Assembly: GCF_003207815.1 (NCBI RefSeq)
Contig: NZ_NKTX01000001.1
Span: forward strand, 248,001-312,000
From: Komagataeibacter oboediens
GTDB lineage: Bacteria > Pseudomonadota > Alphaproteobacteria > Acetobacterales > Acetobacteraceae
Direction of reading: 5' to 3'
Length of the DNA: 64,000 nt
Below the pieces are notes generated by a model. The model was not told the origin of the DNA. It saw only the letters and a program-made list of their open reading frames with translations, and ran no database searches. Position numbers and translations under genes: made by a program. The stretch's first letter is position 1; every line of letters starts with the position of its first letter. Below, in pieces: positions 1 through 64,000 of this stretch.

Positions 1-981
1 TCTGCCGTCATTCCGCAGCAGGATAGCGATGTAGCGGGCACCTATGCCTACCAGCCTACGGGCGGGGACAGGGGCATTTATGATGTCGGCTTTACCGCGC
101 GCGCGCCGCTGGTTGTTGCGGCCGGGGGCGATGCGACAACCGCCAGCCACGTCTTTGCCGGGGCGAAGGAAGTGCCACTGCTGGAAAAATATGAATCCAG
201 CCTGCATATCCCCGATTTCTGGAAAGCCGTCGATTTCGGCTGGTTTGCCTTCCTGACCCGTCCGATCTTTACGGTGCTGGACTGGCTGAACACCATGCTG
301 GGCAATTTTGGTCTGGCCCTGATGGCGTTCACCCTGCTGGTCAAGGCGCTGTTCTTCCCGCTGGCGACCAAGCAGTTCCATTCCATGGGCAAGATGCGAC
401 AGCTCCAGCCCAAGATCAAAGCCCTGCGTGAGCGTTACAAAGACGACCAGATGGCGCTGAACCAGCAGATGATCGCGCTGTACAAGCAGGAAGGCGTGAA
501 TCCGGCCAGCGGCTGCCTGCCCATGCTGCTGCAGATCCCGGTGTTCTGGTGCCTGTACAAGGATCTGTATGTCACCATCGAGATGCGGCACGCGCCTTTC
601 TTCGGCTGGATCCATGACCTGTCGTCCTTTGACCCGACAAACCTGTTCACCCTGTTCGGGCTGATCCCATGGAATCCGTCGGTCATCTCCCCCATGCTCC
701 AGCTTGGCCTGTGGCCGATCGCATTCGGACTGACCATGTTTGCCCAGATGCGGCTGAACCCGGCGCCGGCGGCTGATCCCGCGCAGCAGAAGATGTTCCA
801 GTTCATGCCGATCATCTTCACGTTCTTCATGGCGCGCCAGCCATCGGGACTGGTGATCTACTATTGCTGGAACAACCTGCTGACCATGGCGCAGCAGACG
901 CTGATCCAGCGCCGGATGAACAGGGGCACGCCCGCCGCCAAGGCACCCGCGAAGCCGAAGCTTCCGGCCGGGAAGAAATAA
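1..981 (+). CDS. yidC: Membrane protein insertase YidC (5' end outside window)
   Basis: The reading frame is open from the first base, so the N-terminus lies outside the window and only the C-terminal 326 residues are visible. YidC/Oxa1 inserts and folds inner-membrane proteins, alone or with SecYEG. The visible part holds the end of the periplasmic domain, then the conserved Oxa1 core: a first hydrophobic segment around LTRPIFTVLDWLN, the stretch LLVKALFFPLATKQF, a charged cytoplasmic hairpin, and the NPASGCLPMLLQIPVFWCLY segment typical of the family. It ends in a basic tail (KLPAGKK). engB follows 12 bases downstream, the usual alphaproteobacterial yidC-engB order. Identity is secure; only the start is missing. 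Confidence 0.96.
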   Translation, partial: SAVIPQQDSDVAGTYAYQPTGGDRGIYDVGFTARAPLVVAAGGDATTASHVFAGAKEVPLLEKYESSLHIPDFWKAVDFGWFAFLTRPIFTVLDWLNTMLGNFGLALMAFTLLVKALFFPLATKQFHSMGKMRQLQPKIKALRERYKDDQMALNQQMIALYKQEGVNPASGCLPMLLQIPVFWCLYKDLYVTIEMRHAPFFGWIHDLSSFDPTNLFTLFGLIPWNPSVISPMLQLGLWPIAFGLTMFAQMRLNPAPAADPAQQKMFQFMPIIFTFFMARQPSGLVIYYCWNNLLTMAQQTLIQRRMNRGTPAAKAPAKPKLPAGKK

Positions 982-993
982 CTTACGGGGACC

Positions 994-1662
994 ATGATGG
1001 TGGAATTTGCCTCCTCCGCGCCGACACCGGAAGAAATGGAACGCGACCGTGAAATCGGTCGCGTGCTGTTCGCTGGTGAATTCAATTTCGTGTTCGGCGC
1101 GCAGAAGCTTGGTCAGCTACCCGATCCCGTGCTGCCGGAAATCGCATTCGCCGGGCGGTCCAATGTCGGCAAGTCCAGCCTGATCAACGCCCTGACCGGG
1201 CGGCGGGCACTGGCGCGGGCATCGTCCGAGCCGGGACGGACCAAGCAGCTCAATTTCTTTGAACTGGCTGATCGGCTGACGCTGGTGGACATGCCCGGCT
1301 ATGGTTTTGCCAAGGCAGCCAAGGCGGTCAAGGAAGACTGGCAGGGCATGATGTTTTCCTACCTGCGCGGCAGGCCGACGCTGCGCCGCGTGGTGCTGCT
1401 GCTGGATAGCCGGGTAGAGGTCAAGGCGACCGACCAGGAAATCATGAAGATGCTGGACCGGGCTGCCGTGACCTTTCAGGTCGTACTGACCAAGTGCGAC
1501 GTGCCCAAGCCTGCCGTGCTGGAGGCCAAGCTGCGTGAAGTCACGGGCATCGTGGCCACGCATGCGGCGGCATATCCGCACGTACTGGCAACCAGCAGTG
1601 AAACCGGAATGGGGATCGAGGACCTGCGAGCGGAACTCGCACGGCTGGCCAATCCGGTATAA
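994..1662 (+). CDS. engB: Ribosome biogenesis GTP-binding protein EngB/YsxC/YihA
   Basis: This 222-residue small GTPase of the TrmE-Era-EngA-YihA group acts in late assembly of the 50S ribosomal subunit. The G1 P-loop GRSNVGKSS lies at about residues 54-62, the G3 motif DMPGYG at about 99-104, and the G4 motif TKCD near residue 167. Two adjacent ATG codons (994 and 997) can serve as the start. An N-terminal extension of about 45 residues precedes the G domain, as is common in alphaproteobacteria. It lies between yidC and argB and is probably cotranscribed with both. Confidence 0.95.
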   Translation: MMVEFASSAPTPEEMERDREIGRVLFAGEFNFVFGAQKLGQLPDPVLPEIAFAGRSNVGKSSLINALTGRRALARASSEPGRTKQLNFFELADRLTLVDMPGYGFAKAAKAVKEDWQGMMFSYLRGRPTLRRVVLLLDSRVEVKATDQEIMKMLDRAAVTFQVVLTKCDVPKPAVLEAKLREVTGIVATHAAAYPHVLATSSETGMGIEDLRAELARLANPV

Positions 1663-1731
1663 GGCGGCCATACGTCTGGTCCCACCCGTGGGCCATGGTA
1701 TTCAGCAGTCAGGAGCGAAGGGAACGTTCGG

Positions 1732-2637
1732 ATGACAGGAACGCAATCGGGCGACCAGGAAGCACAGGTACGGGCCGAGGTTCTGGCCAGGGCGCTGCCT
1801 TACCTGCGCCGGTATGCCGGGGATACGGTTGTCGTCAAATATGGCGGCAGCGCGATGGTCGATACATCGCTGTCCACTGCGTTTGGCCATGATATCGCGC
1901 TGCTCAAGCAGGTGGGCGTCAACCCGGTCGTGGTGCATGGCGGCGGTCCGCAGATCAGCGCGATGCTCAAGCGGCTGCAGATTGAGTCGACCTTCATCGA
2001 CGGCCTGCGCGTCACCGATGCCGCCATGATCGACGTGATCGAGATGGTGCTGGGTGGCAAGGTGAACAAGCAGGTCGCGGGCCTGATCAACCGGGCCGGT
2101 GCGCTGGCGGTCGGCATTTCGGGGCTGGATGGCGGCCTGATTTCCGCCCGCAGGCTCCAGCGCCGCGCGCGTGAGGCCGGTGTCGAGACCGACCGCCTGC
2201 TGGACCTTGGTTTCGTGGGGGAACCCACCCGTATCGATCCGCGCGTGATCTATGCGCTGTCCGGTTCGGGACTGATCCCGGTGATCGCCCCCATTGGCGC
2301 GGGCGAGCAGGGCGAAACCTACAACATCAATGCCGATACGGCGGCTGGCGCCATTGCGGGCGCGGTCAATGCCAGCCGGCTGCTCATGCTGACGGATGTG
2401 CCCGGCGTGCTGGATGGCGATGGCAGGCTGATCCCGGAACTGACGGCGGAAGATGCCCGTCGCGGTATTGCCAGTGGCATGATTTCGGGCGGCATGATCC
2501 CCAAGGTCGAAACCTGCCTCGAGGCCGTGCGCGCCGGTGCGAAGGCCGCCGTCATCCTTGATGGCCGCGTGAGGCATTCCTGCCTGCTGGAACTGTTTAC
2601 GGAAGCCGGGCCGGGCACACTGATCCGGGGTGGGTAA
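1732..2637 (+). CDS. argB: Acetylglutamate kinase
   Basis: ArgB phosphorylates N-acetylglutamate, the second step of arginine synthesis. The 301-residue protein has the amino-acid-kinase signature VVKYGGSAM near residues 34-42 and a second glycine-rich loop, VVVHGGGPQI. The C-terminal part contains GGMIPKVETCLEA, typical of arginine-sensitive hexameric enzymes, so feedback inhibition by arginine is likely by family knowledge. The start at 1732 follows an AAGGGAAC ribosome-binding-like run. It sits after engB, the common alphaproteobacterial order, and leads into the lysine genes dapD and dapE. Confidence 0.96.
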   Translation: MTGTQSGDQEAQVRAEVLARALPYLRRYAGDTVVVKYGGSAMVDTSLSTAFGHDIALLKQVGVNPVVVHGGGPQISAMLKRLQIESTFIDGLRVTDAAMIDVIEMVLGGKVNKQVAGLINRAGALAVGISGLDGGLISARRLQRRAREAGVETDRLLDLGFVGEPTRIDPRVIYALSGSGLIPVIAPIGAGEQGETYNINADTAAGAIAGAVNASRLLMLTDVPGVLDGDGRLIPELTAEDARRGIASGMISGGMIPKVETCLEAVRAGAKAAVILDGRVRHSCLLELFTEAGPGTLIRGG

Positions 2638-2662
2638 ACCGCGCTGGATCGGGTAATGTGGG

Positions 2663-2750
2663 CAGGGGCGTTGCGTTGACATTGCCCCTGATCCTCCGCA
2701 TGGTCCGCAGGCGATTCAATACCGAAGGCCCCCGGCATGACCCGCCGGGG
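2663..2750 (+). promoter_or_regulatory. Two consecutive hairpins between argB and dapD
   Basis: Two inverted repeats are visible. CAGGGGC (2663-2669) pairs with GCCCCTG (2684-2690), and CCCCGGC (2730-2736) pairs with GCCGGGG (2744-2750) across a seven-base loop. Neither is followed by a T-run, so they are not classical intrinsic terminators. They could be processing or attenuation structures in the dapD leader, or a weak terminator for argB. The region is too short and lacks the conserved elements of a lysine riboswitch. Confidence 0.4.
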
Positions 2751-2779
2751 CAGCCGGCCCAAGACAGGATTTTGCAAAT

Positions 2780-3628
2780 ATGACCGATACATCCCTCCAG
2801 AGCCAGATCGAGGCCCTGTGGGAGCGTCGCGAGACGCTGTCCACCGCGACAACCGGCGCGGATCGTGATGCCGTAGAGGCGGCGCTGCTGGCGCTGGATT
2901 CAGGCAAGCTGCGCGTCGCGACCCCGGGCGCGGGTGGCTGGGTTGTCAATGAATGGCTGAAGAAGGCCGTGCTTCTGTCCTTTCGCCTCAATGACAACCG
3001 GATTGTCGAAGGCGGCGGCGCGGGCGCGTCCAGCTATGACAAGGTGCCGCTGAAATTCGCGGGCTGGGATCAGGCCGCGTTCGCCGCCGCGGGCTTCCGC
3101 GCGGTGCCGGGTTCCATCGTGCGCCGTTCCGCGTTCATCGCGCCGGGTGTCGTGCTGATGCCCAGCTTCGTCAATGCCGGTGCGTATGTCGATAGCGGCA
3201 CGATGGTCGATACGTGGGTCACGATCGGCAGCTGCGCGCAGATCGGCAAGAACTGCCACATCAGCGGCGGCGTGGGCATTGGTGGTGTGCTGGAGCCGCT
3301 GCAGGCGGCCCCTGTCATCATCGAGGACGGCTGCTTCATCGGCGCGCGTTCGGAAGTGGCCGAAGGTGTCGTGGTCGAACGCGGCAGCGTGCTGTCCATG
3401 GGCGTGTTCCTTGGCGCATCCACCAAGATTGTCGACCGCAACACGGGTGAGGTCTTCATGGGCCGCGTTCCGGCCTATTCCGTTGTCGTGCCCGGCACGC
3501 TGCCGCCGCGTCAGGCCACCAGCACCGATGGCAAGCCGCTGCCGTCGCTGGACTGCGCGGTGATCGTCAAGCGCGTGGATGAACGCACGCGCTCCAAGAC
3601 TTCGATCAACGACCTGCTGCGCGGCTGA
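2780..3628 (+). CDS. dapD: 2,3,4,5-tetrahydropyridine-2,6-dicarboxylate N-succinyltransferase
   Basis: DapD succinylates tetrahydrodipicolinate using succinyl-CoA in the succinylase branch of lysine and meso-diaminopimelate synthesis. The 282-residue length matches the family. The N-terminal helical domain is followed from about residue 110 by hexapeptide repeats forming a left-handed beta-helix, with the characteristic [16 protein letters not shown] and a glycine-rich segment [16 protein letters not shown]. dapE begins eight bases after its stop, so consecutive steps of the pathway (with DapC encoded elsewhere) are co-expressed. Confidence 0.97.
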
Positions 3629-3636
3629 GCAGCATC

Positions 3637-4809
3637 ATGGGGAATGGCGGAATGGCGGATACGGAACAGGACCCCGGCGGCGTTGTCGCCCTTGCGCGTG
3701 ACCTGATCCGCTGCCCTTCCGTTACACCTGATGATGGCTGCGGCATTACCGCGCTGGCCCGCGTGCTGGAACAGATCGGTTTCAGCGTAAAGCTGCTGCC
3801 GTTTGGTGACGGGGCGGCGCGGACCCCCAATCTGTTTGCCCGCCTTGGCACCGGGCGCCCGCACCTGTGTTTTGCCGGGCATACGGACGTCGTGCCGGTG
3901 GGGGATGTGGCGTCATGGGCGCATGATCCCTTTGGCGGGGATATCCATGACGGCATCCTGTTCGGTCGTGGTGCGTGCGACATGAAGGGGGGTATCGCCG
4001 CCTTTGTCGCCGCCGTCCGGCTGTATCTGGACAGGACGCCGCATCCACAGGGATCGATCAGCCTGCTGATTACGGGCGATGAGGAAGGCCCCGCCACCAA
4101 CGGAACGGTGCGCGTGCTGGAATGGATGGAAGCCGAAGGTCAGATTCCCGACTTCTGTCTTGTGGGTGAACCCACCAATCCCGGTGAGATGGGTGAAGTC
4201 ATCAAGATCGGCCGTCGTGGCAGCCTGAACGCCCACATTGTCGTGCATGGCACGCAGGGACATGTGGCCTATCCCCACCGGGCGGATAATCCGGTCCACC
4301 GCCTGCTGGCGCTGCTGGGCGAACTGACGGCAGCCCCGCTGGATGCCGGTAGCGAATGGTTCGAGGCATCAAGCCTGCAGGTCACCAGTCTTGACGTGGG
4401 CAATACGGCCACCAATGTCATACCGGCACAGGCCGCGGCCCGGCTGAACATCCGCTTCAATGACCTGCATAGCGGTGCCGACCTTGCCGGCTGGATACGG
4501 ACCGTGGCCGTGCGACATGCGCCCAAGGCTGAAATTGGCATATCCATCAGCGGCGAATCCTTCCTGACCGAACCCCGCGCTCCGGTGGAAGCCCTGCGTG
4601 CAAGCGTGCGGGCGGTGACTGGGCACGTGCCCAGGCTGGATACCGGTGGTGGCACGTCGGATGCCCGCTTCATCAGCCGGTACTGCCCGGTGGCGGAATT
4701 CGGGCTGGTGGGGGCAAGCATGCACAAGACGGACGAGCATGTCAGCCTGTCTGACCTGAAGCAGCTGACGGCGATCTATACCGGCTTTCTTGAAAAGGTA
4801 ATGCGTTAA
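3637..4809 (+). CDS. dapE: Succinyl-diaminopimelate desuccinylase
   Basis: DapE is a dinuclear zinc hydrolase that releases succinate from N-succinyl-LL-diaminopimelate on the route to lysine and peptidoglycan. The 390-residue M20-family protein has the zinc motif GHTDVVP with H82 and D84, the GRGACDMKGG segment with a bridging aspartate, and the catalytic ITGDEEGPATNGT motif. The internal dimerisation domain is intact. An alternative start exists at ATG 3652. The stop overlaps the next start as TAATG, suggesting translational coupling to the membrane protein downstream. Confidence 0.96.
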   Translation: MGNGGMADTEQDPGGVVALARDLIRCPSVTPDDGCGITALARVLEQIGFSVKLLPFGDGAARTPNLFARLGTGRPHLCFAGHTDVVPVGDVASWAHDPFGGDIHDGILFGRGACDMKGGIAAFVAAVRLYLDRTPHPQGSISLLITGDEEGPATNGTVRVLEWMEAEGQIPDFCLVGEPTNPGEMGEVIKIGRRGSLNAHIVVHGTQGHVAYPHRADNPVHRLLALLGELTAAPLDAGSEWFEASSLQVTSLDVGNTATNVIPAQAAARLNIRFNDLHSGADLAGWIRTVAVRHAPKAEIGISISGESFLTEPRAPVEALRASVRAVTGHVPRLDTGGGTSDARFISRYCPVAEFGLVGASMHKTDEHVSLSDLKQLTAIYTGFLEKVMR

Positions 4810-5456
4810 TGTCTGATCGCAGCACATCGCCCGAGCCGAATGCACCCGGACTGGGCATGATCCTCAAGGGGATGCTGCTGCTGGGACGGGGCCGCCCGGA
4901 AGGTATTGCCTATTTTGGCAATACGCGTGATTCGGTGCTGTCGGCGCTGGCGCCCCGCCTTGCGCTGTGGCTGGTGGGTGGCGGACTGACCATTGGCACC
5001 GCGCCGCAGGCGATCAGCGGCGTGAAGGTACTGTTTGCGCTGTGCCTGATCCTGCTGCCCGCCATTGTTACCCATGCGCTGGCGCGGCGGTGGAAGCGCG
5101 AAGGGTTGTGGCTGCGCTACATCACGGCCGCATGGTGGACGGACTGGGTCACACTGTTCGTGGGGCTGGTGGTGGCGCTGCTTATGGCGCTGGCGTCGCC
5201 CAAGCTGCTGGAATCCAGCACGGGGGCAATGATCCTGAACGGAGTGGAGTTCGGTTACAGCCTGTGGCTGACATGGTATGTCGCCCGCGTCGGGCTGCTG
5301 CTGCGGCGGGGGCAGGCCGTGGTGCTGGTACTGGCCGTGCTGGGCAGCCTTGGGCTGCTGTCGGCAGTGGTCGGGGTGTTGTCCCCCAACCAGCGCGCGT
5401 GGCATGAATTCCTCTATCCTCTTCTGATGCAGCAGGGACAGGGCGCTGGCCACTGA
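4809..5456 (+). CDS. Uncharacterised multi-pass membrane protein
   Basis: This 215-residue protein has a short cytoplasmic N-terminus rich in Ser and Pro and then about five hydrophobic segments (roughly residues 45-70, 75-95, 110-140, 150-170 and 175-200). The arrangement recalls Yip1-type membrane proteins, but no diagnostic motif supports a family call. The start ATG overlaps the dapE stop (TAATG), so it should be translated with the lysine genes. The 3' end meets the convergent truA across a long palindromic repeat. Its function is not recognisable from sequence. Confidence 0.75.
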   Translation: MSDRSTSPEPNAPGLGMILKGMLLLGRGRPEGIAYFGNTRDSVLSALAPRLALWLVGGGLTIGTAPQAISGVKVLFALCLILLPAIVTHALARRWKREGLWLRYITAAWWTDWVTLFVGLVVALLMALASPKLLESSTGAMILNGVEFGYSLWLTWYVARVGLLLRRGQAVVLVLAVLGSLGLLSAVVGVLSPNQRAWHEFLYPLLMQQGQGAGH

Positions 5457-5465
5457 TAAAATGTA

Positions 5466-5545
5466 AAAGTTTTCTGGTGCTGCCTTTTTTATAAAAAGGT
5501 GACGCTCCCGGCAGCTTCCTGAAAAAGGCAGCACCAGAAACGTTT
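5466..5545. repeat. Palindromic intergenic repeat, copy 1, probable bidirectional terminator
   Basis: A perfect 19-base inverted repeat is present: the arm at 5471-5489 (TTTCTGGTGCTGCCTTTTT) pairs with the arm at 5522-5540. The 32-base centre contains GGTGACGCTC and CAGCTTC, which recur in a related element at 45049-45118. T-runs and A-runs at the stem tip would give each strand a terminator-like hairpin. It lies exactly between the convergent 4809-5456 gene and truA. Confidence 0.75.
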
Positions 5546-5573
5546 ATTGCTGTTTCCCTGGCAACTGCACTGG

Positions 5574-6395
5574 TCAGCGGCTGAAGGGATTTTCCCCATA
5601 GCCTACGCCGGTCAGGCACAGCCCTTCAGGCGGTGCGGTCGGGCCGCCCGCGCGGCGGTCGCGGGCCGCAAGGGCCTGTTCGACGCGTTCGGGTGCCCAG
5701 CGACCTTCCCCGACCAGTTTCAGTGTCCCGGCCATGTTGCGCACCTGATGGTGCAGGAAGGATCTGGCTTCGGCTTCGATCACGACATATGCGCCCTCGC
5801 GCCGGACATCCAGACGGTCGAGCGAGCGCACCGGACTGCGGGCCTGACAGGCCGAGGCACGGAAGGACGTGAAGTCATGCCGTCCCACCAATGACTGGGC
5901 GGCACTGTGCATCACATCCGCATCCAGCGGCGTGCGGACATGCCATACATGGCCTTCTTCCAGCGCCGGACGGGCCGGGCGGTTGAGAATACGGTAGCGA
6001 TACGCGCGTGAGCAGGCTGAAAAACGCGCATTCCAGTGTGGCAGGACCGGGCGCGCCATAAGTACGACAACCGGATGCGGCTTCATGTAGAAATTCAGCC
6101 CATCCCGCACCGTGGCGCTGGACAGCGTGACATCGGCGGGGAAATCCAGATGTGCGACCTGCCCACTGGCATGCACGCCCGCATCCGTGCGGCCCGCGGT
6201 GATGCTGCGAACGGTGCGCCCGGCTGTCAGGTTGCTTGCGGCATCTTCCAGCAGGCCCTGTATCGAGATCAGGTGATCCCCCTGCTGGCGCTGCCAGCCG
6301 ACAAAGCCGCGCCCGTCATATTCCATCAGCACCGCCCACCGGCAGACCGATGGCGGGGCAGCATCATCGGGACGCGCGGGCGGGATTTCAGTCAC
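5574..6395 (-). CDS. truA: tRNA pseudouridine(38-40) synthase TruA
   Basis: TruA isomerises uridines 38-40 in the anticodon arm of many tRNAs. The protein shows the family core MEYDGRGFVGWQRQ and the catalytic-aspartate motif AGRTDAGVHA, and has a normal length of about 273 residues. The frame is open further upstream, to a TTG at 6413. GTG at 6395 is preferred because it is preceded by GGAG and overlaps the fmt stop by only eight bases (GTGACTGA). It is the last gene of a def-fmt-truA operon, a common arrangement. Confidence 0.94.
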   Translation of the reverse strand: MTEIPPARPDDAAPPSVCRWAVLMEYDGRGFVGWQRQQGDHLISIQGLLEDAASNLTAGRTVRSITAGRTDAGVHASGQVAHLDFPADVTLSSATVRDGLNFYMKPHPVVVLMARPVLPHWNARFSACSRAYRYRILNRPARPALEEGHVWHVRTPLDADVMHSAAQSLVGRHDFTSFRASACQARSPVRSLDRLDVRREGAYVVIEAEARSFLHHQVRNMAGTLKLVGEGRWAPERVEQALAARDRRAGGPTAPPEGLCLTGVGYGENPFSR

Positions 6396-7323
6396 CGGGC
6401 GTCTCCACCCCAAAGCGGGTGCCGGGGGCTATGGCCTGCCCACGCAGGAAATCGGCAGCGTCCATCATGCCGCGTCCGGGACGCTGCAGGCGGGTGATAC
6501 GCAGTGTCGTGCCCCCGCCACAGGCCACCAGCAGGTGGTCATCAACCACCGTGCCCGCTGCGGCGTGTACCGTGCCCGGCGCAGGGCTGACGGCCCCGAT
6601 CTTGATCACCTGTCCTTCCAGTGTGGTGAACGTGCCTGGCCAAGGTGTCAGGGCGCGAACCTGCCGGTCAATGTCGGTGGCGGGGCGGGTCCAGTCGATA
6701 CGCCCGTCTTCACGGCTCAGTCTCTGGACATGGGTCACGCCGGTATCAGGCTGCGGTGTGCCGGGACAGGCAGGGCGGTTCAGGACATCGACAATCAGCC
6801 GCCCGCCCATGGCGGCAAGGTCGTCATGCAGGGTGGTGGCGGTGGTATGATCGGTCAGCGCCACATGGTCACGCAGCAGCATGGGCCCGGTATCCAGCCC
6901 CGCATCCATCTGCATGATGGTGACGCCACTTTCCCTGTCACCGGCCAGGATGGCGGCCTGTATGGGGGCGGCACCCCGCCAGCGCGGCAGCAGGCTGGCA
7001 TGGATATTCAGGCAGCCACGGGTGGGGGCGTCAAGCATCGCCACCGGCAGGAGCAGCCCGTAGGCGGCCACTACGGCCACATCCAGCTTCAGGTCCCGGA
7101 AATACGCGTGTTCCGCCGTATCGCGTCGCAGCGATCGGGGCGTGCGCACGGGTATGCCCAGCTCTTCCGCCGCGACCTGCACGGGGGAAGGGCGCAGCTT
7201 CTTCCCGCGTCCGGCAGGGCGGGGCGGCTGGCTGTAGACGGTTACGATGTCATGCCCGGCCTGATGCAGGGCACGCAGGGCGGGCACCGCGAAATCGGGC
7301 GTGCCCATGAAGGCCAGTCGCAT
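6388..7323 (-). CDS. fmt: Methionyl-tRNA formyltransferase
   Basis: Fmt formylates initiator Met-tRNA using 10-formyltetrahydrofolate, as needed for bacterial translation initiation. The 311-residue protein begins MRLAFMGTPDFAVPAL, matching the family N-terminus. It has the conserved loop around LLPRWRGAAPIQAAI and the catalytic context AGDRESGVTIMQMDAGLDTGP. The C-terminal OB-like tRNA-binding domain follows from about residue 205. It is transcribed with def, whose product removes the same formyl group after synthesis, and with truA. Confidence 0.97.
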   Translation of the reverse strand: MRLAFMGTPDFAVPALRALHQAGHDIVTVYSQPPRPAGRGKKLRPSPVQVAAEELGIPVRTPRSLRRDTAEHAYFRDLKLDVAVVAAYGLLLPVAMLDAPTRGCLNIHASLLPRWRGAAPIQAAILAGDRESGVTIMQMDAGLDTGPMLLRDHVALTDHTTATTLHDDLAAMGGRLIVDVLNRPACPGTPQPDTGVTHVQRLSREDGRIDWTRPATDIDRQVRALTPWPGTFTTLEGQVIKIGAVSPAPGTVHAAAGTVVDDHLLVACGGGTTLRITRLQRPGRGMMDAADFLRGQAIAPGTRFGVETPGD

Positions 7324-7395
7324 GTCGGGGGGTCCGTTCAGGCTGGGCCGGCCCCCGTCTGGCGCGGGGACTGGCTGGGTGATCGCGGCAGGCGA

Positions 7396-7938
7396 TCAGT
7401 GCTTCTGGCGCTGTTCCTTCGCCAGGCGACGCATGATCATGTTGCGCTTGAGCGCGGACAGATGATCGACGAACAGGATGCCTTCCAGATGGTCGATCTC
7501 GTGCTGCAGGCAGGTGGCCAGCAGGTCATCGGCTTCGATTTCCTGCGCCTTGCCGTCCATGTCCTGATAGCGCACGCGCACGGCTTCGGGGCGGATGACC
7601 TCGGCATACTGGTTGGGCAGCGACAGGCAGCCTTCCTCGCGCACGGCCATGCTGTCCGTCTCGGCGATCACTTCGGGGTTGATCAGTACCAGCGGGTTGC
7701 GCGCCTCATCCTTGTCGGCCACGTCCACAATGGCGAACCGCATGCCAAGGCCTACCTGAGGGGCGGCAAGGCCAATGCCGGGCGCCTGGTACATGGCGGC
7801 GAACATGCGGGGAATGATGGTGCGCAGTTCGTCCATGTCCTCGGGGCGGACAAGGCGGGTTTTCTGGCGCAGGACCGCCTGGGGTGCGACCAGGATCGGC
7901 ATGGGGGTCGCCTGAGCGATGACATCATGATCAATCAT
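7396..7938 (-). CDS. def: Peptide deformylase
   Basis: Def is a metal hydrolase that removes N-terminal formyl groups from nascent proteins. All three family motifs are visible: motif 1 GIGLAAPQVG, motif 2 EEGCLSLP containing the metal-binding cysteine, and motif 3 QHEIDHLEG with the two metal histidines and the catalytic glutamate. The start at 7938 (MIDHDVIAQ) gives 180 residues. An in-frame ATG at 7965 would add nine unconserved residues. It is first gene of def-fmt-truA and divergent from hsp20. Confidence 0.96.
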   Translation of the reverse strand: MIDHDVIAQATPMPILVAPQAVLRQKTRLVRPEDMDELRTIIPRMFAAMYQAPGIGLAAPQVGLGMRFAIVDVADKDEARNPLVLINPEVIAETDSMAVREEGCLSLPNQYAEVIRPEAVRVRYQDMDGKAQEIEADDLLATCLQHEIDHLEGILFVDHLSALKRNMIMRRLAKEQRQKH

Positions 7939-8014
7939 AGACTGCCATTTAGCGTGTCCCCACACGCGATGCCAGAGGGGAGGCGGCCAAAATGCCGTGG
8001 CGCGGGCACGAAGT

Positions 8015-8048
8015 CCTCCCCTTGCGCATGGCTATTATTCTCCCATAT
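8015..8048 (+). promoter_or_regulatory. Candidate RpoH (sigma-32 type) promoter of hsp20
   Basis: The -35-like block TCCTCCCCTTGCG ends at 8026 and the -10-like block CCCATAT spans 8042-8048, separated by 15 bases. This closely matches the heat-shock sigma factor pattern CCCTTGAA, 13-17 bases, CCCCATNT. It lies about 80 bases upstream of the hsp20 start, leaving a leader of about 70 bases. The position and the gene it precedes both support the call; it has not been tested. Confidence 0.65.
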
Positions 8049-8126
8049 CGTGAAGGGACGGGATGCGGATGCTGTTTCGGGTCCGTTTTTCCGTTTCTTG
8101 TCTCGCTCGCAGCAGAGGAGGCCGAT

Positions 8127-8627
8127 TTGTCGGGAAGAGTTTTCGGGTCACCCATGTTCCTCGGGTTTGACCATCTGGAGCAGATGCTTGAACGCGCATC
8201 GAAAAATGCGTCGGACGGGTATCCGCCCTATAATATAGAACAGGTCAGCCCCACGACCCTGCGCATTACGCTGGCGGTGGCGGGGTTTGTCATGGAAGAC
8301 CTGCACATTACGCAGGAAGACAACCAGCTTGTCATTCGCGGTCGGCAGAGTGACGACGGTCAGGGACGGATTTTCCTGCACCGTGGCATTGCCGCCCGCC
8401 AGTTCCAGAAGGCGTTTGTCCTGGCCGAGGGAATCGAGGTCGGCGGCGCGTGGATGGATAACGGCCTGCTGCATATCGAACTGGCCCGCCCGCAGCCTGA
8501 AGTGCGCGTGCGCAAGATCGAGATCGGACGTGCACCGTCGTCCCCATCGCGCGATCGTGTCGCGCCCGTGGTGGACGTACCCGCCGGCCGCAAGCAACGT
8601 ATGGTGAGGGTTATTGACGAGGAATAA
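8127..8627 (+). CDS. Small heat-shock protein, Hsp20 family
   Basis: Hsp20 proteins are ATP-independent holdases. The alpha-crystallin domain runs from about residue 35 (YNIEQVSPTTLRITLAVAGF) to about residue 130, including GIAARQFQKAFVLAEGI and the C-terminal strand DNGLLHIELARP. I prefer the TTG start at 8127 because a strong AGAGGAGG (8114-8121) lies five bases upstream, giving 166 residues. An ATG at 8154 lacks such a site. The frame is open back to 7992, but that would overlap the promoter. DUF1150 downstream is a frequent alphaproteobacterial partner. Confidence 0.9.
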   Translation: MSGRVFGSPMFLGFDHLEQMLERASKNASDGYPPYNIEQVSPTTLRITLAVAGFVMEDLHITQEDNQLVIRGRQSDDGQGRIFLHRGIAARQFQKAFVLAEGIEVGGAWMDNGLLHIELARPQPEVRVRKIEIGRAPSSPSRDRVAPVVDVPAGRKQRMVRVIDEE

Positions 8628-8711
8628 CAGCGTACGCCGTAATGGAACGGCCTGTATTGCGATGCAGATGGAAAGGGACGGTCGTCCCTTCATGATGCAG
8701 GAGATAACGCG

Positions 8712-8966
8712 ATGAGAGTCACAACACAGAATGGTCGGGTGCTGCTGCAGAATGATGCGGTGAATGCGGCCCCTGTCATCAGCACGTCGGAACTGCGCGG
8801 TCTGGGCATGGAATCGGTAGCCTACATCCGTGAGGTGGAGGTCGAGGGCGAGGATGCATTCGCCATCCACGCGGCCGACGGAACCCCCATGGCGGTGACG
8901 GAAGACCGGGAAACCGCCATCAACGCCATCCTCCAGCACGAAATGATGCCGGTGCCCCTGCACTAG
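8712..8966 (+). CDS. DUF1150 family protein
   Basis: This 84-residue protein matches the small alphaproteobacterial DUF1150 family. The central region LRGLGMESVAYIREVEVEG followed by FAIHAADGTPMAV is the recognisable core. Its biochemical role is unknown. In many alphaproteobacteria it lies directly downstream of an hsp20 gene, as here, so a stress-linked role is an inference from neighbourhood. It lies 84 bases after hsp20 and probably shares its promoter. A strong hairpin follows 26 bases after the stop. Confidence 0.85.
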   Translation: MRVTTQNGRVLLQNDAVNAAPVISTSELRGLGMESVAYIREVEVEGEDAFAIHAADGTPMAVTEDRETAINAILQHEMMPVPLH

Positions 8967-8992
8967 CGCCTTTCATTACATTCCATAAGGCA

Positions 8993-9025
8993 ATGGCCCT
9001 GTCCCGGTTCGCGGGGCAGGGCCAT
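8993..9025. terminator. Bidirectional hairpin terminator between DUF1150 gene and hpf
   Basis: ATGGCCCTGTCCCG (8993-9006) pairs with CGGGGCAGGGCCAT (9012-9025) with one G-T pair and a five-base loop. This 14-bp stem lies between two convergent genes. The following TTGCGTTG is only weakly T-rich, so strength is uncertain, but the position fits termination for both strands. Confidence 0.7.
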
Positions 9026-9080
9026 TTGCGTTGACGGGTGTCGCCAGTCCGCGCGGCGGGGCGCGAACCGGCCTGTCGTG

Positions 9081-9707
9081 TCAGCCCGCCTGACGCATGG
9101 AGGGGTCAAGCCAGCCGATATTGCCGTCGGGGCGGCGGTACAGCACGTTGATGGTATCGGTCTTGGTGTTGCGGAAAAGCTGGATCTGGCTGTCTGCAAG
9201 GTCAAGGCGCATGACGGCCTCGCTCACGCTCAGGGCCGGGATTTCGGTCGGGTGTTCGGCGATGATGGTGGCGTAGGGGCCTGCGGGCGGCAGCGATGCA
9301 TCTTCATCTTCGGCGGCGCTGTCTTCGCTGTCTGCAGCAAGGGGTTCGGCCATGCCGGGGCGCAGGACGTAACCGCGGCCCATTTCGGGCACCTGCTGGC
9401 GGACCTTGAGGTGGCCATGATTGGTGGCCTTGCGGTGATAGCGCCGCAGGCGGCGGGCAATGTGTTCGGCTGCGTCGTCGAAGGCGGAATGGGCGTCTGC
9501 CGCCTCGCCTTCGCCGCGCAGGGTCAGGCCACGCGTGGCATGCAGGTTGATGTCACAGGTAAAGAACGAACGCGCGCGGCTGAAGGTAACGCGGGCTTCC
9601 ATGGCCTGCCCGAAATATTTTTCCGAAATGCGGTCCAGATGGGCGCTTACCCGGTGTTTCAGGGCATCGGACAGGTCGATCTGCTTTCCGGCAACACTGA
9701 TGTGCAT
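9081..9707 (-). CDS. hpf: Ribosome hibernation promoting factor, long form
   Basis: Long HPF binds idle 70S ribosomes and dimerises them in stationary phase. The 208-residue protein has an N-terminal RaiA/HPF domain (about 1-100) starting MHISVAGKQIDLSDALK. A linker rich in acidic residues and Ala follows, then a C-terminal dimerisation domain from about residue 145 with VSEAVMRLDLADSQIQLFRN and TINVLYRRPDGNIGWLDP. It lies downstream of lptB in the same direction. The usual rpoN between lptB and hpf and ptsN after hpf are both absent. Confidence 0.94.
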   Translation of the reverse strand: MHISVAGKQIDLSDALKHRVSAHLDRISEKYFGQAMEARVTFSRARSFFTCDINLHATRGLTLRGEGEAADAHSAFDDAAEHIARRLRRYHRKATNHGHLKVRQQVPEMGRGYVLRPGMAEPLAADSEDSAAEDEDASLPPAGPYATIIAEHPTEIPALSVSEAVMRLDLADSQIQLFRNTKTDTINVLYRRPDGNIGWLDPSMRQAG

Positions 9708-9989
9708 AAGGGGTAACTCCTTACATGATCACAACGCAGTCGCATGCGGGAGACGGGATACCGTCGTTCAGTCAGTTGTCATGAATCCTGGGGGACGATC
9801 CTGCTCCCATGCGGGCTGCGTGCTGGTGGCGGTTGCGTTGTACCAGTCGGGCACATGATCCCGAACGGGTGTATTTGGGCATGGTTGCAGTGCTGCTGTC
9901 CATGCCTTCGTTGCATGAAAGCCCACAGCTTTTCCGATGATCGGCCCCTTGCATGCACGCCCCGGCGCACAGGGTGGGCGCATAAGGGT

Positions 9990-10769
9990 CTATAGCGTGA
10001 ATTTTTCACCCAGATAGACGCGGCGCACGTCCTCGTTCGCCACGATTTCCTCGGGCCGGCCTTCTGTCAGCACCTGCCCGCTGTGCATGATGTAGGCCCG
10101 GTCGATCACTTCCAGCGTTTCACGCACGTTATGGTCGGTAATCAGCACGCCGATGCCACGATCCTTCAGATGTGCCACAAGGTCACGGATTTCGCCCACC
10201 GCGATGGGGTCGATCCCGGCCAGCGGTTCATCAAGCAGGATGTAATGCGGCTGGCTGGCCAGCGCGCGGGCGATTTCCAGCCGCCGCCGCTCCCCCCCCG
10301 ACAGGGCGAGGGATGAGGAATGCCGCAGCCGCGTAATGCCGAATTCCCCCAGCAGGCCATCGAGCATCGTCTGCCGCCGGTCACGGTCGGGTTCAACGAT
10401 CTCCAGCGCGGCCATGATGTTCTGTTCAACATTCAGGCCACGGAAAATACTTGATTCCTGCGGCAGGTAGCCAATGCCCATCCGGGCGCGGCGGTACATC
10501 GGCAACTGCGTGATGTCCGCGCCATCCAGCGTGATGGTGCCCATGTCCGGGCGCACCAGCCCCACGATCATGTAGAAGCTGGTGGTCTTGCCCGCGCCGT
10601 TCGGGCCCAGCAGGGCCACGGCTTCGCCACGCTGCACCTGCAGCGAGACATCGCGCACGACCTGTCGTTTCTTGTAGCTCTTGCCGATGCCACTGGCGAT
10701 CAGCCCCGTTTCCGGTGGGGCAACCGGCTGTTCGGTGGTGGACTGTTCCACCGGGGATGTCGTGTTCAT
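9990..10769 (-). CDS. lptB: LPS export ABC transporter ATP-binding protein LptB
   Basis: LptB is the ATPase of the LptB2FGC complex that extracts lipopolysaccharide from the inner membrane. The 259-residue protein has Walker A GPNGAGKT, the Q-loop region, the ABC signature LSGGERRR, Walker B ILLDEPLAGID and the switch histidine in LITDHNVRETL. An N-terminal extension of about 25 residues, rich in Thr and Pro, precedes the conserved domain. Its ATG overlaps the lptA stop (10766-10769), so expression is translationally coupled within kdsD-lptC-lptA-lptB. Confidence 0.97.
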   Translation of the reverse strand: MNTTSPVEQSTTEQPVAPPETGLIASGIGKSYKKRQVVRDVSLQVQRGEAVALLGPNGAGKTTSFYMIVGLVRPDMGTITLDGADITQLPMYRRARMGIGYLPQESSIFRGLNVEQNIMAALEIVEPDRDRRQTMLDGLLGEFGITRLRHSSSLALSGGERRRLEIARALASQPHYILLDEPLAGIDPIAVGEIRDLVAHLKDRGIGVLITDHNVRETLEVIDRAYIMHSGQVLTEGRPEEIVANEDVRRVYLGEKFTL

Positions 10770-12058
10770 CGTGCAGATCCCTTGTCACCTTTGCCCGCCT
10801 GGTTCGGAATGACCAGGCCGCTCACCCGTGATCCGGGGTTGTCGGTCAGTGTCGCGATATCGGTGTGCATGTTCACGATGGCGGACGTGCCGCTGACCTG
10901 ATTTTCCCCACGGGTGATATGCACGTTGCCAACCAGCCGGGCAATGCCTGTATCGGGCACGTACACGCCCCGGTCGCCGGTTATGGTTTCGGTGCGGGTG
11001 CGGATCACGATATGGCCGAAGGCATCGACATGGTCGATCGTGCCCGCGCCGGGGGCGGGACGGTCATCAACATCAGCGTTTTCCGACGGGTTCTTTCCAT
11101 CGGGATGGGTTGCATCCCATTCGCGGCGCGGATGGCTGCGCTGCGCCTTTGGCCTGTCATATCCGACCAGTACGTCCGCGCGCAGCTGGCGTCCGTCATT
11201 CGTGGTCATGGTGGCGTTGCCGCGGGCGACCGACATGTGGTCGTGCGAATGGTATTCCAGTACGTCGCGCGCGGTCAGGATGTCCTGTGGCGTCGTCATC
11301 TTCAGGTGCTGGCCGGTCATGACCAGAATGGCCTGGTCCACGTCATACACCGCATGGTCACCCCATGCCTGGTCATTCATGTTGAAGGCATGGACATGGC
11401 CGACGGCTTCCAGGCGGTAGACCTCGCTCGCGCCGCCACCGGGGCCGTTGCCATCCCCACCACCTGCGGCGGTGCCCGTTCCGGTGGCCGCCGGCCCGCC
11501 GGGCGCGCCCGCGGGTGCCGGTGCGTCCGGCGTGGGCATGTCCTGTGGCAGCGTGTCGGATGTGGTGGTCAGGCTGGTATCCACATCAGGGTCAGCGCCG
11601 GTAGGGGCGGCAGGTGTGGCTGGTGGCGCAGGCGGTCTGGTTGTCGCGGTCGCGCCATCCGGGGCCTGCGATCCGTCATCCGTTATGTGGGGGCGGCGGG
11701 TTTCCGGCGGCGGGGCGACACCCAGATGGGCCGCCAGCGGTGCATCGGCCCCCGGTGGCCTGGCGTCCGTAGCCTGCGGTGTGGCGGGTGTGGCCTGTCC
11801 GGTCGGGGCGGTCGCGGCCTTCTTGCGGTAGAAGGCGATCAGCCGGTCCGCACGCACGGTCATGTCGCCACGGATGGCCTGCGCGCGGTCATAGGCCGTG
11901 ACGGTCTGCGCGTTCTGGTCCCAGTCGAAGCCACCGGCGGCGGTGACATTGATCTGCTGCCCATGGGACATGTCCAGCCCCTGCGCCATGACGGGATGTG
12001 CCGCCACCAGCCCCACAAGGACGCCGCCAAGCGACAGGCGGAATGTTACGCGCGCCAT
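10766..12058 (-). CDS. lptA: LptA/OstA-family periplasmic LPS transport protein with long disordered insert
   Basis: LptA bridges inner and outer membranes and carries lipopolysaccharide through the periplasm. A signal peptide ending near HPVMA-QG (about residue 26) is followed by the beta-jellyroll start (INVTAAGGFDWDQNAQTVTAYDRA is split here as INVTAAGGF and QTVTAYDRAQA). An unusual stretch rich in Pro, Ala and Thr spans about residues 81-210, after which OstA-type strands resume (VYRLEAVGHVHAF, GDHAVYDVDQAILVMTG). At 430 residues it is roughly twice the usual size. Its start overlaps the lptC stop as TGATG, and its end overlaps lptB. The role is secure from context and fold; the insert is odd. 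Confidence 0.9.
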   Translation of the reverse strand: MARVTFRLSLGGVLVGLVAAHPVMAQGLDMSHGQQINVTAAGGFDWDQNAQTVTAYDRAQAIRGDMTVRADRLIAFYRKKAATAPTGQATPATPQATDARPPGADAPLAAHLGVAPPPETRRPHITDDGSQAPDGATATTRPPAPPATPAAPTGADPDVDTSLTTTSDTLPQDMPTPDAPAPAGAPGGPAATGTGTAAGGGDGNGPGGGASEVYRLEAVGHVHAFNMNDQAWGDHAVYDVDQAILVMTGQHLKMTTPQDILTARDVLEYHSHDHMSVARGNATMTTNDGRQLRADVLVGYDRPKAQRSHPRREWDATHPDGKNPSENADVDDRPAPGAGTIDHVDAFGHIVIRTRTETITGDRGVYVPDTGIARLVGNVHITRGENQVSGTSAIVNMHTDIATLTDNPGSRVSGLVIPNQAGKGDKGSAR

Positions 12059-12798
12059 CAGTTCGATCTTTCCGCTGCGTTGAGGATCATGCGGCCCGGC
12101 CCGCGAAACAGCATGATGCCGCCGCGTGTGTCCAGCATGCCGCCCTGTACGTCAATTTCGCCAATCGGGCCTTCACCATGGATCCAGCTATCGGTGACGA
12201 TGATGTTGTGGCGCATGTCCACGTCGGCCGAGGGGCTGAGCATGAGGGTCCCGTCATTGCGGTAAACCGTGACATCATGCGTCAGGTCCAGAAGCTGCGC
12301 ATGCTGGATATAGACGCCGTCGCGCGCGGTGACATACATCCAGTTTCCATTATCCATCAATGTATCGGCGGCGGGGTTGCTCAGGTCAATCCGTTCGGCT
12401 GAAATCTGGCGCGCCTCGTCCGCCGTGACCATGTAGGGACGGCCATGATCGTCCAGCCCGCGATAGGTGGGGTTGAGCATGCTGCCGCTTTTCACGCGCA
12501 CATGGCTCATCTGTGCCATGGTGCCGGTATGCATGATGACCGCGCGCTGCACTGCAGGCCATGCAGCAATGGACCCCAGCAGGATAAGCGCCAGAAGCGG
12601 CAGCATCCATTTGGCGGACCGCATGATCGCCTGCCGCCGTGCGAGGTCGGCGGCATTGGGCAGCAGGCGCGTGCGGGTTGACTGGTCGAATATGCTGCGC
12701 TGGCGTTCGATGTCGGCCGCGCTGCGGGCGTAGTCCTCACGCTGGATCTGGTTGGGATCGGTCCCGTCGTCCCTGTTGTCGTCCGGCTGATCGGTCAT
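12058..12798 (-). CDS. lptC: LPS export protein LptC
   Basis: LptC is the bitopic inner-membrane protein that receives lipopolysaccharide from LptBFG and passes it to LptA. The 246-residue sequence has a cytoplasmic N-terminus of about 60 residues, one membrane segment near WMLPLLALILLGSIAAWPAV (about 69-88) and a periplasmic beta domain with MTADEA-like (MVTADEARQIS) and ARDGVYIQHAQLLDL elements. The cytoplasmic part is longer than in gamma-proteobacterial LptC. It overlaps kdsD by four bases (ATGA) and lptA by one. Confidence 0.92.
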   Translation of the reverse strand: MTDQPDDNRDDGTDPNQIQREDYARSAADIERQRSIFDQSTRTRLLPNAADLARRQAIMRSAKWMLPLLALILLGSIAAWPAVQRAVIMHTGTMAQMSHVRVKSGSMLNPTYRGLDDHGRPYMVTADEARQISAERIDLSNPAADTLMDNGNWMYVTARDGVYIQHAQLLDLTHDVTVYRNDGTLMLSPSADVDMRHNIIVTDSWIHGEGPIGEIDVQGGMLDTRGGIMLFRGPGRMILNAAERSN

Positions 12799-13847
12799 GC
12801 AACGCCAGCACGAAGCAGGTCATGAAGGTGGAGGATGCCAACGGGATGGTCGTTGCCGTCCAGCACGAAAATGCTGGAGATGGGACGGGGCCGGTCGTTC
12901 ATGATGCGCAGTGCCTCCGCCGCCAGCACGTCGGGGCCGATGGTCTGTGGCTTGGCATTCATGATGTCGACGGCACAGGTGTGGTCCAGGTCCTGTTCCA
13001 GCGCCAGACGCAGGTCGCGGTCCGTAATCAGGCCGGTCAGGCGGTTGTTCGCGTCCACCACCCCCATGCAGCCAAAGGCCTTGCGGGTGATTTCCATGAT
13101 GACCTGCCGCAGCGGCATGCCAGCCGGGCCCAACGGCATGGCGTCGCCGGTATGCATCAGTTCGCTGACCCGGCGCAGCTGTGGCCCCAGCCGGCCGCCG
13201 GGGTGGAAGATGCCGAAATCACTGGCGCTGAACCTGCGGCGCTGCAGCAGTACGATGGCCAGCGCATCGCCCAGCGCCAGCTGCATGGTGGAACTGGTGG
13301 TGGGGGCCAGTCCGTTGGGGCAGGCTTCAGGCGTATGCGGCAGCGGCAGCACGATATCGGCCGTGCGCGCCAGCGTGGACCCCGGGACCGACGTCATGGC
13401 GATCAGCAGCATGCCAAACCGGCGGGTATGGGAAATGATGTCGGCCATTTCCTTCGTTTCGCCGGAATTGGAAATGGCAAGCACCGCATCCCCGCGCTGC
13501 AGCATGCCCAGGTCCCCGTGCGATGCTTCGGCCGGATGCACGAAAATGGCGGGCGTACCGGTGGAGGCAAGGGTCGCCTGGATCTTGCGCCCGATATGCC
13601 CCGATTTGCCAATGCCCGTCACCACCACGCGCATGTTGTCCGCCAGGATGCGGTCCACCACCTGGACAAAAGCCGTACCCAGCCCCGTCCGCCCATCGGG
13701 GCCGGAGTCTTCCATCGCCGCGATCATGGCCTGCAGGCCGGCGGATTCGGTGCGCAGCACGCTGCATGCCTCGCTCAACATGCGGGCATGGGCCTGCGAC
13801 ATGCTTTCTGCAATGGCGGGGAGGGAGGGGGAAAGGCTGCTGTTCAT
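12795..13847 (-). CDS. kdsD: D-arabinose-5-phosphate isomerase (KdsD/KpsF/GutQ family)
   Basis: This enzyme interconverts ribulose 5-phosphate and arabinose 5-phosphate, the first step of Kdo synthesis for lipopolysaccharide. The 350-residue protein has an N-terminal SIS domain with RVVVTGIGKSGHIGRKIQAT and the AISNSGETKEM loop. Two CBS domains follow from about residue 225 (MHTGDAMPLG..., GVVDANNRLTGLITDRDLR). Its location directly ahead of lptC, lptA and lptB with ATGA overlap links precursor synthesis to export. An RNase D-like gene precedes it. Confidence 0.95.
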   Translation of the reverse strand: MNSSLSPSLPAIAESMSQAHARMLSEACSVLRTESAGLQAMIAAMEDSGPDGRTGLGTAFVQVVDRILADNMRVVVTGIGKSGHIGRKIQATLASTGTPAIFVHPAEASHGDLGMLQRGDAVLAISNSGETKEMADIISHTRRFGMLLIAMTSVPGSTLARTADIVLPLPHTPEACPNGLAPTTSSTMQLALGDALAIVLLQRRRFSASDFGIFHPGGRLGPQLRRVSELMHTGDAMPLGPAGMPLRQVIMEITRKAFGCMGVVDANNRLTGLITDRDLRLALEQDLDHTCAVDIMNAKPQTIGPDVLAAEALRIMNDRPRPISSIFVLDGNDHPVGILHLHDLLRAGVA

Positions 13848-13899
13848 GCCGGGTCTGTATTGTCGTGAAATGGGTCCCGGTCAAACGCGGGAACCATTA

Positions 13900-14547
13900 T
13901 CAGGCTGCGCGATGCGCGAAAATATCCGGTTCTTCGTATCCCAGGATATCCAGACGCGCGCGGGTTGGAAGGAAATCGTAACAGGCCTGCGCCAGTTCAC
14001 GGCGGTTTTCACGGTGCAGCAGGGCCTCAAGCTTTTCCCACAGCGCATGCAGGTACAGCACGTCGGACGCGGCATAGGCCAGCTGTTCGGGTGTCAGGTC
14101 AGGTGCCCCCCAGTCAGATGTCTGCTGCTGCTTGCTCAGCTCCACACCCAGCAGTTCGCGGCACAGATGGGCCAGTCCGTGACGGTCGGTATAGGTCCGC
14201 ACCAGCTTGGAGGCGATCTTGGTGCAGATGTTCGGCGCAACCGTAATGCCAAGGGTATGCTGCAGGATCGCAACGTCGAAACGGGCGAAATGCATGAGCT
14301 TGGGCCGCTGGGGATCAGTCAGCACGCGCACGAGGTTGGGGCAGTCTGCCGCCGTGGCGCCGCGCGGCATCTGTACCAGGTGGGCATGACCGTCCCCCGC
14401 GGAAAGTTGCACCAGGCACAGCCGGTCCCGGTGCGGGTTCAGGCCCATTGTTTCCGTATCAACGGCCACGGCGCCGGGAAACGTGACCCCGGCCGGCAGG
14501 TCGCCGCGATGGAAATGGATGGCGTCGGGGGCCGGGCTTGCAGCCAT
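13900..14547 (-). CDS. RNase D-like 3'-5' exonuclease
   Basis: This 215-residue protein is a DEDD-superfamily exonuclease. Exo I is AVDTETMGL near residues 27-35, Exo II includes MHFARFDVAIL near 100, and Exo III falls in the YAASDVLYLHAL region near 165. It has only the nuclease domain, not the HRDC domains of long RNase D, which is normal for the short alphaproteobacterial form found upstream of kdsD. Trimming of structured RNA 3' ends is inferred from the family. Confidence 0.9.
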   Translation of the reverse strand: MAASPAPDAIHFHRGDLPAGVTFPGAVAVDTETMGLNPHRDRLCLVQLSAGDGHAHLVQMPRGATAADCPNLVRVLTDPQRPKLMHFARFDVAILQHTLGITVAPNICTKIASKLVRTYTDRHGLAHLCRELLGVELSKQQQTSDWGAPDLTPEQLAYAASDVLYLHALWEKLEALLHRENRRELAQACYDFLPTRARLDILGYEEPDIFAHRAA

Positions 14548-14721
14548 ATAAAAAATGCTCCGTCACGATGGTCGGCTTCACGGTGGCAGGTCTGGAACGC
14601 AACCGCAAGGAAGGCGATCCGTTGTGTCGCAGTCCCATCCGTTCCGGCCGCGGGGTGCGGGCCTGCCCGTGAAGTCAGGTCGTCGTGGGCGGTTTACACC
14701 AATTTGCGCGGGGAGACAGAC

Positions 14722-14756
14722 AAAAAGATAACGGGACAGTCCCGAATGGGCTGTCC
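14722..14756 (-). terminator. Intrinsic terminator downstream of tRNA-Leu
   Basis: Read on the minus strand, GGACAG pairs with CTGTCC (plus coordinates 14751-14756 and 14734-14739). An inner CCC/GGG pair extends the stem. A T-rich tail follows (the A-run at 14722-14726 on the plus strand). It lies about 40 bases past the tRNA 3' end. Confidence 0.6.
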
Positions 14757-14797
14757 TGTCCGTCCCCGGAGGGGAGTATCATTATTTTTCAGAGAGA

Positions 14798-14884
14798 TGG
14801 TGCCCAGAAGAAGACTCGAACTTCCACGACCTTGCGGCCACAGGTACCTGAAACCTGCGCGTCTACCAATTCCGCCATCTGGGC
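14798..14884 (-). tRNA. tRNA-Leu(CAG)
   Basis: On the minus strand the gene begins GCCCAGATGGCGGAATTGG and ends TTCTGGGCACCA. The acceptor stem GCCCAGA pairs with TCTGGGC. The anticodon stem CAGGT/ACCTG encloses the loop TTCAGGT, giving anticodon CAG. A long class II variable arm (TGGCCGCAAGGTCG) is present, as required for leucine tRNAs. The T-loop reads TTCGAGT. The CCA end is encoded (14798-14800). It reads leucine CUG codons, the dominant leucine codon in this GC-rich sequence. Confidence 0.96.
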
Positions 14885-15109
14885 TCAGAGGCTCCCCAGC
14901 GGAGGCCGCCGGGGTGGTGTGAGGGGTGTTTAGTCCGGCCCGGCGGTACGGTCAACAGGGGAAATGCATTTTTTTGAAATCAGGCGCATTTTTTTCTTTT
15001 TCCCGCCCGGCATGTCCTGGCAGCAGCGGAAGAATTGACTGTCTGGCGCGGCTGGAAAATGGGAAAATGGCAGGCAGCGCAAATCATGCGCCACAGATGG
15101 GAGCAGGCT

Positions 15110-16003
15110 ATGACGCGTAAGGTGGCGACGGTTTTTGGCGGGGCCGGGTTCGTGGGGCGGTCCGTGGTGGGACGTCTGGCGCGTGCGGGCTACGTGGTGC
15201 GCGTGGTCGGGCGCACGGCGGCGAAGGCAGCGACGCTGCGGATGCTGGGTGATGTGGGGCAGGTGGTGCCTGTCGTTGCCTCCATCATGGACGAGGCGGC
15301 CTGCGTCGCCGCGATCGAGGGAAGCGAGGTGGTCATCAACCTTGTGGGAATCCTCTCCCCCCATGGCGCCGAGACGTTCGAGGCTATCCATGTGGAAGGA
15401 GCCGGGCGTGTGGCGCGACTGGCTGCGGCATCAGGGGTGAGGCGCCTGATCCATGTCTCGGCGCTGGGGGCGCAGGTCAGCAGTGCCTCCGCCTACGCCC
15501 GCAGCAAGGCGGAGGGGGAATGCGCGGTCAGCCGCGCCATGCCCGAAGCCGTGATCGTGCGGCCATCGCTGATCTTTGGCGTGGACGGACCCATTCCGGC
15601 CATGTTCGCGCGCATGGCGCGGTTCATGCCCATCGTGCCGGTCTTCGGGGCGGCGACACGGTTCCAGCCGGTCTGGGTGGGGGACGTGGCCGAAGGTCTG
15701 GCCCGCATTGCAACAGGCGCGGACATGGCGGGAGCCATTTTTGAATTTGGTGGCCCGAAGGTTCTGACCATGCGCGACATCGTGGCGTGGGCCGCGCGGT
15801 GGGGCGGGCACCCGCGCCCGCTATTCGCGGTGCCGCGCTGGCTTGCCACCCTTCAGGGGGCAGTGCTGGAGCACCTGCCCGGCCACGTGCTGACGCGCGA
15901 CCAGGTCCGGCTGCTGTATATCGACAACATCGTGGCCCCCGGCGCGCGCACGCTGGATATGCTGGGCATTACCCCATCTCCCATGGGGCTGGTTATGGGA
16001 TGA
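15110..16003 (+). CDS. NAD(P)-binding protein, complex I NDUFA9-like atypical SDR
   Basis: The protein is a 297-residue Rossmann-fold protein. The N-terminus MTRKVATVFGGAGFVGRSVV contains the GGxGFxG dinucleotide motif. The order of elements (NLVGIL after the fourth strand, VEGAGRVARLAA, HVSALGA with no canonical YxxxK) matches atypical short-chain dehydrogenases called NDUFA9-like or NAD-dependent epimerase-like. In mitochondria NDUFA9 stabilises complex I; the bacterial role is less certain. ATG 15110 is preferred over the upstream frame (from 15035) because a GGGAGCAG lies just before it. Confidence 0.85.
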   Translation: MTRKVATVFGGAGFVGRSVVGRLARAGYVVRVVGRTAAKAATLRMLGDVGQVVPVVASIMDEAACVAAIEGSEVVINLVGILSPHGAETFEAIHVEGAGRVARLAAASGVRRLIHVSALGAQVSSASAYARSKAEGECAVSRAMPEAVIVRPSLIFGVDGPIPAMFARMARFMPIVPVFGAATRFQPVWVGDVAEGLARIATGADMAGAIFEFGGPKVLTMRDIVAWAARWGGHPRPLFAVPRWLATLQGAVLEHLPGHVLTRDQVRLLYIDNIVAPGARTLDMLGITPSPMGLVMG

Positions 16004-16168
16004 TGGTCCTGAAACTTCGGATTTTCGGGAATTTCTGGCGTTTTCTTTAAATAAGGTCAGTACTGCTGTCTTTTATTCGTGCGGGGGGTTGCGTAGGTCT
16101 GTCCCTCGCTTCGGGTACGTGTCGCGTGCCCATGGCGTCCTTCCATTATGCAGACCAGGGGCAGACCG

Positions 16169-17623
16169 ATGGCCGAGCGCATGCTGAAATTCGTCTCTGT
16201 GGCGCAGGAGCAGCCGGACAAACGGCCTGCCGAGGCGCGCCGCAAGGACTTCAACGAGATTTATGACGAATTCGTGCCTGCAAAGGCCGAAACGCAGGCC
16301 TCGCGCTGTTCACAGTGCGGGGTGCCGTTCTGTTCGGTGCACTGCCCGCTGGGCAACAACATCCCCGACTGGCTGATGATGACGGCGGCGGGACGGATGG
16401 AGGAGGCGTACGAACTGTCGTCCGCCACCAATACCTTCCCCGAAATCTGTGGCCGCATCTGCCCGCAGGACCGTCTGTGTGAAGGCAACTGCGTGATCGA
16501 GGAAGGATTCGAAAGCGTCACCATCGGCGCGGTCGAACGCTACATTACCGATACCGCCTTCGATAATGGCTGGGTGAAGTCGGTGAAGCCGGTGGTCGAG
16601 CGCGATGAGAGCGTTGCCATCATCGGTGCCGGTCCCGGTGGCCTTGCCGCCGCGGTCCAGCTGCGTGAGCAGGGCTATCAGGTCCATGTCTATGACCGTT
16701 ACGACCGGATCGGCGGCCTGCTTATGTATGGCATCCCCGGCTTCAAGCTGGAAAAGGACATTGTCCTGCGCCGTCACCGGCTGCTGGTGGACTCGGGCAT
16801 CCAGTTCCATCTGGGCAAGGGCATTGGCGACACGGACGGCGCGGACAGCATTGCGTTTTCCACCCTGCGCGCGCGCCATGACGGCGTGCTGATCGCAACG
16901 GGTGTGTACAAGTCACGCGATATCGGCGGTCCCGGTGCGGGGCTGGGTGGCATCGTGCGTGCGCTGGATTACCTGACGGCGTCCAACCGCGTCTCGCTGG
17001 GTGATACGGTTGCGGAATATGACAGTGGTGAGCTGAACGCGGCGGGGCGCTCGGTCGTGGTCATCGGCGGTGGCGACACGGCCATGGACTGCGTGCGCAC
17101 CGCCATCCGGCAGGGTGCGAAGTCGGTTAAATGCCTGTACCGCCGTGACCGTGCCAACATGCCCGGCTCGGTGCGTGAGGTGAAAAACGCCGAGGAAGAA
17201 GGTGTCGAGTTCGTCTGGCTTGCCGCGCCCCAGGCGTTCGAGGGCGAAGGCAGCGTGACCGGCGTGCGCGCCAGCCGCATGAAGCTGGGCCTGCCCGACG
17301 CCAGCGGCCGCCAGTCGGTCGAACCGGTGGAAAACAGCGCGTTCACGCTGGAAGCTGACCTGGTGGTCAAGGCGCTGGGTTTCGATCCCGAACCGCTGCC
17401 CACGCTGTGGGGCCAGCCGGAGCTGGAAGTCTCGCGCTGGGGCACGCTCATGGTGGATCGGAAAACGTTCATGACCAGCCTGCCTGGCGTCTTCGCCGCA
17501 GGTGACATCGTGCGCGGGGCCAGCCTGGTGGTGTGGGCCATCCGCGACGGGCGCGACGCGGCAGCCCAGATGCACGCGTGGCTTGAGGAAATGACGGCCG
17601 CACGGGCCGAGGTGGCGGAGTAA
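16169..17623 (+). CDS. gltD: Glutamate synthase [NADPH] small subunit
   Basis: GltD passes electrons from NADPH through FAD and iron-sulfur clusters to GltB. The N-terminal cysteine motifs CSQCGVPFCSVHCP and CGRICPQDRLCEGNC are present, followed by an FAD-binding GAGPGGLAAA motif and an NADPH-binding GGGDTAMDC motif. With start 16169 (MAERMLKFVSV) it has 484 residues, the normal size. The in-frame ATG at 16148 adds seven residues and lacks a ribosome-binding site. gltB begins three bases after the stop, so the two subunits are made from one message. Confidence 0.97.
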   Translation: MAERMLKFVSVAQEQPDKRPAEARRKDFNEIYDEFVPAKAETQASRCSQCGVPFCSVHCPLGNNIPDWLMMTAAGRMEEAYELSSATNTFPEICGRICPQDRLCEGNCVIEEGFESVTIGAVERYITDTAFDNGWVKSVKPVVERDESVAIIGAGPGGLAAAVQLREQGYQVHVYDRYDRIGGLLMYGIPGFKLEKDIVLRRHRLLVDSGIQFHLGKGIGDTDGADSIAFSTLRARHDGVLIATGVYKSRDIGGPGAGLGGIVRALDYLTASNRVSLGDTVAEYDSGELNAAGRSVVVIGGGDTAMDCVRTAIRQGAKSVKCLYRRDRANMPGSVREVKNAEEEGVEFVWLAAPQAFEGEGSVTGVRASRMKLGLPDASGRQSVEPVENSAFTLEADLVVKALGFDPEPLPTLWGQPELEVSRWGTLMVDRKTFMTSLPGVFAAGDIVRGASLVVWAIRDGRDAAAQMHAWLEEMTAARAEVAE

Positions 17624-17625
17624 GC

Positions 17626-20600
17626 ATGATGGACCAGTTTGAACACCAGCCGACCGATTTCGTGCAGGAATGGGAAGACAACGCACAGGCCATTTCCGGT
17701 CTGTACAACCCCGCCGATGAACATGACGCCTGCGGCGTGGGCATGGTTGCGGCACTGGATGGCAAGCCGCGCCGCGACGTGGTGGAAGCGGGTATCGCGG
17801 CGCTCAAGGCCGTGTGGCACCGTGGCGCCGTCGATGCCGATGGCAAGACCGGCGATGGCGCGGGCATCCATGTCGAGATCCCGCAGGACTTCTTTGCCGA
17901 TGCGATCCATGCCGGTGGTGCGGAAAGCGGCGTGGACAGCCAGATCGCGGTGGGGATGATCTTCCTGCCCAAGACCGATATCGCGGCACAGGAACGCTGC
18001 CGCCAGATCATTGAAAGCGAGATCCTCGCCTTCGGCTACAGCATCTATGGCTGGCGTCAGGTGCCCATCAACACCGACTGCATCGGTGAAAAGGCCAACG
18101 CCACCCGTCCCGAGATCGAGCAGATCCTGATCCGCAACCTGCCCGGCAGCACGGAAGACGAATTCGAGCGCGACCTGTATGTGATCCGTCGCAGGATCGA
18201 AAAAAGCGCGATCGCCAATCAGGTCGACCTGTATGTGTGTTCGCTGTCGTGCCGGTCGCTGATCTACAAGGGCATGTTCCTGGCCGAACACCTGACGGAA
18301 TTCTATCCCGACCTGCTCGACCCGCGTTTCGTCAGCCGTTTCGCCATCTATCACCAGCGGTACTCGACCAACACCTTCCCGACATGGAAGCTGGCCCAGC
18401 CGTTCCGCAGGCTGGCCCATAATGGTGAGATCAACACCATTTCGGGCAACGTCAACTGGATGAAAAGCCACGAGACCCGTCTGGCCGATCCCATCCTTGA
18501 CCCGTACATGGATGACCTGAAGCCCGTGGTGCAGGCACAGGGGTCGGACACCGCGTGCTTTGACAACGTGTTCGAACTGCTGACCTTCGCCGGTCGTGAC
18601 GCACCCATGGCGCGCTGCCTTATGATTCCGGCCAGTGTCGGCGGCAATTCGGCCATGCCGCAGCGCCACAAGGACATGTATTCCTACTGCAACGCCGTGA
18701 TGGAACCGTGGGACGGCCCGGCCGCCCTGTGCGCTACCGACGGGCGGTGGATGGTTGCAGGACTCGACCGCAGTGGCCTGCGTCCGCTGCGCTACACCAT
18801 CACGAATGGCGGCCTGCTGATCGTGGGTTCCGAAACCGGCATGGTGAAAGTGCCCGAGGCCGAAATCGTCAGCCGTGGCCGCCTCGGGCCGGGGCAGTCG
18901 CTGGCGCTCGACCTGAAAACCGCGAAGCTCTACAGCAACGAGGAACTGCTTGATGAACTGTCGGGCCGGCAGGATTTCTCGGCCTGGGTGAAGCGGACGC
19001 AGGAAATCTCCAGCATTGTCCGCCCCGATGGCAGCGAACCCGTGCTGTATGACGCCGAAACCCTGCGTCGCCGCCAGCTTGCTGTTGGCCTGACGCTGGA
19101 AGACCTTGAAACCATCCTGCAGCCGATGGTGGAAAATGCGTCCGAAGCCATCGGGTCGATGGGCGATGATACGCCGCTTGCCGTGCTGTCCAGCCGTTAT
19201 CGCGGGCTTGCGCACTACTTCCGTCAGGCCTTCAGCCAGGTGACCAACCCGCCCATCGACAGCCTGCGCGAAACGCGGGTGATGAGCCTGGTGACGCGCC
19301 TTGGTAACCTTGGCAACATCCTGGAGGAAAGTGAAAGCCAGTGTGACCTGCTGCAGCTTCCCTCCCCAGTGCTGACCACGGGTGAATTCCAGGCGCTGGC
19401 CGATTTCTGTGGCAAGAATGCCTGCACCATCGACTGCACCTTCCCTGCGGCGGATGGGGAAGCGGGCCTGCGTGCCGCCATCGCGCGCATTCGCGCCGAA
19501 GCCGAGGACCGCGTACGCCAAGGCTGTACCCATGTGTTCCTGACGGATGAACACCAGTCGGGTGACCGCGCCTACATTCCCATGATCCTTGCGACGGCGG
19601 CGGTGCATACGCACCTTGTGCGCCAGTCGCTGCGCACGTTCACCTCGCTGAACGTCCGTTCGGCGGGTGCGCTGGATGTGCATGCGATCGCGGTGACGAT
19701 CGGGGTGGGGGCAACCACGGTCAACCCGTACCTTGCGCAGGAAAGCATTGCCGACCGCCACCGTCGTGGCCTGTTCGGCAAGCTGACGCTGAGCGAGGCG
19801 GTGGAGCGGTACCGCAAGGCGGTCAACAAGGGCCTGCTGAAGATCATGTCCAAGATGGGCATTTCCATCGTGGCGTCGTATCGTGGCGGCTACAATTTCG
19901 AGGCCATCGGGCTGTCGCGCGCGCTGACGGCGGAATTCTTCCCCGGCATGCCCTCGCGCATTTCCGGCATCGGCCTGACCGGCATCGCGCGCAATGTACT
20001 GAGCTTCCACCACAAGGCGTGGAACAAACACGTTGAAACCCTGTCCGTCGGTGGCCGCTACAAGCTGCGCCGCAGTGGCGAGGTGCATGCGTTTGACGGC
20101 AATCTGATCCATATGCTGCAGACGGCGGTCTCGACCGGCAGCTTCTCGGTCTACCAGCGGTATGCGGACGCCGTACGCCGCCAGCCGCCGGTTGCCCTGC
20201 GTGATCTGCTGGACTTCCGTGGCGGGCGCACGCCCATTCCCGTGGAATCGGTCGAAAGCATTACCGAACTGCGCAAACGCCTGATCGCGCCCGGCATTTC
20301 GCTGGGTGCGCTCAGCCCCGAAGCGCACGAGACACTGTCGATCGCCATGAACCGCATCGGTGCCAAGTCCGATTCGGGTGAGGGTGGGGAAGACCCGGCG
20401 CGTGCGAAGCCGCGCCCCAATGGCGATAACGCGTCATCCGCCATCAAGCAGATCGCGTCGGGCCGGTTTGGCGTGACCGCGCAGTACCTTAATGACTGCC
20501 GCGAGATCGAGATCAAGATGGCGCAGGGTGCGAAACCGGGTGAGGGCGGGCAGCTTCCCGGCTTCAAGGTCACCGGCCTGATCGCGAAGCTGCGGCATGC

Positions 20601-22158
20601 GACGGAAGGCGTGACCCTGATCTCGCCCCCGCCGCATCATGACATCTACTCGATCGAGGATCTGGCCCAGCTCATCTACGATCTCAAGCAGATCAACCCC
20701 GAAGCCACCGTGACCGTGAAGCTGGTCGCGCGTTCGGGCATCGGCACGATCGCGGCAGGCGTTGCGAAGGCCAAGGCCGATGCAATCCTGATTTCGGGCC
20801 ATTCCGGCGGCACGGGTGCCAGCCCGCAGTCCTCGGTCAAATACGCGGGCATGCCGTGGGAGCTGGGGCTGGCGGAAGCGCATCAGGTGCTGATGCTCAA
20901 CCGCCTGCGCCACCGGGTGAAGCTGCGCACCGATGGCGGGCTGAAAACCGGGCGTGACGTGGTGATTGCCGCCATGCTGGGTGCGGAGGAGTTCGGCATC
21001 GGCACGGCCAGCCTTGTCGCCATGGGCTGCATCATGGTCCGTCAGTGCCATTCTAACACCTGCCCCGTTGGCGTGTGCACGCAGGATGACGAACTGCGTC
21101 GCAAGTTCGAAGGCACGCCGGAGAAGGTGATCAACCTGTTCTCCTTCATTGCCGAGGACGTGCGCAATATCCTGGCCTCGCTGGGCTTCACCTCGCTGAA
21201 CGAGATCATCGGCCGCACCGACCTGCTGCATCAGGTGCTGCGTGGCGCGGATTATCTGGATGACCTCGACCTCAACTCGCTGCTGGCGCAGGCCGATCCC
21301 GGCCCCTATGGCCGCTATTGCACGCGTGAGGGCCGCAACGAGGTGCCCGAGACGCTGGATGCGCAGATGATCGCCGATGCGCGCCCGCTGTTCGACCATG
21401 GCGAGAAGATGCAGCTGCAGTACAACGTGCAGAACACGCATCGTGCCATCGGCACGCGCATTTCCTCGCTGATCGTGCGGCAGTTCGGCATGGCCACGCT
21501 GGCGCCGGGCCACCTGACGGTGCGGCTGCGTGGATCGGCCGGGCAGTCGCTGGGCGCATTCGCTGTGCAGGGCCTCAAGCTTGAGGTGCTGGGTGACGCG
21601 AACGACTACGTTGGCAAGGGGCTGTCGGGAGCGACCATCGTGGTCCGTACCTCGCCGTCTTCCAGCCTTGTATCGAACGAGAATGCGATTGTCGGCAACA
21701 CCGTCCTGTATGGTGCGACCGCAGGCGCGCTGTATGCGGCAGGGCAGGCGGGCGAACGCTTCGCGGTGCGCAATTCGGGGGCGACGGCCGTGGTCGAGGG
21801 CTGTGGTTCGAACGGGTGTGAATACATGACCGGCGGCACGGTGGTGATCCTGGGTGAAATTGGCGACAATTTCGGCGCGGGCTTCACCGGCGGCATGGCC
21901 TTTGTCTATGACGCCAGCGGCACGTTTGCCGAACGGGTCAACCCCGATACGGTCATGTGGTGCCGGGTGCAGGACCCGAAATGGGAGGCCATGCTGCGTG
22001 AACAGGTGGAAACCCATGCCCGCGAAACCGGCAGCCGTTATGCCGAACTGCTGCTGCATAACTGGGACAAGACCCTGCCGCGCTTCTGGCATGTCGTGCC
22101 CAGGGAGTATGCGCGCGTGATCGGGTTCGAAGCCCCGGCCATGGCGCGTGGTGCCTGA
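17626..22158 (+). CDS. gltB: Glutamate synthase [NADPH] large subunit
   Basis: GltB transfers the glutamine amide nitrogen to 2-oxoglutarate. The 1510-residue protein has an N-terminal class II glutaminase domain; the catalytic cysteine is C36 in HDACGVGMV and becomes N-terminal after processing. The FMN-binding synthase domain contains the SGHSGGTGASP loop and the 3Fe-4S cysteine cluster in CIMVRQCHSNTCPVGVC. The C-terminal GXGXG beta-helix domain is present (GLSGATIVV, NTVLYGATAGALYAAG). It is directly downstream of gltD. With glnD elsewhere in the window it marks ammonium assimilation through GS/GOGAT. Confidence 0.98.
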   Translation: MMDQFEHQPTDFVQEWEDNAQAISGLYNPADEHDACGVGMVAALDGKPRRDVVEAGIAALKAVWHRGAVDADGKTGDGAGIHVEIPQDFFADAIHAGGAESGVDSQIAVGMIFLPKTDIAAQERCRQIIESEILAFGYSIYGWRQVPINTDCIGEKANATRPEIEQILIRNLPGSTEDEFERDLYVIRRRIEKSAIANQVDLYVCSLSCRSLIYKGMFLAEHLTEFYPDLLDPRFVSRFAIYHQRYSTNTFPTWKLAQPFRRLAHNGEINTISGNVNWMKSHETRLADPILDPYMDDLKPVVQAQGSDTACFDNVFELLTFAGRDAPMARCLMIPASVGGNSAMPQRHKDMYSYCNAVMEPWDGPAALCATDGRWMVAGLDRSGLRPLRYTITNGGLLIVGSETGMVKVPEAEIVSRGRLGPGQSLALDLKTAKLYSNEELLDELSGRQDFSAWVKRTQEISSIVRPDGSEPVLYDAETLRRRQLAVGLTLEDLETILQPMVENASEAIGSMGDDTPLAVLSSRYRGLAHYFRQAFSQVTNPPIDSLRETRVMSLVTRLGNLGNILEESESQCDLLQLPSPVLTTGEFQALADFCGKNACTIDCTFPAADGEAGLRAAIARIRAEAEDRVRQGCTHVFLTDEHQSGDRAYIPMILATAAVHTHLVRQSLRTFTSLNVRSAGALDVHAIAVTIGVGATTVNPYLAQESIADRHRRGLFGKLTLSEAVERYRKAVNKGLLKIMSKMGISIVASYRGGYNFEAIGLSRALTAEFFPGMPSRISGIGLTGIARNVLSFHHKAWNKHVETLSVGGRYKLRRSGEVHAFDGNLIHMLQTAVSTGSFSVYQRYADAVRRQPPVALRDLLDFRGGRTPIPVESVESITELRKRLIAPGISLGALSPEAHETLSIAMNRIGAKSDSGEGGEDPARAKPRPNGDNASSAIKQIASGRFGVTAQYLNDCREIEIKMAQGAKPGEGGQLPGFKVTGLIAKLRHATEGVTLISPPPHHDIYSIEDLAQLIYDLKQINPEATVTVKLVARSGIGTIAAGVAKAKADAILISGHSGGTGASPQSSVKYAGMPWELGLAEAHQVLMLNRLRHRVKLRTDGGLKTGRDVVIAAMLGAEEFGIGTASLVAMGCIMVRQCHSNTCPVGVCTQDDELRRKFEGTPEKVINLFSFIAEDVRNILASLGFTSLNEIIGRTDLLHQVLRGADYLDDLDLNSLLAQADPGPYGRYCTREGRNEVPETLDAQMIADARPLFDHGEKMQLQYNVQNTHRAIGTRISSLIVRQFGMATLAPGHLTVRLRGSAGQSLGAFAVQGLKLEVLGDANDYVGKGLSGATIVVRTSPSSSLVSNENAIVGNTVLYGATAGALYAAGQAGERFAVRNSGATAVVEGCGSNGCEYMTGGTVVILGEIGDNFGAGFTGGMAFVYDASGTFAERVNPDTVMWCRVQDPKWEAMLREQVETHARETGSRYAELLLHNWDKTLPRFWHVVPREYARVIGFEAPAMARGA

Positions 22159-22191
22159 ATGCAGGGCTGATTTCACTATTGCATGTGCGTG

Positions 22192-22221
22192 ATGGAGCCG
22201 GGCAGGACTGTCCGGCTCCAT
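22192..22221 (+). terminator. Hairpin downstream of gltB
   Basis: ATGGAGCCGGGCA (22192-22204) pairs with TGTCCGGCTCCAT (22209-22221) with one G-T pair and a four-base loop, 33 bases after the gltB stop. No strong T-run follows, so it may be a Rho-assisted terminator or an mRNA 3' stabiliser. Confidence 0.6.
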
Positions 22222-22354
22222 CTGTATTCAGGGCAGAATATCGATGGGCGGGGTCGCGCAGCGCGTCGGGACGCACTAGATTCATCACATTGGGAATCGC
22301 GGGGCAGGCGCAGGTGCGCAGGCTTCGCCCGATCTGATGGTTGGTGCTCGATCT

Positions 22355-24208
22355 ATGTCCAAAGCGTATTTTTCCGCCCCCCAGGCCGGTGCTGCCGGCA
22401 TTTCCCCCGTGCATGGGGATGCAGGCCAGCCCTCAGGCGGCGCACCCGCACTGGCCGGTCTGCCGCGCTGGGATCTGTCGGACCTGTATGACGGGCCGGA
22501 TTCGGTGCGGCTGGCAACCGACCTTGATCAGGCGGATGAGGACGCGCAGGCCTTTTCACGCATATGGCAGGGGCGGCTGGCGGCCGTGCCGGGGTGCGAA
22601 CTGGCGCAGGCTATTGCCGAATACCAGCGGATTGATGAAGTGCTGGGCCGCGCGGGTTCCTATGCCCAGCTTCTGTTCGCGGCCAATACGTCGGATTCCG
22701 ACGTGGCGCGGTTCGCGCAGTCGATCAATGAACGCCTGACTGCCATTTCCACGCATCTTCTGTTCTTCACGCTGGAGCTCAACCGGATTTCCGATGATGC
22801 GCTGGCGGCGCAGATGAGTGACCCGGCCCTTGCGCACTGGGCGCCTTTCCTGCGCGACCTGCGGGTGTTCCGTCCGTATCAACTGTCCGATGAGGTCGAG
22901 GCGGTCCTGCATGAAAAGTCCGTCACGGGGGCGGCTGCATGGAACCGCCTGTTTGACGAGACGATGGCCGGCCTGCGGGTGCGTGTGGGCGGTGCGGATA
23001 CCACGCTGGGCAACGCGCTGGACACCATGTCCAGCCCCGATCGCACGGTGCGCGAACATGCCGCCCACGCCATTGGTGATGAACTGGGTCGCAACGTGAA
23101 GCTGTTTTCGCTGATCACGAACACGCTGGCCAAGGACAAGGCCATTGTGGACGGTCTGCGCCATTACCCGCGTCCGACGACGGCGCGCAACTGCGCCAAC
23201 ATGGTCGAGGATGAAGTGGTCGACGCACTGGTGCAGGCCGTGACCGAGGCCTATCCCCGCCTGTCCCACCGCTATTATGCGCTGAAGGCCAGGTGGCTGG
23301 GGCTGGAAAAACTGGAATACTGGGACCGCAACGCACCGCTGACCACGCAGGATGAACCGCTGATCCCGTGGGCAGAGGCGACGAAGCAGGTCATGGCCGC
23401 CTATGAAGGTTTCGACCCGCGCATGGGCACGGTGGCGAAGCAGTTTTTTGATCATGCATGGATTGATGCGCCCCCCGTGCCGGGCAAGGCGTCGGGGGCG
23501 TTCGCACATCCCACCGTGCCGTCGGTGCATCCTTACCTGCTGCTCAATTACCGTGGGCGCACGCGCGACGTGATGACGCTGGCGCATGAACTGGGCCATG
23601 GCGTGCACCAGGTACTGGCGGGAAAGCAGGGCTACCTTATGTCCAGCACGCCGCTGACACTGGCGGAAACTGCCAGCGTGTTTGGCGAAATGCTGACCTT
23701 CCGTGCCCTGCTGGATGCCCAGAGCGACCCCGCGCGTCGCAGGCTCATGCTGGCGGCAAAGGTGGAGGACATGCTCAACACGGTCGTGCGGCAGATCGCC
23801 TTCTACCGTTTCGAGATGCTGGTGCATGAGGAACGTCGAAAGGGCGAACTGCTGCCTGCGCGCATTGGGGAAATCTGGCGCCAGACACAGGTCGAAAGCC
23901 TTGGGCCGGCCTTCAATTTCACGCCAGATTATGATGTGTACTGGACCTACATTCCCCATTTCATCCATTCACCGTTCTACGTGTATGCCTATGCCTTTGG
24001 CGATTGTCTGGTAAACGCGCTATACGGGGTGTTCCGGTCCGGTCATCCGGGGTTTCAGGACAAGTACCTCGACATGCTGAAGGCTGGCGGGACCCTGCGG
24101 CATCGTGAACTGCTGGCCCCCTTCGGGCTGGATGCGGCGGACCCCGGCTTCTGGCAGAAGGGGCTGGATGTGATCGCCGGATTTATTGATGAACTGGAGC
24201 GTGTCTGA
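22355..24208 (+). CDS. M3 family oligoendopeptidase (PepF/clade 3 type)
   Basis: This cytoplasmic zinc metallopeptidase of about 617 residues degrades oligopeptides. The zinc motif AHELGHGVHQ places H411, E412 and H415, and the third ligand lies in the downstream segment LAETASVFGEML. The N-terminal half has the helical PepF domain starting WDLSDLYDGPDS. An in-frame ATG at 22337 would add six residues; neither start has a convincing ribosome-binding site. The stop is followed almost at once by the ABC1 kinase gene, suggesting cotranscription. Confidence 0.93.
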   Translation: MSKAYFSAPQAGAAGISPVHGDAGQPSGGAPALAGLPRWDLSDLYDGPDSVRLATDLDQADEDAQAFSRIWQGRLAAVPGCELAQAIAEYQRIDEVLGRAGSYAQLLFAANTSDSDVARFAQSINERLTAISTHLLFFTLELNRISDDALAAQMSDPALAHWAPFLRDLRVFRPYQLSDEVEAVLHEKSVTGAAAWNRLFDETMAGLRVRVGGADTTLGNALDTMSSPDRTVREHAAHAIGDELGRNVKLFSLITNTLAKDKAIVDGLRHYPRPTTARNCANMVEDEVVDALVQAVTEAYPRLSHRYYALKARWLGLEKLEYWDRNAPLTTQDEPLIPWAEATKQVMAAYEGFDPRMGTVAKQFFDHAWIDAPPVPGKASGAFAHPTVPSVHPYLLLNYRGRTRDVMTLAHELGHGVHQVLAGKQGYLMSSTPLTLAETASVFGEMLTFRALLDAQSDPARRRLMLAAKVEDMLNTVVRQIAFYRFEMLVHEERRKGELLPARIGEIWRQTQVESLGPAFNFTPDYDVYWTYIPHFIHSPFYVYAYAFGDCLVNALYGVFRSGHPGFQDKYLDMLKAGGTLRHRELLAPFGLDAADPGFWQKGLDVIAGFIDELERV

Positions 24209-24209
24209 C

Positions 24210-25580
24210 GTGGCGGATGAACGGAATATCGATAATACCGGCCTGTTTGGTGAATTCCGCCGCATGGTGCGCACGTCCGGCACGGTCGGCGGCATTGCCG
24301 CGCGTATCGCCGGGCACAAGATGGGCTTCCGCTCCAACCAGACCATCCATGCCGAGGACCTGAAAAGCGTCCTTGGCGGGCTGAAGGGGCCGCTCATGAA
24401 GGGCGCGCAGCTTCTGTCCACGATTCCCGGCGCTCTGCCCGAGGAATATGCCAAGGAACTGGCGCAGCTTCAGGCCAATGCGCCCCCCATGGGCTGGAAC
24501 TTCGTCCGTCGCCGCATGTCGGCCGAACTTGGCCCGAACTGGGAACGCAATTTCCGCTCCTTCAGCCGCGAGGCCTCGGCGGCCGCAAGTCTGGGGCAGG
24601 TGCATCGCGCGGTGCTGCCCGACGGGCAGCAGGTCGCGTGCAAGCTGCAGTACCCGGACATGAAATCGACGGTCGAATCCGACCTCAAGCAGTTCCGCAT
24701 GGCGGTCAACCTGTTCTACAGACTCGACAGCACCATCTGTCAGGATGACGTGCTGGAAGAACTGCAGGACCGGCTGTATGAGGAACTGGACTACCTGCGG
24801 GAAGCCGCGAACATGCGGCTGTACCACCTGATGCTGGCGGAATTCGGGGATGTCACCATTCCCCGGCCGGTAGACGCGCTGTGCACCCAGCGCCTGCTGA
24901 CCATGGAATGGGTCAATGGGCAGGGCATCCAGAAAGTGCTGGACGCCAATCCCACGCAGGAGGAGCGAAACAGCATGGCGCGCGCATTGTTCCGTGCGTG
25001 GTACGCGCCGCTGTACCGGTATGGTGTCATTCATGGCGACCCGCACATGGGCAACTTCACCGTGCGCGACGATTACGGCATCAACCTGCTGGATTTTGGT
25101 GCCATCCGGATTTTCCCCTCGCGCTTCGTGCAGGGCATCATCGACCTGCATAAGGCGATCGAGACGGATGACGAGGATCTGGCGATGCATGCGTATGAAG
25201 CATGGGGCTTCGCCAACCTGTCGCGCGATACGATGCGGGTGCTCAACGAATGGGCGCGCTTCATCTATGGTCCGCTGCTGGATGACCGTGAGCGCTTCAT
25301 TCAGGAAGACAACGACCCGCAATATGGCCGCGCCGTGGCCGAACGCGTCTATAACGGCCTGAAACGCACGGGTGGCGTGCAGCCCCCGCGTGAATTCGTG
25401 CTGGTGGACCGCTCCGCCGTGGGGCTGGGCAGCGTGTTCCTGCGGCTGAAGGCCAGGGTGAACTGGCACGAACTGTTTCAGGAACTGGCGGGCGACTTCA
25501 ACGAAGCCGCACTGGCCCGCAGGCAGGCCGAAGCCCTGCGCGCCGCGCGGGTGCCGGCGCCGCTCGGGTCACGGAACTGA
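24210..25580 (+). CDS. ABC1/AarF (UbiB-like) atypical kinase family protein
   Basis: ABC1 kinases are atypical protein-kinase-like ATPases linked to ubiquinone and other isoprenoid lipids. The alanine-rich loop [13 protein letters not shown], the catalytic-loop HGDPHMGNF and the metal motif LLDFGAIR are present. The family KxGQ motif appears as MKGAQ. The chain has no C-terminal membrane hairpin like that of E. coli UbiB, so it is a soluble paralogue. I use GTG 24210 (GGAG ten bases upstream); GTG 24201 and ATG 24189 are in frame and would overlap the peptidase gene. Confidence 0.88.
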
Positions 25581-25650
25581 AGGAAATGGGGATGATCCGG
25601 CCGCACCGGCCTCTTGCGCCACGGCGGTTGCGTCCCCACTGTCTGTAGCC

Positions 25651-27897
25651 ATGGCAACAGCATCGCGCAGCAAGAAGAAAAAGACGACTGACATTGATCC
25701 GGCGGACATGCCTGTCCTGTTCCAGCCCGAACGTCAGCCCGCAAAACCCAAGACCAATAAATTCACGGTCCACTCCCCTTATGAACCCGCAGGTGACCAG
25801 CCTACGGCCATTGCCGAACTGGTCAGCGGCGTGGAAGGGGGGGAGCGCGATCAGGTCCTGCTGGGTGTGACCGGGTCGGGCAAGACATTCACCATGGCCA
25901 AGATCATCGAGGCGACGCAGAAGCCCACCTTGGTGCTGGCCCCCAACAAGACACTCGCCGCCCAGCTTTATGCGGAAATGAAGCAGTTCTTTCCCGATAA
26001 TGCGGTCGAATATTTTGTCAGCTACTATGATTACTACCAGCCGGAGGCCTACGTGCCCCGGTCGGATACGTATATCGAAAAAGACAGCCAGATTAACGAA
26101 CAGATTGACCGCATGCGCCATGCCGCGACACAGGCGCTGCTGGAGCGCAACGATGTCATTATCGTCGCCTCGGTGTCGTGCATTTACGGTATCGGTTCGG
26201 TCGAGACCTATTCGCGCATGGTGGTCAAGCTGGAGGTCGGCGGCGAGATCGACCGCGACCGGCTGATCAGGGGATTGGTGGAACTGCAGTACCGCCGCAA
26301 TGACGCGGCGTTCCAGCGCGGCACCTTTCGCGTGCGTGGCGAGACGATCGACGTCTTTCCCGTTCAGAACGAGGACCGTGCATGGCGGATCAGCCTGTTT
26401 GGCGACGAGATCGACGAAATTACGGAATTCGATCCCCTGACGGGTGAAAAGACCGGCGACCTTGAATCCATCAGCATTTACGCCAACAGCCATTATGTCA
26501 CCCCGCGCCCGACGCTGACGCAGGCAATGACCGGCATCAAGCAGGAACTGCGTGAAACGCTGGCCCGCTTTACCGAGGAAGGCAAGCTGCTGGAAGCCGA
26601 ACGCCTGCAGCAGCGCACCACCTTTGATCTGGAGATGATCGAGACCACGGGCGTATGCAAGGGGATCGAGAACTATTCGCGCTACCTGTCCGGTCGTGCG
26701 CCGGGCGAGCCGCCGCCAACCCTGTTTGAATACCTGCCCGAGGATGCGCTGCTGATCGTGGATGAAAGCCACGTGACCGTGCCGCAGATTGGCGGGATGG
26801 AGCGGGGTGACCATGCACGGAAGTCCGTGCTGGCGGAATTCGGCTTCCGCCTGCCGTCCTGTCTCGACAACCGTCCGCTGACCTTTGCTGAATGGGATTC
26901 CTACCGCCCGCAGACGGTATTTGTCAGCGCAACCCCCGGCCCGTGGGAAATGCGGCGTGTGGACGGCGTGTTCGCCGAACAGGTCATCCGCCCGACCGGC
27001 CTGATCGACCCCATCACCATCGTGCGTCCCGTCGAACATCAGGTGGATGACCTGCTGGCTGAATGCCGCCAGACCATTGCCGATGGTGGACGCGTGCTGG
27101 TCACGACGCTGACCAAGCGCATGGCCGAAGACCTGACTGAATACATGAACGAGGCGGGTATCCGCGTGCGCTATCTGCATTCGGACGTGGACACGCTGGA
27201 ACGTATCGAAATCATCCGCGACCTGCGCCTGGGTGCGTTCGATGTGCTGATCGGCATCAACCTGCTGCGTGAGGGGCTGGATATTCCCGAATGCTCGCTC
27301 GTCGCCATTCTGGATGCGGACAAGGAAGGCTTCCTGCGTTCACGTACGTCGCTGATCCAGACAATCGGCCGCGCCGCGCGTAACGTGGATGGCCGCGTGC
27401 TGCTGTATGCCGACAAGATGACCGACAGCCTGCGCTACGCCATCGAGGAAACCGCCCGCAGGCGTGAAAAGCAGAGCCTGTGGAACGAGGAACATGGCAT
27501 TACCCCGCAGTCCGTGCGCAAGCATATCGGGGAGGCCATATCCTCGGTGTTCGAGCAGGATTACGTTACCGTCACCCCCACCGCGGATGGCAGCGTGCAG
27601 GAAATGGTGGGCAAGGATTACAAGGCCGCCATTGCCGATCTGGAAAAGAAGATGCGCGCGGCCTCGGCCGATCTGGAATTCGAGACCGCGGCCCGCCTGC
27701 GTGATGAAATCCGCAGGCTGGAAGCGCTGGAACTGGGCATGGAGCCACCGCCCCTGCCGCAATCAAGCGCGGGGCGCCCCGGTACCAGCCCGAAGGCCAT
27801 TGCACGGCGCAACCGTGGCCCGGTGCCGCTGGGGCCGGGTGGCGGCGGCTATGATCCCGATCAGGTGAAGGGAAGGGGAAAGCGGCGTGGACGATAG
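25651..27897 (+). CDS. uvrB: UvrABC system protein B
   Basis: UvrB is the damage-verification helicase of nucleotide excision repair, working with UvrA and UvrC. The 748-residue protein has Walker A GVTGSGKT (about 72-79), the beta-hairpin region [12 protein letters not shown], helicase motif DESHVT, motif [11 protein letters not shown], and a C-terminal UVR domain ([20 protein letters not shown]). It carries a Lys-rich N-terminal extension of about 38 residues and a basic C-terminal tail. The start codon of the epimerase frame (GTG 27887) overlaps its end. Confidence 0.97.
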
Positions 27898-27943
27898 GAC
27901 GGGCGGACAGCCCCAGCCCTGCGCCGGACAACGGGAACGGAGC

Positions 27944-28840
27944 ATGTCCGCCACGCTGGAACTGCGTGCGGGTGGCGCAAGCCTTGGCCTGTTGCCCGAC
28001 CTTGGCGGCAGTATCGCATTCTGGCGGAATGCGGCAGGCATGGAATTCCTCCGCCCCGTCAGTGACCCGCACCTTGTGGCCCAGCACGGGCGCGCGGTGG
28101 CGGGGTATCCGCTGGTGCCGTTTTCCAACCGGATCGCGGGTGACCATTTCCGTTTCGAAGGCGTGGACTATCACCTTGCCCCCAGCTTTGCGGGGGAAGA
28201 CTGCGCCATTCATGGCAACGGGTGGCAGCGGCGGTGGCGAATCGCGCTGCTGTCCGATAGCAGCGCGACGCTTGCCCTCGATCACACCCCGGCCGGGGCC
28301 CATGCCGGGCAATGGCCGTTCAGCTATCGTGCCCAGCTGCGCTATGACCTGCATGAAGCGGGACTGTCGATCGGAATCCTGCTGGAAAACACCGATACGC
28401 GCGACCAGCCGGTGGGCATGGGTTTCCACCCCTATTTCCCCCGTCATTCGGGCCTGAAGCTGGGGTTCGTGGCCAGCAGCGTATGGACCAACGGTCCGGA
28501 CCACCTGCCGCTGCTGCGTATCCCGGCGGAGGGGGAGTGGTCCTTCGCCCGTATGCGCGACGCGGGGGACGCCGCCATCGACAACTGTTACGCCGGATGG
28601 TCGGGCAGCGCCTTCCTGCGCTGGCCGCGCGAGGGTTATGCCCTGACGATGGAGGGGAGCCCCGACCTGTCCCACCTCGTGCTGTTTACGCCCCCGGCAC
28701 AGCCCTATATCGGGCTTGAACCGGTCAGTAACATGAATGATGGCTTCAACCGGACCACCATTGCCGATAGTGGCGTGCGTGTGCTTGCGCCGGGACAGGT
28801 GATGGAGGGACATATCCGCATGACGGTGGCACGATGCTGA
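27944..28840 (+). CDS. Aldose 1-epimerase family protein
   Basis: The 298-residue protein belongs to the galactose mutarotase-like superfamily. Visible family features are the early AGGASLGLLPDLGGSI, the arginine-bearing segment LVPFSNRIAGDHF, the catalytic histidine context IHGNGWQ, GMGFHPYF, and the C-terminal glutamate in IGLEPVSNMND. It probably speeds anomer interconversion of a hexose. ATG 27944 has GGAACGGAG upstream and gives the conserved N-terminus; the longer frame from GTG 27887 adds 19 unconserved residues inside the uvrB end. Exact sugar is not predictable. Confidence 0.88.
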   Translation: MSATLELRAGGASLGLLPDLGGSIAFWRNAAGMEFLRPVSDPHLVAQHGRAVAGYPLVPFSNRIAGDHFRFEGVDYHLAPSFAGEDCAIHGNGWQRRWRIALLSDSSATLALDHTPAGAHAGQWPFSYRAQLRYDLHEAGLSIGILLENTDTRDQPVGMGFHPYFPRHSGLKLGFVASSVWTNGPDHLPLLRIPAEGEWSFARMRDAGDAAIDNCYAGWSGSAFLRWPREGYALTMEGSPDLSHLVLFTPPAQPYIGLEPVSNMNDGFNRTTIADSGVRVLAPGQVMEGHIRMTVARC

Positions 28841-29370
28841 AGGCCCGACCGCACGCCGCAACAGGGGGCGGCACGCCGGTGAAGGGCGGGCTGTCACATT
28901 ATATCACACCCGGCGGGATCGGGGCGATGCGTACCGAACTGACCGCCCTGCTGCGTGACGAACGCCCGAAAATCGTGGAAATCGTGTCATGGGCGGCCGG
29001 CAATGGCGACCGTTCGGAAAATGGCGATTACCAGTATGGCAAGCGCCGCCTGCGCGAAATTGATCGCCGCATCCGGTTCCTGACGAAACGTATTGATAAC
29101 GCGGTCATTGTCGACCCGGCGGCCCAGCCGCAGCGCGACCGGGTATTTTTTGGTGCGACGGTCACCTATGTAAATGAACGCGACGAGGAACGGACCGTTA
29201 CCATCCTTGGCGTGGATGAAGCGGACATGGCGGCAGGGCAGATCAGCCTTGTTTCCCCTGTTGCAAGGGCGCTCATGCGCGCCGGCGTGGGCGATGAGGT
29301 GCGTCTGCTGACCCCGCGTGGCGAGGAAATGATCGAGGTCCTTGCCATTTCCTATCCATCCGCGCCGTAA
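28834..29370 (+). CDS. greB: Transcription elongation factor GreB-type
   Basis: GreA/GreB factors enter the RNA polymerase secondary channel and stimulate cleavage of backtracked RNA. The 178-residue protein has the N-terminal coiled-coil with the acidic tip region WAAGNGDRSENGDYQYGKRR, which matches GreB more than GreA. A C-terminal FKBP-like domain follows (VFFGATVTYVN, SLVSPVARALM, VGDEVRL). The ATG overlaps the epimerase stop (ATGCTGA), so the genes are coupled. A 16-residue N-terminal extension precedes the conserved part. Confidence 0.92.
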   Translation: MLKARPHAATGGGTPVKGGLSHYITPGGIGAMRTELTALLRDERPKIVEIVSWAAGNGDRSENGDYQYGKRRLREIDRRIRFLTKRIDNAVIVDPAAQPQRDRVFFGATVTYVNERDEERTVTILGVDEADMAAGQISLVSPVARALMRAGVGDEVRLLTPRGEEMIEVLAISYPSAP

Positions 29371-29481
29371 CAAGGGGCTGGCCGTGGGCGCAAAGGCATA
29401 TTAAGACGTTTGTTCCCAGGTGGCCCCGTTCCATGGCCACCGGCATGAACCGGTCCCGTTCCGCGTGGAGAAAGCCCGCCT

Positions 29482-30492
29482 ATGTCACGCCCCCTGAAGG
29501 TTGCTGTCCAGATGGACCCGCTTGGCGGTATCGACATCAATGGTGATTCCACCTTCGCCATGATGCTGGAGGCACAGGCCCGGGGATACGAACTGTTTGT
29601 CTATCAGGTCGAGGCCCTGAGCCTGAACGAGGGACGGACCACGCCACAGGGCGGCCAGCGCACCGACCGCGTAACCGCCCGCGCCCGTCCGGTCACGGTG
29701 CGGCGCCAGGCGGGTGACCACGCCACGTTCGGGCCGGAACAGGTCATCAACCTTGCGGACATGGATGTGGTGCTGATGCGCCAGGATCCGCCATTTGACA
29801 TGGCCTATATCACCGCGACCCATATTCTTGAACATATTCATGGCGTTGGCCCGGGCCGCGCACTGGTGGTCAACAACCCCGCTGCAGTACGCAATGCGCC
29901 CGAAAAGATACTGGTCACGCATTATCCCGACCTCATGCCCCCCACGCTGGTGACATGGGATATCAGGACGATACTGGAATTCCGCGCGAAATGGCGCGAC
30001 ATCATCGTCAAGCCGCTGTTTGGCAACGGGGGGGCGGGCGTGTTCCGCATCCGCGAGGATGATCCCAATCTGAACGCCCTGCTGGAAATGCATTTCGCCC
30101 GTTCGCGCGAACCGCTGATGATCCAGCGTTATGAACCCGCCGTGCGCAGGGGGGACAAGCGCATCATCCTGGTCGATGGCGTGCCGGTAGGAGCGATCGA
30201 CCGCATCCCGGCGGAAGGGGAGACACGGTCCAACATGCATGTGGGTGGCCGACCGGTCCGCGCGGAACTGACGGCGCGGGACCGGGAGATCTGTGACACG
30301 ATCGGGCCGATGCTGCGTGAACAGGGACTTATTTTCGTGGGAATCGACGTGATTGGTGAATGGTTGACCGAAATCAATGTCACGTCCCCCACCGGCCTGC
30401 AGGAAATCGACCGTTTTGACGGTATCAATACCGCAGGCCTGATATGGGATGCGATCGTGTCCCGCCTGGCTACAGGCGGCGCGGGCGCATAG
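29482..30492 (+). CDS. gshB: Glutathione synthetase
   Basis: GshB joins gamma-glutamylcysteine and glycine with ATP. The 336-residue sequence has the N-terminal [19 protein letters not shown], the ATP-grasp substrate region [19 protein letters not shown], the nucleotide-binding [15 protein letters not shown], and the C-terminal [24 protein letters not shown] ribosome-binding site precedes the start. A seven-base inverted repeat (29419-29425 with 29435-29441) lies in the greB-gshB gap and may be a weak terminator. The glutathione peroxidase at 52390-52875 could use its product. Confidence 0.96.
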
Positions 30493-30538
30493 GGAATTGG
30501 CAGACGATGTCCATGGCGGGCACGATGGTCGTGGCTGT

Positions 30539-30559
30539 CATGCCATGTGGCATGGCATG
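30539..30559. other. Perfect palindrome CATGCCATG-TGG-CATGGCATG
   Basis: A nine-base perfect inverted repeat with a three-base spacer lies 46 bases after gshB and 158 bases before the methyltransferase start. Its symmetry suits a dimeric regulator binding site or a short hairpin. No promoter elements around it are clear. Confidence 0.4.
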
Positions 30560-30717
30560 GGACAGGGATGGCAGACGGTTGCACGGGCCGGATGGCGCGT
30601 GGGCAGGTCAGGTGGAATTGTAATGCAGCAGAACGGGACGGATTTGATCATGGCGGATGCAGCACGGAAGCGGGCCGGATGCGCCGTCTTCCTTGGCCTT
30701 GGCATGGGAGCAGCCTG

Positions 30718-31431
30718 ATGAGTGACGTTCTGCACGATGAGGCCGCTGAAAAAGTCGTGGAAATACCTTCTCCCAAATCCGCGCTGGATGCGGCGGCGGT
30801 CAAGGCGGCGTATCGCCGCTGGGCCAGCGTGTATGACGCCGTATTCGGCAGCATTTCCGCCTTCGGGCGCAAGCGGGCGGTCGAAGCCGTCAACGGCCTG
30901 CCGGGCACGCGGGTGCTGGAAGTGGGCGTGGGCACGGGCCTTGCGCTGCCTTATTACCGCAAGGACAAGCATATTACCGGCATCGACCTGTCGGGCGACA
31001 TGCTGGAACGCGCGCGTCAGCGCGTAAGGCGGCTGCACCTGTCCAATGTGGACGACCTGCTGGAAATGGATGCCGAGGCAACGAAGTTTGACGATGGCAC
31101 GTTCGACATAGCGGTGGCGATGTTCGTTGCCTCCGTTGTGCCGCATCCGCGTGCGCTGCTGGCGGAACTCAAGCGCGTGGTCAGGCCGGGCGGGCATATC
31201 CTGTTCGTCAATCACTTCCTGGCGCAGGGTGGCGTGCGGCTGGCGGTTGAACGCGGTATGGCGCGGGCGTCGCATTCGCTGGGCTGGCACCCGGATTTCG
31301 CCATTGAATCCCTGCTGCCGCCTGCCGACCTGCGGCGCGCGACACTGCAGTCGGTACCCCCTGCCGGGCTGTTCACGCTGGTTACGCTGCCGCGTGAGGC
31401 CGACAGTTCCGCCAGCCCCATGGTGGCGTAA
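30718..31431 (+). CDS. pmtA: PmtA-like phosphatidylethanolamine N-methyltransferase
   Basis: The protein is a 237-residue class I SAM-dependent methyltransferase. The segment VKAAYRRWASVYDAVFG before the SAM motif, then VLEVGVGTGLALPYY and ITGIDLSGDMLERARQR, match the Rhodobacter/Sinorhizobium-type PmtA that converts phosphatidylethanolamine to phosphatidylcholine. Acetic acid bacteria commonly make phosphatidylcholine, which fits. ATG 30718 has GGGAGCAG upstream and is preferred; the open frame reaches back to 30547. UbiE-like specificity cannot be fully excluded. Confidence 0.82.
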   Translation: MSDVLHDEAAEKVVEIPSPKSALDAAAVKAAYRRWASVYDAVFGSISAFGRKRAVEAVNGLPGTRVLEVGVGTGLALPYYRKDKHITGIDLSGDMLERARQRVRRLHLSNVDDLLEMDAEATKFDDGTFDIAVAMFVASVVPHPRALLAELKRVVRPGGHILFVNHFLAQGGVRLAVERGMARASHSLGWHPDFAIESLLPPADLRRATLQSVPPAGLFTLVTLPREADSSASPMVA

Positions 31432-31604
31432 GCCAGCGCGGACGTGGCCCAGCCCTGTCCCTGTGGCAGGGCTGAAATGACGATTGCGCGACCACAGGAG
31501 CGGCCCACAGGGTCGTTTTTGTGTATAAGGCGCGGTATATGATGAAATCATGGTAACGATTGGCCATGCCAGACACCGGCGCATGGCAGCAGGGAGTACA
31601 TCGT

Positions 31605-32969
31605 ATGCCCACAGGCACACGGTTCGGGGCAGGTGAGGCGCGCAATGCTGATGGGGCCTGTGGCTACAGGACGGTCGGCATGCTGTACCTTGTCATGGCG
31701 ATTGTGGCGGGAATGGTTGGTGGCCTGCTGGCCGTGGGCCTTCAGGTCGGCCTGCTGCCCCAGACGCTGACCGATGCATGGGCCGGGGGCGACATCGCCG
31801 GTGCCGCCGGACGCATCGGCCGCCGTCATGGCATGATGATGGTGTTCTTCTGTGCTCTGCCTGCCCTGTTTGGCGGATTTGGCAACTGGTTCGTACCGCT
31901 GCTGCTGCGCGCGCGCGCGCTGGCGTTCCCGCGCATGGCGCTGATGGGGTGGGGACTGGTTGCCGCCAGTTTCGTGGCCGTGCTGGTGGGGCTGTCCCCC
32001 ACCGTTCCCGCGCAGGTTTCCCTGTTCGCCCTGATGGGGTGGAGCCTTGGCATGCTGCTGCAGGCCATCAACATGGTCGCCACCGTCCTGAACATGGGGC
32101 CGATGGGCCAGCGCCTGCGTGACATGCCCGTATTCGTCTGGGCGCAGGCGCTGACGGCCATGATGGTTGTCATGGTCATGCCCGTTCTGGCGGGTGGCCT
32201 GACGCGGATCATACTGGCGGGGGACGACATGTCCGGGCAGGTCGATGGTCTGCTGCATGTTTTCGCCGGGCCCGAGATCGCGCTGCTGCTGCTGCCGTCC
32301 ATCGGGATCGTTTCCCAGATTATCGAGACATTTTCCGGTGCGCCATTGCAGATGCCGCGTCTGGTGCTGGGTGCGCTGGTCGTCATGTCGATCGGTGGTG
32401 GTTCAGTGTGGGTACATGACCTGCTGCATGGCGGTCTGGCCCGCATGGCGGCACCTGCGGCCATTGTCCAGCTCGGGCTGATCGTCCTGCCGGTGCTGGC
32501 GGTTCTTGTGGCCTGGGCGCGTACGGTGCGGGTGGGGCATGTCCGTGCCTCGGTCCCCATGGAATGGGCGGCCGGGTTCGTGGCGCTGCTGCTGGTGGGA
32601 TCCGGTATGTCGCTGCTGCCCGGCGGTATGGCCGACGTACATGCGGCCACGCTGTATGCCGCCATGTTCGCGCTGTTTGCCGGTTTCTATTACTGGATTG
32701 GCAAGATGATGGGCCATGTGGCCCCGGTTGGCGCCAGCCGCGTCCATTTCGGGCTGACGGTCGGGGGAACGGTCCTGTCGCTTATGGCGTTCCATGGCCT
32801 GCCGGGCGTTATGGGCGCGGTGCTGATGGGACTGTCCTTGGTCGTGTTTGCCGGGATCGTCGTGCGTGTCGGCATGCAGCCCCGCACGTCGCTGCCTGCC
32901 AATTACTGGGGACCGGGGGCGCGGACACCTGAATGGCAGTCTGCATCCCCCACGCGTGGAGAGGCATGA
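31605..32969 (+). CDS. Haem-copper oxidase subunit I-like protein lacking the binuclear-centre ligands
   Basis: The 454-residue multi-pass protein clearly descends from cytochrome c oxidase subunit I: HGMMMVFFCALPALFGGFG, LAFPR, LLQAINMVATVLNM, PVFVWAQALTAM, PVLAGGLT, PEIALLLLPSIGIVSQII and LFAGFYYWIGKMMG align with the family. By Paracoccus numbering, low-spin haem ligands H94 and H413 are kept (H75, H346). The haem a3 ligand H411 is D344, CuB H276 is G222, H326 is D272 (H325 remains as H271), Y280 is A226, D124 is A105 and K354 is V300. It cannot do normal oxygen reduction. ATG 31605 follows AGGGAG by eight bases; the frame opens at 31560. ctaB follows three bases downstream. Function unknown. 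Confidence 0.88.
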   Translation: MPTGTRFGAGEARNADGACGYRTVGMLYLVMAIVAGMVGGLLAVGLQVGLLPQTLTDAWAGGDIAGAAGRIGRRHGMMMVFFCALPALFGGFGNWFVPLLLRARALAFPRMALMGWGLVAASFVAVLVGLSPTVPAQVSLFALMGWSLGMLLQAINMVATVLNMGPMGQRLRDMPVFVWAQALTAMMVVMVMPVLAGGLTRIILAGDDMSGQVDGLLHVFAGPEIALLLLPSIGIVSQIIETFSGAPLQMPRLVLGALVVMSIGGGSVWVHDLLHGGLARMAAPAAIVQLGLIVLPVLAVLVAWARTVRVGHVRASVPMEWAAGFVALLLVGSGMSLLPGGMADVHAATLYAAMFALFAGFYYWIGKMMGHVAPVGASRVHFGLTVGGTVLSLMAFHGLPGVMGAVLMGLSLVVFAGIVVRVGMQPRTSLPANYWGPGARTPEWQSASPTRGEA

Positions 32970-32972
32970 AGC

Positions 32973-33932
32973 ATGAGCGGCGCAGTCACAACGCCCGACG
33001 CGGCGCAACCTACCCCCATTACCTATGATGCCGCCCGCGTCGGGACGGAAGCGCGGGACTGGCTGCTGCTGCTCAAGCCGCGCGTCATTTCGCTGGTGGT
33101 GTTCACCGGGGCTGCTGGCCTGTATATGGCGCCGGGGCCGCTGAACCCGCTGGTGGCGGCTGTCAGCATCCTGTGCGTGTGCATGGCATCTGGTGCGGCG
33201 GGTGCGATCAACATGTGGTATGACCGCGATATCGACGCGGTGATGAAGCGCACGGTAACACGGCCCATTCCCAACGGGCGTGTCAGCCCGGATGCGGCGC
33301 TGGGGTATGGCATTGGCCTGTCGGTTGCGTCCGTCATCCTGATGTGGCTGGCCACCAATGCCCTTGCGGCAGGCATTCTTGCGTTTTCCATTTTCTTTTA
33401 TGCCGTCATCTACACCATGTGGCTCAAGCGTTCGACACCGCAGAACATCGTGATCGGCGGCGCGGCGGGTGCGTTCCCGCCCATGATCGGGTGGGCGGCG
33501 GCAACAGGGTCCATGGCGGTGATGCCGGTGGTGATGTTCGGCATCATCTTCCTGTGGACACCACCGCATTTCTGGTCGCTGTCGCTGTATGCGTGCAAGG
33601 ATTACGGGCGGGCGGGTATTCCCATGCTGCCGGTGGTGCGCGGGGCACGGCACACGCGGTGGCAGATACTGTGGTACACGATCATCCTGACCGCTGTATC
33701 GCTGGTGCCATCCTTCATGCATCTGGCGGGCTGGCTATACACCGTGGTGGCCACTGTTCTGGGAGCAGGGTTCATTTACTGTGCCATCGGGGTGCTGCGT
33801 GACCGGCAGGATGCCAGTGGTGTCAGCCTGACGGGTGACGGTCCGGCACGCCGGTCCTTCCGCTATTCGCTGGCTTACCTGTTTTTCCTGTTCCTTGGTC
33901 TGCTGGCCGACCATGCCTTTATTGCCCACTGA
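32973..33932 (+). CDS. ctaB: Haem O synthase (protohaem IX farnesyltransferase)
   Basis: CtaB/CyoE attaches a farnesyl group to haem B to give haem O. The 319-residue UbiA-superfamily protein has the diphosphate-binding motif NMWYDRDIDAVMKRT, a second conserved segment YAVIYTMWLKRSTPQNIVIG, and GAFPPMIGWAA, with about nine membrane segments. GGAGAGG precedes the start and only three bases separate it from the oxidase-like gene. Haem O is needed for the bo3-type quinol oxidases of acetic acid bacteria, so this enzyme has a clear use even without cytochrome c oxidase. Confidence 0.96.
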   Translation: MSGAVTTPDAAQPTPITYDAARVGTEARDWLLLLKPRVISLVVFTGAAGLYMAPGPLNPLVAAVSILCVCMASGAAGAINMWYDRDIDAVMKRTVTRPIPNGRVSPDAALGYGIGLSVASVILMWLATNALAAGILAFSIFFYAVIYTMWLKRSTPQNIVIGGAAGAFPPMIGWAAATGSMAVMPVVMFGIIFLWTPPHFWSLSLYACKDYGRAGIPMLPVVRGARHTRWQILWYTIILTAVSLVPSFMHLAGWLYTVVATVLGAGFIYCAIGVLRDRQDASGVSLTGDGPARRSFRYSLAYLFFLFLGLLADHAFIAH

Positions 33933-33966
33933 TCGGGCAGTGTCATCCATAAGGGAGTTCGGGCAG

Positions 33967-34113
33967 ATGGATCAGGCAATAACAGTTCAGGTGACACCGC
34001 AGATGGAAGCGCAGGAGGCGGCGCGCCGACACAGGGGCCGCATCCGCGCCGTGGCGATTACGCTTTCGGCGCTGGCGGTCATCCTGTACGCGCTCAGCCT
34101 TACGCATATTTAG
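33967..34113 (+). CDS. CoxF-like single-pass microprotein
   Basis: This 48-residue protein has a basic cytoplasmic stretch (AARRHRGRIRAVA) and one C-terminal membrane helix (VAITLSALAVILYALSLTHI). Its size, position directly after ctaB, and Arg-rich segment followed by a helix ending LYALSL resemble CoxF, the small protein between ctaB and ctaG in alphaproteobacterial cta operons. The match is by pattern and position, not by a strong motif. ctaG and ctaE, which normally follow, are absent; a 670-base gene-free stretch comes next. Confidence 0.65.
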   Translation: MDQAITVQVTPQMEAQEAARRHRGRIRAVAITLSALAVILYALSLTHI

Positions 34114-34429
34114 GCGGGACATTCCCCGGTCCGGACCTGCAGAACGATCGGGCGTTCTGCCCGGTCATGGTTCCGGTTTTTCCATCATCCAGGCGGATAC
34201 CCGCCCAGGCTCTTTATAGGCCTGCTCTCTGCCTTTTCCGTTCCGGTACAGACGGCCGGTAATGTTGGGACAGAAGCTGCGTGCGGCAGGGTGAAGCCGG
34301 ATACAGACCCGACGACAGCATGCGGGCCTGATTGGTATCCTTGGGGCTCCGTATTGGCCTGCATGGGCGCATTGCGCGATGGGCCGCGCCGCCTGCGTAT
34401 TTCCGGGGGCAGGCAGATCGTCTCCAGTG

Positions 34430-34464
34430 ATGCTCCATTGTAATGGAACCATCCGATGGAGCAT
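34430..34464. repeat. Nested palindrome able to form a three-way junction
   Basis: The outer arms ATGCT (34430-34434) and AGCAT (34460-34464) enclose two adjoining hairpins: CCATT-GT-AATGG (34435-34446) and CCATC-C-GATGG (34449-34459). Almost every base is paired. As an alternative the whole element reads as one nine-base inverted repeat, ATGCTCCAT/ATGGAGCAT. The loops are very short, so DNA symmetry (protein binding) may be more likely than RNA folding. Confidence 0.5.
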
Positions 34465-34727
34465 TATGGGAAATCCGTTTCAGGGCCTTTGCCCTTCACC
34501 ATGGTTCTGTCGTGGTGGGGAATTATGGCAGTGGCGCTGGAACGAAACCTGGCATCTGACCATACGTAACGGCCACTCGATCATTGCCGGATGGGCCGAC
34601 GCTACTGGCATGCTCCTGATGATAATGATGCCGATAGAATAAGCGTAAACGCCCGGATGGGTACCGTGCAGGAGGATGGAACGCCAATCAGTGACGATTG
34701 CGGGGGCGTACCCATGGCGCGATCATG

Positions 34728-34755
34728 AAAAAAGCCCGCATCAGGCGATGCGGGC
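34728..34755 (-). terminator. Intrinsic terminator of the Tim44-like gene
   Basis: On the minus strand GCCCGCATC pairs with GATGCGGGC around a four-base loop, followed by six T residues (the A-run at 34728-34733 on the plus strand). It starts 29 bases after the stop of the 34784-35755 gene. This is the clearest Rho-independent terminator in the window. Confidence 0.88.
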
Positions 34756-34783
34756 CTTTCGTGTTCCAGATTGAAACCGATGG

Positions 34784-35755
34784 TCAGCGGCGCGGTGTCT
34801 GCTGGATGGCTGACAGCAGCCAAGTGCCGGTCCCGGCTGAACGGACGAAGGTCCACAGCTCGGTCACGGTGGTGCGGTTGGCGGGATCACCCTCAATCAC
34901 GCGGCCTGTCATGTCAGTGGTGATGTCGATCATGGAATACTGCATGGCGACAGTGGCGTAATCGAACCTGTTTTCGCGCCAGCTTTCCACCAGGTCGCCA
35001 CGTTCAAACCGGATATCCGATACCACGTTGCGCGCGCCACGGCTGGCCAGATCGTTCAGCTGGCTGCTGAAGTAGGACACCATTTCCGGTGTGGCCATGT
35101 GCTGCATGGCCCCAACATTCTGCTGGCTCCATGCCGTCTGGATATTGATCAGCGCCTGCTGGAAGGCCTGGTAATCAGCTGCGGTAATGGCGACGCCAAC
35201 CGGCTGCTGGCCACCCTGCGGCACGGACCCGCCCGCCGGTCCCTGCATGCCAAAAGGCACGGCATTGCCACCATTGGCGCGGCTTCCGGCAAAACGGCGG
35301 ATGGCCCAGCGCACGATAAAGAAGACCAGCGCCAGCTGGATCAGCAGGCCCAGAAAGCCGCTGCCCCCCATGCCGGAGCCGAACATGCCATGTCCGAACA
35401 TCATGCCGAACAGGCCGGCACCGATCAGGCCGCCCATGAAGCCGCTCATGAACGGATGGCGCGGCTGGGCCATGGCCATCGCGCTCCCACCAAACGGCGC
35501 ACGTGCGCCGTAGCCGGGCGTCGGCTGCGGGCGTGGCGTCATGGTGCGCTGGAAAGGGGTCGCGCCAAAGGGCGCGGTCTGCGATGGTGCGGGTGCGCTG
35601 TAGGTACGTGACCCCCTGCTCCCCATGGAGAAGCCACCACCCGCGCGGGCGTCAGCCACATCGGGATGGGCCAGCAGCGGCAGCATGGTCAGGGCCGCGC
35701 TAGCAGCAAGGACGATGCTTTTACGCGGCATCTGGCGCGAAGAATTCTTTTTCAT
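34784..35755 (-). CDS. Tim44-like domain protein with signal peptide
   Basis: The 323-residue protein starts with a Lys-rich N-terminus and a hydrophobic signal (IVLAASAALTMLPLLAHPDV). A low-complexity region with GGGFSMGSRGSRTYSAP and many Pro and Met residues follows. A Gly/Met-rich hydrophobic segment spans about 125-160. The C-terminal Tim44-like domain (about 190-320) contains DYQAFQQALINIQTAWSQQN and ELWTFVRSAGTGTWLLSAIQ. Tim44 anchors the import motor in mitochondria; bacterial homologues are poorly understood envelope proteins. It has its own terminator. Confidence 0.85.
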   Translation of the reverse strand: MKKNSSRQMPRKSIVLAASAALTMLPLLAHPDVADARAGGGFSMGSRGSRTYSAPAPSQTAPFGATPFQRTMTPRPQPTPGYGARAPFGGSAMAMAQPRHPFMSGFMGGLIGAGLFGMMFGHGMFGSGMGGSGFLGLLIQLALVFFIVRWAIRRFAGSRANGGNAVPFGMQGPAGGSVPQGGQQPVGVAITAADYQAFQQALINIQTAWSQQNVGAMQHMATPEMVSYFSSQLNDLASRGARNVVSDIRFERGDLVESWRENRFDYATVAMQYSMIDITTDMTGRVIEGDPANRTTVTELWTFVRSAGTGTWLLSAIQQTPRR

Positions 35756-35950
35756 CTGGGTCAGGGTATCTGCAATCCTGTGTCGGAACCATCTTTATCA
35801 TGCGGCCTGCATTATTCCGGGCCACTTGTTACAGATATAGGTAAGTCCGCGCCCCGGTAACAGGGGCAACGGGCTTACAGACACATGAAATCACGGAAAG
35901 GGTGGGAGACTGCTGGGACAGTCAGTCCCGTAAAGCACCCTGCAATCATA

Positions 35951-35985
35951 AGAAAGTTTTTCGTGAGGCTCTTTTCAAAAAGCGT
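35951..35985. repeat. Palindromic intergenic repeat, degenerate copy 2
   Basis: AGAAAGTTTTTCGTGAGGCTC followed by TTTTCAAAAAGCGTC resembles the GTTTTTGGTGACGCTC core of the copy at 45049-45118, but the arms are decayed. It lies 17 bases beyond the stop of the pmbA gene, again at a gene 3' end. Confidence 0.5.
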
Positions 35986-36001
35986 CCAGGTAATTTTCAG
36001 C

Positions 36002-37342
36002 TTACGAACCCGCAATAACCATATCGTCGATACGGATGGTCGGCGCATTGGTTGACTGGCGGAAAACCAGGTCACTGGCCGGCACCAGACGGGCGAACAT
36101 GTCATTCAGGTTGCCCGCGACCGTCAGTTCGGACACCGGTTCCGCCAGTACGCCGTCGCGGATCATGAAGCCCGCCGCCCCCCGGCTGTAATCGCCGGTA
36201 ATGCCGTTGATGGCGGACCCCATCAGTTCGGTAATGTAAATCCCTTCCTTTATGTCTGCCATCAGGGCCGCAGGTGTCAGATCACCGGGCTGCATGAACA
36301 TGTTGCCAAGTGAGGGCGCAGGCGGTCCCGACGTGCCCCGGCTGGCGCAGCCATTGGGCCTGAGCTCCAGCTGGCGGGCGGAGCGGGAGTCGAGCGCCCA
36401 TGTCTTCAGCACGCCATCTTCCACCAGCGTGCGGGTGGATGTCAGCATGCCCTCGCCATCGAAGGGACGCGCGCCGGGACCACGTACGCGGCGTGGGTCG
36501 TCAATGATGGTGATGCCCGCGGGCATGATGCGGCAATCCATCTTTTCCTTGAGGAAGGACGTGCCGCGTGCGATGGCAATGCCGTTGATCGCCCCCGACA
36601 GGTGACCCAGCAGGCTGGTGGATACGCGCGGGTCCAGCACGATCGGCATGCGCCCGGTGCGCGGACGCACCGGGTTCAGGCGCGCAACCGTGCGTTCCCC
36701 CGCGCGACGACCGATCAGGCCCGCATCCTCAAGGTCCGACAGGTGGACGGCGGCGTGATAGTCGTAATCACGCTCCATCTTCGTGCCGCTGCCTGCTACT
36801 GCGCTGGCGGACACGGAATGGCTGGTCCGGGCATACCGCCCCGAAAACCCGGCGGATGTCATGAGAATGATGTCCGACAGGCCGAAACTGGCCGATGCGC
36901 CATTGCTGTTGGTAATGCCCGTTACCGCAAGTGCCGCGTCTTCCGCCGCGCGCGCGCGGGCCACAAGGTCGGTAGTGGTCACTTCGGTCGGGTCGGACAG
37001 GTCCAGCCCCGTCGCGTCTGTAAAGGTGGTCGCGGCCTCGGCGCACAGTCCGGCAAAGCGGTCCTCGGGCACGACGCGCGCCATGGCGACGGCACGTTCG
37101 GCCAGCGCGTCGAAGCGTTCGGGGTCCAGCGCCGTGGCCGAAACAATGGCCGAACGCTGCCCGACGAACACCCGCAGTCCGAGGTCACAGGTTTCGGAGC
37201 GTTCAAGGTCCTCGGTCTGTCCATTACGCACCTGCGCGCCATGGGCGACGCGGGTGGCGTAGATCGCATCCGCCGCATCCGCCCCTGCCGCACGGGCACG
37301 GGTAAGGAGGGTGGAGATCAGGTCAAGCGGATCGGTATTCAT
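36002..37342 (-). CDS. pmbA: TldD/PmbA family metalloprotease-like protein
   Basis: The 446-residue protein matches PmbA/TldE, which works with TldD in peptide maturation and antitoxin degradation. Typical segments are DLGLRVFVGQRSAIVSATAL near residue 70, GITNSNGASASFGLSD, and the C-terminal GITGDYSRGAAGFMIRDG. PmbA-type members lack the zinc HExxxH site that TldD carries, and none is visible here. The start at 37342 overlaps the stop of the M16 peptidase gene by ATGA. The frame continues upstream to 37543 but that part lies inside the upstream gene. Confidence 0.93.
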   Translation of the reverse strand: MNTDPLDLISTLLTRARAAGADAADAIYATRVAHGAQVRNGQTEDLERSETCDLGLRVFVGQRSAIVSATALDPERFDALAERAVAMARVVPEDRFAGLCAEAATTFTDATGLDLSDPTEVTTTDLVARARAAEDAALAVTGITNSNGASASFGLSDIILMTSAGFSGRYARTSHSVSASAVAGSGTKMERDYDYHAAVHLSDLEDAGLIGRRAGERTVARLNPVRPRTGRMPIVLDPRVSTSLLGHLSGAINGIAIARGTSFLKEKMDCRIMPAGITIIDDPRRVRGPGARPFDGEGMLTSTRTLVEDGVLKTWALDSRSARQLELRPNGCASRGTSGPPAPSLGNMFMQPGDLTPAALMADIKEGIYITELMGSAINGITGDYSRGAAGFMIRDGVLAEPVSELTVAGNLNDMFARLVPASDLVFRQSTNAPTIRIDDMVIAGS

Positions 37343-38604
37343 GCTGCCAGCGCCCCCGTGATGCTGTCGAGGGAAGGAATATGGCTGACCGGCCCGAGGG
37401 AGGCGAGGGTCGGCCTGCCGCTGAATATGCGGGTCGCGACGCGCTGCACGTCCGCAATGGTGACGGCGTCGATCCGGCGCACGGTCTCGGCAGTGGGGAT
37501 CAGGCGACCAAAGACCTGAAGCTGCCGGGCCAGCTGCTCGCACTGGCTGCCCGTGCTTTCCAGAGACATGAGCAGCGAGGATTTGAGCTGCGCCCGTGCC
37601 CGCGCCAGTTCCGTGTCCGTCACCGTATGACGCACCTTGCGCAGTTCTTCCAGCGTTACGGGAACAAGGTCAGCCACCTGTGCTTCACCCGTGCCGGCAT
37701 AGATGCCGAACAGCCCGCCCTGCCGGAAGGGTGCGTTGAAGGAATAGACGGAATAGACCAGCCCCCGCTTTTCACGGATTTCCTGGAACAGCCGTGACGA
37801 CATGCCCCCGCCCAGCAGCGTGGACAGCAGCAGGGCCGGGTAATAGTCCGGGTCGCCATAGGGCATGGACGGAAAGCCCAGCACGATATGGGCCTGATCC
37901 AGGTCGCGTTCGCGCGTGAAGGCGCCGCCTACGTAATTCACGGCAGGCTGCGGCGGGACGGTGCCGGTAGGCAGGTCGGCAAAATGCTGCTGCACAAGGT
38001 CCACCACGCGGGCGTGTTCCAGGTTGCCCGCCGCCGCGATGATGGTATTGCCCGCCCGGTAATGGGTATCCATGTAATTGACCAGGGTTGCGCGCGACAT
38101 GGTCTGGATACCGGATTCCGTGCCCAGCGTGGGGCGGCCCATCGGCTGGTCGGGAAAGGCGGTTTCCTGAAAATGGTCGAACACGATGTCATCGGGCGTG
38201 TCGTTCGCCTGACCGATTTCCTGCAGGATCACGCCGCGTTCACGCTCCAGCTCATCCGGCGCAAGGCTGCTGTGGGTCAGGATGTCACCGATGATGTCAG
38301 CACCCAGCGACAGGTTTTCCTTCAGCAGCTTGACGTAATACGCAGTGTGTTCACGCGCGGTATAGGCGTTGATATGGCCGCCCACGTTTTCGATTTCCTC
38401 GGCAATGCCCACGGCGGTGCGGGTGCCGGTGCCCTTGAACGCCATGTGCTCCAGGAAATGGGATACCCCGTTTTCGGGCGCGGTCTCATTGCAGGTGCCC
38501 GCGGCGACATACGCCCCGAGGGACACGGTCTCCACCCGGTCCATCCGTTCGGTCACGATGGTCAGGCCGGAATCCAGTCGGGTCACATTGATCAGGTCGG
38601 TCAT
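37339..38604 (-). CDS. M16 family zinc peptidase (mitochondrial processing peptidase-like)
   Basis: The 421-residue protein is an inverzincin. The N-terminal domain contains NGVSHFLEHMAFKGTGTR with the HxxEH zinc motif, and the distal glutamate lies in the ERERGVILQEI region. The C-terminal domain has GGGMSSRLFQEIREKRGLVYSV, the conserved R/Y substrate region. It resembles the beta subunit of mitochondrial processing peptidase and alphaproteobacterial PqqL/YmxG-type enzymes. Start 38604 (MTDLINVTRLDSG) has AGGA upstream; the ATG at 38634 would add ten residues. It overlaps pmbA. Confidence 0.94.
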   Translation of the reverse strand: MTDLINVTRLDSGLTIVTERMDRVETVSLGAYVAAGTCNETAPENGVSHFLEHMAFKGTGTRTAVGIAEEIENVGGHINAYTAREHTAYYVKLLKENLSLGADIIGDILTHSSLAPDELERERGVILQEIGQANDTPDDIVFDHFQETAFPDQPMGRPTLGTESGIQTMSRATLVNYMDTHYRAGNTIIAAAGNLEHARVVDLVQQHFADLPTGTVPPQPAVNYVGGAFTRERDLDQAHIVLGFPSMPYGDPDYYPALLLSTLLGGGMSSRLFQEIREKRGLVYSVYSFNAPFRQGGLFGIYAGTGEAQVADLVPVTLEELRKVRHTVTDTELARARAQLKSSLLMSLESTGSQCEQLARQLQVFGRLIPTAETVRRIDAVTIADVQRVATRIFSGRPTLASLGPVSHIPSLDSITGALAA

Positions 38605-38687
38605 GCTGGTCCTGCGGGCGGCATGGTGCATCATGGCCCCATGCCGCCCCTTGCTTGCGTAAGATGGAAAAGGGGAAGGGAAGACGA

Positions 38688-40091
38688 TCAGGCTGCCGAG
38701 TTGGACAGGACCGCCGCGCGCACCCTGTCCTCGATCACGGTCAGGTCGGCTGGCACCACGCTGTACCGCTCCGGCCGGTCATACAGGTCGGCCAGCGACA
38801 CGGGCAGGGCGGGGCGGATGCCGGTTGCCTGCGCCATTGCATCGGGGAACTTGGCGGGGTGTGCGGTGGCCATGGCCACCATGGGGATACCGGCCTCGCG
38901 GAATGTGCGGCCAGCGGCAATCCCGATCGCGGTATGCGGGTCGGCAAGGTAGTGGCTGCGGGTGTTCAGCGTACGGATTTCCTCCTCCGTCGCGGCATCA
39001 TCCAGCGAAATGCCGTGGAACAGCGCATTGGCGCGGTCCCACACCGGGGTGGACACCTTCATCACGCCGGTCTTGCGGAAATCGGTCATGATGCGCGCGC
39101 ATTCGGCGGCGTTGCGGTCCAGCAGTTCGAACAGCAGGCGTTCGAAGTTGGACGATACCTGAATATCCATCGACGGCGACAGGCTGGGCACCACACCGTG
39201 GATGCTCATGTCGTTTTCGTTCAGGAAGCGAGAGAGGATGTCATTGCGGTTGGACCCCACGCACAGTGCGCGGATGGGCAGGCCCATGCGGCGGGCGACC
39301 CATGCCGCCAGCACATTGCCGAAATTGCCCGTGGGCACGGCGAACGAGACCTCACGGTCCGGCGCGCCCAGCGCCAGTGCGGCGTAGACATAATACGGCA
39401 CCTGGGCGGCGATACGTGCCCAGTTGATGGAATTGACCGCCGACAGGTGCATGTCGGTACGGAAGGGCTGGTCGGCAAACATCGCCTTGACCAGATCCTG
39501 ACAGTCGTCAAACGTGCCCTGCACCGCAAGGTTGGTCACGTTGGGTTCCAGCACGGTTGTCATCTGCCTGCGCTGCACTTCCGACGTGCGCCCCTCGGGG
39601 TGCAGGATCACCACGTTCAGGCGCTTGCGGCCCCGGCATGCCTCGATCGCCGCCGACCCGGTATCCCCCGATGTGGCGCCCACGATTGTGACCTTCTCGT
39701 CACGTTCGTTCAGCACATGGTCGAACAGGCGGCCAAGCAGCTGCATGGCCATGTCCTTGAACGCCAGCGTCGGGCCGTGGAACAGTTCCTGCACGAACAG
39801 CCCGTCTTCCACCTGCGTCAGCGGCACGATGGCCGGATGGTCGAATCGGCTGTAGGCATCGCGGCACAGCGTCAGCAGCACATCATGCGTGATCGACCCT
39901 TCGGCAAAGGGGGCGATGATGCGGGCCGCAAGCTCGGGGTAGGGCAGGCCCCGCAGGTCACGCCACTGGGCCACCGACAGTTCGGGCCAGCTTTCGGGCA
40001 GGTACAGGCCACCGTCCTCTGCCAGCCCCGCCAGCAGAACGGACGAAAAATCGCGGACGGGGGCGTTCCCCCGGGTAGAAATATAGCGCAT
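38688..40091 (-). CDS. thrC: Threonine synthase
   Basis: ThrC converts O-phosphohomoserine to threonine with pyridoxal phosphate. The 467-residue protein is of the long class: MRYISTRGNAPVRDFSSVLL at the N-terminus, the cofactor lysine in HGPTLAFKDMAMQLLG, GATSGDTGSAAIEA for phosphate binding, and PTGNFGNVLAA. The frame is open upstream to 40226, but the conserved start is ATG 40091. It lies upstream of the M16 peptidase gene in the same direction, a gene order seen in other alphaproteobacteria. Confidence 0.96.
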   Translation of the reverse strand: MRYISTRGNAPVRDFSSVLLAGLAEDGGLYLPESWPELSVAQWRDLRGLPYPELAARIIAPFAEGSITHDVLLTLCRDAYSRFDHPAIVPLTQVEDGLFVQELFHGPTLAFKDMAMQLLGRLFDHVLNERDEKVTIVGATSGDTGSAAIEACRGRKRLNVVILHPEGRTSEVQRRQMTTVLEPNVTNLAVQGTFDDCQDLVKAMFADQPFRTDMHLSAVNSINWARIAAQVPYYVYAALALGAPDREVSFAVPTGNFGNVLAAWVARRMGLPIRALCVGSNRNDILSRFLNENDMSIHGVVPSLSPSMDIQVSSNFERLLFELLDRNAAECARIMTDFRKTGVMKVSTPVWDRANALFHGISLDDAATEEEIRTLNTRSHYLADPHTAIGIAAGRTFREAGIPMVAMATAHPAKFPDAMAQATGIRPALPVSLADLYDRPERYSVVPADLTVIEDRVRAAVLSNSAA

Positions 40092-40168
40092 GGCGCCACC
40101 ATAATCCCAACCGCCCCCCGCGCGAAGGGGGCGCATGCGGCGCAGGGCGCAATTCCGCGCGTGGTGTG

Positions 40169-41320
40169 TCAGAATTTCGGTGGCGGCAGGCTGCCGATAT
40201 TGATGCGGTAGATATGCACCGGCCATTCAATGGCGTTGTGCCCGCCATTCAGCGGCGCGGTCCGGTCAAGCTGGGCTGCCGGCACATAAAGCTGCCCGTC
40301 TTTTGTCGCAAACGATCCGCCGGGCCAGTGCAGGCGGGGGTCGGTCACGATTTTCTGGTAAACGCGATCGGGCATCAGGCGGAAGATGCTGCCGGTGGAC
40401 ACGTCATTGAAATACAGCGTGCCATCCGGCCCGACCGTGATGCCACCCAGCGGCGGCGTCTTGTACCACAGGGTGGGGCCTTCCTCCAGTTCGATGGGGG
40501 TGACCTTCGGGTCCACCAGCAGGTCGGTATCCAGCTTGTACACGGGGCCGCACAGGGGTTCGAAATACAGCCACTGCCCGTCGGCGCTTATGTCCATCTG
40601 GCTGATGTTGATGATGGCGGTATGACCCGCGGGGTTGGTCGCCACCCGGCCGTAAACCGTAATGGGCTGGTGCGCGGTCAGCGCCGGGGTATGCTCCATA
40701 AGTCGCCGCTGGGTGTTGGTGTCCAGCTTGACCACGATCATGGCCGGGATGCCGGCATCCCCGATGAAGGCATGCCCGCGTGCGATGCGCATGGTGGCGG
40801 CGTAACTGCCCGTGCGCAGCATGCCCGGATCGAGCGGCCATGTCTGCATGACCTGACCGGTATGGCTGTCGATCTTCACGATCTTGGGGCCACCTGCTTC
40901 CGGCTTTCCCGCCGGGTCGGGCTGTCCGCTGTCCAGCACCCATAGCGTGCCATCGGGCTGGAGCTGTACATCCGAAGGCGCAACCAGCCGCTTTGCCGCC
41001 GGCGTGGCGGGGTCGTTCCATGCATTGTCGGGATAGGGATGGGGCGTGTTGTCCCCATCCAGCAGCGCCAGCCCCGGCCCGGTATTGCCCGCCCAGCGCG
41101 GCAGTTCCACCAGCAGCCGCCCGTCAGGCAGCACGACCACACGGTCCCATGCGGCGGTAGAGGAGGATACGACATCCTCCAGCGTCGCGGCCGGGCTGAG
41201 CGGCGGCGCGGGTTTGGCGGCACGGGCGGCATGGTCGGCCCCCAGCAGGCAGGTGCCGCAGGCAAGAAGGAAACCCGCTGAGCGCAGGCGACGGATGGCA
41301 GATGGAGATTTCGCGTACAT
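40169..41320 (-). CDS. Major royal jelly protein/Yellow-family secreted protein
   Basis: The 383-residue protein has an export signal (RLRSAGFLLACGTCLLGADHAARA) and then a beta-propeller-like sequence. Features shared with the MRJP/Yellow family are GTLWVLDSG, HAFIGDAGIPAMIVVKLDT, NISQMDISADGQWLYFEPL and LGGITVGPDGTLYFND. The cysteine in the signal region could make it a lipoprotein, but the box is weak. Bacterial members are uncharacterised; a lactonase-like or sugar-linked role in the periplasm is only a guess. It stands alone, 77 bases ahead of thrC's frame in the opposite sense of coding order. Confidence 0.8.
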   Translation of the reverse strand: MYAKSPSAIRRLRSAGFLLACGTCLLGADHAARAAKPAPPLSPAATLEDVVSSSTAAWDRVVVLPDGRLLVELPRWAGNTGPGLALLDGDNTPHPYPDNAWNDPATPAAKRLVAPSDVQLQPDGTLWVLDSGQPDPAGKPEAGGPKIVKIDSHTGQVMQTWPLDPGMLRTGSYAATMRIARGHAFIGDAGIPAMIVVKLDTNTQRRLMEHTPALTAHQPITVYGRVATNPAGHTAIINISQMDISADGQWLYFEPLCGPVYKLDTDLLVDPKVTPIELEEGPTLWYKTPPLGGITVGPDGTLYFNDVSTGSIFRLMPDRVYQKIVTDPRLHWPGGSFATKDGQLYVPAAQLDRTAPLNGGHNAIEWPVHIYRINIGSLPPPKF

Positions 41321-41531
41321 CGCGCGTTATCTCGTCACGAACCGCAGCGAATGGCAAGTGGAACATGCGGCATGTCCGCCCTGCCATAAAAGAGTGTTTC
41401 CAGAAGGCGGCTGATCACTTTCATCAGGTTCGCAGGGCGTTTTACAGGCCGGTTTTTTCAGGCAGTCCCCTGATCAACCGGCCATTTCGAACCGCCGCCG
41501 GACGTCGTCGCCCGATCAGACCGCGCCCGGG

Positions 41532-43052
41532 TCAGACCTGCGCACAGTACCGCTGGCGCAGATGGCGCAGGTAGGGACCCGTATTGGGCACCGCCCCCGT
41601 GGCGTCGCGCACGATGTCGCGGGTGGATGCCCCGCTGCCGCGTGCATGAATGTGCGGGCGCAGCCATGCCAGCAGGGGTGCGAAATCGCCCTTGCCTATG
41701 CTGGGCATGATGGCGGGGTCGCTACGTTCGGCTGCTTCGCGCAACTGTGCGGCGATAATCGCGCCCAGCGTGTAGGTGGGGAAATACCCCCATGCGCCTG
41801 ATGGCCAGTGGATATCCTGCAGGCAGCCCAGCCGGTCCTCGGGCACGTTCAGTCCCAGCAGGTCATGGATCCGGGTATTGAAGGCTTCCGGCAGGTCGGA
41901 CAGCTTCATCTTTCCCGCAATCAGCGCGGTTTCCATTTCATAACGTACAAGGATATGCGCGGGGTACGTGACCTCATCGGCATCCACGCGGATGAAACCG
42001 GGGCGCACGCGTGTGACAAGGCGGTGCAGGTTATCCGCCTGCCATGCCGGGTCGGTATCCGCGCCACCAAAGGCCGCGCGCAGGCGGGGGACCATCCAGT
42101 CCATGAAGGGCTGCGACCGCGCGACCTGCATTTCCATAAGCAGGGACTGGCTTTCATGCAGGCTCATGCCACGTGCCTCACCCACAGGCTGGGCGCGCCA
42201 TGCTGCGGGCAGGCCCTGCTCGTACAGCGCGTGCCCGGTCTCATGTATGATGCCCATGAGTGCGTTGATGCAGTCATCCTCCTCATACCGGGTGGTGATG
42301 CGGACATCGTCCTCCGCCCCGCCGCAGAAGGGGTGCAGGCTGACATCCAGCCGCCCGCGCTGCATGTCAAAGCCCAGTGCGCGCATGGTCTCGTGCCCCA
42401 GCCGTGCCTGTGCGGGCACGTCAAACGATCCCGAAAGCGGCACGGGGGCGGCCAGCGTGGCCTGATGGGTGAGTGCGGTGCGGATCAGGTCGGGCAGTTC
42501 ACTGGCCAGTTCGGCAAAGACCGGGTCGATATCCGCCTGCCGCGTGCCCGCATCATACTGATCCAGCAGCGCGTCATAGGGGGACAGCCCAAGGGTCTGC
42601 GCCTTGGCGGCGGCAATGTCGCGAGTGCGGGCCAGCACGGTTTCCAGTTCCGGCAGCAGGCTGGCGAAATCACTGTCCTGCCGCGCGGTACGCCATGCCA
42701 TTTCACACCGCGAGGACGCACGCGACATTGCTTCGACCAGATCGGACGGCACGGCGGCGGCATGGGCGTGCTGGCGGCGCATTTCATGCAGGTTGGCGCG
42801 CGCCATGGCGTCATCGGGGGCCTGGGCGCGGGCCAGCAGGTCGCCCATGTCCGGTGCAGTCATGAGGTCATGTGACAGGACGGCAAGGGCGGCAATGCTC
42901 TCGGCGCGGCTTTCGCTCGCCCCTGCCGGCATCATGGTGTCCTTGTCCCAGCCCAGAATTCCCATTGCGTTGCGGATATGCCCCATGCGGGCAAAACGCT
43001 GCCGCAGCGTGGCATAGGCCTGCTGGCCGACCGTGGCGGAGGTGACGTTCAT
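41532..43052 (-). CDS. M32 family metallocarboxypeptidase (Taq carboxypeptidase type)
   Basis: The 506-residue protein removes C-terminal residues from peptides. The zinc site is in MGIIHETGHALYEQG (H270, E271, H274), with the third ligand E300 in the M32-specific HESQS motif. Other family marks are DVSLHPFCGG and DEVTYPAHILVRYEMETALI. The length is typical and the catalytic residues are complete. It is monocistronic in appearance and divergent from the TPR/glycosyltransferase-like gene. Confidence 0.95.
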   Translation of the reverse strand: MNVTSATVGQQAYATLRQRFARMGHIRNAMGILGWDKDTMMPAGASESRAESIAALAVLSHDLMTAPDMGDLLARAQAPDDAMARANLHEMRRQHAHAAAVPSDLVEAMSRASSRCEMAWRTARQDSDFASLLPELETVLARTRDIAAAKAQTLGLSPYDALLDQYDAGTRQADIDPVFAELASELPDLIRTALTHQATLAAPVPLSGSFDVPAQARLGHETMRALGFDMQRGRLDVSLHPFCGGAEDDVRITTRYEEDDCINALMGIIHETGHALYEQGLPAAWRAQPVGEARGMSLHESQSLLMEMQVARSQPFMDWMVPRLRAAFGGADTDPAWQADNLHRLVTRVRPGFIRVDADEVTYPAHILVRYEMETALIAGKMKLSDLPEAFNTRIHDLLGLNVPEDRLGCLQDIHWPSGAWGYFPTYTLGAIIAAQLREAAERSDPAIMPSIGKGDFAPLLAWLRPHIHARGSGASTRDIVRDATGAVPNTGPYLRHLRQRYCAQV

Positions 43053-43150
43053 GTGGGTTCCTGATCGAAATTCTTAACGCTCTGTCGCGTATGGATAGTG
43101 TTGGGAGTGTGCGGGACCATTCTCCGCCACGCAAGGGAGGGCCGGCCGAG

Positions 43151-45034
43151 ATGAACGCGACCAGCACGCATGGACACGATACGGACAGGCAGCATGTCAT
43201 GGCGCGGGGCCATGCGGCCCTGCGCAGGGGGGATATCGACACCGCGCGGACGTGCTTCGTGGCCCTGCGGGCGGAGGGGCCGGACGATCCCGCTGCCCTG
43301 CATGGCCTGGCCTGCGTGGCCCTGGCGGCAGGACGGGCGGATCTGGCCATCAGCCTTGCGGGACAGGCGGTGCGGCGCGCACCCCACGGGCCTTTTCATG
43401 AAGTGCTGGCCCGCGCGCTGCTGGCACGGGGGCACCATATGGCAGCGCAGGCTGCGATCCGGGCCGCCTGCCTCTGTCAGCCGGATGATGTGCCCGTCCT
43501 GCTGGCCTGTGCCGAGATCATGGAGACGACAGGCGATACATGGGCGGCAGTACGGGCCTATGGGCGGGCGGTCAGCCTGTCCGCCCCGCATGACATGCGG
43601 GCCCGGACGCTGCATGCCCGTTTCCTATGGCGACGGGGACAGCGTGACGCTGCCATACAGCAGATGCACCATGTCGTGCGGCGTGCGCCGGGGGAGGGCG
43701 TCCATGTCCGTGAACTGGCCGAAATGCTGATGGCGCATCACCAGCGTGAACAGGCCGAGGATGTTCTGCGGGCGGGGCTGGAGCATGCTCCCGATGATGG
43801 CGCTGCCCGGTCCCTGCTGGGTGCGCTGCTGTTTGCGCGCGGGCGCATGGGGCCGGCGGCCGACATGCTGGAACGTGCCATGGCGCATGATCCGCAGCCC
43901 GAAACCGCCAGTAACCTCGGCCTTGCCCGCATGGCACTGGGGGATATGTCGGGTGCACGGGCCGCCGCCATCCATGAAACCATACTGACCCATGCGCCGC
44001 CGCCTGATCGTGAGACGCGGGCCCGGGCGCGGTTCAACCTTGGCGTTGCCCGTCTGGCGCAGGGAAAACTGGGGCAGGGATGGGCGCTGTGGGACGCCCG
44101 GCTGGAATTCCAGCCGCCGCATCCATCGGCAGGGCATCTGCCGCGATGGGACGGGGGAGCGTTGCCTGCAGGTCGGAAGCTGCTTGTGCATATGCAGGGG
44201 CAGGGACTGGGGGATGCCGTCCATTTCCTGCGCTATGTACGGCTTGCAGCCCGGAGGGTTCCGGTGGTGCTGGAGGTTCCATCCCCCCTGCGCCGGCTTG
44301 CGGCCACGCTGGGGCAGGACATGGCCCATTCCGTAAAAATTATCACCCGTAATATAAATAACAATTCTGATGTCGCAGCCCAATGCGACCTGTTCAGCCT
44401 GCCGCACCTGCTGGGTGCGGACAGCGTTCCGTCATTCATGCCGTATCTGGGGGAAAGCCCATGGCAACGACCGGCGGCACGCAGGGGACTGCTGCGTATT
44501 GGCCTGTGCCATGCGGGGAATGCCGTCTATCGCTTTGACGCGCGGCGTTCCCTTCCAGTGGATGCCTTATTGGCACTGAAGGACATTGCGGGGGTCGAAT
44601 TCATTTCCCTGCGGCCACCGGCAGAGGGAAAGATGGACCCGTCCTTTGTCCGGCACGAATTGCTGCCCGATGCGGACCTGCTGGATACGGCGCGCCTGAT
44701 CGCGACACTGGATCTGGTGATCAGCGTGGATACGCTGGTGGCGCATCTGGCCGGGGCCATCGGCTGTCCGGTCTGGCTACTGTGCCGTTTTGGCGGGGAC
44801 TGGCGGTGGTCGACGGCTTTTGACCTGCCTGCGCCGACAACCGGCACGTCACAGCCGGAAAATGGCGGGCAGTCCACTCTGCGCCGGCCCGCAAGCCGGT
44901 GGTACCCGACCCTGCGCCTGTTCCGGCAGGAACGTCTTCTGCCCCCGCAGCAGGCGTGGACACAGGTCATGGCCACCCTGTCGCGCACCCTGAATGCATG
45001 GGTGGCGGGGCAGGTGCCGGACATTCATCCCTGA
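43151..45034 (+). CDS. Tetratricopeptide-repeat protein with GT9-like C-terminal domain
   Basis: The 627-residue protein has about nine helical repeats in its first 300 residues (for example MARGHAALRRGDIDTARTCF, AEMLMAHHQREQAEDVLRAG, ALDHAP-like spacing and MALGDMSGARAA). The C-terminal half resembles the heptosyltransferase (GT9) fold: LLVHMQGQGLGDAVHFLRYV, IGLCHAGNAVYRFDARRS, and LVISVDTLVAHLAGAIGCPVW. A glycan-transfer or envelope role is inferred from the family; no substrate can be named. ATG 43151 follows AAGGGAGGG by ten bases. The frame starts upstream at 43091. Confidence 0.8.
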   Translation: MNATSTHGHDTDRQHVMARGHAALRRGDIDTARTCFVALRAEGPDDPAALHGLACVALAAGRADLAISLAGQAVRRAPHGPFHEVLARALLARGHHMAAQAAIRAACLCQPDDVPVLLACAEIMETTGDTWAAVRAYGRAVSLSAPHDMRARTLHARFLWRRGQRDAAIQQMHHVVRRAPGEGVHVRELAEMLMAHHQREQAEDVLRAGLEHAPDDGAARSLLGALLFARGRMGPAADMLERAMAHDPQPETASNLGLARMALGDMSGARAAAIHETILTHAPPPDRETRARARFNLGVARLAQGKLGQGWALWDARLEFQPPHPSAGHLPRWDGGALPAGRKLLVHMQGQGLGDAVHFLRYVRLAARRVPVVLEVPSPLRRLAATLGQDMAHSVKIITRNINNNSDVAAQCDLFSLPHLLGADSVPSFMPYLGESPWQRPAARRGLLRIGLCHAGNAVYRFDARRSLPVDALLALKDIAGVEFISLRPPAEGKMDPSFVRHELLPDADLLDTARLIATLDLVISVDTLVAHLAGAIGCPVWLLCRFGGDWRWSTAFDLPAPTTGTSQPENGGQSTLRRPASRWYPTLRLFRQERLLPPQQAWTQVMATLSRTLNAWVAGQVPDIHP

Positions 45035-45048
45035 AATGTCGCGGGAAT

Positions 45049-45118
45049 CATGAAAGGTTTTTGGTGACGCTCTTTCCGGGAAGCTTCGGGGTGCCTTTTT
45101 GAAAAAAGACACCCCGGA
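45049..45118. repeat. Palindromic intergenic repeat, copy 3, probable bidirectional terminator
   Basis: CGGGGTG (45087-45093) pairs with CACCCCG (45110-45116), extended by CTTTTT with AAAAAG after one mismatch. The upstream part carries TTTTTGGTGACGCTC and GGAAGCTTC, shared with the element at 5466-5545. It fills the gap between two convergent genes, so it can stop transcription from both sides. Confidence 0.75.
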
Positions 45119-45123
45119 CCGTT

Positions 45124-48033
45124 TCAGATCGTGATGGATTCCAGTTCGGATGACCGGCGCTGGGCTGCAGCTTCCGCTTCCTGCAGGCCCGCCAGCAGGG
45201 TCGTGCGAATCCGGTCCAGACGTCCCTTGTCAGTGATCTTCAGCCCGAACAGGTCCTTGACGTAAAACACGTCCACCGCCCGCACGCCATAGGTGGTGAT
45301 GTGGGCGGACGCGATCTGCAGTTTCTGTTCGCTCAGCGCCGCCGTGACGTCATGCAGCAGGCCGGGGCGGTCACGCCCGTTGATTTCCACCACCGTGCAG
45401 GTGTTCGATGCGCGGTTATCGATTACCACGCGCGGTGGCACGTGGATGGCGCGCATGCGGCGGCCACTCACCCTGCGGCCGCACTGGGCAATTTCACGGT
45501 TGATGTTCAGGTGCCCCGTCAGCGCCTGTTCCACCAGCAGCGACAGGCGGGCAAGCTGCTGCGGTTCCTCGAACGCCGCACCGCCCGCATCCTGAATCCA
45601 CAGCGTGTCCAGCGCCATGCCATTGGTCATGGTGTGGATGCGCGCATCCACGATCGAGGCCCCGGCAATGGCCACCGCCCCCGCGATCTTGGAAAACAGG
45701 CCCGGATGGTCGGCGGCGTAAATCGTGACTTCCGTTACCCCGCGCGCCGGCAGGGGCTGGGTTTCCACCGTCAGGGGGGAATGCACGCGTTCGGATTCGC
45801 TGATAAGCCGGGCATGGCGGGCATGGGTGTCATGGTCGAAGGACAGCCAGTAACTGCCATAACCCAGCCCCATGAAATGGCGGACATCGGCTTCGTTCAT
45901 GCCGTCTTCCACCAGCCATCGGGAGGTGGCGTCCTTGGCGCGTTCCACGCGCACGTCGCGCTCGGTGGTGGCAAGGCTGCCTTCCAGCACTTCGGCCACG
46001 CGCATGTACAGTTCGTTCAGCAGCGTCGCCTTCCACGCGTTCCATACGCGCGGCCCCACCGCGCGCATGTCCACGATCGTCAGCAGCAGCAGCAGCCGCA
46101 GGCGTTCGGGCGACTGGATGATGTCGGCCAGGTCAAGGATGGTCTTGGGATCGTCAATATCGCGCTGGAACGCGGTGTGGCTGAGCAGCAGGTGATGCAG
46201 CACCAGCCATGAAACGGTTTCCGTCTCCTCGCTGTCCATACCCAGTTCGGGACAGACATACAGCGCGATCTGCGACCCGATTTCCGAATGGTCGCCGCCG
46301 CGGCCCTTGGCGATGTCATGCAGCATGACCGCGACATACAGCGCGCGGCGCGAATGCAGGTTGCGCGCAAGGTCATAGGCGATGGGGATTTCATCGGCCA
46401 TCTGCCCGTGTTCCACCCGGCCAAGGATGCGCAGCGCGTCGATGATATGCTCATCAACCGTAAACACATGATAGGTGTCGAACTGCATCTGCCCCACGAC
46501 ACGCGACCAGTCAGGCAGCAGGCGGCCCATAAGCCCCGTTTCATTGAGGATATGCAGCCAGTAGGCATTTCCCTTGCGCCGCCCCTCATCCATCAGGTGG
46601 AAGCTGGGGGTGGCGTCCGCCTGTTCGGCGGCATCGCCACGCGGCGCGCGTTGCGGGCGTTCGGGCGGGTCGCCACACATGAGGTCAAGGAAGATCCGCG
46701 CGGTTTCCGGGTCGCCGCGCAGGCTGGCAGCCCGGCGTTCCCAGCGGATCAGCTGGTGCATGGCCATGGGGTGGATGGGTAGCTTGCGCTTCTTGGCCCA
46801 GTCCAGCAGGCGCATCATCTGGATGGGTTCATCCTCGAACGACGTGCCGCGCTGGGGCAGGATACGACCGTCCAGCACGGTAAAGCCCGCGTCACGCATC
46901 TGGCTGTCGGCTTCGGGTGCGTTGGCCACGGGGCCAAGCGCCTGACGCAGCACGGCGGGTTCCAGCACCAGTGTCAGGCGCATCACCTCGCGCACGGTCA
47001 GGAAGTAGTGGCGCATGAAGCGTTCCACACCCACCTGCCGTCCATGGCGGGTGTAGCCCATGCGGCCGCCCACAACCGGCTGCACGTCAAAGGTCAGGCG
47101 TTCTTCCGCCCGGCCCGACACGTAATGCAGGTGGAAGCGCACTCGCCACAGGAAGTCCCACGCCCGGCGCGCGCGCTTGGCTTCCTGTTCGGTCAGCAGT
47201 CCCAGCTCACTGAAACCGGGGGCCAGCAGGTCGGATACATGGCGCGTGCCGAAGGTGTAGCGGCACATCCAGTACAGCGTCTGCAGGTCGCGCAGGCCGC
47301 CCCGGCCTTCCTTTATGTTGGGTTCCACCAGATAGGGACTGTCGCCAAAGCGGTGGTGGCGGGCGGCGCGTTCCTTGCGCTTGTCGGTAATGAAGCGGTC
47401 GGCGCCTGCCCGGACGCAGGCCATGATGTAGCGGGCCTGGAACATGGAAAACAGCGATTCGCTGCCCGTCAGGGCACGGGCGTCCAGCAGCGTGGTCCGC
47501 ACCGTGGTGTCGGCCTCGGCCTCGGCAATGCATTCATTGATGGTGCGCGTGGCATGCCCGACCTTCAGCCCGAGATCCCACAGGAAATACAGGATGTATT
47601 CCACGCAGGCCCGCACGTCCTCGCCCTGTCCGTCCTGTATGTCGGGCACCAGGAACAGCAGGTCGATATCGCTGAATGGCGCCAGCAGCCCGCGCCCGTA
47701 CCCGCCGGTGGCGGCAATGGCGAAGGGGGCTTCAGGATGCGAATCGATGCCTGTCTGCTGCATGGCGAAGGCCGCCAGCACGCGGATCATGCCATCGGTA
47801 TAGGCGGCCAGCAGCTTCCCTGCCTCGGCCCCGCCCAGGCGGTGATGCTCGAATTCCTCGCGCACGTGGGCCTGGTAGCGCGACAGGTGGCGGCGTACCA
47901 GCCCGATGGCGTCTTCGCGCGGCAGGGCACGTACATCGCCACCGCCCGTCCCGGCGGGGAACAGGGCGGAATGAAGGGCGTTCGTCATGGCCTCGACCGA
48001 AGCGGAGGCGGAAGGGGGGGCAGCGTTCGACAT
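45124..48033 (-). CDS. glnD: [Protein-PII] uridylyltransferase/uridylyl-removing enzyme GlnD
   Basis: GlnD senses glutamine and adds or removes UMP on PII, controlling glutamine synthetase and nitrogen genes. The 969-residue protein has the nucleotidyltransferase motif GGYGRGLLAPFSDIDLLFLV split across GGYGRG and DIDLLF, a central GlnE-like region, an HD domain with VMLHDIAKGRGGDHSEIG, and two C-terminal ACT domains (VTIYAADHPGLFSKIAGAV; NGRDRPGLLHDVTAALSE). All catalytic blocks are intact. It lies 84 bases after mutS and links to the GltBD system in this window. Confidence 0.97.
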   Translation of the reverse strand: MSNAAPPSASASVEAMTNALHSALFPAGTGGGDVRALPREDAIGLVRRHLSRYQAHVREEFEHHRLGGAEAGKLLAAYTDGMIRVLAAFAMQQTGIDSHPEAPFAIAATGGYGRGLLAPFSDIDLLFLVPDIQDGQGEDVRACVEYILYFLWDLGLKVGHATRTINECIAEAEADTTVRTTLLDARALTGSESLFSMFQARYIMACVRAGADRFITDKRKERAARHHRFGDSPYLVEPNIKEGRGGLRDLQTLYWMCRYTFGTRHVSDLLAPGFSELGLLTEQEAKRARRAWDFLWRVRFHLHYVSGRAEERLTFDVQPVVGGRMGYTRHGRQVGVERFMRHYFLTVREVMRLTLVLEPAVLRQALGPVANAPEADSQMRDAGFTVLDGRILPQRGTSFEDEPIQMMRLLDWAKKRKLPIHPMAMHQLIRWERRAASLRGDPETARIFLDLMCGDPPERPQRAPRGDAAEQADATPSFHLMDEGRRKGNAYWLHILNETGLMGRLLPDWSRVVGQMQFDTYHVFTVDEHIIDALRILGRVEHGQMADEIPIAYDLARNLHSRRALYVAVMLHDIAKGRGGDHSEIGSQIALYVCPELGMDSEETETVSWLVLHHLLLSHTAFQRDIDDPKTILDLADIIQSPERLRLLLLLTIVDMRAVGPRVWNAWKATLLNELYMRVAEVLEGSLATTERDVRVERAKDATSRWLVEDGMNEADVRHFMGLGYGSYWLSFDHDTHARHARLISESERVHSPLTVETQPLPARGVTEVTIYAADHPGLFSKIAGAVAIAGASIVDARIHTMTNGMALDTLWIQDAGGAAFEEPQQLARLSLLVEQALTGHLNINREIAQCGRRVSGRRMRAIHVPPRVVIDNRASNTCTVVEINGRDRPGLLHDVTAALSEQKLQIASAHITTYGVRAVDVFYVKDLFGLKITDKGRLDRIRTTLLAGLQEAEAAAQRRSSELESITI

Positions 48034-48117
48034 CGTCGTCAGATGGCGTCCTGTAAATGGCGATAAAGATCCGGGATCGAGTGTGCCGCCCCTGATGGGG
48101 TCAGGTCCAGAGCCGTA

Positions 48118-50730
48118 TCAGGATTTCAGCAGTTTTTTGAGTTTATACAACATTTCCAGCGCCGCGCGCGGGCTGAGCGTATCAGGGTCCAGATCCTCGA
48201 TCATGTCGAGTGCGGCAGGCGGCAGCGCGGGTGTGGGCGGTGGTGCTGGCGCCTCATCCGCCTTGGCCTGTTCAAACAGCGGCAGGGGCGGGGCCTGCCG
48301 CCCGCGTTCCTTTTCCAACGTGGACAGCAGGCGTCCCGCGCGGCGCACCACGGGATCCGGCACGCCGGCAAGGCGCGCGACATGCACGCCCCAGCTGCGG
48401 CGGGCGGAACCGGGTATGACCTCATGCTGGAAAATGACCTGTCCCTTCCATTCCCGCACGCTCATGGTGTGGGGGGACAGGCGGGGCATGGTGTCCGCCA
48501 GTTCGGCCAGTTCGTGGAAATGCGTTGCGAATATCGCGCGGCAGCGCAGCGTGGAATGCAGGGTTTCCAGCACCGCCCACGCAATGGCCAGCCCGTCGAG
48601 CGTGGAGGTGCCGCGCCCGATTTCATCCACCACCACCAGCGACCGCGGTCCGGCCTGGTTCAGGATGGCGGCGGTTTCGGTCATTTCCACCATGAAGGTG
48701 GATCGTCCGCGCGCCAGGTCATCCGACGCGCCAACGCGTGAAAACAGCCGGTCCACCACGCCAAGGCGCATGGTCTGTGCCGCAACCGGCAGGCCGGCCT
48801 GCGCCAGTATGACCGCCAGCGCCGTCTGCCGCAGGAAGGTGGACTTGCCCGCCATGTTGGGGCCGGTCAGCAGCATGACGCGGTGATCGGGATCAAGGTC
48901 GCAGTCATTGGGGGTAAAGCGGGCGTTCCTGGGCAGGGCCGCTTCCACCACCGGATGGCGTCCCGCGCGGATGACAAAGGATGTATCCGTGCCGACGGCA
49001 GGACAGCACCACATGCCGCCACCGGCCAGCACCGCGCAGGACTGCGCGATGTCGATGCATGACAGGGCGGCGGCCATGTCCGGCAGGGCGGCTTCGTCCA
49101 GTATCTTTCCCACCACCTGCGTAAACAGGTGGCGTTCGCGCATGCCCGCGTTTTCGGCAGCCTGCGCGATCTGCTGGTCAAGGCTGACCAGCCGTTCGGT
49201 GGAAAAGCGGCTGGCGCTGGCGGTGCCCTGCCGCATGATCAGGTCCTCGCGCCCGCGCAGGCGCGCGCTGGCGGCCGCGGGCACCTCGATCACGTAGCCA
49301 AGCTGGGCATGGTGACGGATCTTCAGGTTGGGGATGCCGAATTCCGCGGCGTATTCCTGCTGCAGCGCCGCAATGACGCGCCTGCTGCCATCGCGTAGTT
49401 CACGCTGGGCATCCAGTTCCGCATCATACCCGCTGGCGATGATGCCGCCGTCATCCATGCGGGCGGGCGGGTTCTCGCTCAGGGCGCGGCTCAGCAGGTC
49501 CTCCAGTTCATGTGCGCGATCAAGGTGGCGTGCGGCCTGTTCCAGAATGGGGGGCAGGTTTTCGTGCCGGTTCAGGATCGCCCCGATTTCACGCGCGACA
49601 CCCAGGCCAAGGCGGATGGCCACGGCATCGCGCGGCTGCCCACGTCCCAGCGATAGCCGACCCAGTGCGCGCGCCATGTCGGGGGCTGCGCGCAGGCTGG
49701 CGCGCAGGTCGTCGCGTATGCCCGGCTTGTCCAGCAGCCACGTCCATCCCGCCTGCCTGCGGGCAATGCGTTCGGGATCGGTCAGCGGGGCTGCGATCCA
49801 GTCCGCCAGCATCCGGCTGCCCGCTGCGGTCACGGTGCGCGATACGGCAGCGAACAGGGTGTGTTCGGTCTCGCCATCGCGCGTGCGCAGCAGGTCGAGA
49901 CTGGCGCGGGTGGCGGGATCAAGGCCAAGGATGTCGCTGCTGTCGCTGGGGCGGGGATGCGACAGGCGCGGCAGCTGGCCCGCCTGGCTGCGGCGGATGT
50001 AATCGATGGCTGCCGCAGCCGCCATGGCTTCCGCGTCGCTGAAGGTACCAAAGGCGTCAAGGCTGGCGACGCCAAAGGCTTCGGCCATGCGCTGGCGTGC
50101 GGCATCGGCGCTGGCGGGCGGGACGATGGGGGTGCGGCGCGCGGCGAAATCACCCAGTTCCACGGTATCGGCGCACAGGATCTCCGCCGGGTCCAGACGG
50201 CCCAGCAGGTCGTTCAGGTCACGCGGGGGAACGGTGGCGGTTTCAAACAGGCCGGTGGAAATATCGATCCATGCAAGGCCGGGATTACTGGCGTCGCGCC
50301 CGGTGGGGCAGATGATGGCGGCCAGAAGGTTCTGCCGTCCCGCCTCCAGCAGTTCGTCTTCGGTCAGCGTGCCCGGCGTGATCAGGCGCACGACCTCGCG
50401 CCGCAGTGGTCCCTTGGACGCGGGGCGCCCCTTGCGGGGCTGTTCGGTCTGTTCGGCGACCGATACACGGAACCCGCGGCGGATCAGGCGGGCCAGATAG
50501 GCCTGCGCCGCATGCACTGGCACCCCGCACATGGCAATGGGTTCGCCCCCATGGGTGCCACGCGCGGTCAGCGAAATGTCCAGCGCCGACGCTGCTGCTT
50601 CCGCATCATTGAAAAACAGTTCGTAGAAGTCCCCCATCCTGAAAAACAGCAGGGCGTCGGGGTGTTCGGCTTTCAGCGCAAACCACTGCGCCATGGCGGG
50701 TGTAGCGCCCTCGGGCGATGGGAATGTCAT
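48118..50730 (-). CDS. mutS: DNA mismatch repair protein MutS
   Basis: MutS recognises mismatches and small loops. The 870-residue protein has the mismatch-binding domain with RMGDFYELFFNDA (Phe-X-Glu motif), connector, core and clamp regions, then the ATPase with LLTGPNMAGKSTFLRQ, DEIGRGTSTLDGLAIAWAV and ATHFHEL. A short helix-turn-helix end with LSPRAALEMLYKLKKL closes it. It reads toward glnD. The mutS-glnD-murJ neighbourhood is common in alphaproteobacteria. Confidence 0.98.
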   Translation of the reverse strand: MTFPSPEGATPAMAQWFALKAEHPDALLFFRMGDFYELFFNDAEAAASALDISLTARGTHGGEPIAMCGVPVHAAQAYLARLIRRGFRVSVAEQTEQPRKGRPASKGPLRREVVRLITPGTLTEDELLEAGRQNLLAAIICPTGRDASNPGLAWIDISTGLFETATVPPRDLNDLLGRLDPAEILCADTVELGDFAARRTPIVPPASADAARQRMAEAFGVASLDAFGTFSDAEAMAAAAAIDYIRRSQAGQLPRLSHPRPSDSSDILGLDPATRASLDLLRTRDGETEHTLFAAVSRTVTAAGSRMLADWIAAPLTDPERIARRQAGWTWLLDKPGIRDDLRASLRAAPDMARALGRLSLGRGQPRDAVAIRLGLGVAREIGAILNRHENLPPILEQAARHLDRAHELEDLLSRALSENPPARMDDGGIIASGYDAELDAQRELRDGSRRVIAALQQEYAAEFGIPNLKIRHHAQLGYVIEVPAAASARLRGREDLIMRQGTASASRFSTERLVSLDQQIAQAAENAGMRERHLFTQVVGKILDEAALPDMAAALSCIDIAQSCAVLAGGGMWCCPAVGTDTSFVIRAGRHPVVEAALPRNARFTPNDCDLDPDHRVMLLTGPNMAGKSTFLRQTALAVILAQAGLPVAAQTMRLGVVDRLFSRVGASDDLARGRSTFMVEMTETAAILNQAGPRSLVVVDEIGRGTSTLDGLAIAWAVLETLHSTLRCRAIFATHFHELAELADTMPRLSPHTMSVREWKGQVIFQHEVIPGSARRSWGVHVARLAGVPDPVVRRAGRLLSTLEKERGRQAPPLPLFEQAKADEAPAPPPTPALPPAALDMIEDLDPDTLSPRAALEMLYKLKKLLKS

Positions 50731-50790
50731 GTCCGGTGTCTAGCGGTGGGGTAGGGGATTCGCCAGTGCGGATTTCATGGTCCCTGTCCC

Positions 50791-52353
50791 CTATGCCGTG
50801 CGCCCGCGGCGCAGGCGGCGATTGATTGCGTCCATGGCCTGGCGCATGTCGGCCACCCCGAGCACCTGCAGTGCCAGCAGGTAGATGCCAACGCCCAGTA
50901 TCACCAGCCCTCCGACATCTACGATCCGCATGATCGGCCCGGCCTCCATCGCGCGCCCCAGCGGGGTGTAGCCCAGACCGACCAGACCCGTCGCCATGAT
51001 GCCCGCGCACACCATCATGCCCGCCAGCTGCCGCACAAGGGCCGGGTCGGGAACCAGCGCGCCGCGTCGCCGCAGCACGAACGCCAGCACGCCCGCATTG
51101 ACCATGGCCGCAAGGCTGCTGGCCAGTGGCGGGCCGATATGGGCCAGCCAGTGCATGAAGCTTATGTTCAGGACGAAGTTCAGCGCCAGCGTGCCCATGC
51201 CGACCAGCACCGGCGTGCGCGTATCCCCGCGCGCGAAGAACCCCGGCGAGAGAACCTTGACCAGCACGAAGGCCGGCAGCCCCAGCGCATAGGCCCGCAG
51301 CGACTGCGCGGACAGCACCGCGTCATGTGCGGAAAAATGCCCATGCCCGAACAGCGCCATCATGACCGGGGCCGCAATCACCAGCAGCCCGGCCGCGGCT
51401 GGCAGCGTCAGGATCAGCGCGTAGGAAATGGCCCGGTTCTGGGTGTGGTGGGCCGCCTTTACCTCACCCGCCGCCAGATGCCGCGTCAGCACGGGCAGCA
51501 GCGTTGTGCCTGCCGCCGCCCCCAGTACCCCCAGTGGCAGCTGATTCACCCGGTCGGCAAAATACATGAGCGATACACTGCCCGCAGGCAGCAGGGTGGC
51601 GATGATGGTATCGACCAGGAAGTTGATCTGCGTGATCCCGCTGCCCACCAGTCCCACGCCCATGCGCGCCAGCAGCGTGCGGATGCGTGGCGTAAGGCAC
51701 GGCGTCATGAGGCGCAGGCGCATGCCCGCATGGCGGGCGGCGTACAGCAGGATGCCGAACTGCACCACGCCCGACGCGGTCACCCCCCATGCGGCGGCGT
51801 GCGCCACATCACCCGTGAACGGGGGAAGGACAAGGATGGCGGCAATGCCGATGACGTTGAAGCTGACATAGGCGGCCGCCGCCACGCCAAAATGGTGCAT
51901 GCCGTTCAGCACGCCCGAAACCAGTGCGGCCCCGCAGATCATCAGCAGGTAGGGGAATGTAATGCGGCTGAGCGATATGGCCAGCGAGTCCCGCAGGTCG
52001 CCATGCGTGAACCCCGGCGCGATCAGGCGCAGCACGCCGGGCATGAAGATTTCCCCCAGCACCGTCAGCACAAGCAGCCATGACAGCAGGACACTCATCG
52101 TCTCGCTGGCGAATCGCTGCGCGGTGTCCCGGCCCTCGCGTTCCAGCAGGGAGGAGAACAGCGGCACGAAGGCGGCGTTCAGCGCACCCTCGCCAAACAG
52201 CCGGCGGAACATGTTGGGCAGGCGGAACGCGATCTGGTACGCGTCCTGTGCCGCCCCCGTGCCCAGCAGGGCGGCCAGCAGCTGGTCGCGCACCAGCCCC
52301 AGCACGCGGCTGATCATGGTCCAGCCGCTGACGGTCAGGAACCCCTTCAGCAT
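50791..52353 (-). CDS. murJ: Lipid II flippase MurJ (MviN)
   Basis: MurJ flips lipid-linked peptidoglycan precursors across the inner membrane. The 520-residue MOP-superfamily protein begins MLKGFLTVSGWTMISRVLGLVRDQLLAALLG and contains the conserved arginine context LPNMFRRLFGEGALNAAFVPLFS near residues 45-67, followed by about 13 further membrane segments. Motif parts are quoted in pieces: GFLTVSGWTMISRVLGLVRD, RRLFGEGALNAAFVP. It lies 60 bases upstream of mutS in the same direction. Confidence 0.96.
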   Translation of the reverse strand: MLKGFLTVSGWTMISRVLGLVRDQLLAALLGTGAAQDAYQIAFRLPNMFRRLFGEGALNAAFVPLFSSLLEREGRDTAQRFASETMSVLLSWLLVLTVLGEIFMPGVLRLIAPGFTHGDLRDSLAISLSRITFPYLLMICGAALVSGVLNGMHHFGVAAAAYVSFNVIGIAAILVLPPFTGDVAHAAAWGVTASGVVQFGILLYAARHAGMRLRLMTPCLTPRIRTLLARMGVGLVGSGITQINFLVDTIIATLLPAGSVSLMYFADRVNQLPLGVLGAAAGTTLLPVLTRHLAAGEVKAAHHTQNRAISYALILTLPAAAGLLVIAAPVMMALFGHGHFSAHDAVLSAQSLRAYALGLPAFVLVKVLSPGFFARGDTRTPVLVGMGTLALNFVLNISFMHWLAHIGPPLASSLAAMVNAGVLAFVLRRRGALVPDPALVRQLAGMMVCAGIMATGLVGLGYTPLGRAMEAGPIMRIVDVGGLVILGVGIYLLALQVLGVADMRQAMDAINRRLRRGRTA

Positions 52354-52389
52354 CGGTTCAGCATGGCGCGCGCGGGCATGATGGGGACA

Positions 52390-52875
52390 TCAGTGATCCA
52401 TCACCGCCCGTTCGACCGCCATGCGCACGCGGCGCGATTCCGGTGACGTGACGCAGGTGAACCAGTTGGCCAGCTGACCATCGCGCCCGATCAGGTATTT
52501 GTAGAAATTCCACCGTGGCAGCGACAGGAACCCGCCTTCACGCGCCAGCCAGCGGAACAGCGGGATCGCCTGCGGCCCCCTGACGTGGCTCTTTGCGGTC
52601 AGGGGGAAGGTGACATTGTAGTTGCGCTGGCAGAAGGTGGCGATCTGGTCGGGCGTGCCAGGTTCCTGGTTGCCGAAGTCGCTGGACGGCACGCCAATCA
52701 CCATCAGGTCATGGCTGCGCCATGTGGTCCACAGGCTCTGCAATCCTTCATATTGCGGCGTGAAACCGCATTTGGATGCCGTGTTGGCAATCAGGATCGG
52801 CTTGCCCCGCAGTCTGGACAGGTCAATGTCGGGGCCATTCAGGGCAGGCAGGACAAAGTCATAGATCGTGGTCAT
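52390..52875 (-). CDS. Glutathione peroxidase family protein (cysteine type)
   Basis: The 161-residue thioredoxin-fold protein reduces peroxides. The peroxidatic cysteine is in NTASKCGFTPQYEGL (about residue 36), the glutamine in FGNQEPGT and the tryptophan-asparagine pair in RWNFYKYLIGRDG complete the tetrad. Bacterial members often use thioredoxin as well as glutathione. ATG 52875 gives the standard N-terminus (MTTIYDFVLP); the frame is open upstream to 53109 inside gpsA. It lies between gpsA and murJ on the same strand. Confidence 0.92.
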   Translation of the reverse strand: MTTIYDFVLPALNGPDIDLSRLRGKPILIANTASKCGFTPQYEGLQSLWTTWRSHDLMVIGVPSSDFGNQEPGTPDQIATFCQRNYNVTFPLTAKSHVRGPQAIPLFRWLAREGGFLSLPRWNFYKYLIGRDGQLANWFTCVTSPESRRVRMAVERAVMDH

Positions 52876-52981
52876 TGAAATGCTCGGTTTCGTAAGCGCG
52901 CCGGAGTAACCGGATTGCCGGGTCGCATGGCAGGGGTCAAGCCGCCTGTTTGCAAATGTGGAATGTGACGTGGATGTCCAT

Positions 52982-53953
52982 TCAGGCGAATTCATGTCCG
53001 ACCGGACGCGACAGCAGCAGCTGGCTGGCGTCCTCCATGTCGATCGTGCCCGCCAGCAGGCTGGTGACGGTGGCGATGACCGGCGTGCTGACGCCATGCT
53101 GGCGCGCAAGCCGCAGCAGCGCAGGCGCCGTCGCCCGGCCTTCGGCCACGCCTTTCAACGCATCTGCAGCCCGCTGCGTCGGTGTCCCCTGGCCGATCGC
53201 CAGGCCAAGACGGTAATTGCGCGACGCCGCCCCCGTGCAGGTCAGCAGCAGATCCCCGATTCCCGCAAGGCCTGACAGCGTCTCGGGCCGTCCGCCCAGC
53301 GCGTGCGACAGGCGCGACAGTTCGGCAATGCTGCGGGTGATCAGGGCCGCGCGGGCATTTTCCCCCAGCTTCGCCCCGATCGTGGCACCCGCGGCGATGG
53401 CCACCACGTTCTTGGCTGCTCCGCCTACCTGCACGCCCGTCGGGTCATCGCTGGCATACAGCCGGAAGGCTGGCGTGGTCAGCAGGTCCGCCAGCCTGCG
53501 GGCCTGCGTGCGGTCCGTGCAGGCCAGTACGGCGGCGGCGGGCAGGCCAGCCGCGACTTCATGCGCGAAATTGGGGCCGGACAGGACACCCAGCACGCTG
53601 TGCGGGAACATTTCCCCCAGGACCTGAAGGGGCAGGAGGCCGGTTGCCTCCTCAACGCCCTTGCAGCACGCGATCAGCGGCGCACAGGGCGGCACGTTCC
53701 GCGCAATGGTGCGCAGGTGCTGCATGGGACAGGCCAGCAGGATCAGGTCGGCCTGCCGGGGCATGACATCACTTACGGTAATGCGGGGCGGCAGCGCATG
53801 GCCGGGCAGGCGGGGCATGACGCGGCCTGCGGACATGGAGGCGGGATTGCGTGCCCACAGGCTGACTTCGGCGCCCGCGCGCGCGGCCTGCAGCGCGAGT
53901 GCCGTCCCCCATGCACCTGCGCCGATCACGGCAATCCGTGCGGAATGGGTCAT
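52982..53953 (-). CDS. gpsA: Glycerol-3-phosphate dehydrogenase [NAD(P)+]
   Basis: GpsA makes sn-glycerol 3-phosphate for phospholipid synthesis. The 323-residue protein opens with the dinucleotide motif IAVIGAGAWGTALALQAA, has SGPNFAHEVAAGLPAA and the catalytic lysine in GGAAKNVVAIAAG, followed by GLAGIGDLLLTCTGAASRN. All elements are intact. It follows tsaD by 128 bases, a common alphaproteobacterial pair. Confidence 0.97.
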   Translation of the reverse strand: MTHSARIAVIGAGAWGTALALQAARAGAEVSLWARNPASMSAGRVMPRLPGHALPPRITVSDVMPRQADLILLACPMQHLRTIARNVPPCAPLIACCKGVEEATGLLPLQVLGEMFPHSVLGVLSGPNFAHEVAAGLPAAAVLACTDRTQARRLADLLTTPAFRLYASDDPTGVQVGGAAKNVVAIAAGATIGAKLGENARAALITRSIAELSRLSHALGGRPETLSGLAGIGDLLLTCTGAASRNYRLGLAIGQGTPTQRAADALKGVAEGRATAPALLRLARQHGVSTPVIATVTSLLAGTIDMEDASQLLLSRPVGHEFA

Positions 53954-54081
53954 CCGTTCGTTTCCTGACGATTACGTGCCGTATCCGGCATTCTGTTGGT
54001 CCCTGTAACCGCAATGCGCCTGTTGTGGTTGCCATGCAAGGCGGGAGGCCTGCATGCCTGCTGGCGACAGGGCAGGGGGGA

Positions 54082-55197
54082 TCAGGCGGCGGCCCCGTCA
54101 GTATCCGCCGTCATGCGCTGCGCCATGTCCGACAGCGGCCAGCGCGGGCGCGGGCGCATGGCAATGTCATTGGGAACGGGCAGGCCCAGGGCCGCGCGCG
54201 CGCGCATGGTCTCGATCGCGGCCCATGCCACCATTACCGCGTTATCAGTGCACAGCCGCAGCGGCGGCGCGGCGAACGGCAGGTCGTGCGCGGTGGCGAA
54301 TTCGTGCAGCCGCGTGCGCAGGACGCCATTGGCGGCCACCCCGCCCGCCACGACCAGCGTGGTGGGGCGTTCCATCATCTCCAGCGCATGGCCAAGGCGG
54401 TCGATCACGATATCGCTTACGGCCTGCTGGAAGCTGGCGGCGATGTCGGCGGCCTGTTGGCGCGGCAGGGCGGTGCGGACCTCGGCCGGCAGTTTCTGCG
54501 CCACGGCGGTTTTCAGCCCCGAGAAGGAAAAATCACACCCCGGACGCCCCATGAGCGGCCGCGGCAGGGGCACGGCGTGCGGGTCGCCCTCACACGCCAG
54601 GCGTTCGACCGCAGGCCCGCCGGGCCAGCCGAGGCCAAGCATCTTGGCCACCTTGTCGAATGCTTCGCCCGCCGCGTCGTCAATCGTGCCGCCCAGCCTG
54701 CGGTAATGGCCGACCCCTTCCACCGCGATGCACTGGCAGTGTCCGCCCGATACCAGCAGCAGGAGATAGGGGAACGGTGCGCCGTTGGCTGCCACACCGG
54801 GCAGGCGCGCGGTCAGGGCATGGGCTTCGATATGGTTTACGGCAATGAATGGCCGGTCCAGCGCAATGGCCATGCCCTTGCCCATGTCGGCCCCCACGAT
54901 CAGCCCGCCAATCAGCCCCGGACCGCAGCTTGCGGCAATCGCACCCAGGTCATGCGGCTGCATGCCGGCCGTGCGCAGCGTATCGCGCACCAGCGCGGGC
55001 AGCGCGCCAAGGTGGGCCCGGGCGGCAATTTCGGGCACGACCCCGCCGAATGGCACATGGCCGGATTGCGATAATGTCGCTTCTGCCAGGATCCTGCCAT
55101 CTGTCGACACGATGGCGCAGGCCGTGTCATCGCACGAAGATTCAATGGCCATAACGGGAGTTGGCAGATCGGGGCATGTCGGTTCGGTATGGGGCAT
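54082..55197 (-). CDS. tsaD: tRNA N6-adenosine threonylcarbamoyltransferase TsaD
   Basis: TsaD transfers threonylcarbamoyl to adenosine 37 of ANN-decoding tRNAs. The 371-residue ASKHA-fold protein begins with VMAIESSCDDTACAIV, carries the metal-binding histidines in NHIEAHALT, the phosphate loop LLLLVSGGHCQ and GGVAANGVLRTRL. An Ala/Asp-rich C-terminal tail is slightly longer than usual. It is divergent from hemC with a 71-base gap, so promoters must overlap in that gap. Confidence 0.97.
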   Translation of the reverse strand: MPHTEPTCPDLPTPVMAIESSCDDTACAIVSTDGRILAEATLSQSGHVPFGGVVPEIAARAHLGALPALVRDTLRTAGMQPHDLGAIAASCGPGLIGGLIVGADMGKGMAIALDRPFIAVNHIEAHALTARLPGVAANGAPFPYLLLLVSGGHCQCIAVEGVGHYRRLGGTIDDAAGEAFDKVAKMLGLGWPGGPAVERLACEGDPHAVPLPRPLMGRPGCDFSFSGLKTAVAQKLPAEVRTALPRQQAADIAASFQQAVSDIVIDRLGHALEMMERPTTLVVAGGVAANGVLRTRLHEFATAHDLPFAAPPLRLCTDNAVMVAWAAIETMRARAALGLPVPNDIAMRPRPRWPLSDMAQRMTADTDGAAA

Positions 55198-55268
55198 GGC
55201 GTAATTTACAATCCGGATGTGCCGAATGTCATCTTTCCTTTATCGCGGTGCGGTAATAGACACGCGAT

Positions 55269-56351
55269 ATGGAGTCCGCAAAGCCATCAGCCCCGTTTCC
55301 ATCGTCCGCGCTACAGAAAGTCGCGGCCGAGGCCGCTGCACGCCAGCGAAAGGAAGCCACACATGCCGAATCCCACCGCCGGCAGCTGCCGCTGAAGGTG
55401 GGCACGCGCGCTTCCCCGCTGGCGCTGGTGCAGACACGGGCGTTCCTGACGGTGCTGACCCGTTTCTGCCCCGTGCTGCGCGACATGGGCGCGTTCCAGG
55501 AACACCAGATCAGCACCACGGGCGACCAGGTGCTGAACCGCAAGCTGGCGGATATTGGCGGCAAGGGCCTGTTCGCCAAGGAAATTCACGAAGCATTGCT
55601 GGATGGCCGGATCGATTTCGCCGTCCACAGCCTGAAGGACCTTGAAACCACGCTACCGCCGGGGCTGGTGCTGGCCTGCACACTCAAGCGTGAGGATGCG
55701 CGCGACGTGCTGATCCTCGGCCCCGGCTGTGGGGAGCCCGACCCGGCGGATCCGTACGCGGTCCTGCCGCATGGGGCGCTGGTGGGGTGTGCCTCGGTCC
55801 GGCGGCAGGCGCAGATGCTGCATGTGCGGCCCGACCTGAAATTCGGCCTGCTGCGCGGCAATGTGCAGACGCGGCTGGACAAGCTGGCGGCGCGGCAGTG
55901 CGATGCGACATTGCTGGCCTATGCCGGGCTGCGTCGCCTTGGCATGGAAGACCGGGCGGACGTGATCCTTGATCCCACGATCATGGTGCCTGCGGCGGGG
56001 CAGGGCATTGTCGGTGTGACGGTACGCGAAAGCGATGTCGAACTGCGTGAACTGCTGTCCGCGATCGAGGACTATGAAGCCCGCGCCGTCGCCACGGCGG
56101 AACGCGCGCTGCTGGCGGAACTGGACGGGTCGTGCCGCACGCCCATCGGCGGGTATGCCCGGCTGATCCCGGTTGTCGCGGGTGGTGCGCCGGAACTGCA
56201 CCTGACCGGTCTTGTCGCGCGTGAAGACGGGTCCTTCCTGCTCAAGCGCTCCATCAGTGGCGCGCCCGCCGATGCGGCGCGTCTGGGCCGTGACCTTGGC
56301 CGCAGCCTGCGTGCCGACAGTCCCGCCGATATTTTTGTTGAACAGAAGTAA
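55269..56351 (+). CDS. hemC: Hydroxymethylbilane synthase (porphobilinogen deaminase)
   Basis: HemC polymerises four porphobilinogens. The core starts at about residue 43 (LKVGTRASPLALVQTRAFL) and includes HSLKDLETTLPPGL, GCASVRRQAQ, LLRGNVQTRLDKL and the dipyrromethane-attachment cysteine in AELDGSCRTPIGGY. The only in-frame start is ATG 55269, giving an Ala/Lys-rich extension of about 42 residues and no clear ribosome-binding site. A GAAAGGAAG and ATG at 55363 lie in another frame, encoding MPNPTAGSCR then stop. hemD follows, so this is the haem pathway feeding ctaB and the cytochromes. Confidence 0.94.
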   Translation: MESAKPSAPFPSSALQKVAAEAAARQRKEATHAESHRRQLPLKVGTRASPLALVQTRAFLTVLTRFCPVLRDMGAFQEHQISTTGDQVLNRKLADIGGKGLFAKEIHEALLDGRIDFAVHSLKDLETTLPPGLVLACTLKREDARDVLILGPGCGEPDPADPYAVLPHGALVGCASVRRQAQMLHVRPDLKFGLLRGNVQTRLDKLAARQCDATLLAYAGLRRLGMEDRADVILDPTIMVPAAGQGIVGVTVRESDVELRELLSAIEDYEARAVATAERALLAELDGSCRTPIGGYARLIPVVAGGAPELHLTGLVAREDGSFLLKRSISGAPADAARLGRDLGRSLRADSPADIFVEQK

Positions 56352-56370
56352 CCAGCCTTCATCCCCCGCC

Positions 56371-57081
56371 ATGCGCGCGGGGGTGATCGTGACCCGCCCG
56401 CCGCCGGGGCTTGCCCCCACCATGGCGGCAGTGGCGGAGCGGGGACTCCATCCCATCGCCGCCCCCATGCTGCATGTCAGCCAGCATGCACTTTCCATCG
56501 GTATGTTCCGTCCTGATGCCATCGTGCTGACCAGTGGGCAGGCCGTGGGCAGCCTGACCGACCCGGGCCTGCATCATATTCCCTGTTACGTGGTGGGTGC
56601 CGCCACTGCGCGACGCGCCCGTGCGGTGGGATTTGCCCATGTCATTGCGGCATCCGGCACGGCGGATGACCTGACGGCGCTGCTGCGCGCGGCCATGCAG
56701 CCCACTGCCCGGCTGCTGCTGGCGGTGGGACGGGGATATGGGCAGGACATGGCGACGGACCTGCGCGGGCGGGGATACCGGGTACTGCGACGCTGCGTTT
56801 ATGCCGTGCGCCCGGCGACATGCCTGCCGCCCGATGCGCTTGCCGCCCTGCGGGCCGGGCAGGTGGCGGCGGTCATGTTCTATTCCACCCGCACGGCGGA
56901 AGCCTTTGTCGCTGCCCTGCCGCCAGCGCTTGTGCCCGCGCTCGTGGGGGTCGAGGCCATTGCCATGTCCGATGGGGTGGCCGCCGTCCTTGGCGCGGGT
57001 CTGCGCTGGGGTGGCATACGCATTGCCACCCGGCCGGCGCAGGAGCGCATGCTGGCCTGCCTGCCCGGCGGAGGGGACTGA
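56371..57081 (+). CDS. hemD: Uroporphyrinogen-III synthase
   Basis: HemD closes hydroxymethylbilane into uroporphyrinogen III. The family is poorly conserved; the 236-residue protein shows the expected early VIVTRPPPGLAPTMAAV, a central YVVGAATARRARAVGF, LLLAVGRGYGQDMATDL and FYSTRTAEAFVAAL. Position 19 bases after hemC settles the call. The frame is open upstream to 56212, but ATG 56371 gives the conserved N-terminus. Confidence 0.92.
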   Translation: MRAGVIVTRPPPGLAPTMAAVAERGLHPIAAPMLHVSQHALSIGMFRPDAIVLTSGQAVGSLTDPGLHHIPCYVVGAATARRARAVGFAHVIAASGTADDLTALLRAAMQPTARLLLAVGRGYGQDMATDLRGRGYRVLRRCVYAVRPATCLPPDALAALRAGQVAAVMFYSTRTAEAFVAALPPALVPALVGVEAIAMSDGVAAVLGAGLRWGGIRIATRPAQERMLACLPGGGD

Positions 57082-57100
57082 ACCGACGTGTCCCGGCCAT

Positions 57101-57131
57101 AAAAAAAGGCCGGGAGCATGTGCCCCCGGCC
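57101..57131 (-). terminator. Intrinsic terminator of secB
   Basis: On the minus strand GGCCGGG pairs with CCCGGCC around a ten-base loop, followed by seven T residues (A-run 57101-57107 on the plus strand). An overlapping stem TCCCGGCC/GGCCGGGA (57091-57098 with 57108-57115) may serve hemD from the other side. The hairpin lies 22 bases past the secB stop. Confidence 0.85.
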
Positions 57132-57152
57132 CTGTCGTCCGTAGCCTGTGAA

Positions 57153-57674
57153 TCAGGCGTGGCCCGGCGTCTGGTCGAACGAGTTGCGCTTGGCCTGCCA
57201 CAGCGCCACGAAGTCGATCGGCTGCAGCACCACGGGCGGGAACCCGCCGTCGCGTGTCACTTCGCTCAGGATGTTGCGCACATACGGGAAAATCAGGCGC
57301 GGCACCTCCACCAGCAGGATCGGCTCGATCAGTTCGGCGGGCGGGTTGTTCAGCGTGGCGATCGCGGCATAGGACAGTTCGGCGATGAACACCGGGCGAC
57401 CGGCGGGGCCACCTTCCTGCTGCGGGGCTTCGGTGGCTTCGGCCTTTACGGTCAGGACCACTTCGAAGACCGGCTGTTCCTGTTCCAGGCGGTTGGCCTG
57501 CACGTCGATGTTGACCGAAATCTGCGGGTTCGTGCGCAGCGTTGCGAAGATTTCCGCACCAGCGGGCACTTCAAACGAAAGATCCTTGATATACTGCAGA
57601 TTGATCGCCAGCGGCAGCGCCGGGGGGGCGCTCTGGCCGTTTTCAGGGGTGGGCGGCTGAGTCGTGTCGGACAT
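57153..57674 (-). CDS. secB: Protein-export chaperone SecB
   Basis: SecB is a tetrameric cytoplasmic chaperone that keeps preproteins unfolded and hands them to SecA. The 173-residue protein has INLQYIKDLSFEVP, NPQISVNIDVQA, the conserved acidic SecA-interaction region FEVVLTVKAEA, and LLVEVPRLIFPYVRNIL. The start is ATG 57674 (MSDTTQPPTPENG); the open frame to 57830 is not conserved. It is divergent from a Tim44-like gene, a frequent alphaproteobacterial pairing. Confidence 0.96.
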   Translation of the reverse strand: MSDTTQPPTPENGQSAPPALPLAINLQYIKDLSFEVPAGAEIFATLRTNPQISVNIDVQANRLEQEQPVFEVVLTVKAEATEAPQQEGGPAGRPVFIAELSYAAIATLNNPPAELIEPILLVEVPRLIFPYVRNILSEVTRDGGFPPVVLQPIDFVALWQAKRNSFDQTPGHA

Positions 57675-57875
57675 GCTTGTCTGTATTCCCCAGAGATATG
57701 CGGAAAAAAGAAATGAATACCGTATTCTCAGGCCGTAGCATGGGTCTGCGGGGGATGCCATACCAGCTGTCGGAATTTTAACGGTGCTTGCGCATTGTGC
57801 TGGCTCCGGCCGTTGCTTATGTTGTGCCAAGGGTAATCTTGGCAGGCCACCCGCCTGCCGTTATGGACGCGCGGC

Positions 57876-58562
57876 ATGAATTTTTCTTTTGGTCATTTTC
57901 CGCTGGATCTGATTGTTCTGGGGCTGGTGGCTGTATTCCTTGTTCTGCGACTGCGCAGCATTCTTGGCCGTCGGGTTGGCGCAGAACCTGCACCACGCCC
58001 CATGGCGCCCCCGCCCATGGCCGCGAATGTCGTGGAACAGAAGCCCGAACCCCCGCCGCCATCCATTACATATGACATTCCCACGCCGGACACGCGGGTG
58101 GGGCAGGTGCTGGCCCGCATCGCCACCCTGCAGCCCGGCTTCACCCCGCAGGAATTCGCCAAGGGGACGGAGGCGGCTTTCCGCCAGATCGTCGGTGCGT
58201 ATGCGGCAGGGGACCTGAACGTGCTGCGCCAGCGCCTGACGGCTGCGACATTCACGGCGTTCGAGGCCGCGATCCAGTCCCGCCAGCAGGCGGGCGAAGT
58301 CCTGCGCAGTGAAATTCGTGATATTACCGACATCGCCATCATTGGTGCCGATATTGATGAAACGGCGGGCCCCAGCCCGGTCGCCCGGATCGAGGTGCGT
58401 ATCGTATCCGATCAGATCAGCCTGACCGTGGACAGCAATGGCCAGCCCGTGGCGGGCGTAGACGCCGTGACCGAGTTTTCCGACCTGTGGACGTTCGAGC
58501 GCCTGCTGGGCGTCAATACCGATGGGTCCGGGTGGCGTCTGGGGGCCAGCCGCAGCGCATAG
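57876..58562 (+). CDS. Tim44-like domain protein (TimA-type)
   Basis: The 228-residue protein has one N-terminal membrane helix (FPLDLIVLGLVAVFLVLRLRS), a Pro-rich linker of about 40 residues and a C-terminal Tim44-like domain (about 90-225) with FTPQEFAKGTEAAFRQIV and VTEFSDLWTFERLLG. This domain order matches alphaproteobacterial TimA, proposed as the ancestor of mitochondrial Tim44. Its place next to secB and before mltA is conserved in the group. A role at the inner membrane in protein quality or transport is inferred. Confidence 0.9.
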   Translation: MNFSFGHFPLDLIVLGLVAVFLVLRLRSILGRRVGAEPAPRPMAPPPMAANVVEQKPEPPPPSITYDIPTPDTRVGQVLARIATLQPGFTPQEFAKGTEAAFRQIVGAYAAGDLNVLRQRLTAATFTAFEAAIQSRQQAGEVLRSEIRDITDIAIIGADIDETAGPSPVARIEVRIVSDQISLTVDSNGQPVAGVDAVTEFSDLWTFERLLGVNTDGSGWRLGASRSA

Positions 58563-58609
58563 GCCGCATTGCCATAATTTCCTGACAAAGCCGTGATCAA
58601 TCTGTGTGC

Positions 58610-59833
58610 ATGAAAGTCATGAAGCGTATCGCGCCGTTGTGCGCCGTTGTTGCCCTGTGTGGATGTCATTTCGGGGAAGGCCCCAATCTTGGCGCCCCTC
58701 CCGCCAGCGGGAAGCATCATAAATCCCATCATCATCATGCCCATGCCATAAGTTTCGATCGTCTGCCGGGATGGCAGGACGATGCGCTGGAAGATGCGCT
58801 GCCGGTTTTCCTGCAGGACTGTCACAAGGTTGCCAGCCTGCCGGCAGACAGCAGTCTGGGCGGCGACGGCATCAGCCACCCCGGCCGGCAGGTCGGGGAC
58901 TGGCAGGCTGCATGCAACGCGGCGCGAACCGTGCCCACGGGTGACCGTGCCGCCGCGCGGGCGTTTTTTGAACAGTGGTTCGTGCCCTACAGCCTGCCGG
59001 CGGGCAAGCGGGCGGACGGCATGCTGTTCACGGGGTATTATGAACCTGAAATCCGCGGTTCCCTGCGCCGGGGCGGCATTTACCAGACCCCGGTCTATCG
59101 CCGCCCGCCCGATCTGGTGCGCGAGCGTGACGCGCAGGGCAAGGTCGTGACAGGCCGCAGCGAGGATGGGCGGATCGTGCCCTACTGGACCCGCGCACAG
59201 ATCGACCAGGGCGTGCTGGCCCACAAAAAGCTTGAACTGCTGTGGCTGGCGGACCCGGTCGACCTGTTCTTCCTGCAGTTGCAGGGCGCAGGCCGGGTGC
59301 GTCTTCCCAATGACAAGGTGATCCGTCTGGGCTTTGACGGTCTGAACGGTCAGCCTTATGTGCCGCTGGGCCGCGTCATGGTGGCGCAGGGTTTGCTGAA
59401 GCCCGATGACGTGAACATGGCGTCCATCCGGAACTGGCTGGAAGCAAATCCGCAAAAAGCCATGGACATGATGGAGCAGAACCCGAATTACGTCTTTTTC
59501 CGTGAACTGGATCCGGGCGATACGCAGGCCGGTGCGCCCGGTGCGCTGGGCGTGCCGCTGACGCCGGGCCGGTCCATGGCGGTGGACCGGGATTTCATTC
59601 CGCTGGGAAGCCCGGTATGGGTGCAGGCACAGGTGCCGGTTGATGGGCACCCCGTAACGTGGCAGCGGCTGGACTTCGCACAGGATCTGGGAACCGACAT
59701 CAAGGGCCCGGACCGTGCCGATCTGTATATGGGTTGGGGGCCGGAGGCAGCGCAGGCGGCTGGAAACCTGCGATCGCCCGGACAGATGATCGTGCTGGTA
59801 CCCCGCAGCGGCGAAGCGGAAAAGAAACACTAG
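58610..59833 (+). CDS. mltA: Membrane-bound lytic murein transglycosylase A (MltA)
   Basis: MltA cleaves peptidoglycan to 1,6-anhydromuropeptides. A lipoprotein signal is visible (APLCAVVALCGC), so the mature protein should be lipid-anchored. The MltA domain includes MLFTGYYEPEIRGSLRRGG and FLQLQGAGRVRLPND; the C-terminal 3D domain holds AVDRDFIPLGSPVWV and DLGTDIKGPDRADLYMGWG with its aspartates. A His-rich patch (HHKSHHHHAHA) follows the signal. Starts at 58604 (GTG), 58610 and 58619 are possible. It is the third gene of the secB-linked cluster. Confidence 0.94.
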   Translation: MKVMKRIAPLCAVVALCGCHFGEGPNLGAPPASGKHHKSHHHHAHAISFDRLPGWQDDALEDALPVFLQDCHKVASLPADSSLGGDGISHPGRQVGDWQAACNAARTVPTGDRAAARAFFEQWFVPYSLPAGKRADGMLFTGYYEPEIRGSLRRGGIYQTPVYRRPPDLVRERDAQGKVVTGRSEDGRIVPYWTRAQIDQGVLAHKKLELLWLADPVDLFFLQLQGAGRVRLPNDKVIRLGFDGLNGQPYVPLGRVMVAQGLLKPDDVNMASIRNWLEANPQKAMDMMEQNPNYVFFRELDPGDTQAGAPGALGVPLTPGRSMAVDRDFIPLGSPVWVQAQVPVDGHPVTWQRLDFAQDLGTDIKGPDRADLYMGWGPEAAQAAGNLRSPGQMIVLVPRSGEAEKKH

Positions 59834-59868
59834 ATCCGCATGGGCGGAGTGAAGAGCGTAGTAGCATC

Positions 59869-60759
59869 ATGACAGGGCGATCCCGCGCGGGGCAGGCTTG
59901 CGCATCCACACCCCGCCTGCCGCGGACTGTCCGTTATACCGAGGGGCCGCATCTGCTGGTGCGTGGCGACTGTATCCGGGCCATGCGGCGCATGGAGCCT
60001 GACAGCGTGGACGTGGTCGTCACCTCGCCGCCCTACAATATCGGCCTGAAATACCGCACGTACCGTGACCGGCTGGAAGAAGATGGCTATCTGGACTGGA
60101 TGGTCGAGGTCGCGCGTGAAGTACGGCGCGTCATGCGGCCCGACGGGTCGTTCTTCCTGAATGTCGCGGGGTCTTCAGCCCAGCCATGGCTGCCGTTTGA
60201 ACTGATGGTGCGGCTGCGTGAGATGTTCGTGCTGCAGAACCATATCTCATGGGTCAAGTCGATCTCGGTGGGGGTGGAAACGCATGGGCATTTCAAGCCG
60301 GTCAACAGCCCCCGTTACCTCAACCGTAACCACGAACACCTGTTTCACCTGACGCGTACGGGCAATGTCGGGCTCAATCGCCTCGATATCGGCGTGCCCT
60401 ACATGGACAAGTCCAATATCATGCGCCGTGGCCACCGGCAGGACCGGCGCTGCCGGGGCGACACATGGTTCATCCCGTATGAGACCGTTCAGGGAAAAGC
60501 GCAGAAATTCCATCATCCCGGCACGTTTCCCGTGCTGCTGCCCCAGATGTGCATTCGCCTGCATGGCAAGGCCGCCCCCGTGGTGCTGGACCCGTTCATG
60601 GGGACGGGTACCACGCTGGTCGCCGCCGTGCGCGAAGGGGGGCAGGGCATCGGAATCGACCTGGATACCATCTATGTCAATGTCGCGCGGCAGCGGGTAC
60701 GGCAGGCCATGGAAGCGCAGGTGGATGGCGTGGCCGGGACGGATGATCGAAACTTTTGA
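59869..60759 (+). CDS. Orphan DNA (N4-cytosine or N6-adenine) methyltransferase, beta class
   Basis: The 296-residue protein has catalytic motif IV TSPPYNIGLKY near residue 50 before the SAM-binding motif I DPFMGTGTTLVAAV near residue 245, the order of beta-class enzymes. SPPY favours N4-cytosine, but N6-adenine members with this motif exist. The middle part (HEHLFHLTRTG, KFHHPGTFPVLLP) fits target and structural elements. No restriction gene is adjacent. ATG 59869 lies 35 bases after mltA. It sits inside the mltA-smr interval, which suggests insertion. Confidence 0.85.
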   Translation: MTGRSRAGQACASTPRLPRTVRYTEGPHLLVRGDCIRAMRRMEPDSVDVVVTSPPYNIGLKYRTYRDRLEEDGYLDWMVEVAREVRRVMRPDGSFFLNVAGSSAQPWLPFELMVRLREMFVLQNHISWVKSISVGVETHGHFKPVNSPRYLNRNHEHLFHLTRTGNVGLNRLDIGVPYMDKSNIMRRGHRQDRRCRGDTWFIPYETVQGKAQKFHHPGTFPVLLPQMCIRLHGKAAPVVLDPFMGTGTTLVAAVREGGQGIGIDLDTIYVNVARQRVRQAMEAQVDGVAGTDDRNF

Positions 60760-60844
60760 TGGTTTTCATTGAAACGATTATTTTGACAAATAATTCCTGA
60801 ATCGGCCAAAACCCACTCAAGCAAGGGACAAGGGGGTTTTGTTG

Positions 60845-62257
60845 ATGTCGGTAAAGAAGGCAGTGGCGGCGGTGGTCGCCGCAGGTATCGTGGCGTATGG
60901 CGGGACGGTCGCCTATCTCACCCATTTCGATCATGCGACCGCGCCAGCACCTGCGGGGGCAGGGGTGGATGCGGTATCGTCGGCGGCGCTGAATGTCATG
61001 CGCGAAGCCCGCTGTGACTACTGCCACGCGGCCAGGGTAGACCTGCCGTTCTATTTCAGCCTGCCCGTGGCCAATACGCTGATGAGCCATGATCGCGATC
61101 AGGGGCTGCGGCATTTCCGGGTGGAGCCGGTCATAAGCGCCCTTCAGAACGGCAGCGTGCCCGATCAGGAACCGCTGGCCCGGATCGAGGAAGTCATCAA
61201 CCAGAACCGCATGCCGCCCACGCTGTACCTGCTCATGCACTGGCATGCCCACCTGTCTGACGCGCAGCGCGAAAGCATGCTGGCATGGATCGCGCAGGTT
61301 CGCCGCCAGCATTACGCGACGCAGGGCGTTGCGGATCGATTCGCAGCCGAACCGGTGCAGCCCGTGCCGGAATCCGTGCCGGTGGACCCGCACAAGGTGG
61401 CGCTGGGCCAGCGGCTGTTCTTTGATCGCAAACTGTCGGGTGATGGTACCCTGAACTGCGCCAGCTGCCACAGCCTGCAGCATGGCGGTGTGGATGGACT
61501 GGTGACCGCGACCGGCATCCATGGGCAGAAGGGGCCGATCAACGTGCCGACCGTCTTTGATGCCGTCTTCAACAAATGGCAGTTCTGGAATGGCCGCGCG
61601 GGCACGCTGGCGCAGCAGGCGGCGGGACCGGTCATGAACCCTGTCGAGATGGGATCGCATGACTGGACGTCGGTCGCGGACCGCCTGCGGGAAGACCCGA
61701 CCTATGCCACGGATTTCCAGGCCGCATATGGCAGCGACACGATTGATGAAAACACCATCACCGATGCCATCGGGGAATATGAAAAGACGCTGGTGACACC
61801 GGACAGCCGCTTTGACCAGTACCTCAAGGGGGATGATGCGGCGCTGAACACGCAGGAAAAGCACGGTTACGCGCTGTTCAAGCAGATCGGCTGTTCCGGA
61901 TGCCACACCGGGCCGTCCATGGGCGGGCAGGCGTTCGAGCCGCTGGGACTGGAAGGCAATTATTTCTCGGCCCGTGGCGGCAAGCTGACGGACGCGGACA
62001 AGGGGCGTTTCGAAGTGACCCATGACCCCGCCGACATGGAACGCTTCAAGGTGCCCAACCTGCGCAACATCGCGCTGACCGGTCCCTACTTCCATGATGG
62101 CAGCATCAAGACGCTGGATGGGGCCGTACGTGACATGGCGCGTTACCAGACGCCCGACCATAACATTTCCGATCAGGACGTGACGGATATCGTGGCGTTT
62201 CTCAACACGCTGACCGGGCGCTATCAGGGCGAGACCCTGCGCAATACCGCGCCGTAA
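60845..62257 (+). CDS. Triheme cytochrome c peroxidase, YhjA-type (quinol peroxidase)
   Basis: The 470-residue protein has an N-terminal membrane anchor (AVAAVVAAGIVAYGGTVAYL) and three CxxCH haem sites: C57-H61, C205-H209 and C350-H354. The extra N-terminal domain (CDYCHAARVDLPFYF, NRMPPTLYLLMHWHAHLSD) matches E. coli YhjA, a peroxidase that takes electrons from quinol; the other two haems form the usual di-haem peroxidase. ATG 60845 follows AGGGGG by eight bases. The upstream 60750-60800 is unusually A/T-rich and contains TTGACA, possibly a promoter. A strong terminator follows. Confidence 0.92.
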   Translation: MSVKKAVAAVVAAGIVAYGGTVAYLTHFDHATAPAPAGAGVDAVSSAALNVMREARCDYCHAARVDLPFYFSLPVANTLMSHDRDQGLRHFRVEPVISALQNGSVPDQEPLARIEEVINQNRMPPTLYLLMHWHAHLSDAQRESMLAWIAQVRRQHYATQGVADRFAAEPVQPVPESVPVDPHKVALGQRLFFDRKLSGDGTLNCASCHSLQHGGVDGLVTATGIHGQKGPINVPTVFDAVFNKWQFWNGRAGTLAQQAAGPVMNPVEMGSHDWTSVADRLREDPTYATDFQAAYGSDTIDENTITDAIGEYEKTLVTPDSRFDQYLKGDDAALNTQEKHGYALFKQIGCSGCHTGPSMGGQAFEPLGLEGNYFSARGGKLTDADKGRFEVTHDPADMERFKVPNLRNIALTGPYFHDGSIKTLDGAVRDMARYQTPDHNISDQDVTDIVAFLNTLTGRYQGETLRNTAP

Positions 62258-62285
62258 AACGGTTTTTCCTATCCGGGAACGCAGG

Positions 62286-62312
62286 CCCTGCCGCACATGC
62301 GGCGGGGTTTTT
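62286..62312 (+). terminator. Intrinsic terminator of the triheme peroxidase gene
   Basis: CCCTGCCGC (62286-62294) pairs with GCGGCGGGG (62299-62307) through a four-base loop with one G-T pair, followed by five T residues. It starts 28 bases after the stop codon. Confidence 0.88.
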
Positions 62313-62402
62313 GCGTATGTGGTCATGCCTGAAAACATGGACCTGCCGGGCGCGGTATGATTCTATGGCCAAGGCCATCGGCCGGGAGAAAGGAATCATA
62401 CC

Positions 62403-63014
62403 GTGAGGCAGCGCAGACTGAACGAGGAGGAACAGGCCCTCTGGGCGGCCTTCGCGCAGGGAATCGCGCCGTTGCGGACCGCCCGGCAGGCAAAACCCGC
62501 GACCCTGCCACCCGACCCTCCGGTTTCGCCCTCCACCACCCCGGCAAAACCGGGCATGAGTCGTGCCGCCATCATGCAGAGGCTGTCATCGGGCGGGGTG
62601 CATGCGGTGCATGGAACCGCCAGCCACAGTCTGACCGTGCAGAAGGGCAGGGGCGGCGCAGTTGAAATTGGTGTGCGCAGGCCGGGACTGGATGACACAA
62701 GCTGGCGTGGGCTGGTCAGTGGCAAGCTGCGTCCCGCCCGCAGGCTGGACCTGCATGGGCAGGTGGCGCAGACGGCGTTCCACCGCCTGCATGGTTTCAT
62801 CATTCAGGCACATGCAGACAATGTGCGCTGTGTCGAGATCATAACCGGGCTGGGCAGCGGCCATAATGGCGGCATCCTGCGCCGGGAACTGCCATTCTGG
62901 CTGGGGCGTGGGGATCTGGGCCGCCTGATTCTGGCGGTCGTGCATCCGCATGCCGCCAATCAGGGCGCGGTGCGCGTGCTGCTGCGCCGTTCAGCACGTG
63001 GAAACGGTTTCTGA
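62403..63014 (+). CDS. Smr domain protein
   Basis: The 203-residue protein has a basic, Pro-rich N-terminal half and a C-terminal Smr domain from about residue 113: RRLDLHGQVAQTAFHRLHGF, then EIITGLGSGHNGGILRREL, and GAVRVLLRR at the end. The family TGxG loop is present as TGLG. Smr domains act as nucleases or RNA-binding modules in translation quality control and recombination. The start is GTG 62403 with AAGGA eight bases before. In related genomes it follows mltA directly; two genes intervene here. Confidence 0.88.
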   Translation: MRQRRLNEEEQALWAAFAQGIAPLRTARQAKPATLPPDPPVSPSTTPAKPGMSRAAIMQRLSSGGVHAVHGTASHSLTVQKGRGGAVEIGVRRPGLDDTSWRGLVSGKLRPARRLDLHGQVAQTAFHRLHGFIIQAHADNVRCVEIITGLGSGHNGGILRRELPFWLGRGDLGRLILAVVHPHAANQGAVRVLLRRSARGNGF

Positions 63015-63062
63015 AACAGGCGGCGCGAAGGGCAGGACGGCGGCGAGGGACCGCGTGCGGCC

Positions 63063-64000
63063 TCAGCCCAGACGCCATGTAGGCAGGTGGGCGGCCAGCC
63101 AGCGGCGCAGCGTCATGATGGTGGACGTATCCCCCGATGCCAGGCGCAGGGCCTCGGTCGCATCCGTGCCGGTCAGGAGCGTGCGGCCGGACTGATGGGC
63201 CATGGACTGTATGGCGCTGTCATGCATGGCCTGCGTCGTGCCCGCCCGCCACCGCGCCAGTGTCGCGGATTGCGTCAGCATGGGCAGCACAAGGGCAAGG
63301 TCCACCCCTGCCGCCGCGGCCAGTGGTTTCCATGCGGCGTACAGCAGGTCATGCAGGGCGGAATGCGCGTCCTGCTGCAGGCGGGCCTGCAGGCTCATGA
63401 CCTGCTGGTCATTGGGCAGGGGGAGGGGATCAACCTGCGTGCCCAGTGTGAACAGGGCAGGAAACCCCGCCTGCGCCAGCGTGCTGATCAGTGCGGTGGT
63501 TTCCGGTGTGCCCAGCGGGTCGGTGATCTGTATGGTATCAACCTGGTTGTCACGCAGGGCTGCGGCGGCGGCCTGCGGCGTGGCAAGGCCCGTGACCGGA
63601 ATGGGGCGAAGCCCGAACAGGCTCATGGCCAGTACGGTCGGCAGTTCGATCCCCGTCAGGGTCGATACGGCAATGCGCACGGGCCGGTCACGCATGAAAT
63701 TGCCAAGGCTGCGGTGCAGTTGCGCCCGTCCGATGACCACCGGCATGGTCAGGCTGAGCAGCAGCGGCAGCCAGCGGCTGTAGTCAAAATGCACGCGCGG
63801 ATCCCCGCACAGGGAGGACACCAGCGCCGAACCCGGCGCCGCCAGCGCGACCATGCCATCGGACGCGAACTGGGAATCAAACAGGTTTGCCCCCGTCACC
63901 CCGTCCTGCCCCACGGTATCGCGCACCGGCAGGGGGGCGGGCAGGTCCAGCCCCTGCGCCAGCGCCGTGGGCAGTACCGGCACCCATCGGTCGGCCATGG
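63063..64000 (-). CDS. Putative periplasmic solute-binding (TctC/Bug-like) protein, cut by window edge
   Basis: At least 311 residues are visible and the frame runs to the window end, so the N-terminus, including any signal peptide, is missing. The order of short segments (LPVRDTVGQDGVTGANLFDSQ split here as GQDGVTGANLF; SDGMVALAAPGSAL; ALRDNQVDTIQI; GFPALFTLGT) is reminiscent of tripartite tricarboxylate-type binding proteins, which bind small carboxylates. The match is weak and no transport genes are visible. The call is tentative. Confidence 0.5.
   Translation of the reverse strand, partial: MADRWVPVLPTALAQGLDLPAPLPVRDTVGQDGVTGANLFDSQFASDGMVALAAPGSALVSSLCGDPRVHFDYSRWLPLLLSLTMPVVIGRAQLHRSLGNFMRDRPVRIAVSTLTGIELPTVLAMSLFGLRPIPVTGLATPQAAAAALRDNQVDTIQITDPLGTPETTALISTLAQAGFPALFTLGTQVDPLPLPNDQQVMSLQARLQQDAHSALHDLLYAAWKPLAAAAGVDLALVLPMLTQSATLARWRAGTTQAMHDSAIQSMAHQSGRTLLTGTDATEALRLASGDTSTIMTLRRWLAAHLPTWRLG

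Follow-up and report, generated by a model that had tools for sequence, protein, structure and literature searches.

As judged from its sequence and surroundings, a short gene that directly precedes the haem O synthase gene ctaB in Komagataeibacter oboediens is an in-place descendant of ctaD from a lost aa3-type cytochrome c oxidase. Both histidines of the low-spin haem site are unvarying among the copies that we compared, a pattern that suggests a haem protein put to new use and not a gene in decay.

The short ctaD gene and its locus

The gene lies on the forward strand of the window, the 64,000-nucleotide stretch of DNA that was analyzed here, and encodes a protein of 454 amino acids (positions 31605..32969). 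Its descent from CtaD (COX1) is seen in the match to the Pfam COX1 family (PF00115; 133.7 bits against a cut-off of 34.8), in the alignments and in a model with the COX1 fold, and its closest named match is from Komagataeibacter intermedius (97% identity). A preliminary description of this DNA had reported an uninterrupted frame of 454 codons, a good ribosome-binding site and tight coupling to ctaB, all of which we could confirm: the frame is open from end to end and closes with TGA, the motif AGGGAG stands 8 nt upstream of the ATG, and the stop codon ends 3 nt before the ATG of ctaB at position 32973. The ctaB gene itself (32973..33932, forward strand) matches the haem O synthase model TIGR01473 with 328.4 bits (cut-off 210.3), and no other gene in the genome scores above that cut-off.

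Upstream on the same strand is a gene for a PmtA-like methyltransferase (30718..31431), which domain matches and synteny suggest to be a flank retained from the canonical operon; the start at 30718 is our choice, and a longer frame begins at 30547. Such a gene adjoins the cta genes whether the locus is canonical or reduced. Downstream of ctaB, again on the forward strand, is an open reading frame for a one-helix membrane protein of 48 amino acids (33967..34113), kin to the small frame that follows ctaB in canonical cta operons. Relatives were identified after ctaB at 18 of 40 loci, and since three of these are canonical cta operons, the small CoxF-like protein was retained as well.

The short protein scored 143.5 bits on the CtaD model, 86 bits on the QoxB model and 84.1 bits on the CyoB model, all far under the equivalog cut-offs, which for CtaD (TIGR02891) is 670.75 bits. 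A Pfam scan of the protein returned COX1 only and no SURF1 domain. SURF1 is a haem chaperone of cytochrome c oxidase; its family is unrelated to the short protein, and the likeness between the two extends only to the proposed handling of haem in oxidase biogenesis.

Descent from a canonical cta operon

The order of genes in Acidiphilium rubrum (L105) is a pmtA-like methyltransferase gene, ctaC (COX2), ctaD, ctaB, ctaE (COX3) and surf1, while the window contains greA, gshB, pmtA, the short ctaD gene and ctaB, followed by a gene for a Tim44-domain protein and a PmbA/TldD gene on the other strand. We compared 42 stretches with a short COX1 gene and ctaB, consisting of the window, nine named loci and 32 further stretches, with a few genomes included twice. 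The pmtA gene is located upstream, and the short gene directly upstream of ctaB, in all 42 stretches, none of which gave a match to ctaC, ctaE or surf1, and the Tim44-domain gene comes after ctaB in 36 of them. In 21 of 32 stretches, a start codon of ctaB and the stop codon of the short gene overlap by 4 nt, and in the remaining 11 a possible start falls anywhere from 1 nt upstream to 13 nt downstream of the stop.

When 52 rows were placed in a tree, all 35 short rows grouped as a single clade within the canonical CtaD proteins of the Acetobacteraceae (SH-aLRT value starred 100); the tree was inferred with a quick method and has long branches, and the branching order inside the short clade is unsure. 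The 35-row set omits the near-duplicates L051 and L037. Eight of the 40 loci were not used as short rows: L162 is canonical, L168 has another context, the gene is deleted in L174 and partial in L177, and the contigs of L156, L175, L176 and L178 end before the gene. The clade adjoins L063, a protein whose start resembles that of Lichenicoccus roseus (L080). The first branch within the clade is L167 (from genome G071), a protein of 526 amino acids in which the active site is lost. This intermediate retains some of the loop sequence that is missing in the other short rows.

Synteny and tree together indicate that ctaD stayed in place, was altered once and was thereafter inherited. Independent origins of the short form are not favored, since the 35 short rows fall into one clade and have a common locus. 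The preliminary description had called the protein a paralog of oxidase subunit I; its membership of the subunit I family stands (PF00115), but a recent duplication of CyoB is ruled out by both synteny and tree.

The canonical A-type CtaD proteins of the Acetobacteraceae, such as those of Acidiphilium rubrum (L105) and Lichenicoccus (L080), have in common with the short protein the fold, the position between pmtA and ctaB and the low-spin histidines, and it is among such sequences that the short clade is nested. In contrast to them, the short protein lacks the residues of the binuclear centre, four loops and the neighboring ctaC, ctaE and surf1 genes, and the window copy also lacks the residues of the K and D channels. 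The other COX1 frame in the window genome (687 amino acids) encodes CyoB, which is subunit I of the quinol oxidase (bo3/ba3 type). CyoB belongs to the same superfamily, but is complete and is encoded elsewhere together with cyoA, about 58 kb from the short gene; the short protein scores much lower on the CyoB than on the CtaD model. The only COX2-domain match in the window genome adjoins cyoB. A second COX1 frame of 548-624 amino acids is also found elsewhere in several genomes that carry the short gene, among them G042, G073, G142, G189, G060 and G184.

A retained low-spin haem site and a lost oxygen-reducing centre

Residue equivalences were taken from three alignments, one with four canonical rows, one with 11 canonical CtaD rows and one of 68 short rows with those same 11; the Paracoccus residue numbers were tied to sequence motifs. 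All nine residues listed in the preliminary description were as it had stated, and their equivalence to the Paracoccus residues holds in the three alignments. The axial ligands of the low-spin haem, H75 (H94 in Paracoccus; codon 31827..31829, forward strand) and H346 (H413; codon 32640..32642, forward strand), are histidines in every one of the 68 short rows. From COX1 topology, we take both to be located in helices that bear haem ligands in the oxidases.

The oxygen-reducing centre presents a different picture. The high-spin haem ligand H411 is D344 in the window copy and a histidine in only two of the 68 short rows. The CuB ligands H276, H325 and H326 are G222, H271 and D272 in the window copy and histidines in 0, 31 and 7 of the short rows, and the cross-linked Y280 is A226 and a tyrosine in none of them; the zeros for H276 and Y280 were derived from totals of kept residues and not from printed counts. 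No row retains more than two of these five residues. In the window copy, the channel residues D124 and K354 have been replaced by A105 and V300. Four canonical stretches of 18, 11, 13 and 21 residues are absent from the short protein, and presumably correspond to periplasmic loops in the COX1 topology. The last of these includes the arginines of the MPRRY motif, which were lost together with their loop in 67 of the 68 short rows and which we assume to anchor the haem propionates.

Shifted ligands, which would have pointed to a misreading, were searched for with a profile into which no short row had entered, the canonical rows being its sole source. This profile placed a histidine at the H94 site in 66 of 66 aligned short rows and at the H413 site in 48 of 48, with 18 more rows uncovered at the latter site and two of the 68 rows giving no match. 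A misalignment is thus not borne out where the sites are covered, and the invariance of both ligands in the 68 rows upholds the original proposal of a kept low-spin site and a lost oxygen-reducing centre.

A confident AlphaFold2 model of the short protein has 12 helices (pLDDT 81.7, pTM 0.87) and is closest to subunit I from Paracoccus (1ar1_A; Z 41.1, 2.9 A over 422 residues). Since this model could lean on the canonical rows in its alignment, a second model was built without them, and it still has the COX1 fold (pLDDT 72.7; Z 37.0, 3.2 A over 418 residues). In both family membership and predicted fold, the short protein thus keeps the 12-helix COX1 scaffold.

The gene is not new, as it is mentioned in earlier papers. 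In the annotation of Acetobacter pasteurianus, ctaD (APT_01775) adjoins ctaB (APT_01774) (PMC5158111). In the relevant passages of Degli Esposti et al. (2023; PMC10715153) the gene is described as “deranged,” without all metal-binding residues and perhaps stabilizing CtaB. Judging by description and neighborhood in these passages, the deranged COX1-like protein of Acetobacter represents the same gene (PMC10715153; PMC5158111). The sequences contradict the word “all” in that text (PMC10715153), since both low-spin ligands are present in each of the 68 rows. In the open literature that we searched, outside which most subscription papers fall, we found no report of the kept haem ligands of the short gene. 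Compared to the passages in PMC10715153, three points are new here: the low-spin ligands are strictly retained, selection on the gene has been measured, and its presence and loss have been traced across the clade.

Distribution and loss

With a profile made from 28 short rows, we searched 75 genomes of the clade with 25 genus codes, selected from those already encountered. The search recovered a full-length short gene in 68 genomes with 20 genus codes. Named carriers of the gene are Komagataeibacter, Novacetimonas and Gluconacetobacter, by sequence match, and Acetobacter pasteurianus, by its annotation (PMC5158111). The frames are uninterrupted over 404-526 amino acids in the 68 genomes, with one stop-to-stop frame of 751; for G214 and G037 the search listing shows one stop, yet the retrieved frames are intact. 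A partial gene at a contig edge in G009 is outside the 68.

The short gene was not found in the remaining six of the 75 genomes searched with the profile (G001, G029, G066, G070, G116 and G210). Five of these have neither a ctaB nor a CyoB match over the family cut-offs, and together they span four genus codes. One of the five, G210, belongs to a genus code whose six other sampled genomes carry the gene. In G001 (L174), the short ctaD gene alone has been cleanly deleted, so that pmtA runs into ctaB, while ctaB and two CyoB-like genes have been kept, from which it follows that CtaB and the oxidase can manage without the short protein.

Selection on the short gene

The median dN/dS values for the short ctaD gene are 0.187 in Komagataeibacter, 0.179 in Novacetimonas and 0.325 in Gluconacetobacter, compared to 0.078, 0.096 and 0.156 for ctaB, as estimated from five, four and five genomes of these genera; the frames ran from stop to stop, and the sole trimming was to columns free of gaps. 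With tree lengths of 25.6 for the short gene and 8.5 for ctaB, the short gene has a roughly threefold higher rate of evolution. Across 364 columns and a tree length of 36.6, the median number of changes per column is 18 for the 68 short rows, and the median among these rows is likewise 18 for columns that are invariant in the canonical rows. Only four columns are without any change, namely H75, W179, W269 and H346. A simple calculation shows that chance would place two given columns among these four in about one of 11,000 draws. Of the 293 columns that are invariant in 11 canonical rows, seven are also invariant in 35 short rows (G25, H75, G91, P98, W179, W269 and H346), and a separate alignment of 28 rows showed the same seven along with G234.

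Two tryptophans are as invariant in the 68 rows as the two haem ligands. These are W179 (codon 32139..32141, forward strand), identified by the count of substitutions on the 68-row tree, and W269 (codon 32409..32411, forward strand), change-free on the same tree, which precedes the former H325-H326 pair.

By these sequence measures, the short gene is under purifying selection and is constrained but loose, with the tightest constraint on the low-spin haem ligands. The preliminary description had argued for maintained function over decay, and had named relaxed selection and frequent frameshifts in relatives as signs of a pseudogene. Neither was seen: the dN/dS values are well below 1 (0.18-0.33), the higher rate relative to ctaB notwithstanding, and the frames are intact in all full-length carriers. 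An abstract by Matsutani and co-workers from 2014 is said to attribute the loss of function of ctaD to a likely accumulation of mutations. A decaying pseudogene, or a polar remnant kept only for the translation of the downstream ctaB gene, would fit the rapid evolution, the change at most of the canonical-invariant CtaD positions and the loss in G001. It is hardly credible, however, in view of the dN/dS values, the uninterrupted frames and two haem ligands that are unchanged over the whole length of the tree, and we reject it.

The rates of the short gene and ctaB do not covary significantly (partial Spearman 0.13, p 0.32), and the covariation is larger for flanking genes without a known link to the short gene (0.40 for gshB, 0.36 for the Tim44-domain gene and 0.31 for pmbA).

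A putative haem protein next to the haem O synthase

The genes for oxidase biogenesis provide a context for the kept site. No CtaG/Cox11 or SURF1 gene was found in any of 28 tested carriers of the short gene. The window genome encodes a haem A synthase, but 13 of the 28 do not, and in those 13 any haem bound to the short protein would thus be B or O. An arginine at the position of R54, which in the oxidases we take to contact the formyl group of haem a, is found in none of the 13 carriers without haem A synthase and in six of the 15 with it, counts that ignore shared ancestry. From the fixed ligand pair and these distributions, we infer that the short protein would be a bis-histidine membrane protein that binds haem B or O in a low-spin site.

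We tentatively favor, as the best explanation overall, a bis-histidine haem protein that works with CtaB and holds or hands on haem. The genes ctaC, ctaE and surf1 left the locus, with ctaD remaining between pmtA and ctaB, and subunit I lost its copper and high-spin haem centre and four loops, while the low-spin haem histidines stayed. The short protein and CtaB may then act together in the membrane, a step of which we are less sure, with the low-spin site holding either the haem B substrate or the haem O product of CtaB. From there the haem could go to CyoB in the quinol oxidase of bo3/ba3 type and, in genomes that have it, also to CtaA, so that an oxidase subunit would have become a haem-handling partner of the haem O synthase. 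The more specific version, in which the subunit was turned into a dedicated carrier from CtaB to the quinol oxidase after the acetic acid bacteria had lost the cytochrome c oxidase, is possible but rather doubtful. A partnership with CtaB is consistent with the five genomes in which the short gene is missing along with ctaB and CyoB; the deletion in G001 with ctaB kept argues against it, and so do evolutionary rates that fail to covary with those of ctaB. Adjacency alone is weak evidence, because it was inherited from the canonical operon. Against a role in haem handling speak the loss of the arginine pair for the haem propionates and the two invariant tryptophans, for which the proposal does not account.

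Several of these observations could be explained differently. The protein may be a low-spin cytochrome of b or o type with an electron-transfer or redox- or haem-sensing role of its own, independent of haem O synthesis. Selection on the haem ligands themselves, rate covariation that does not single out ctaB and the dispensability of the gene for CtaB and CyoB in G001 all agree with such a role, which we nevertheless regard as somewhat unlikely: the stretches that we retrieved encode no electron-carrier partner or signaling domain alongside, subunit II (CtaC with CuA) is gone from the locus, and the gene was not found in the five genomes without ctaB and CyoB.

The proposal in print, as worded in the passages of Degli Esposti et al. 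(2023; PMC10715153), would make the protein a haem-free structural stabilizer of CtaB. The constant coupling to ctaB and the kept scaffold are in line with it, but it leaves unexplained why two axial histidines became fixed, unlike other canonical-invariant positions, and the sequences conflict with its starting point, a protein stripped of every metal-binding residue. Given also that ctaB is kept alone in G001 and that covariation with ctaB is absent, we consider this explanation unlikely.

As a third alternative, the protein might dock via its haem-bearing face onto the quinol oxidase that contains CyoB, either to assist in assembly or as a regulatory subunit. The oxidase requires haem O from CtaB, and in the five genomes tested the short gene is missing where CyoB is missing. 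Since CyoB is encoded at a distant site in the window genome and is present without the short gene in G001, such a partnership seems quite improbable.

If the low-spin site of the protein that we tentatively place beside CtaB does bind haem, the short protein would represent a natural one-haem COX1, in which the haem-binding half of the oxidase subunit has been split from the oxygen chemistry. To our knowledge, the route of haem O from the synthase to the oxidase is an open question, and the haem-carrier reading, if true, would explain how haem O moves through the membrane once it has been synthesized. A gene that is coupled to ctaB throughout a clade of harmless bacteria that can be cultured, and that has been naturally deleted in one of them, offers a direct handle on the question of haem O transfer.
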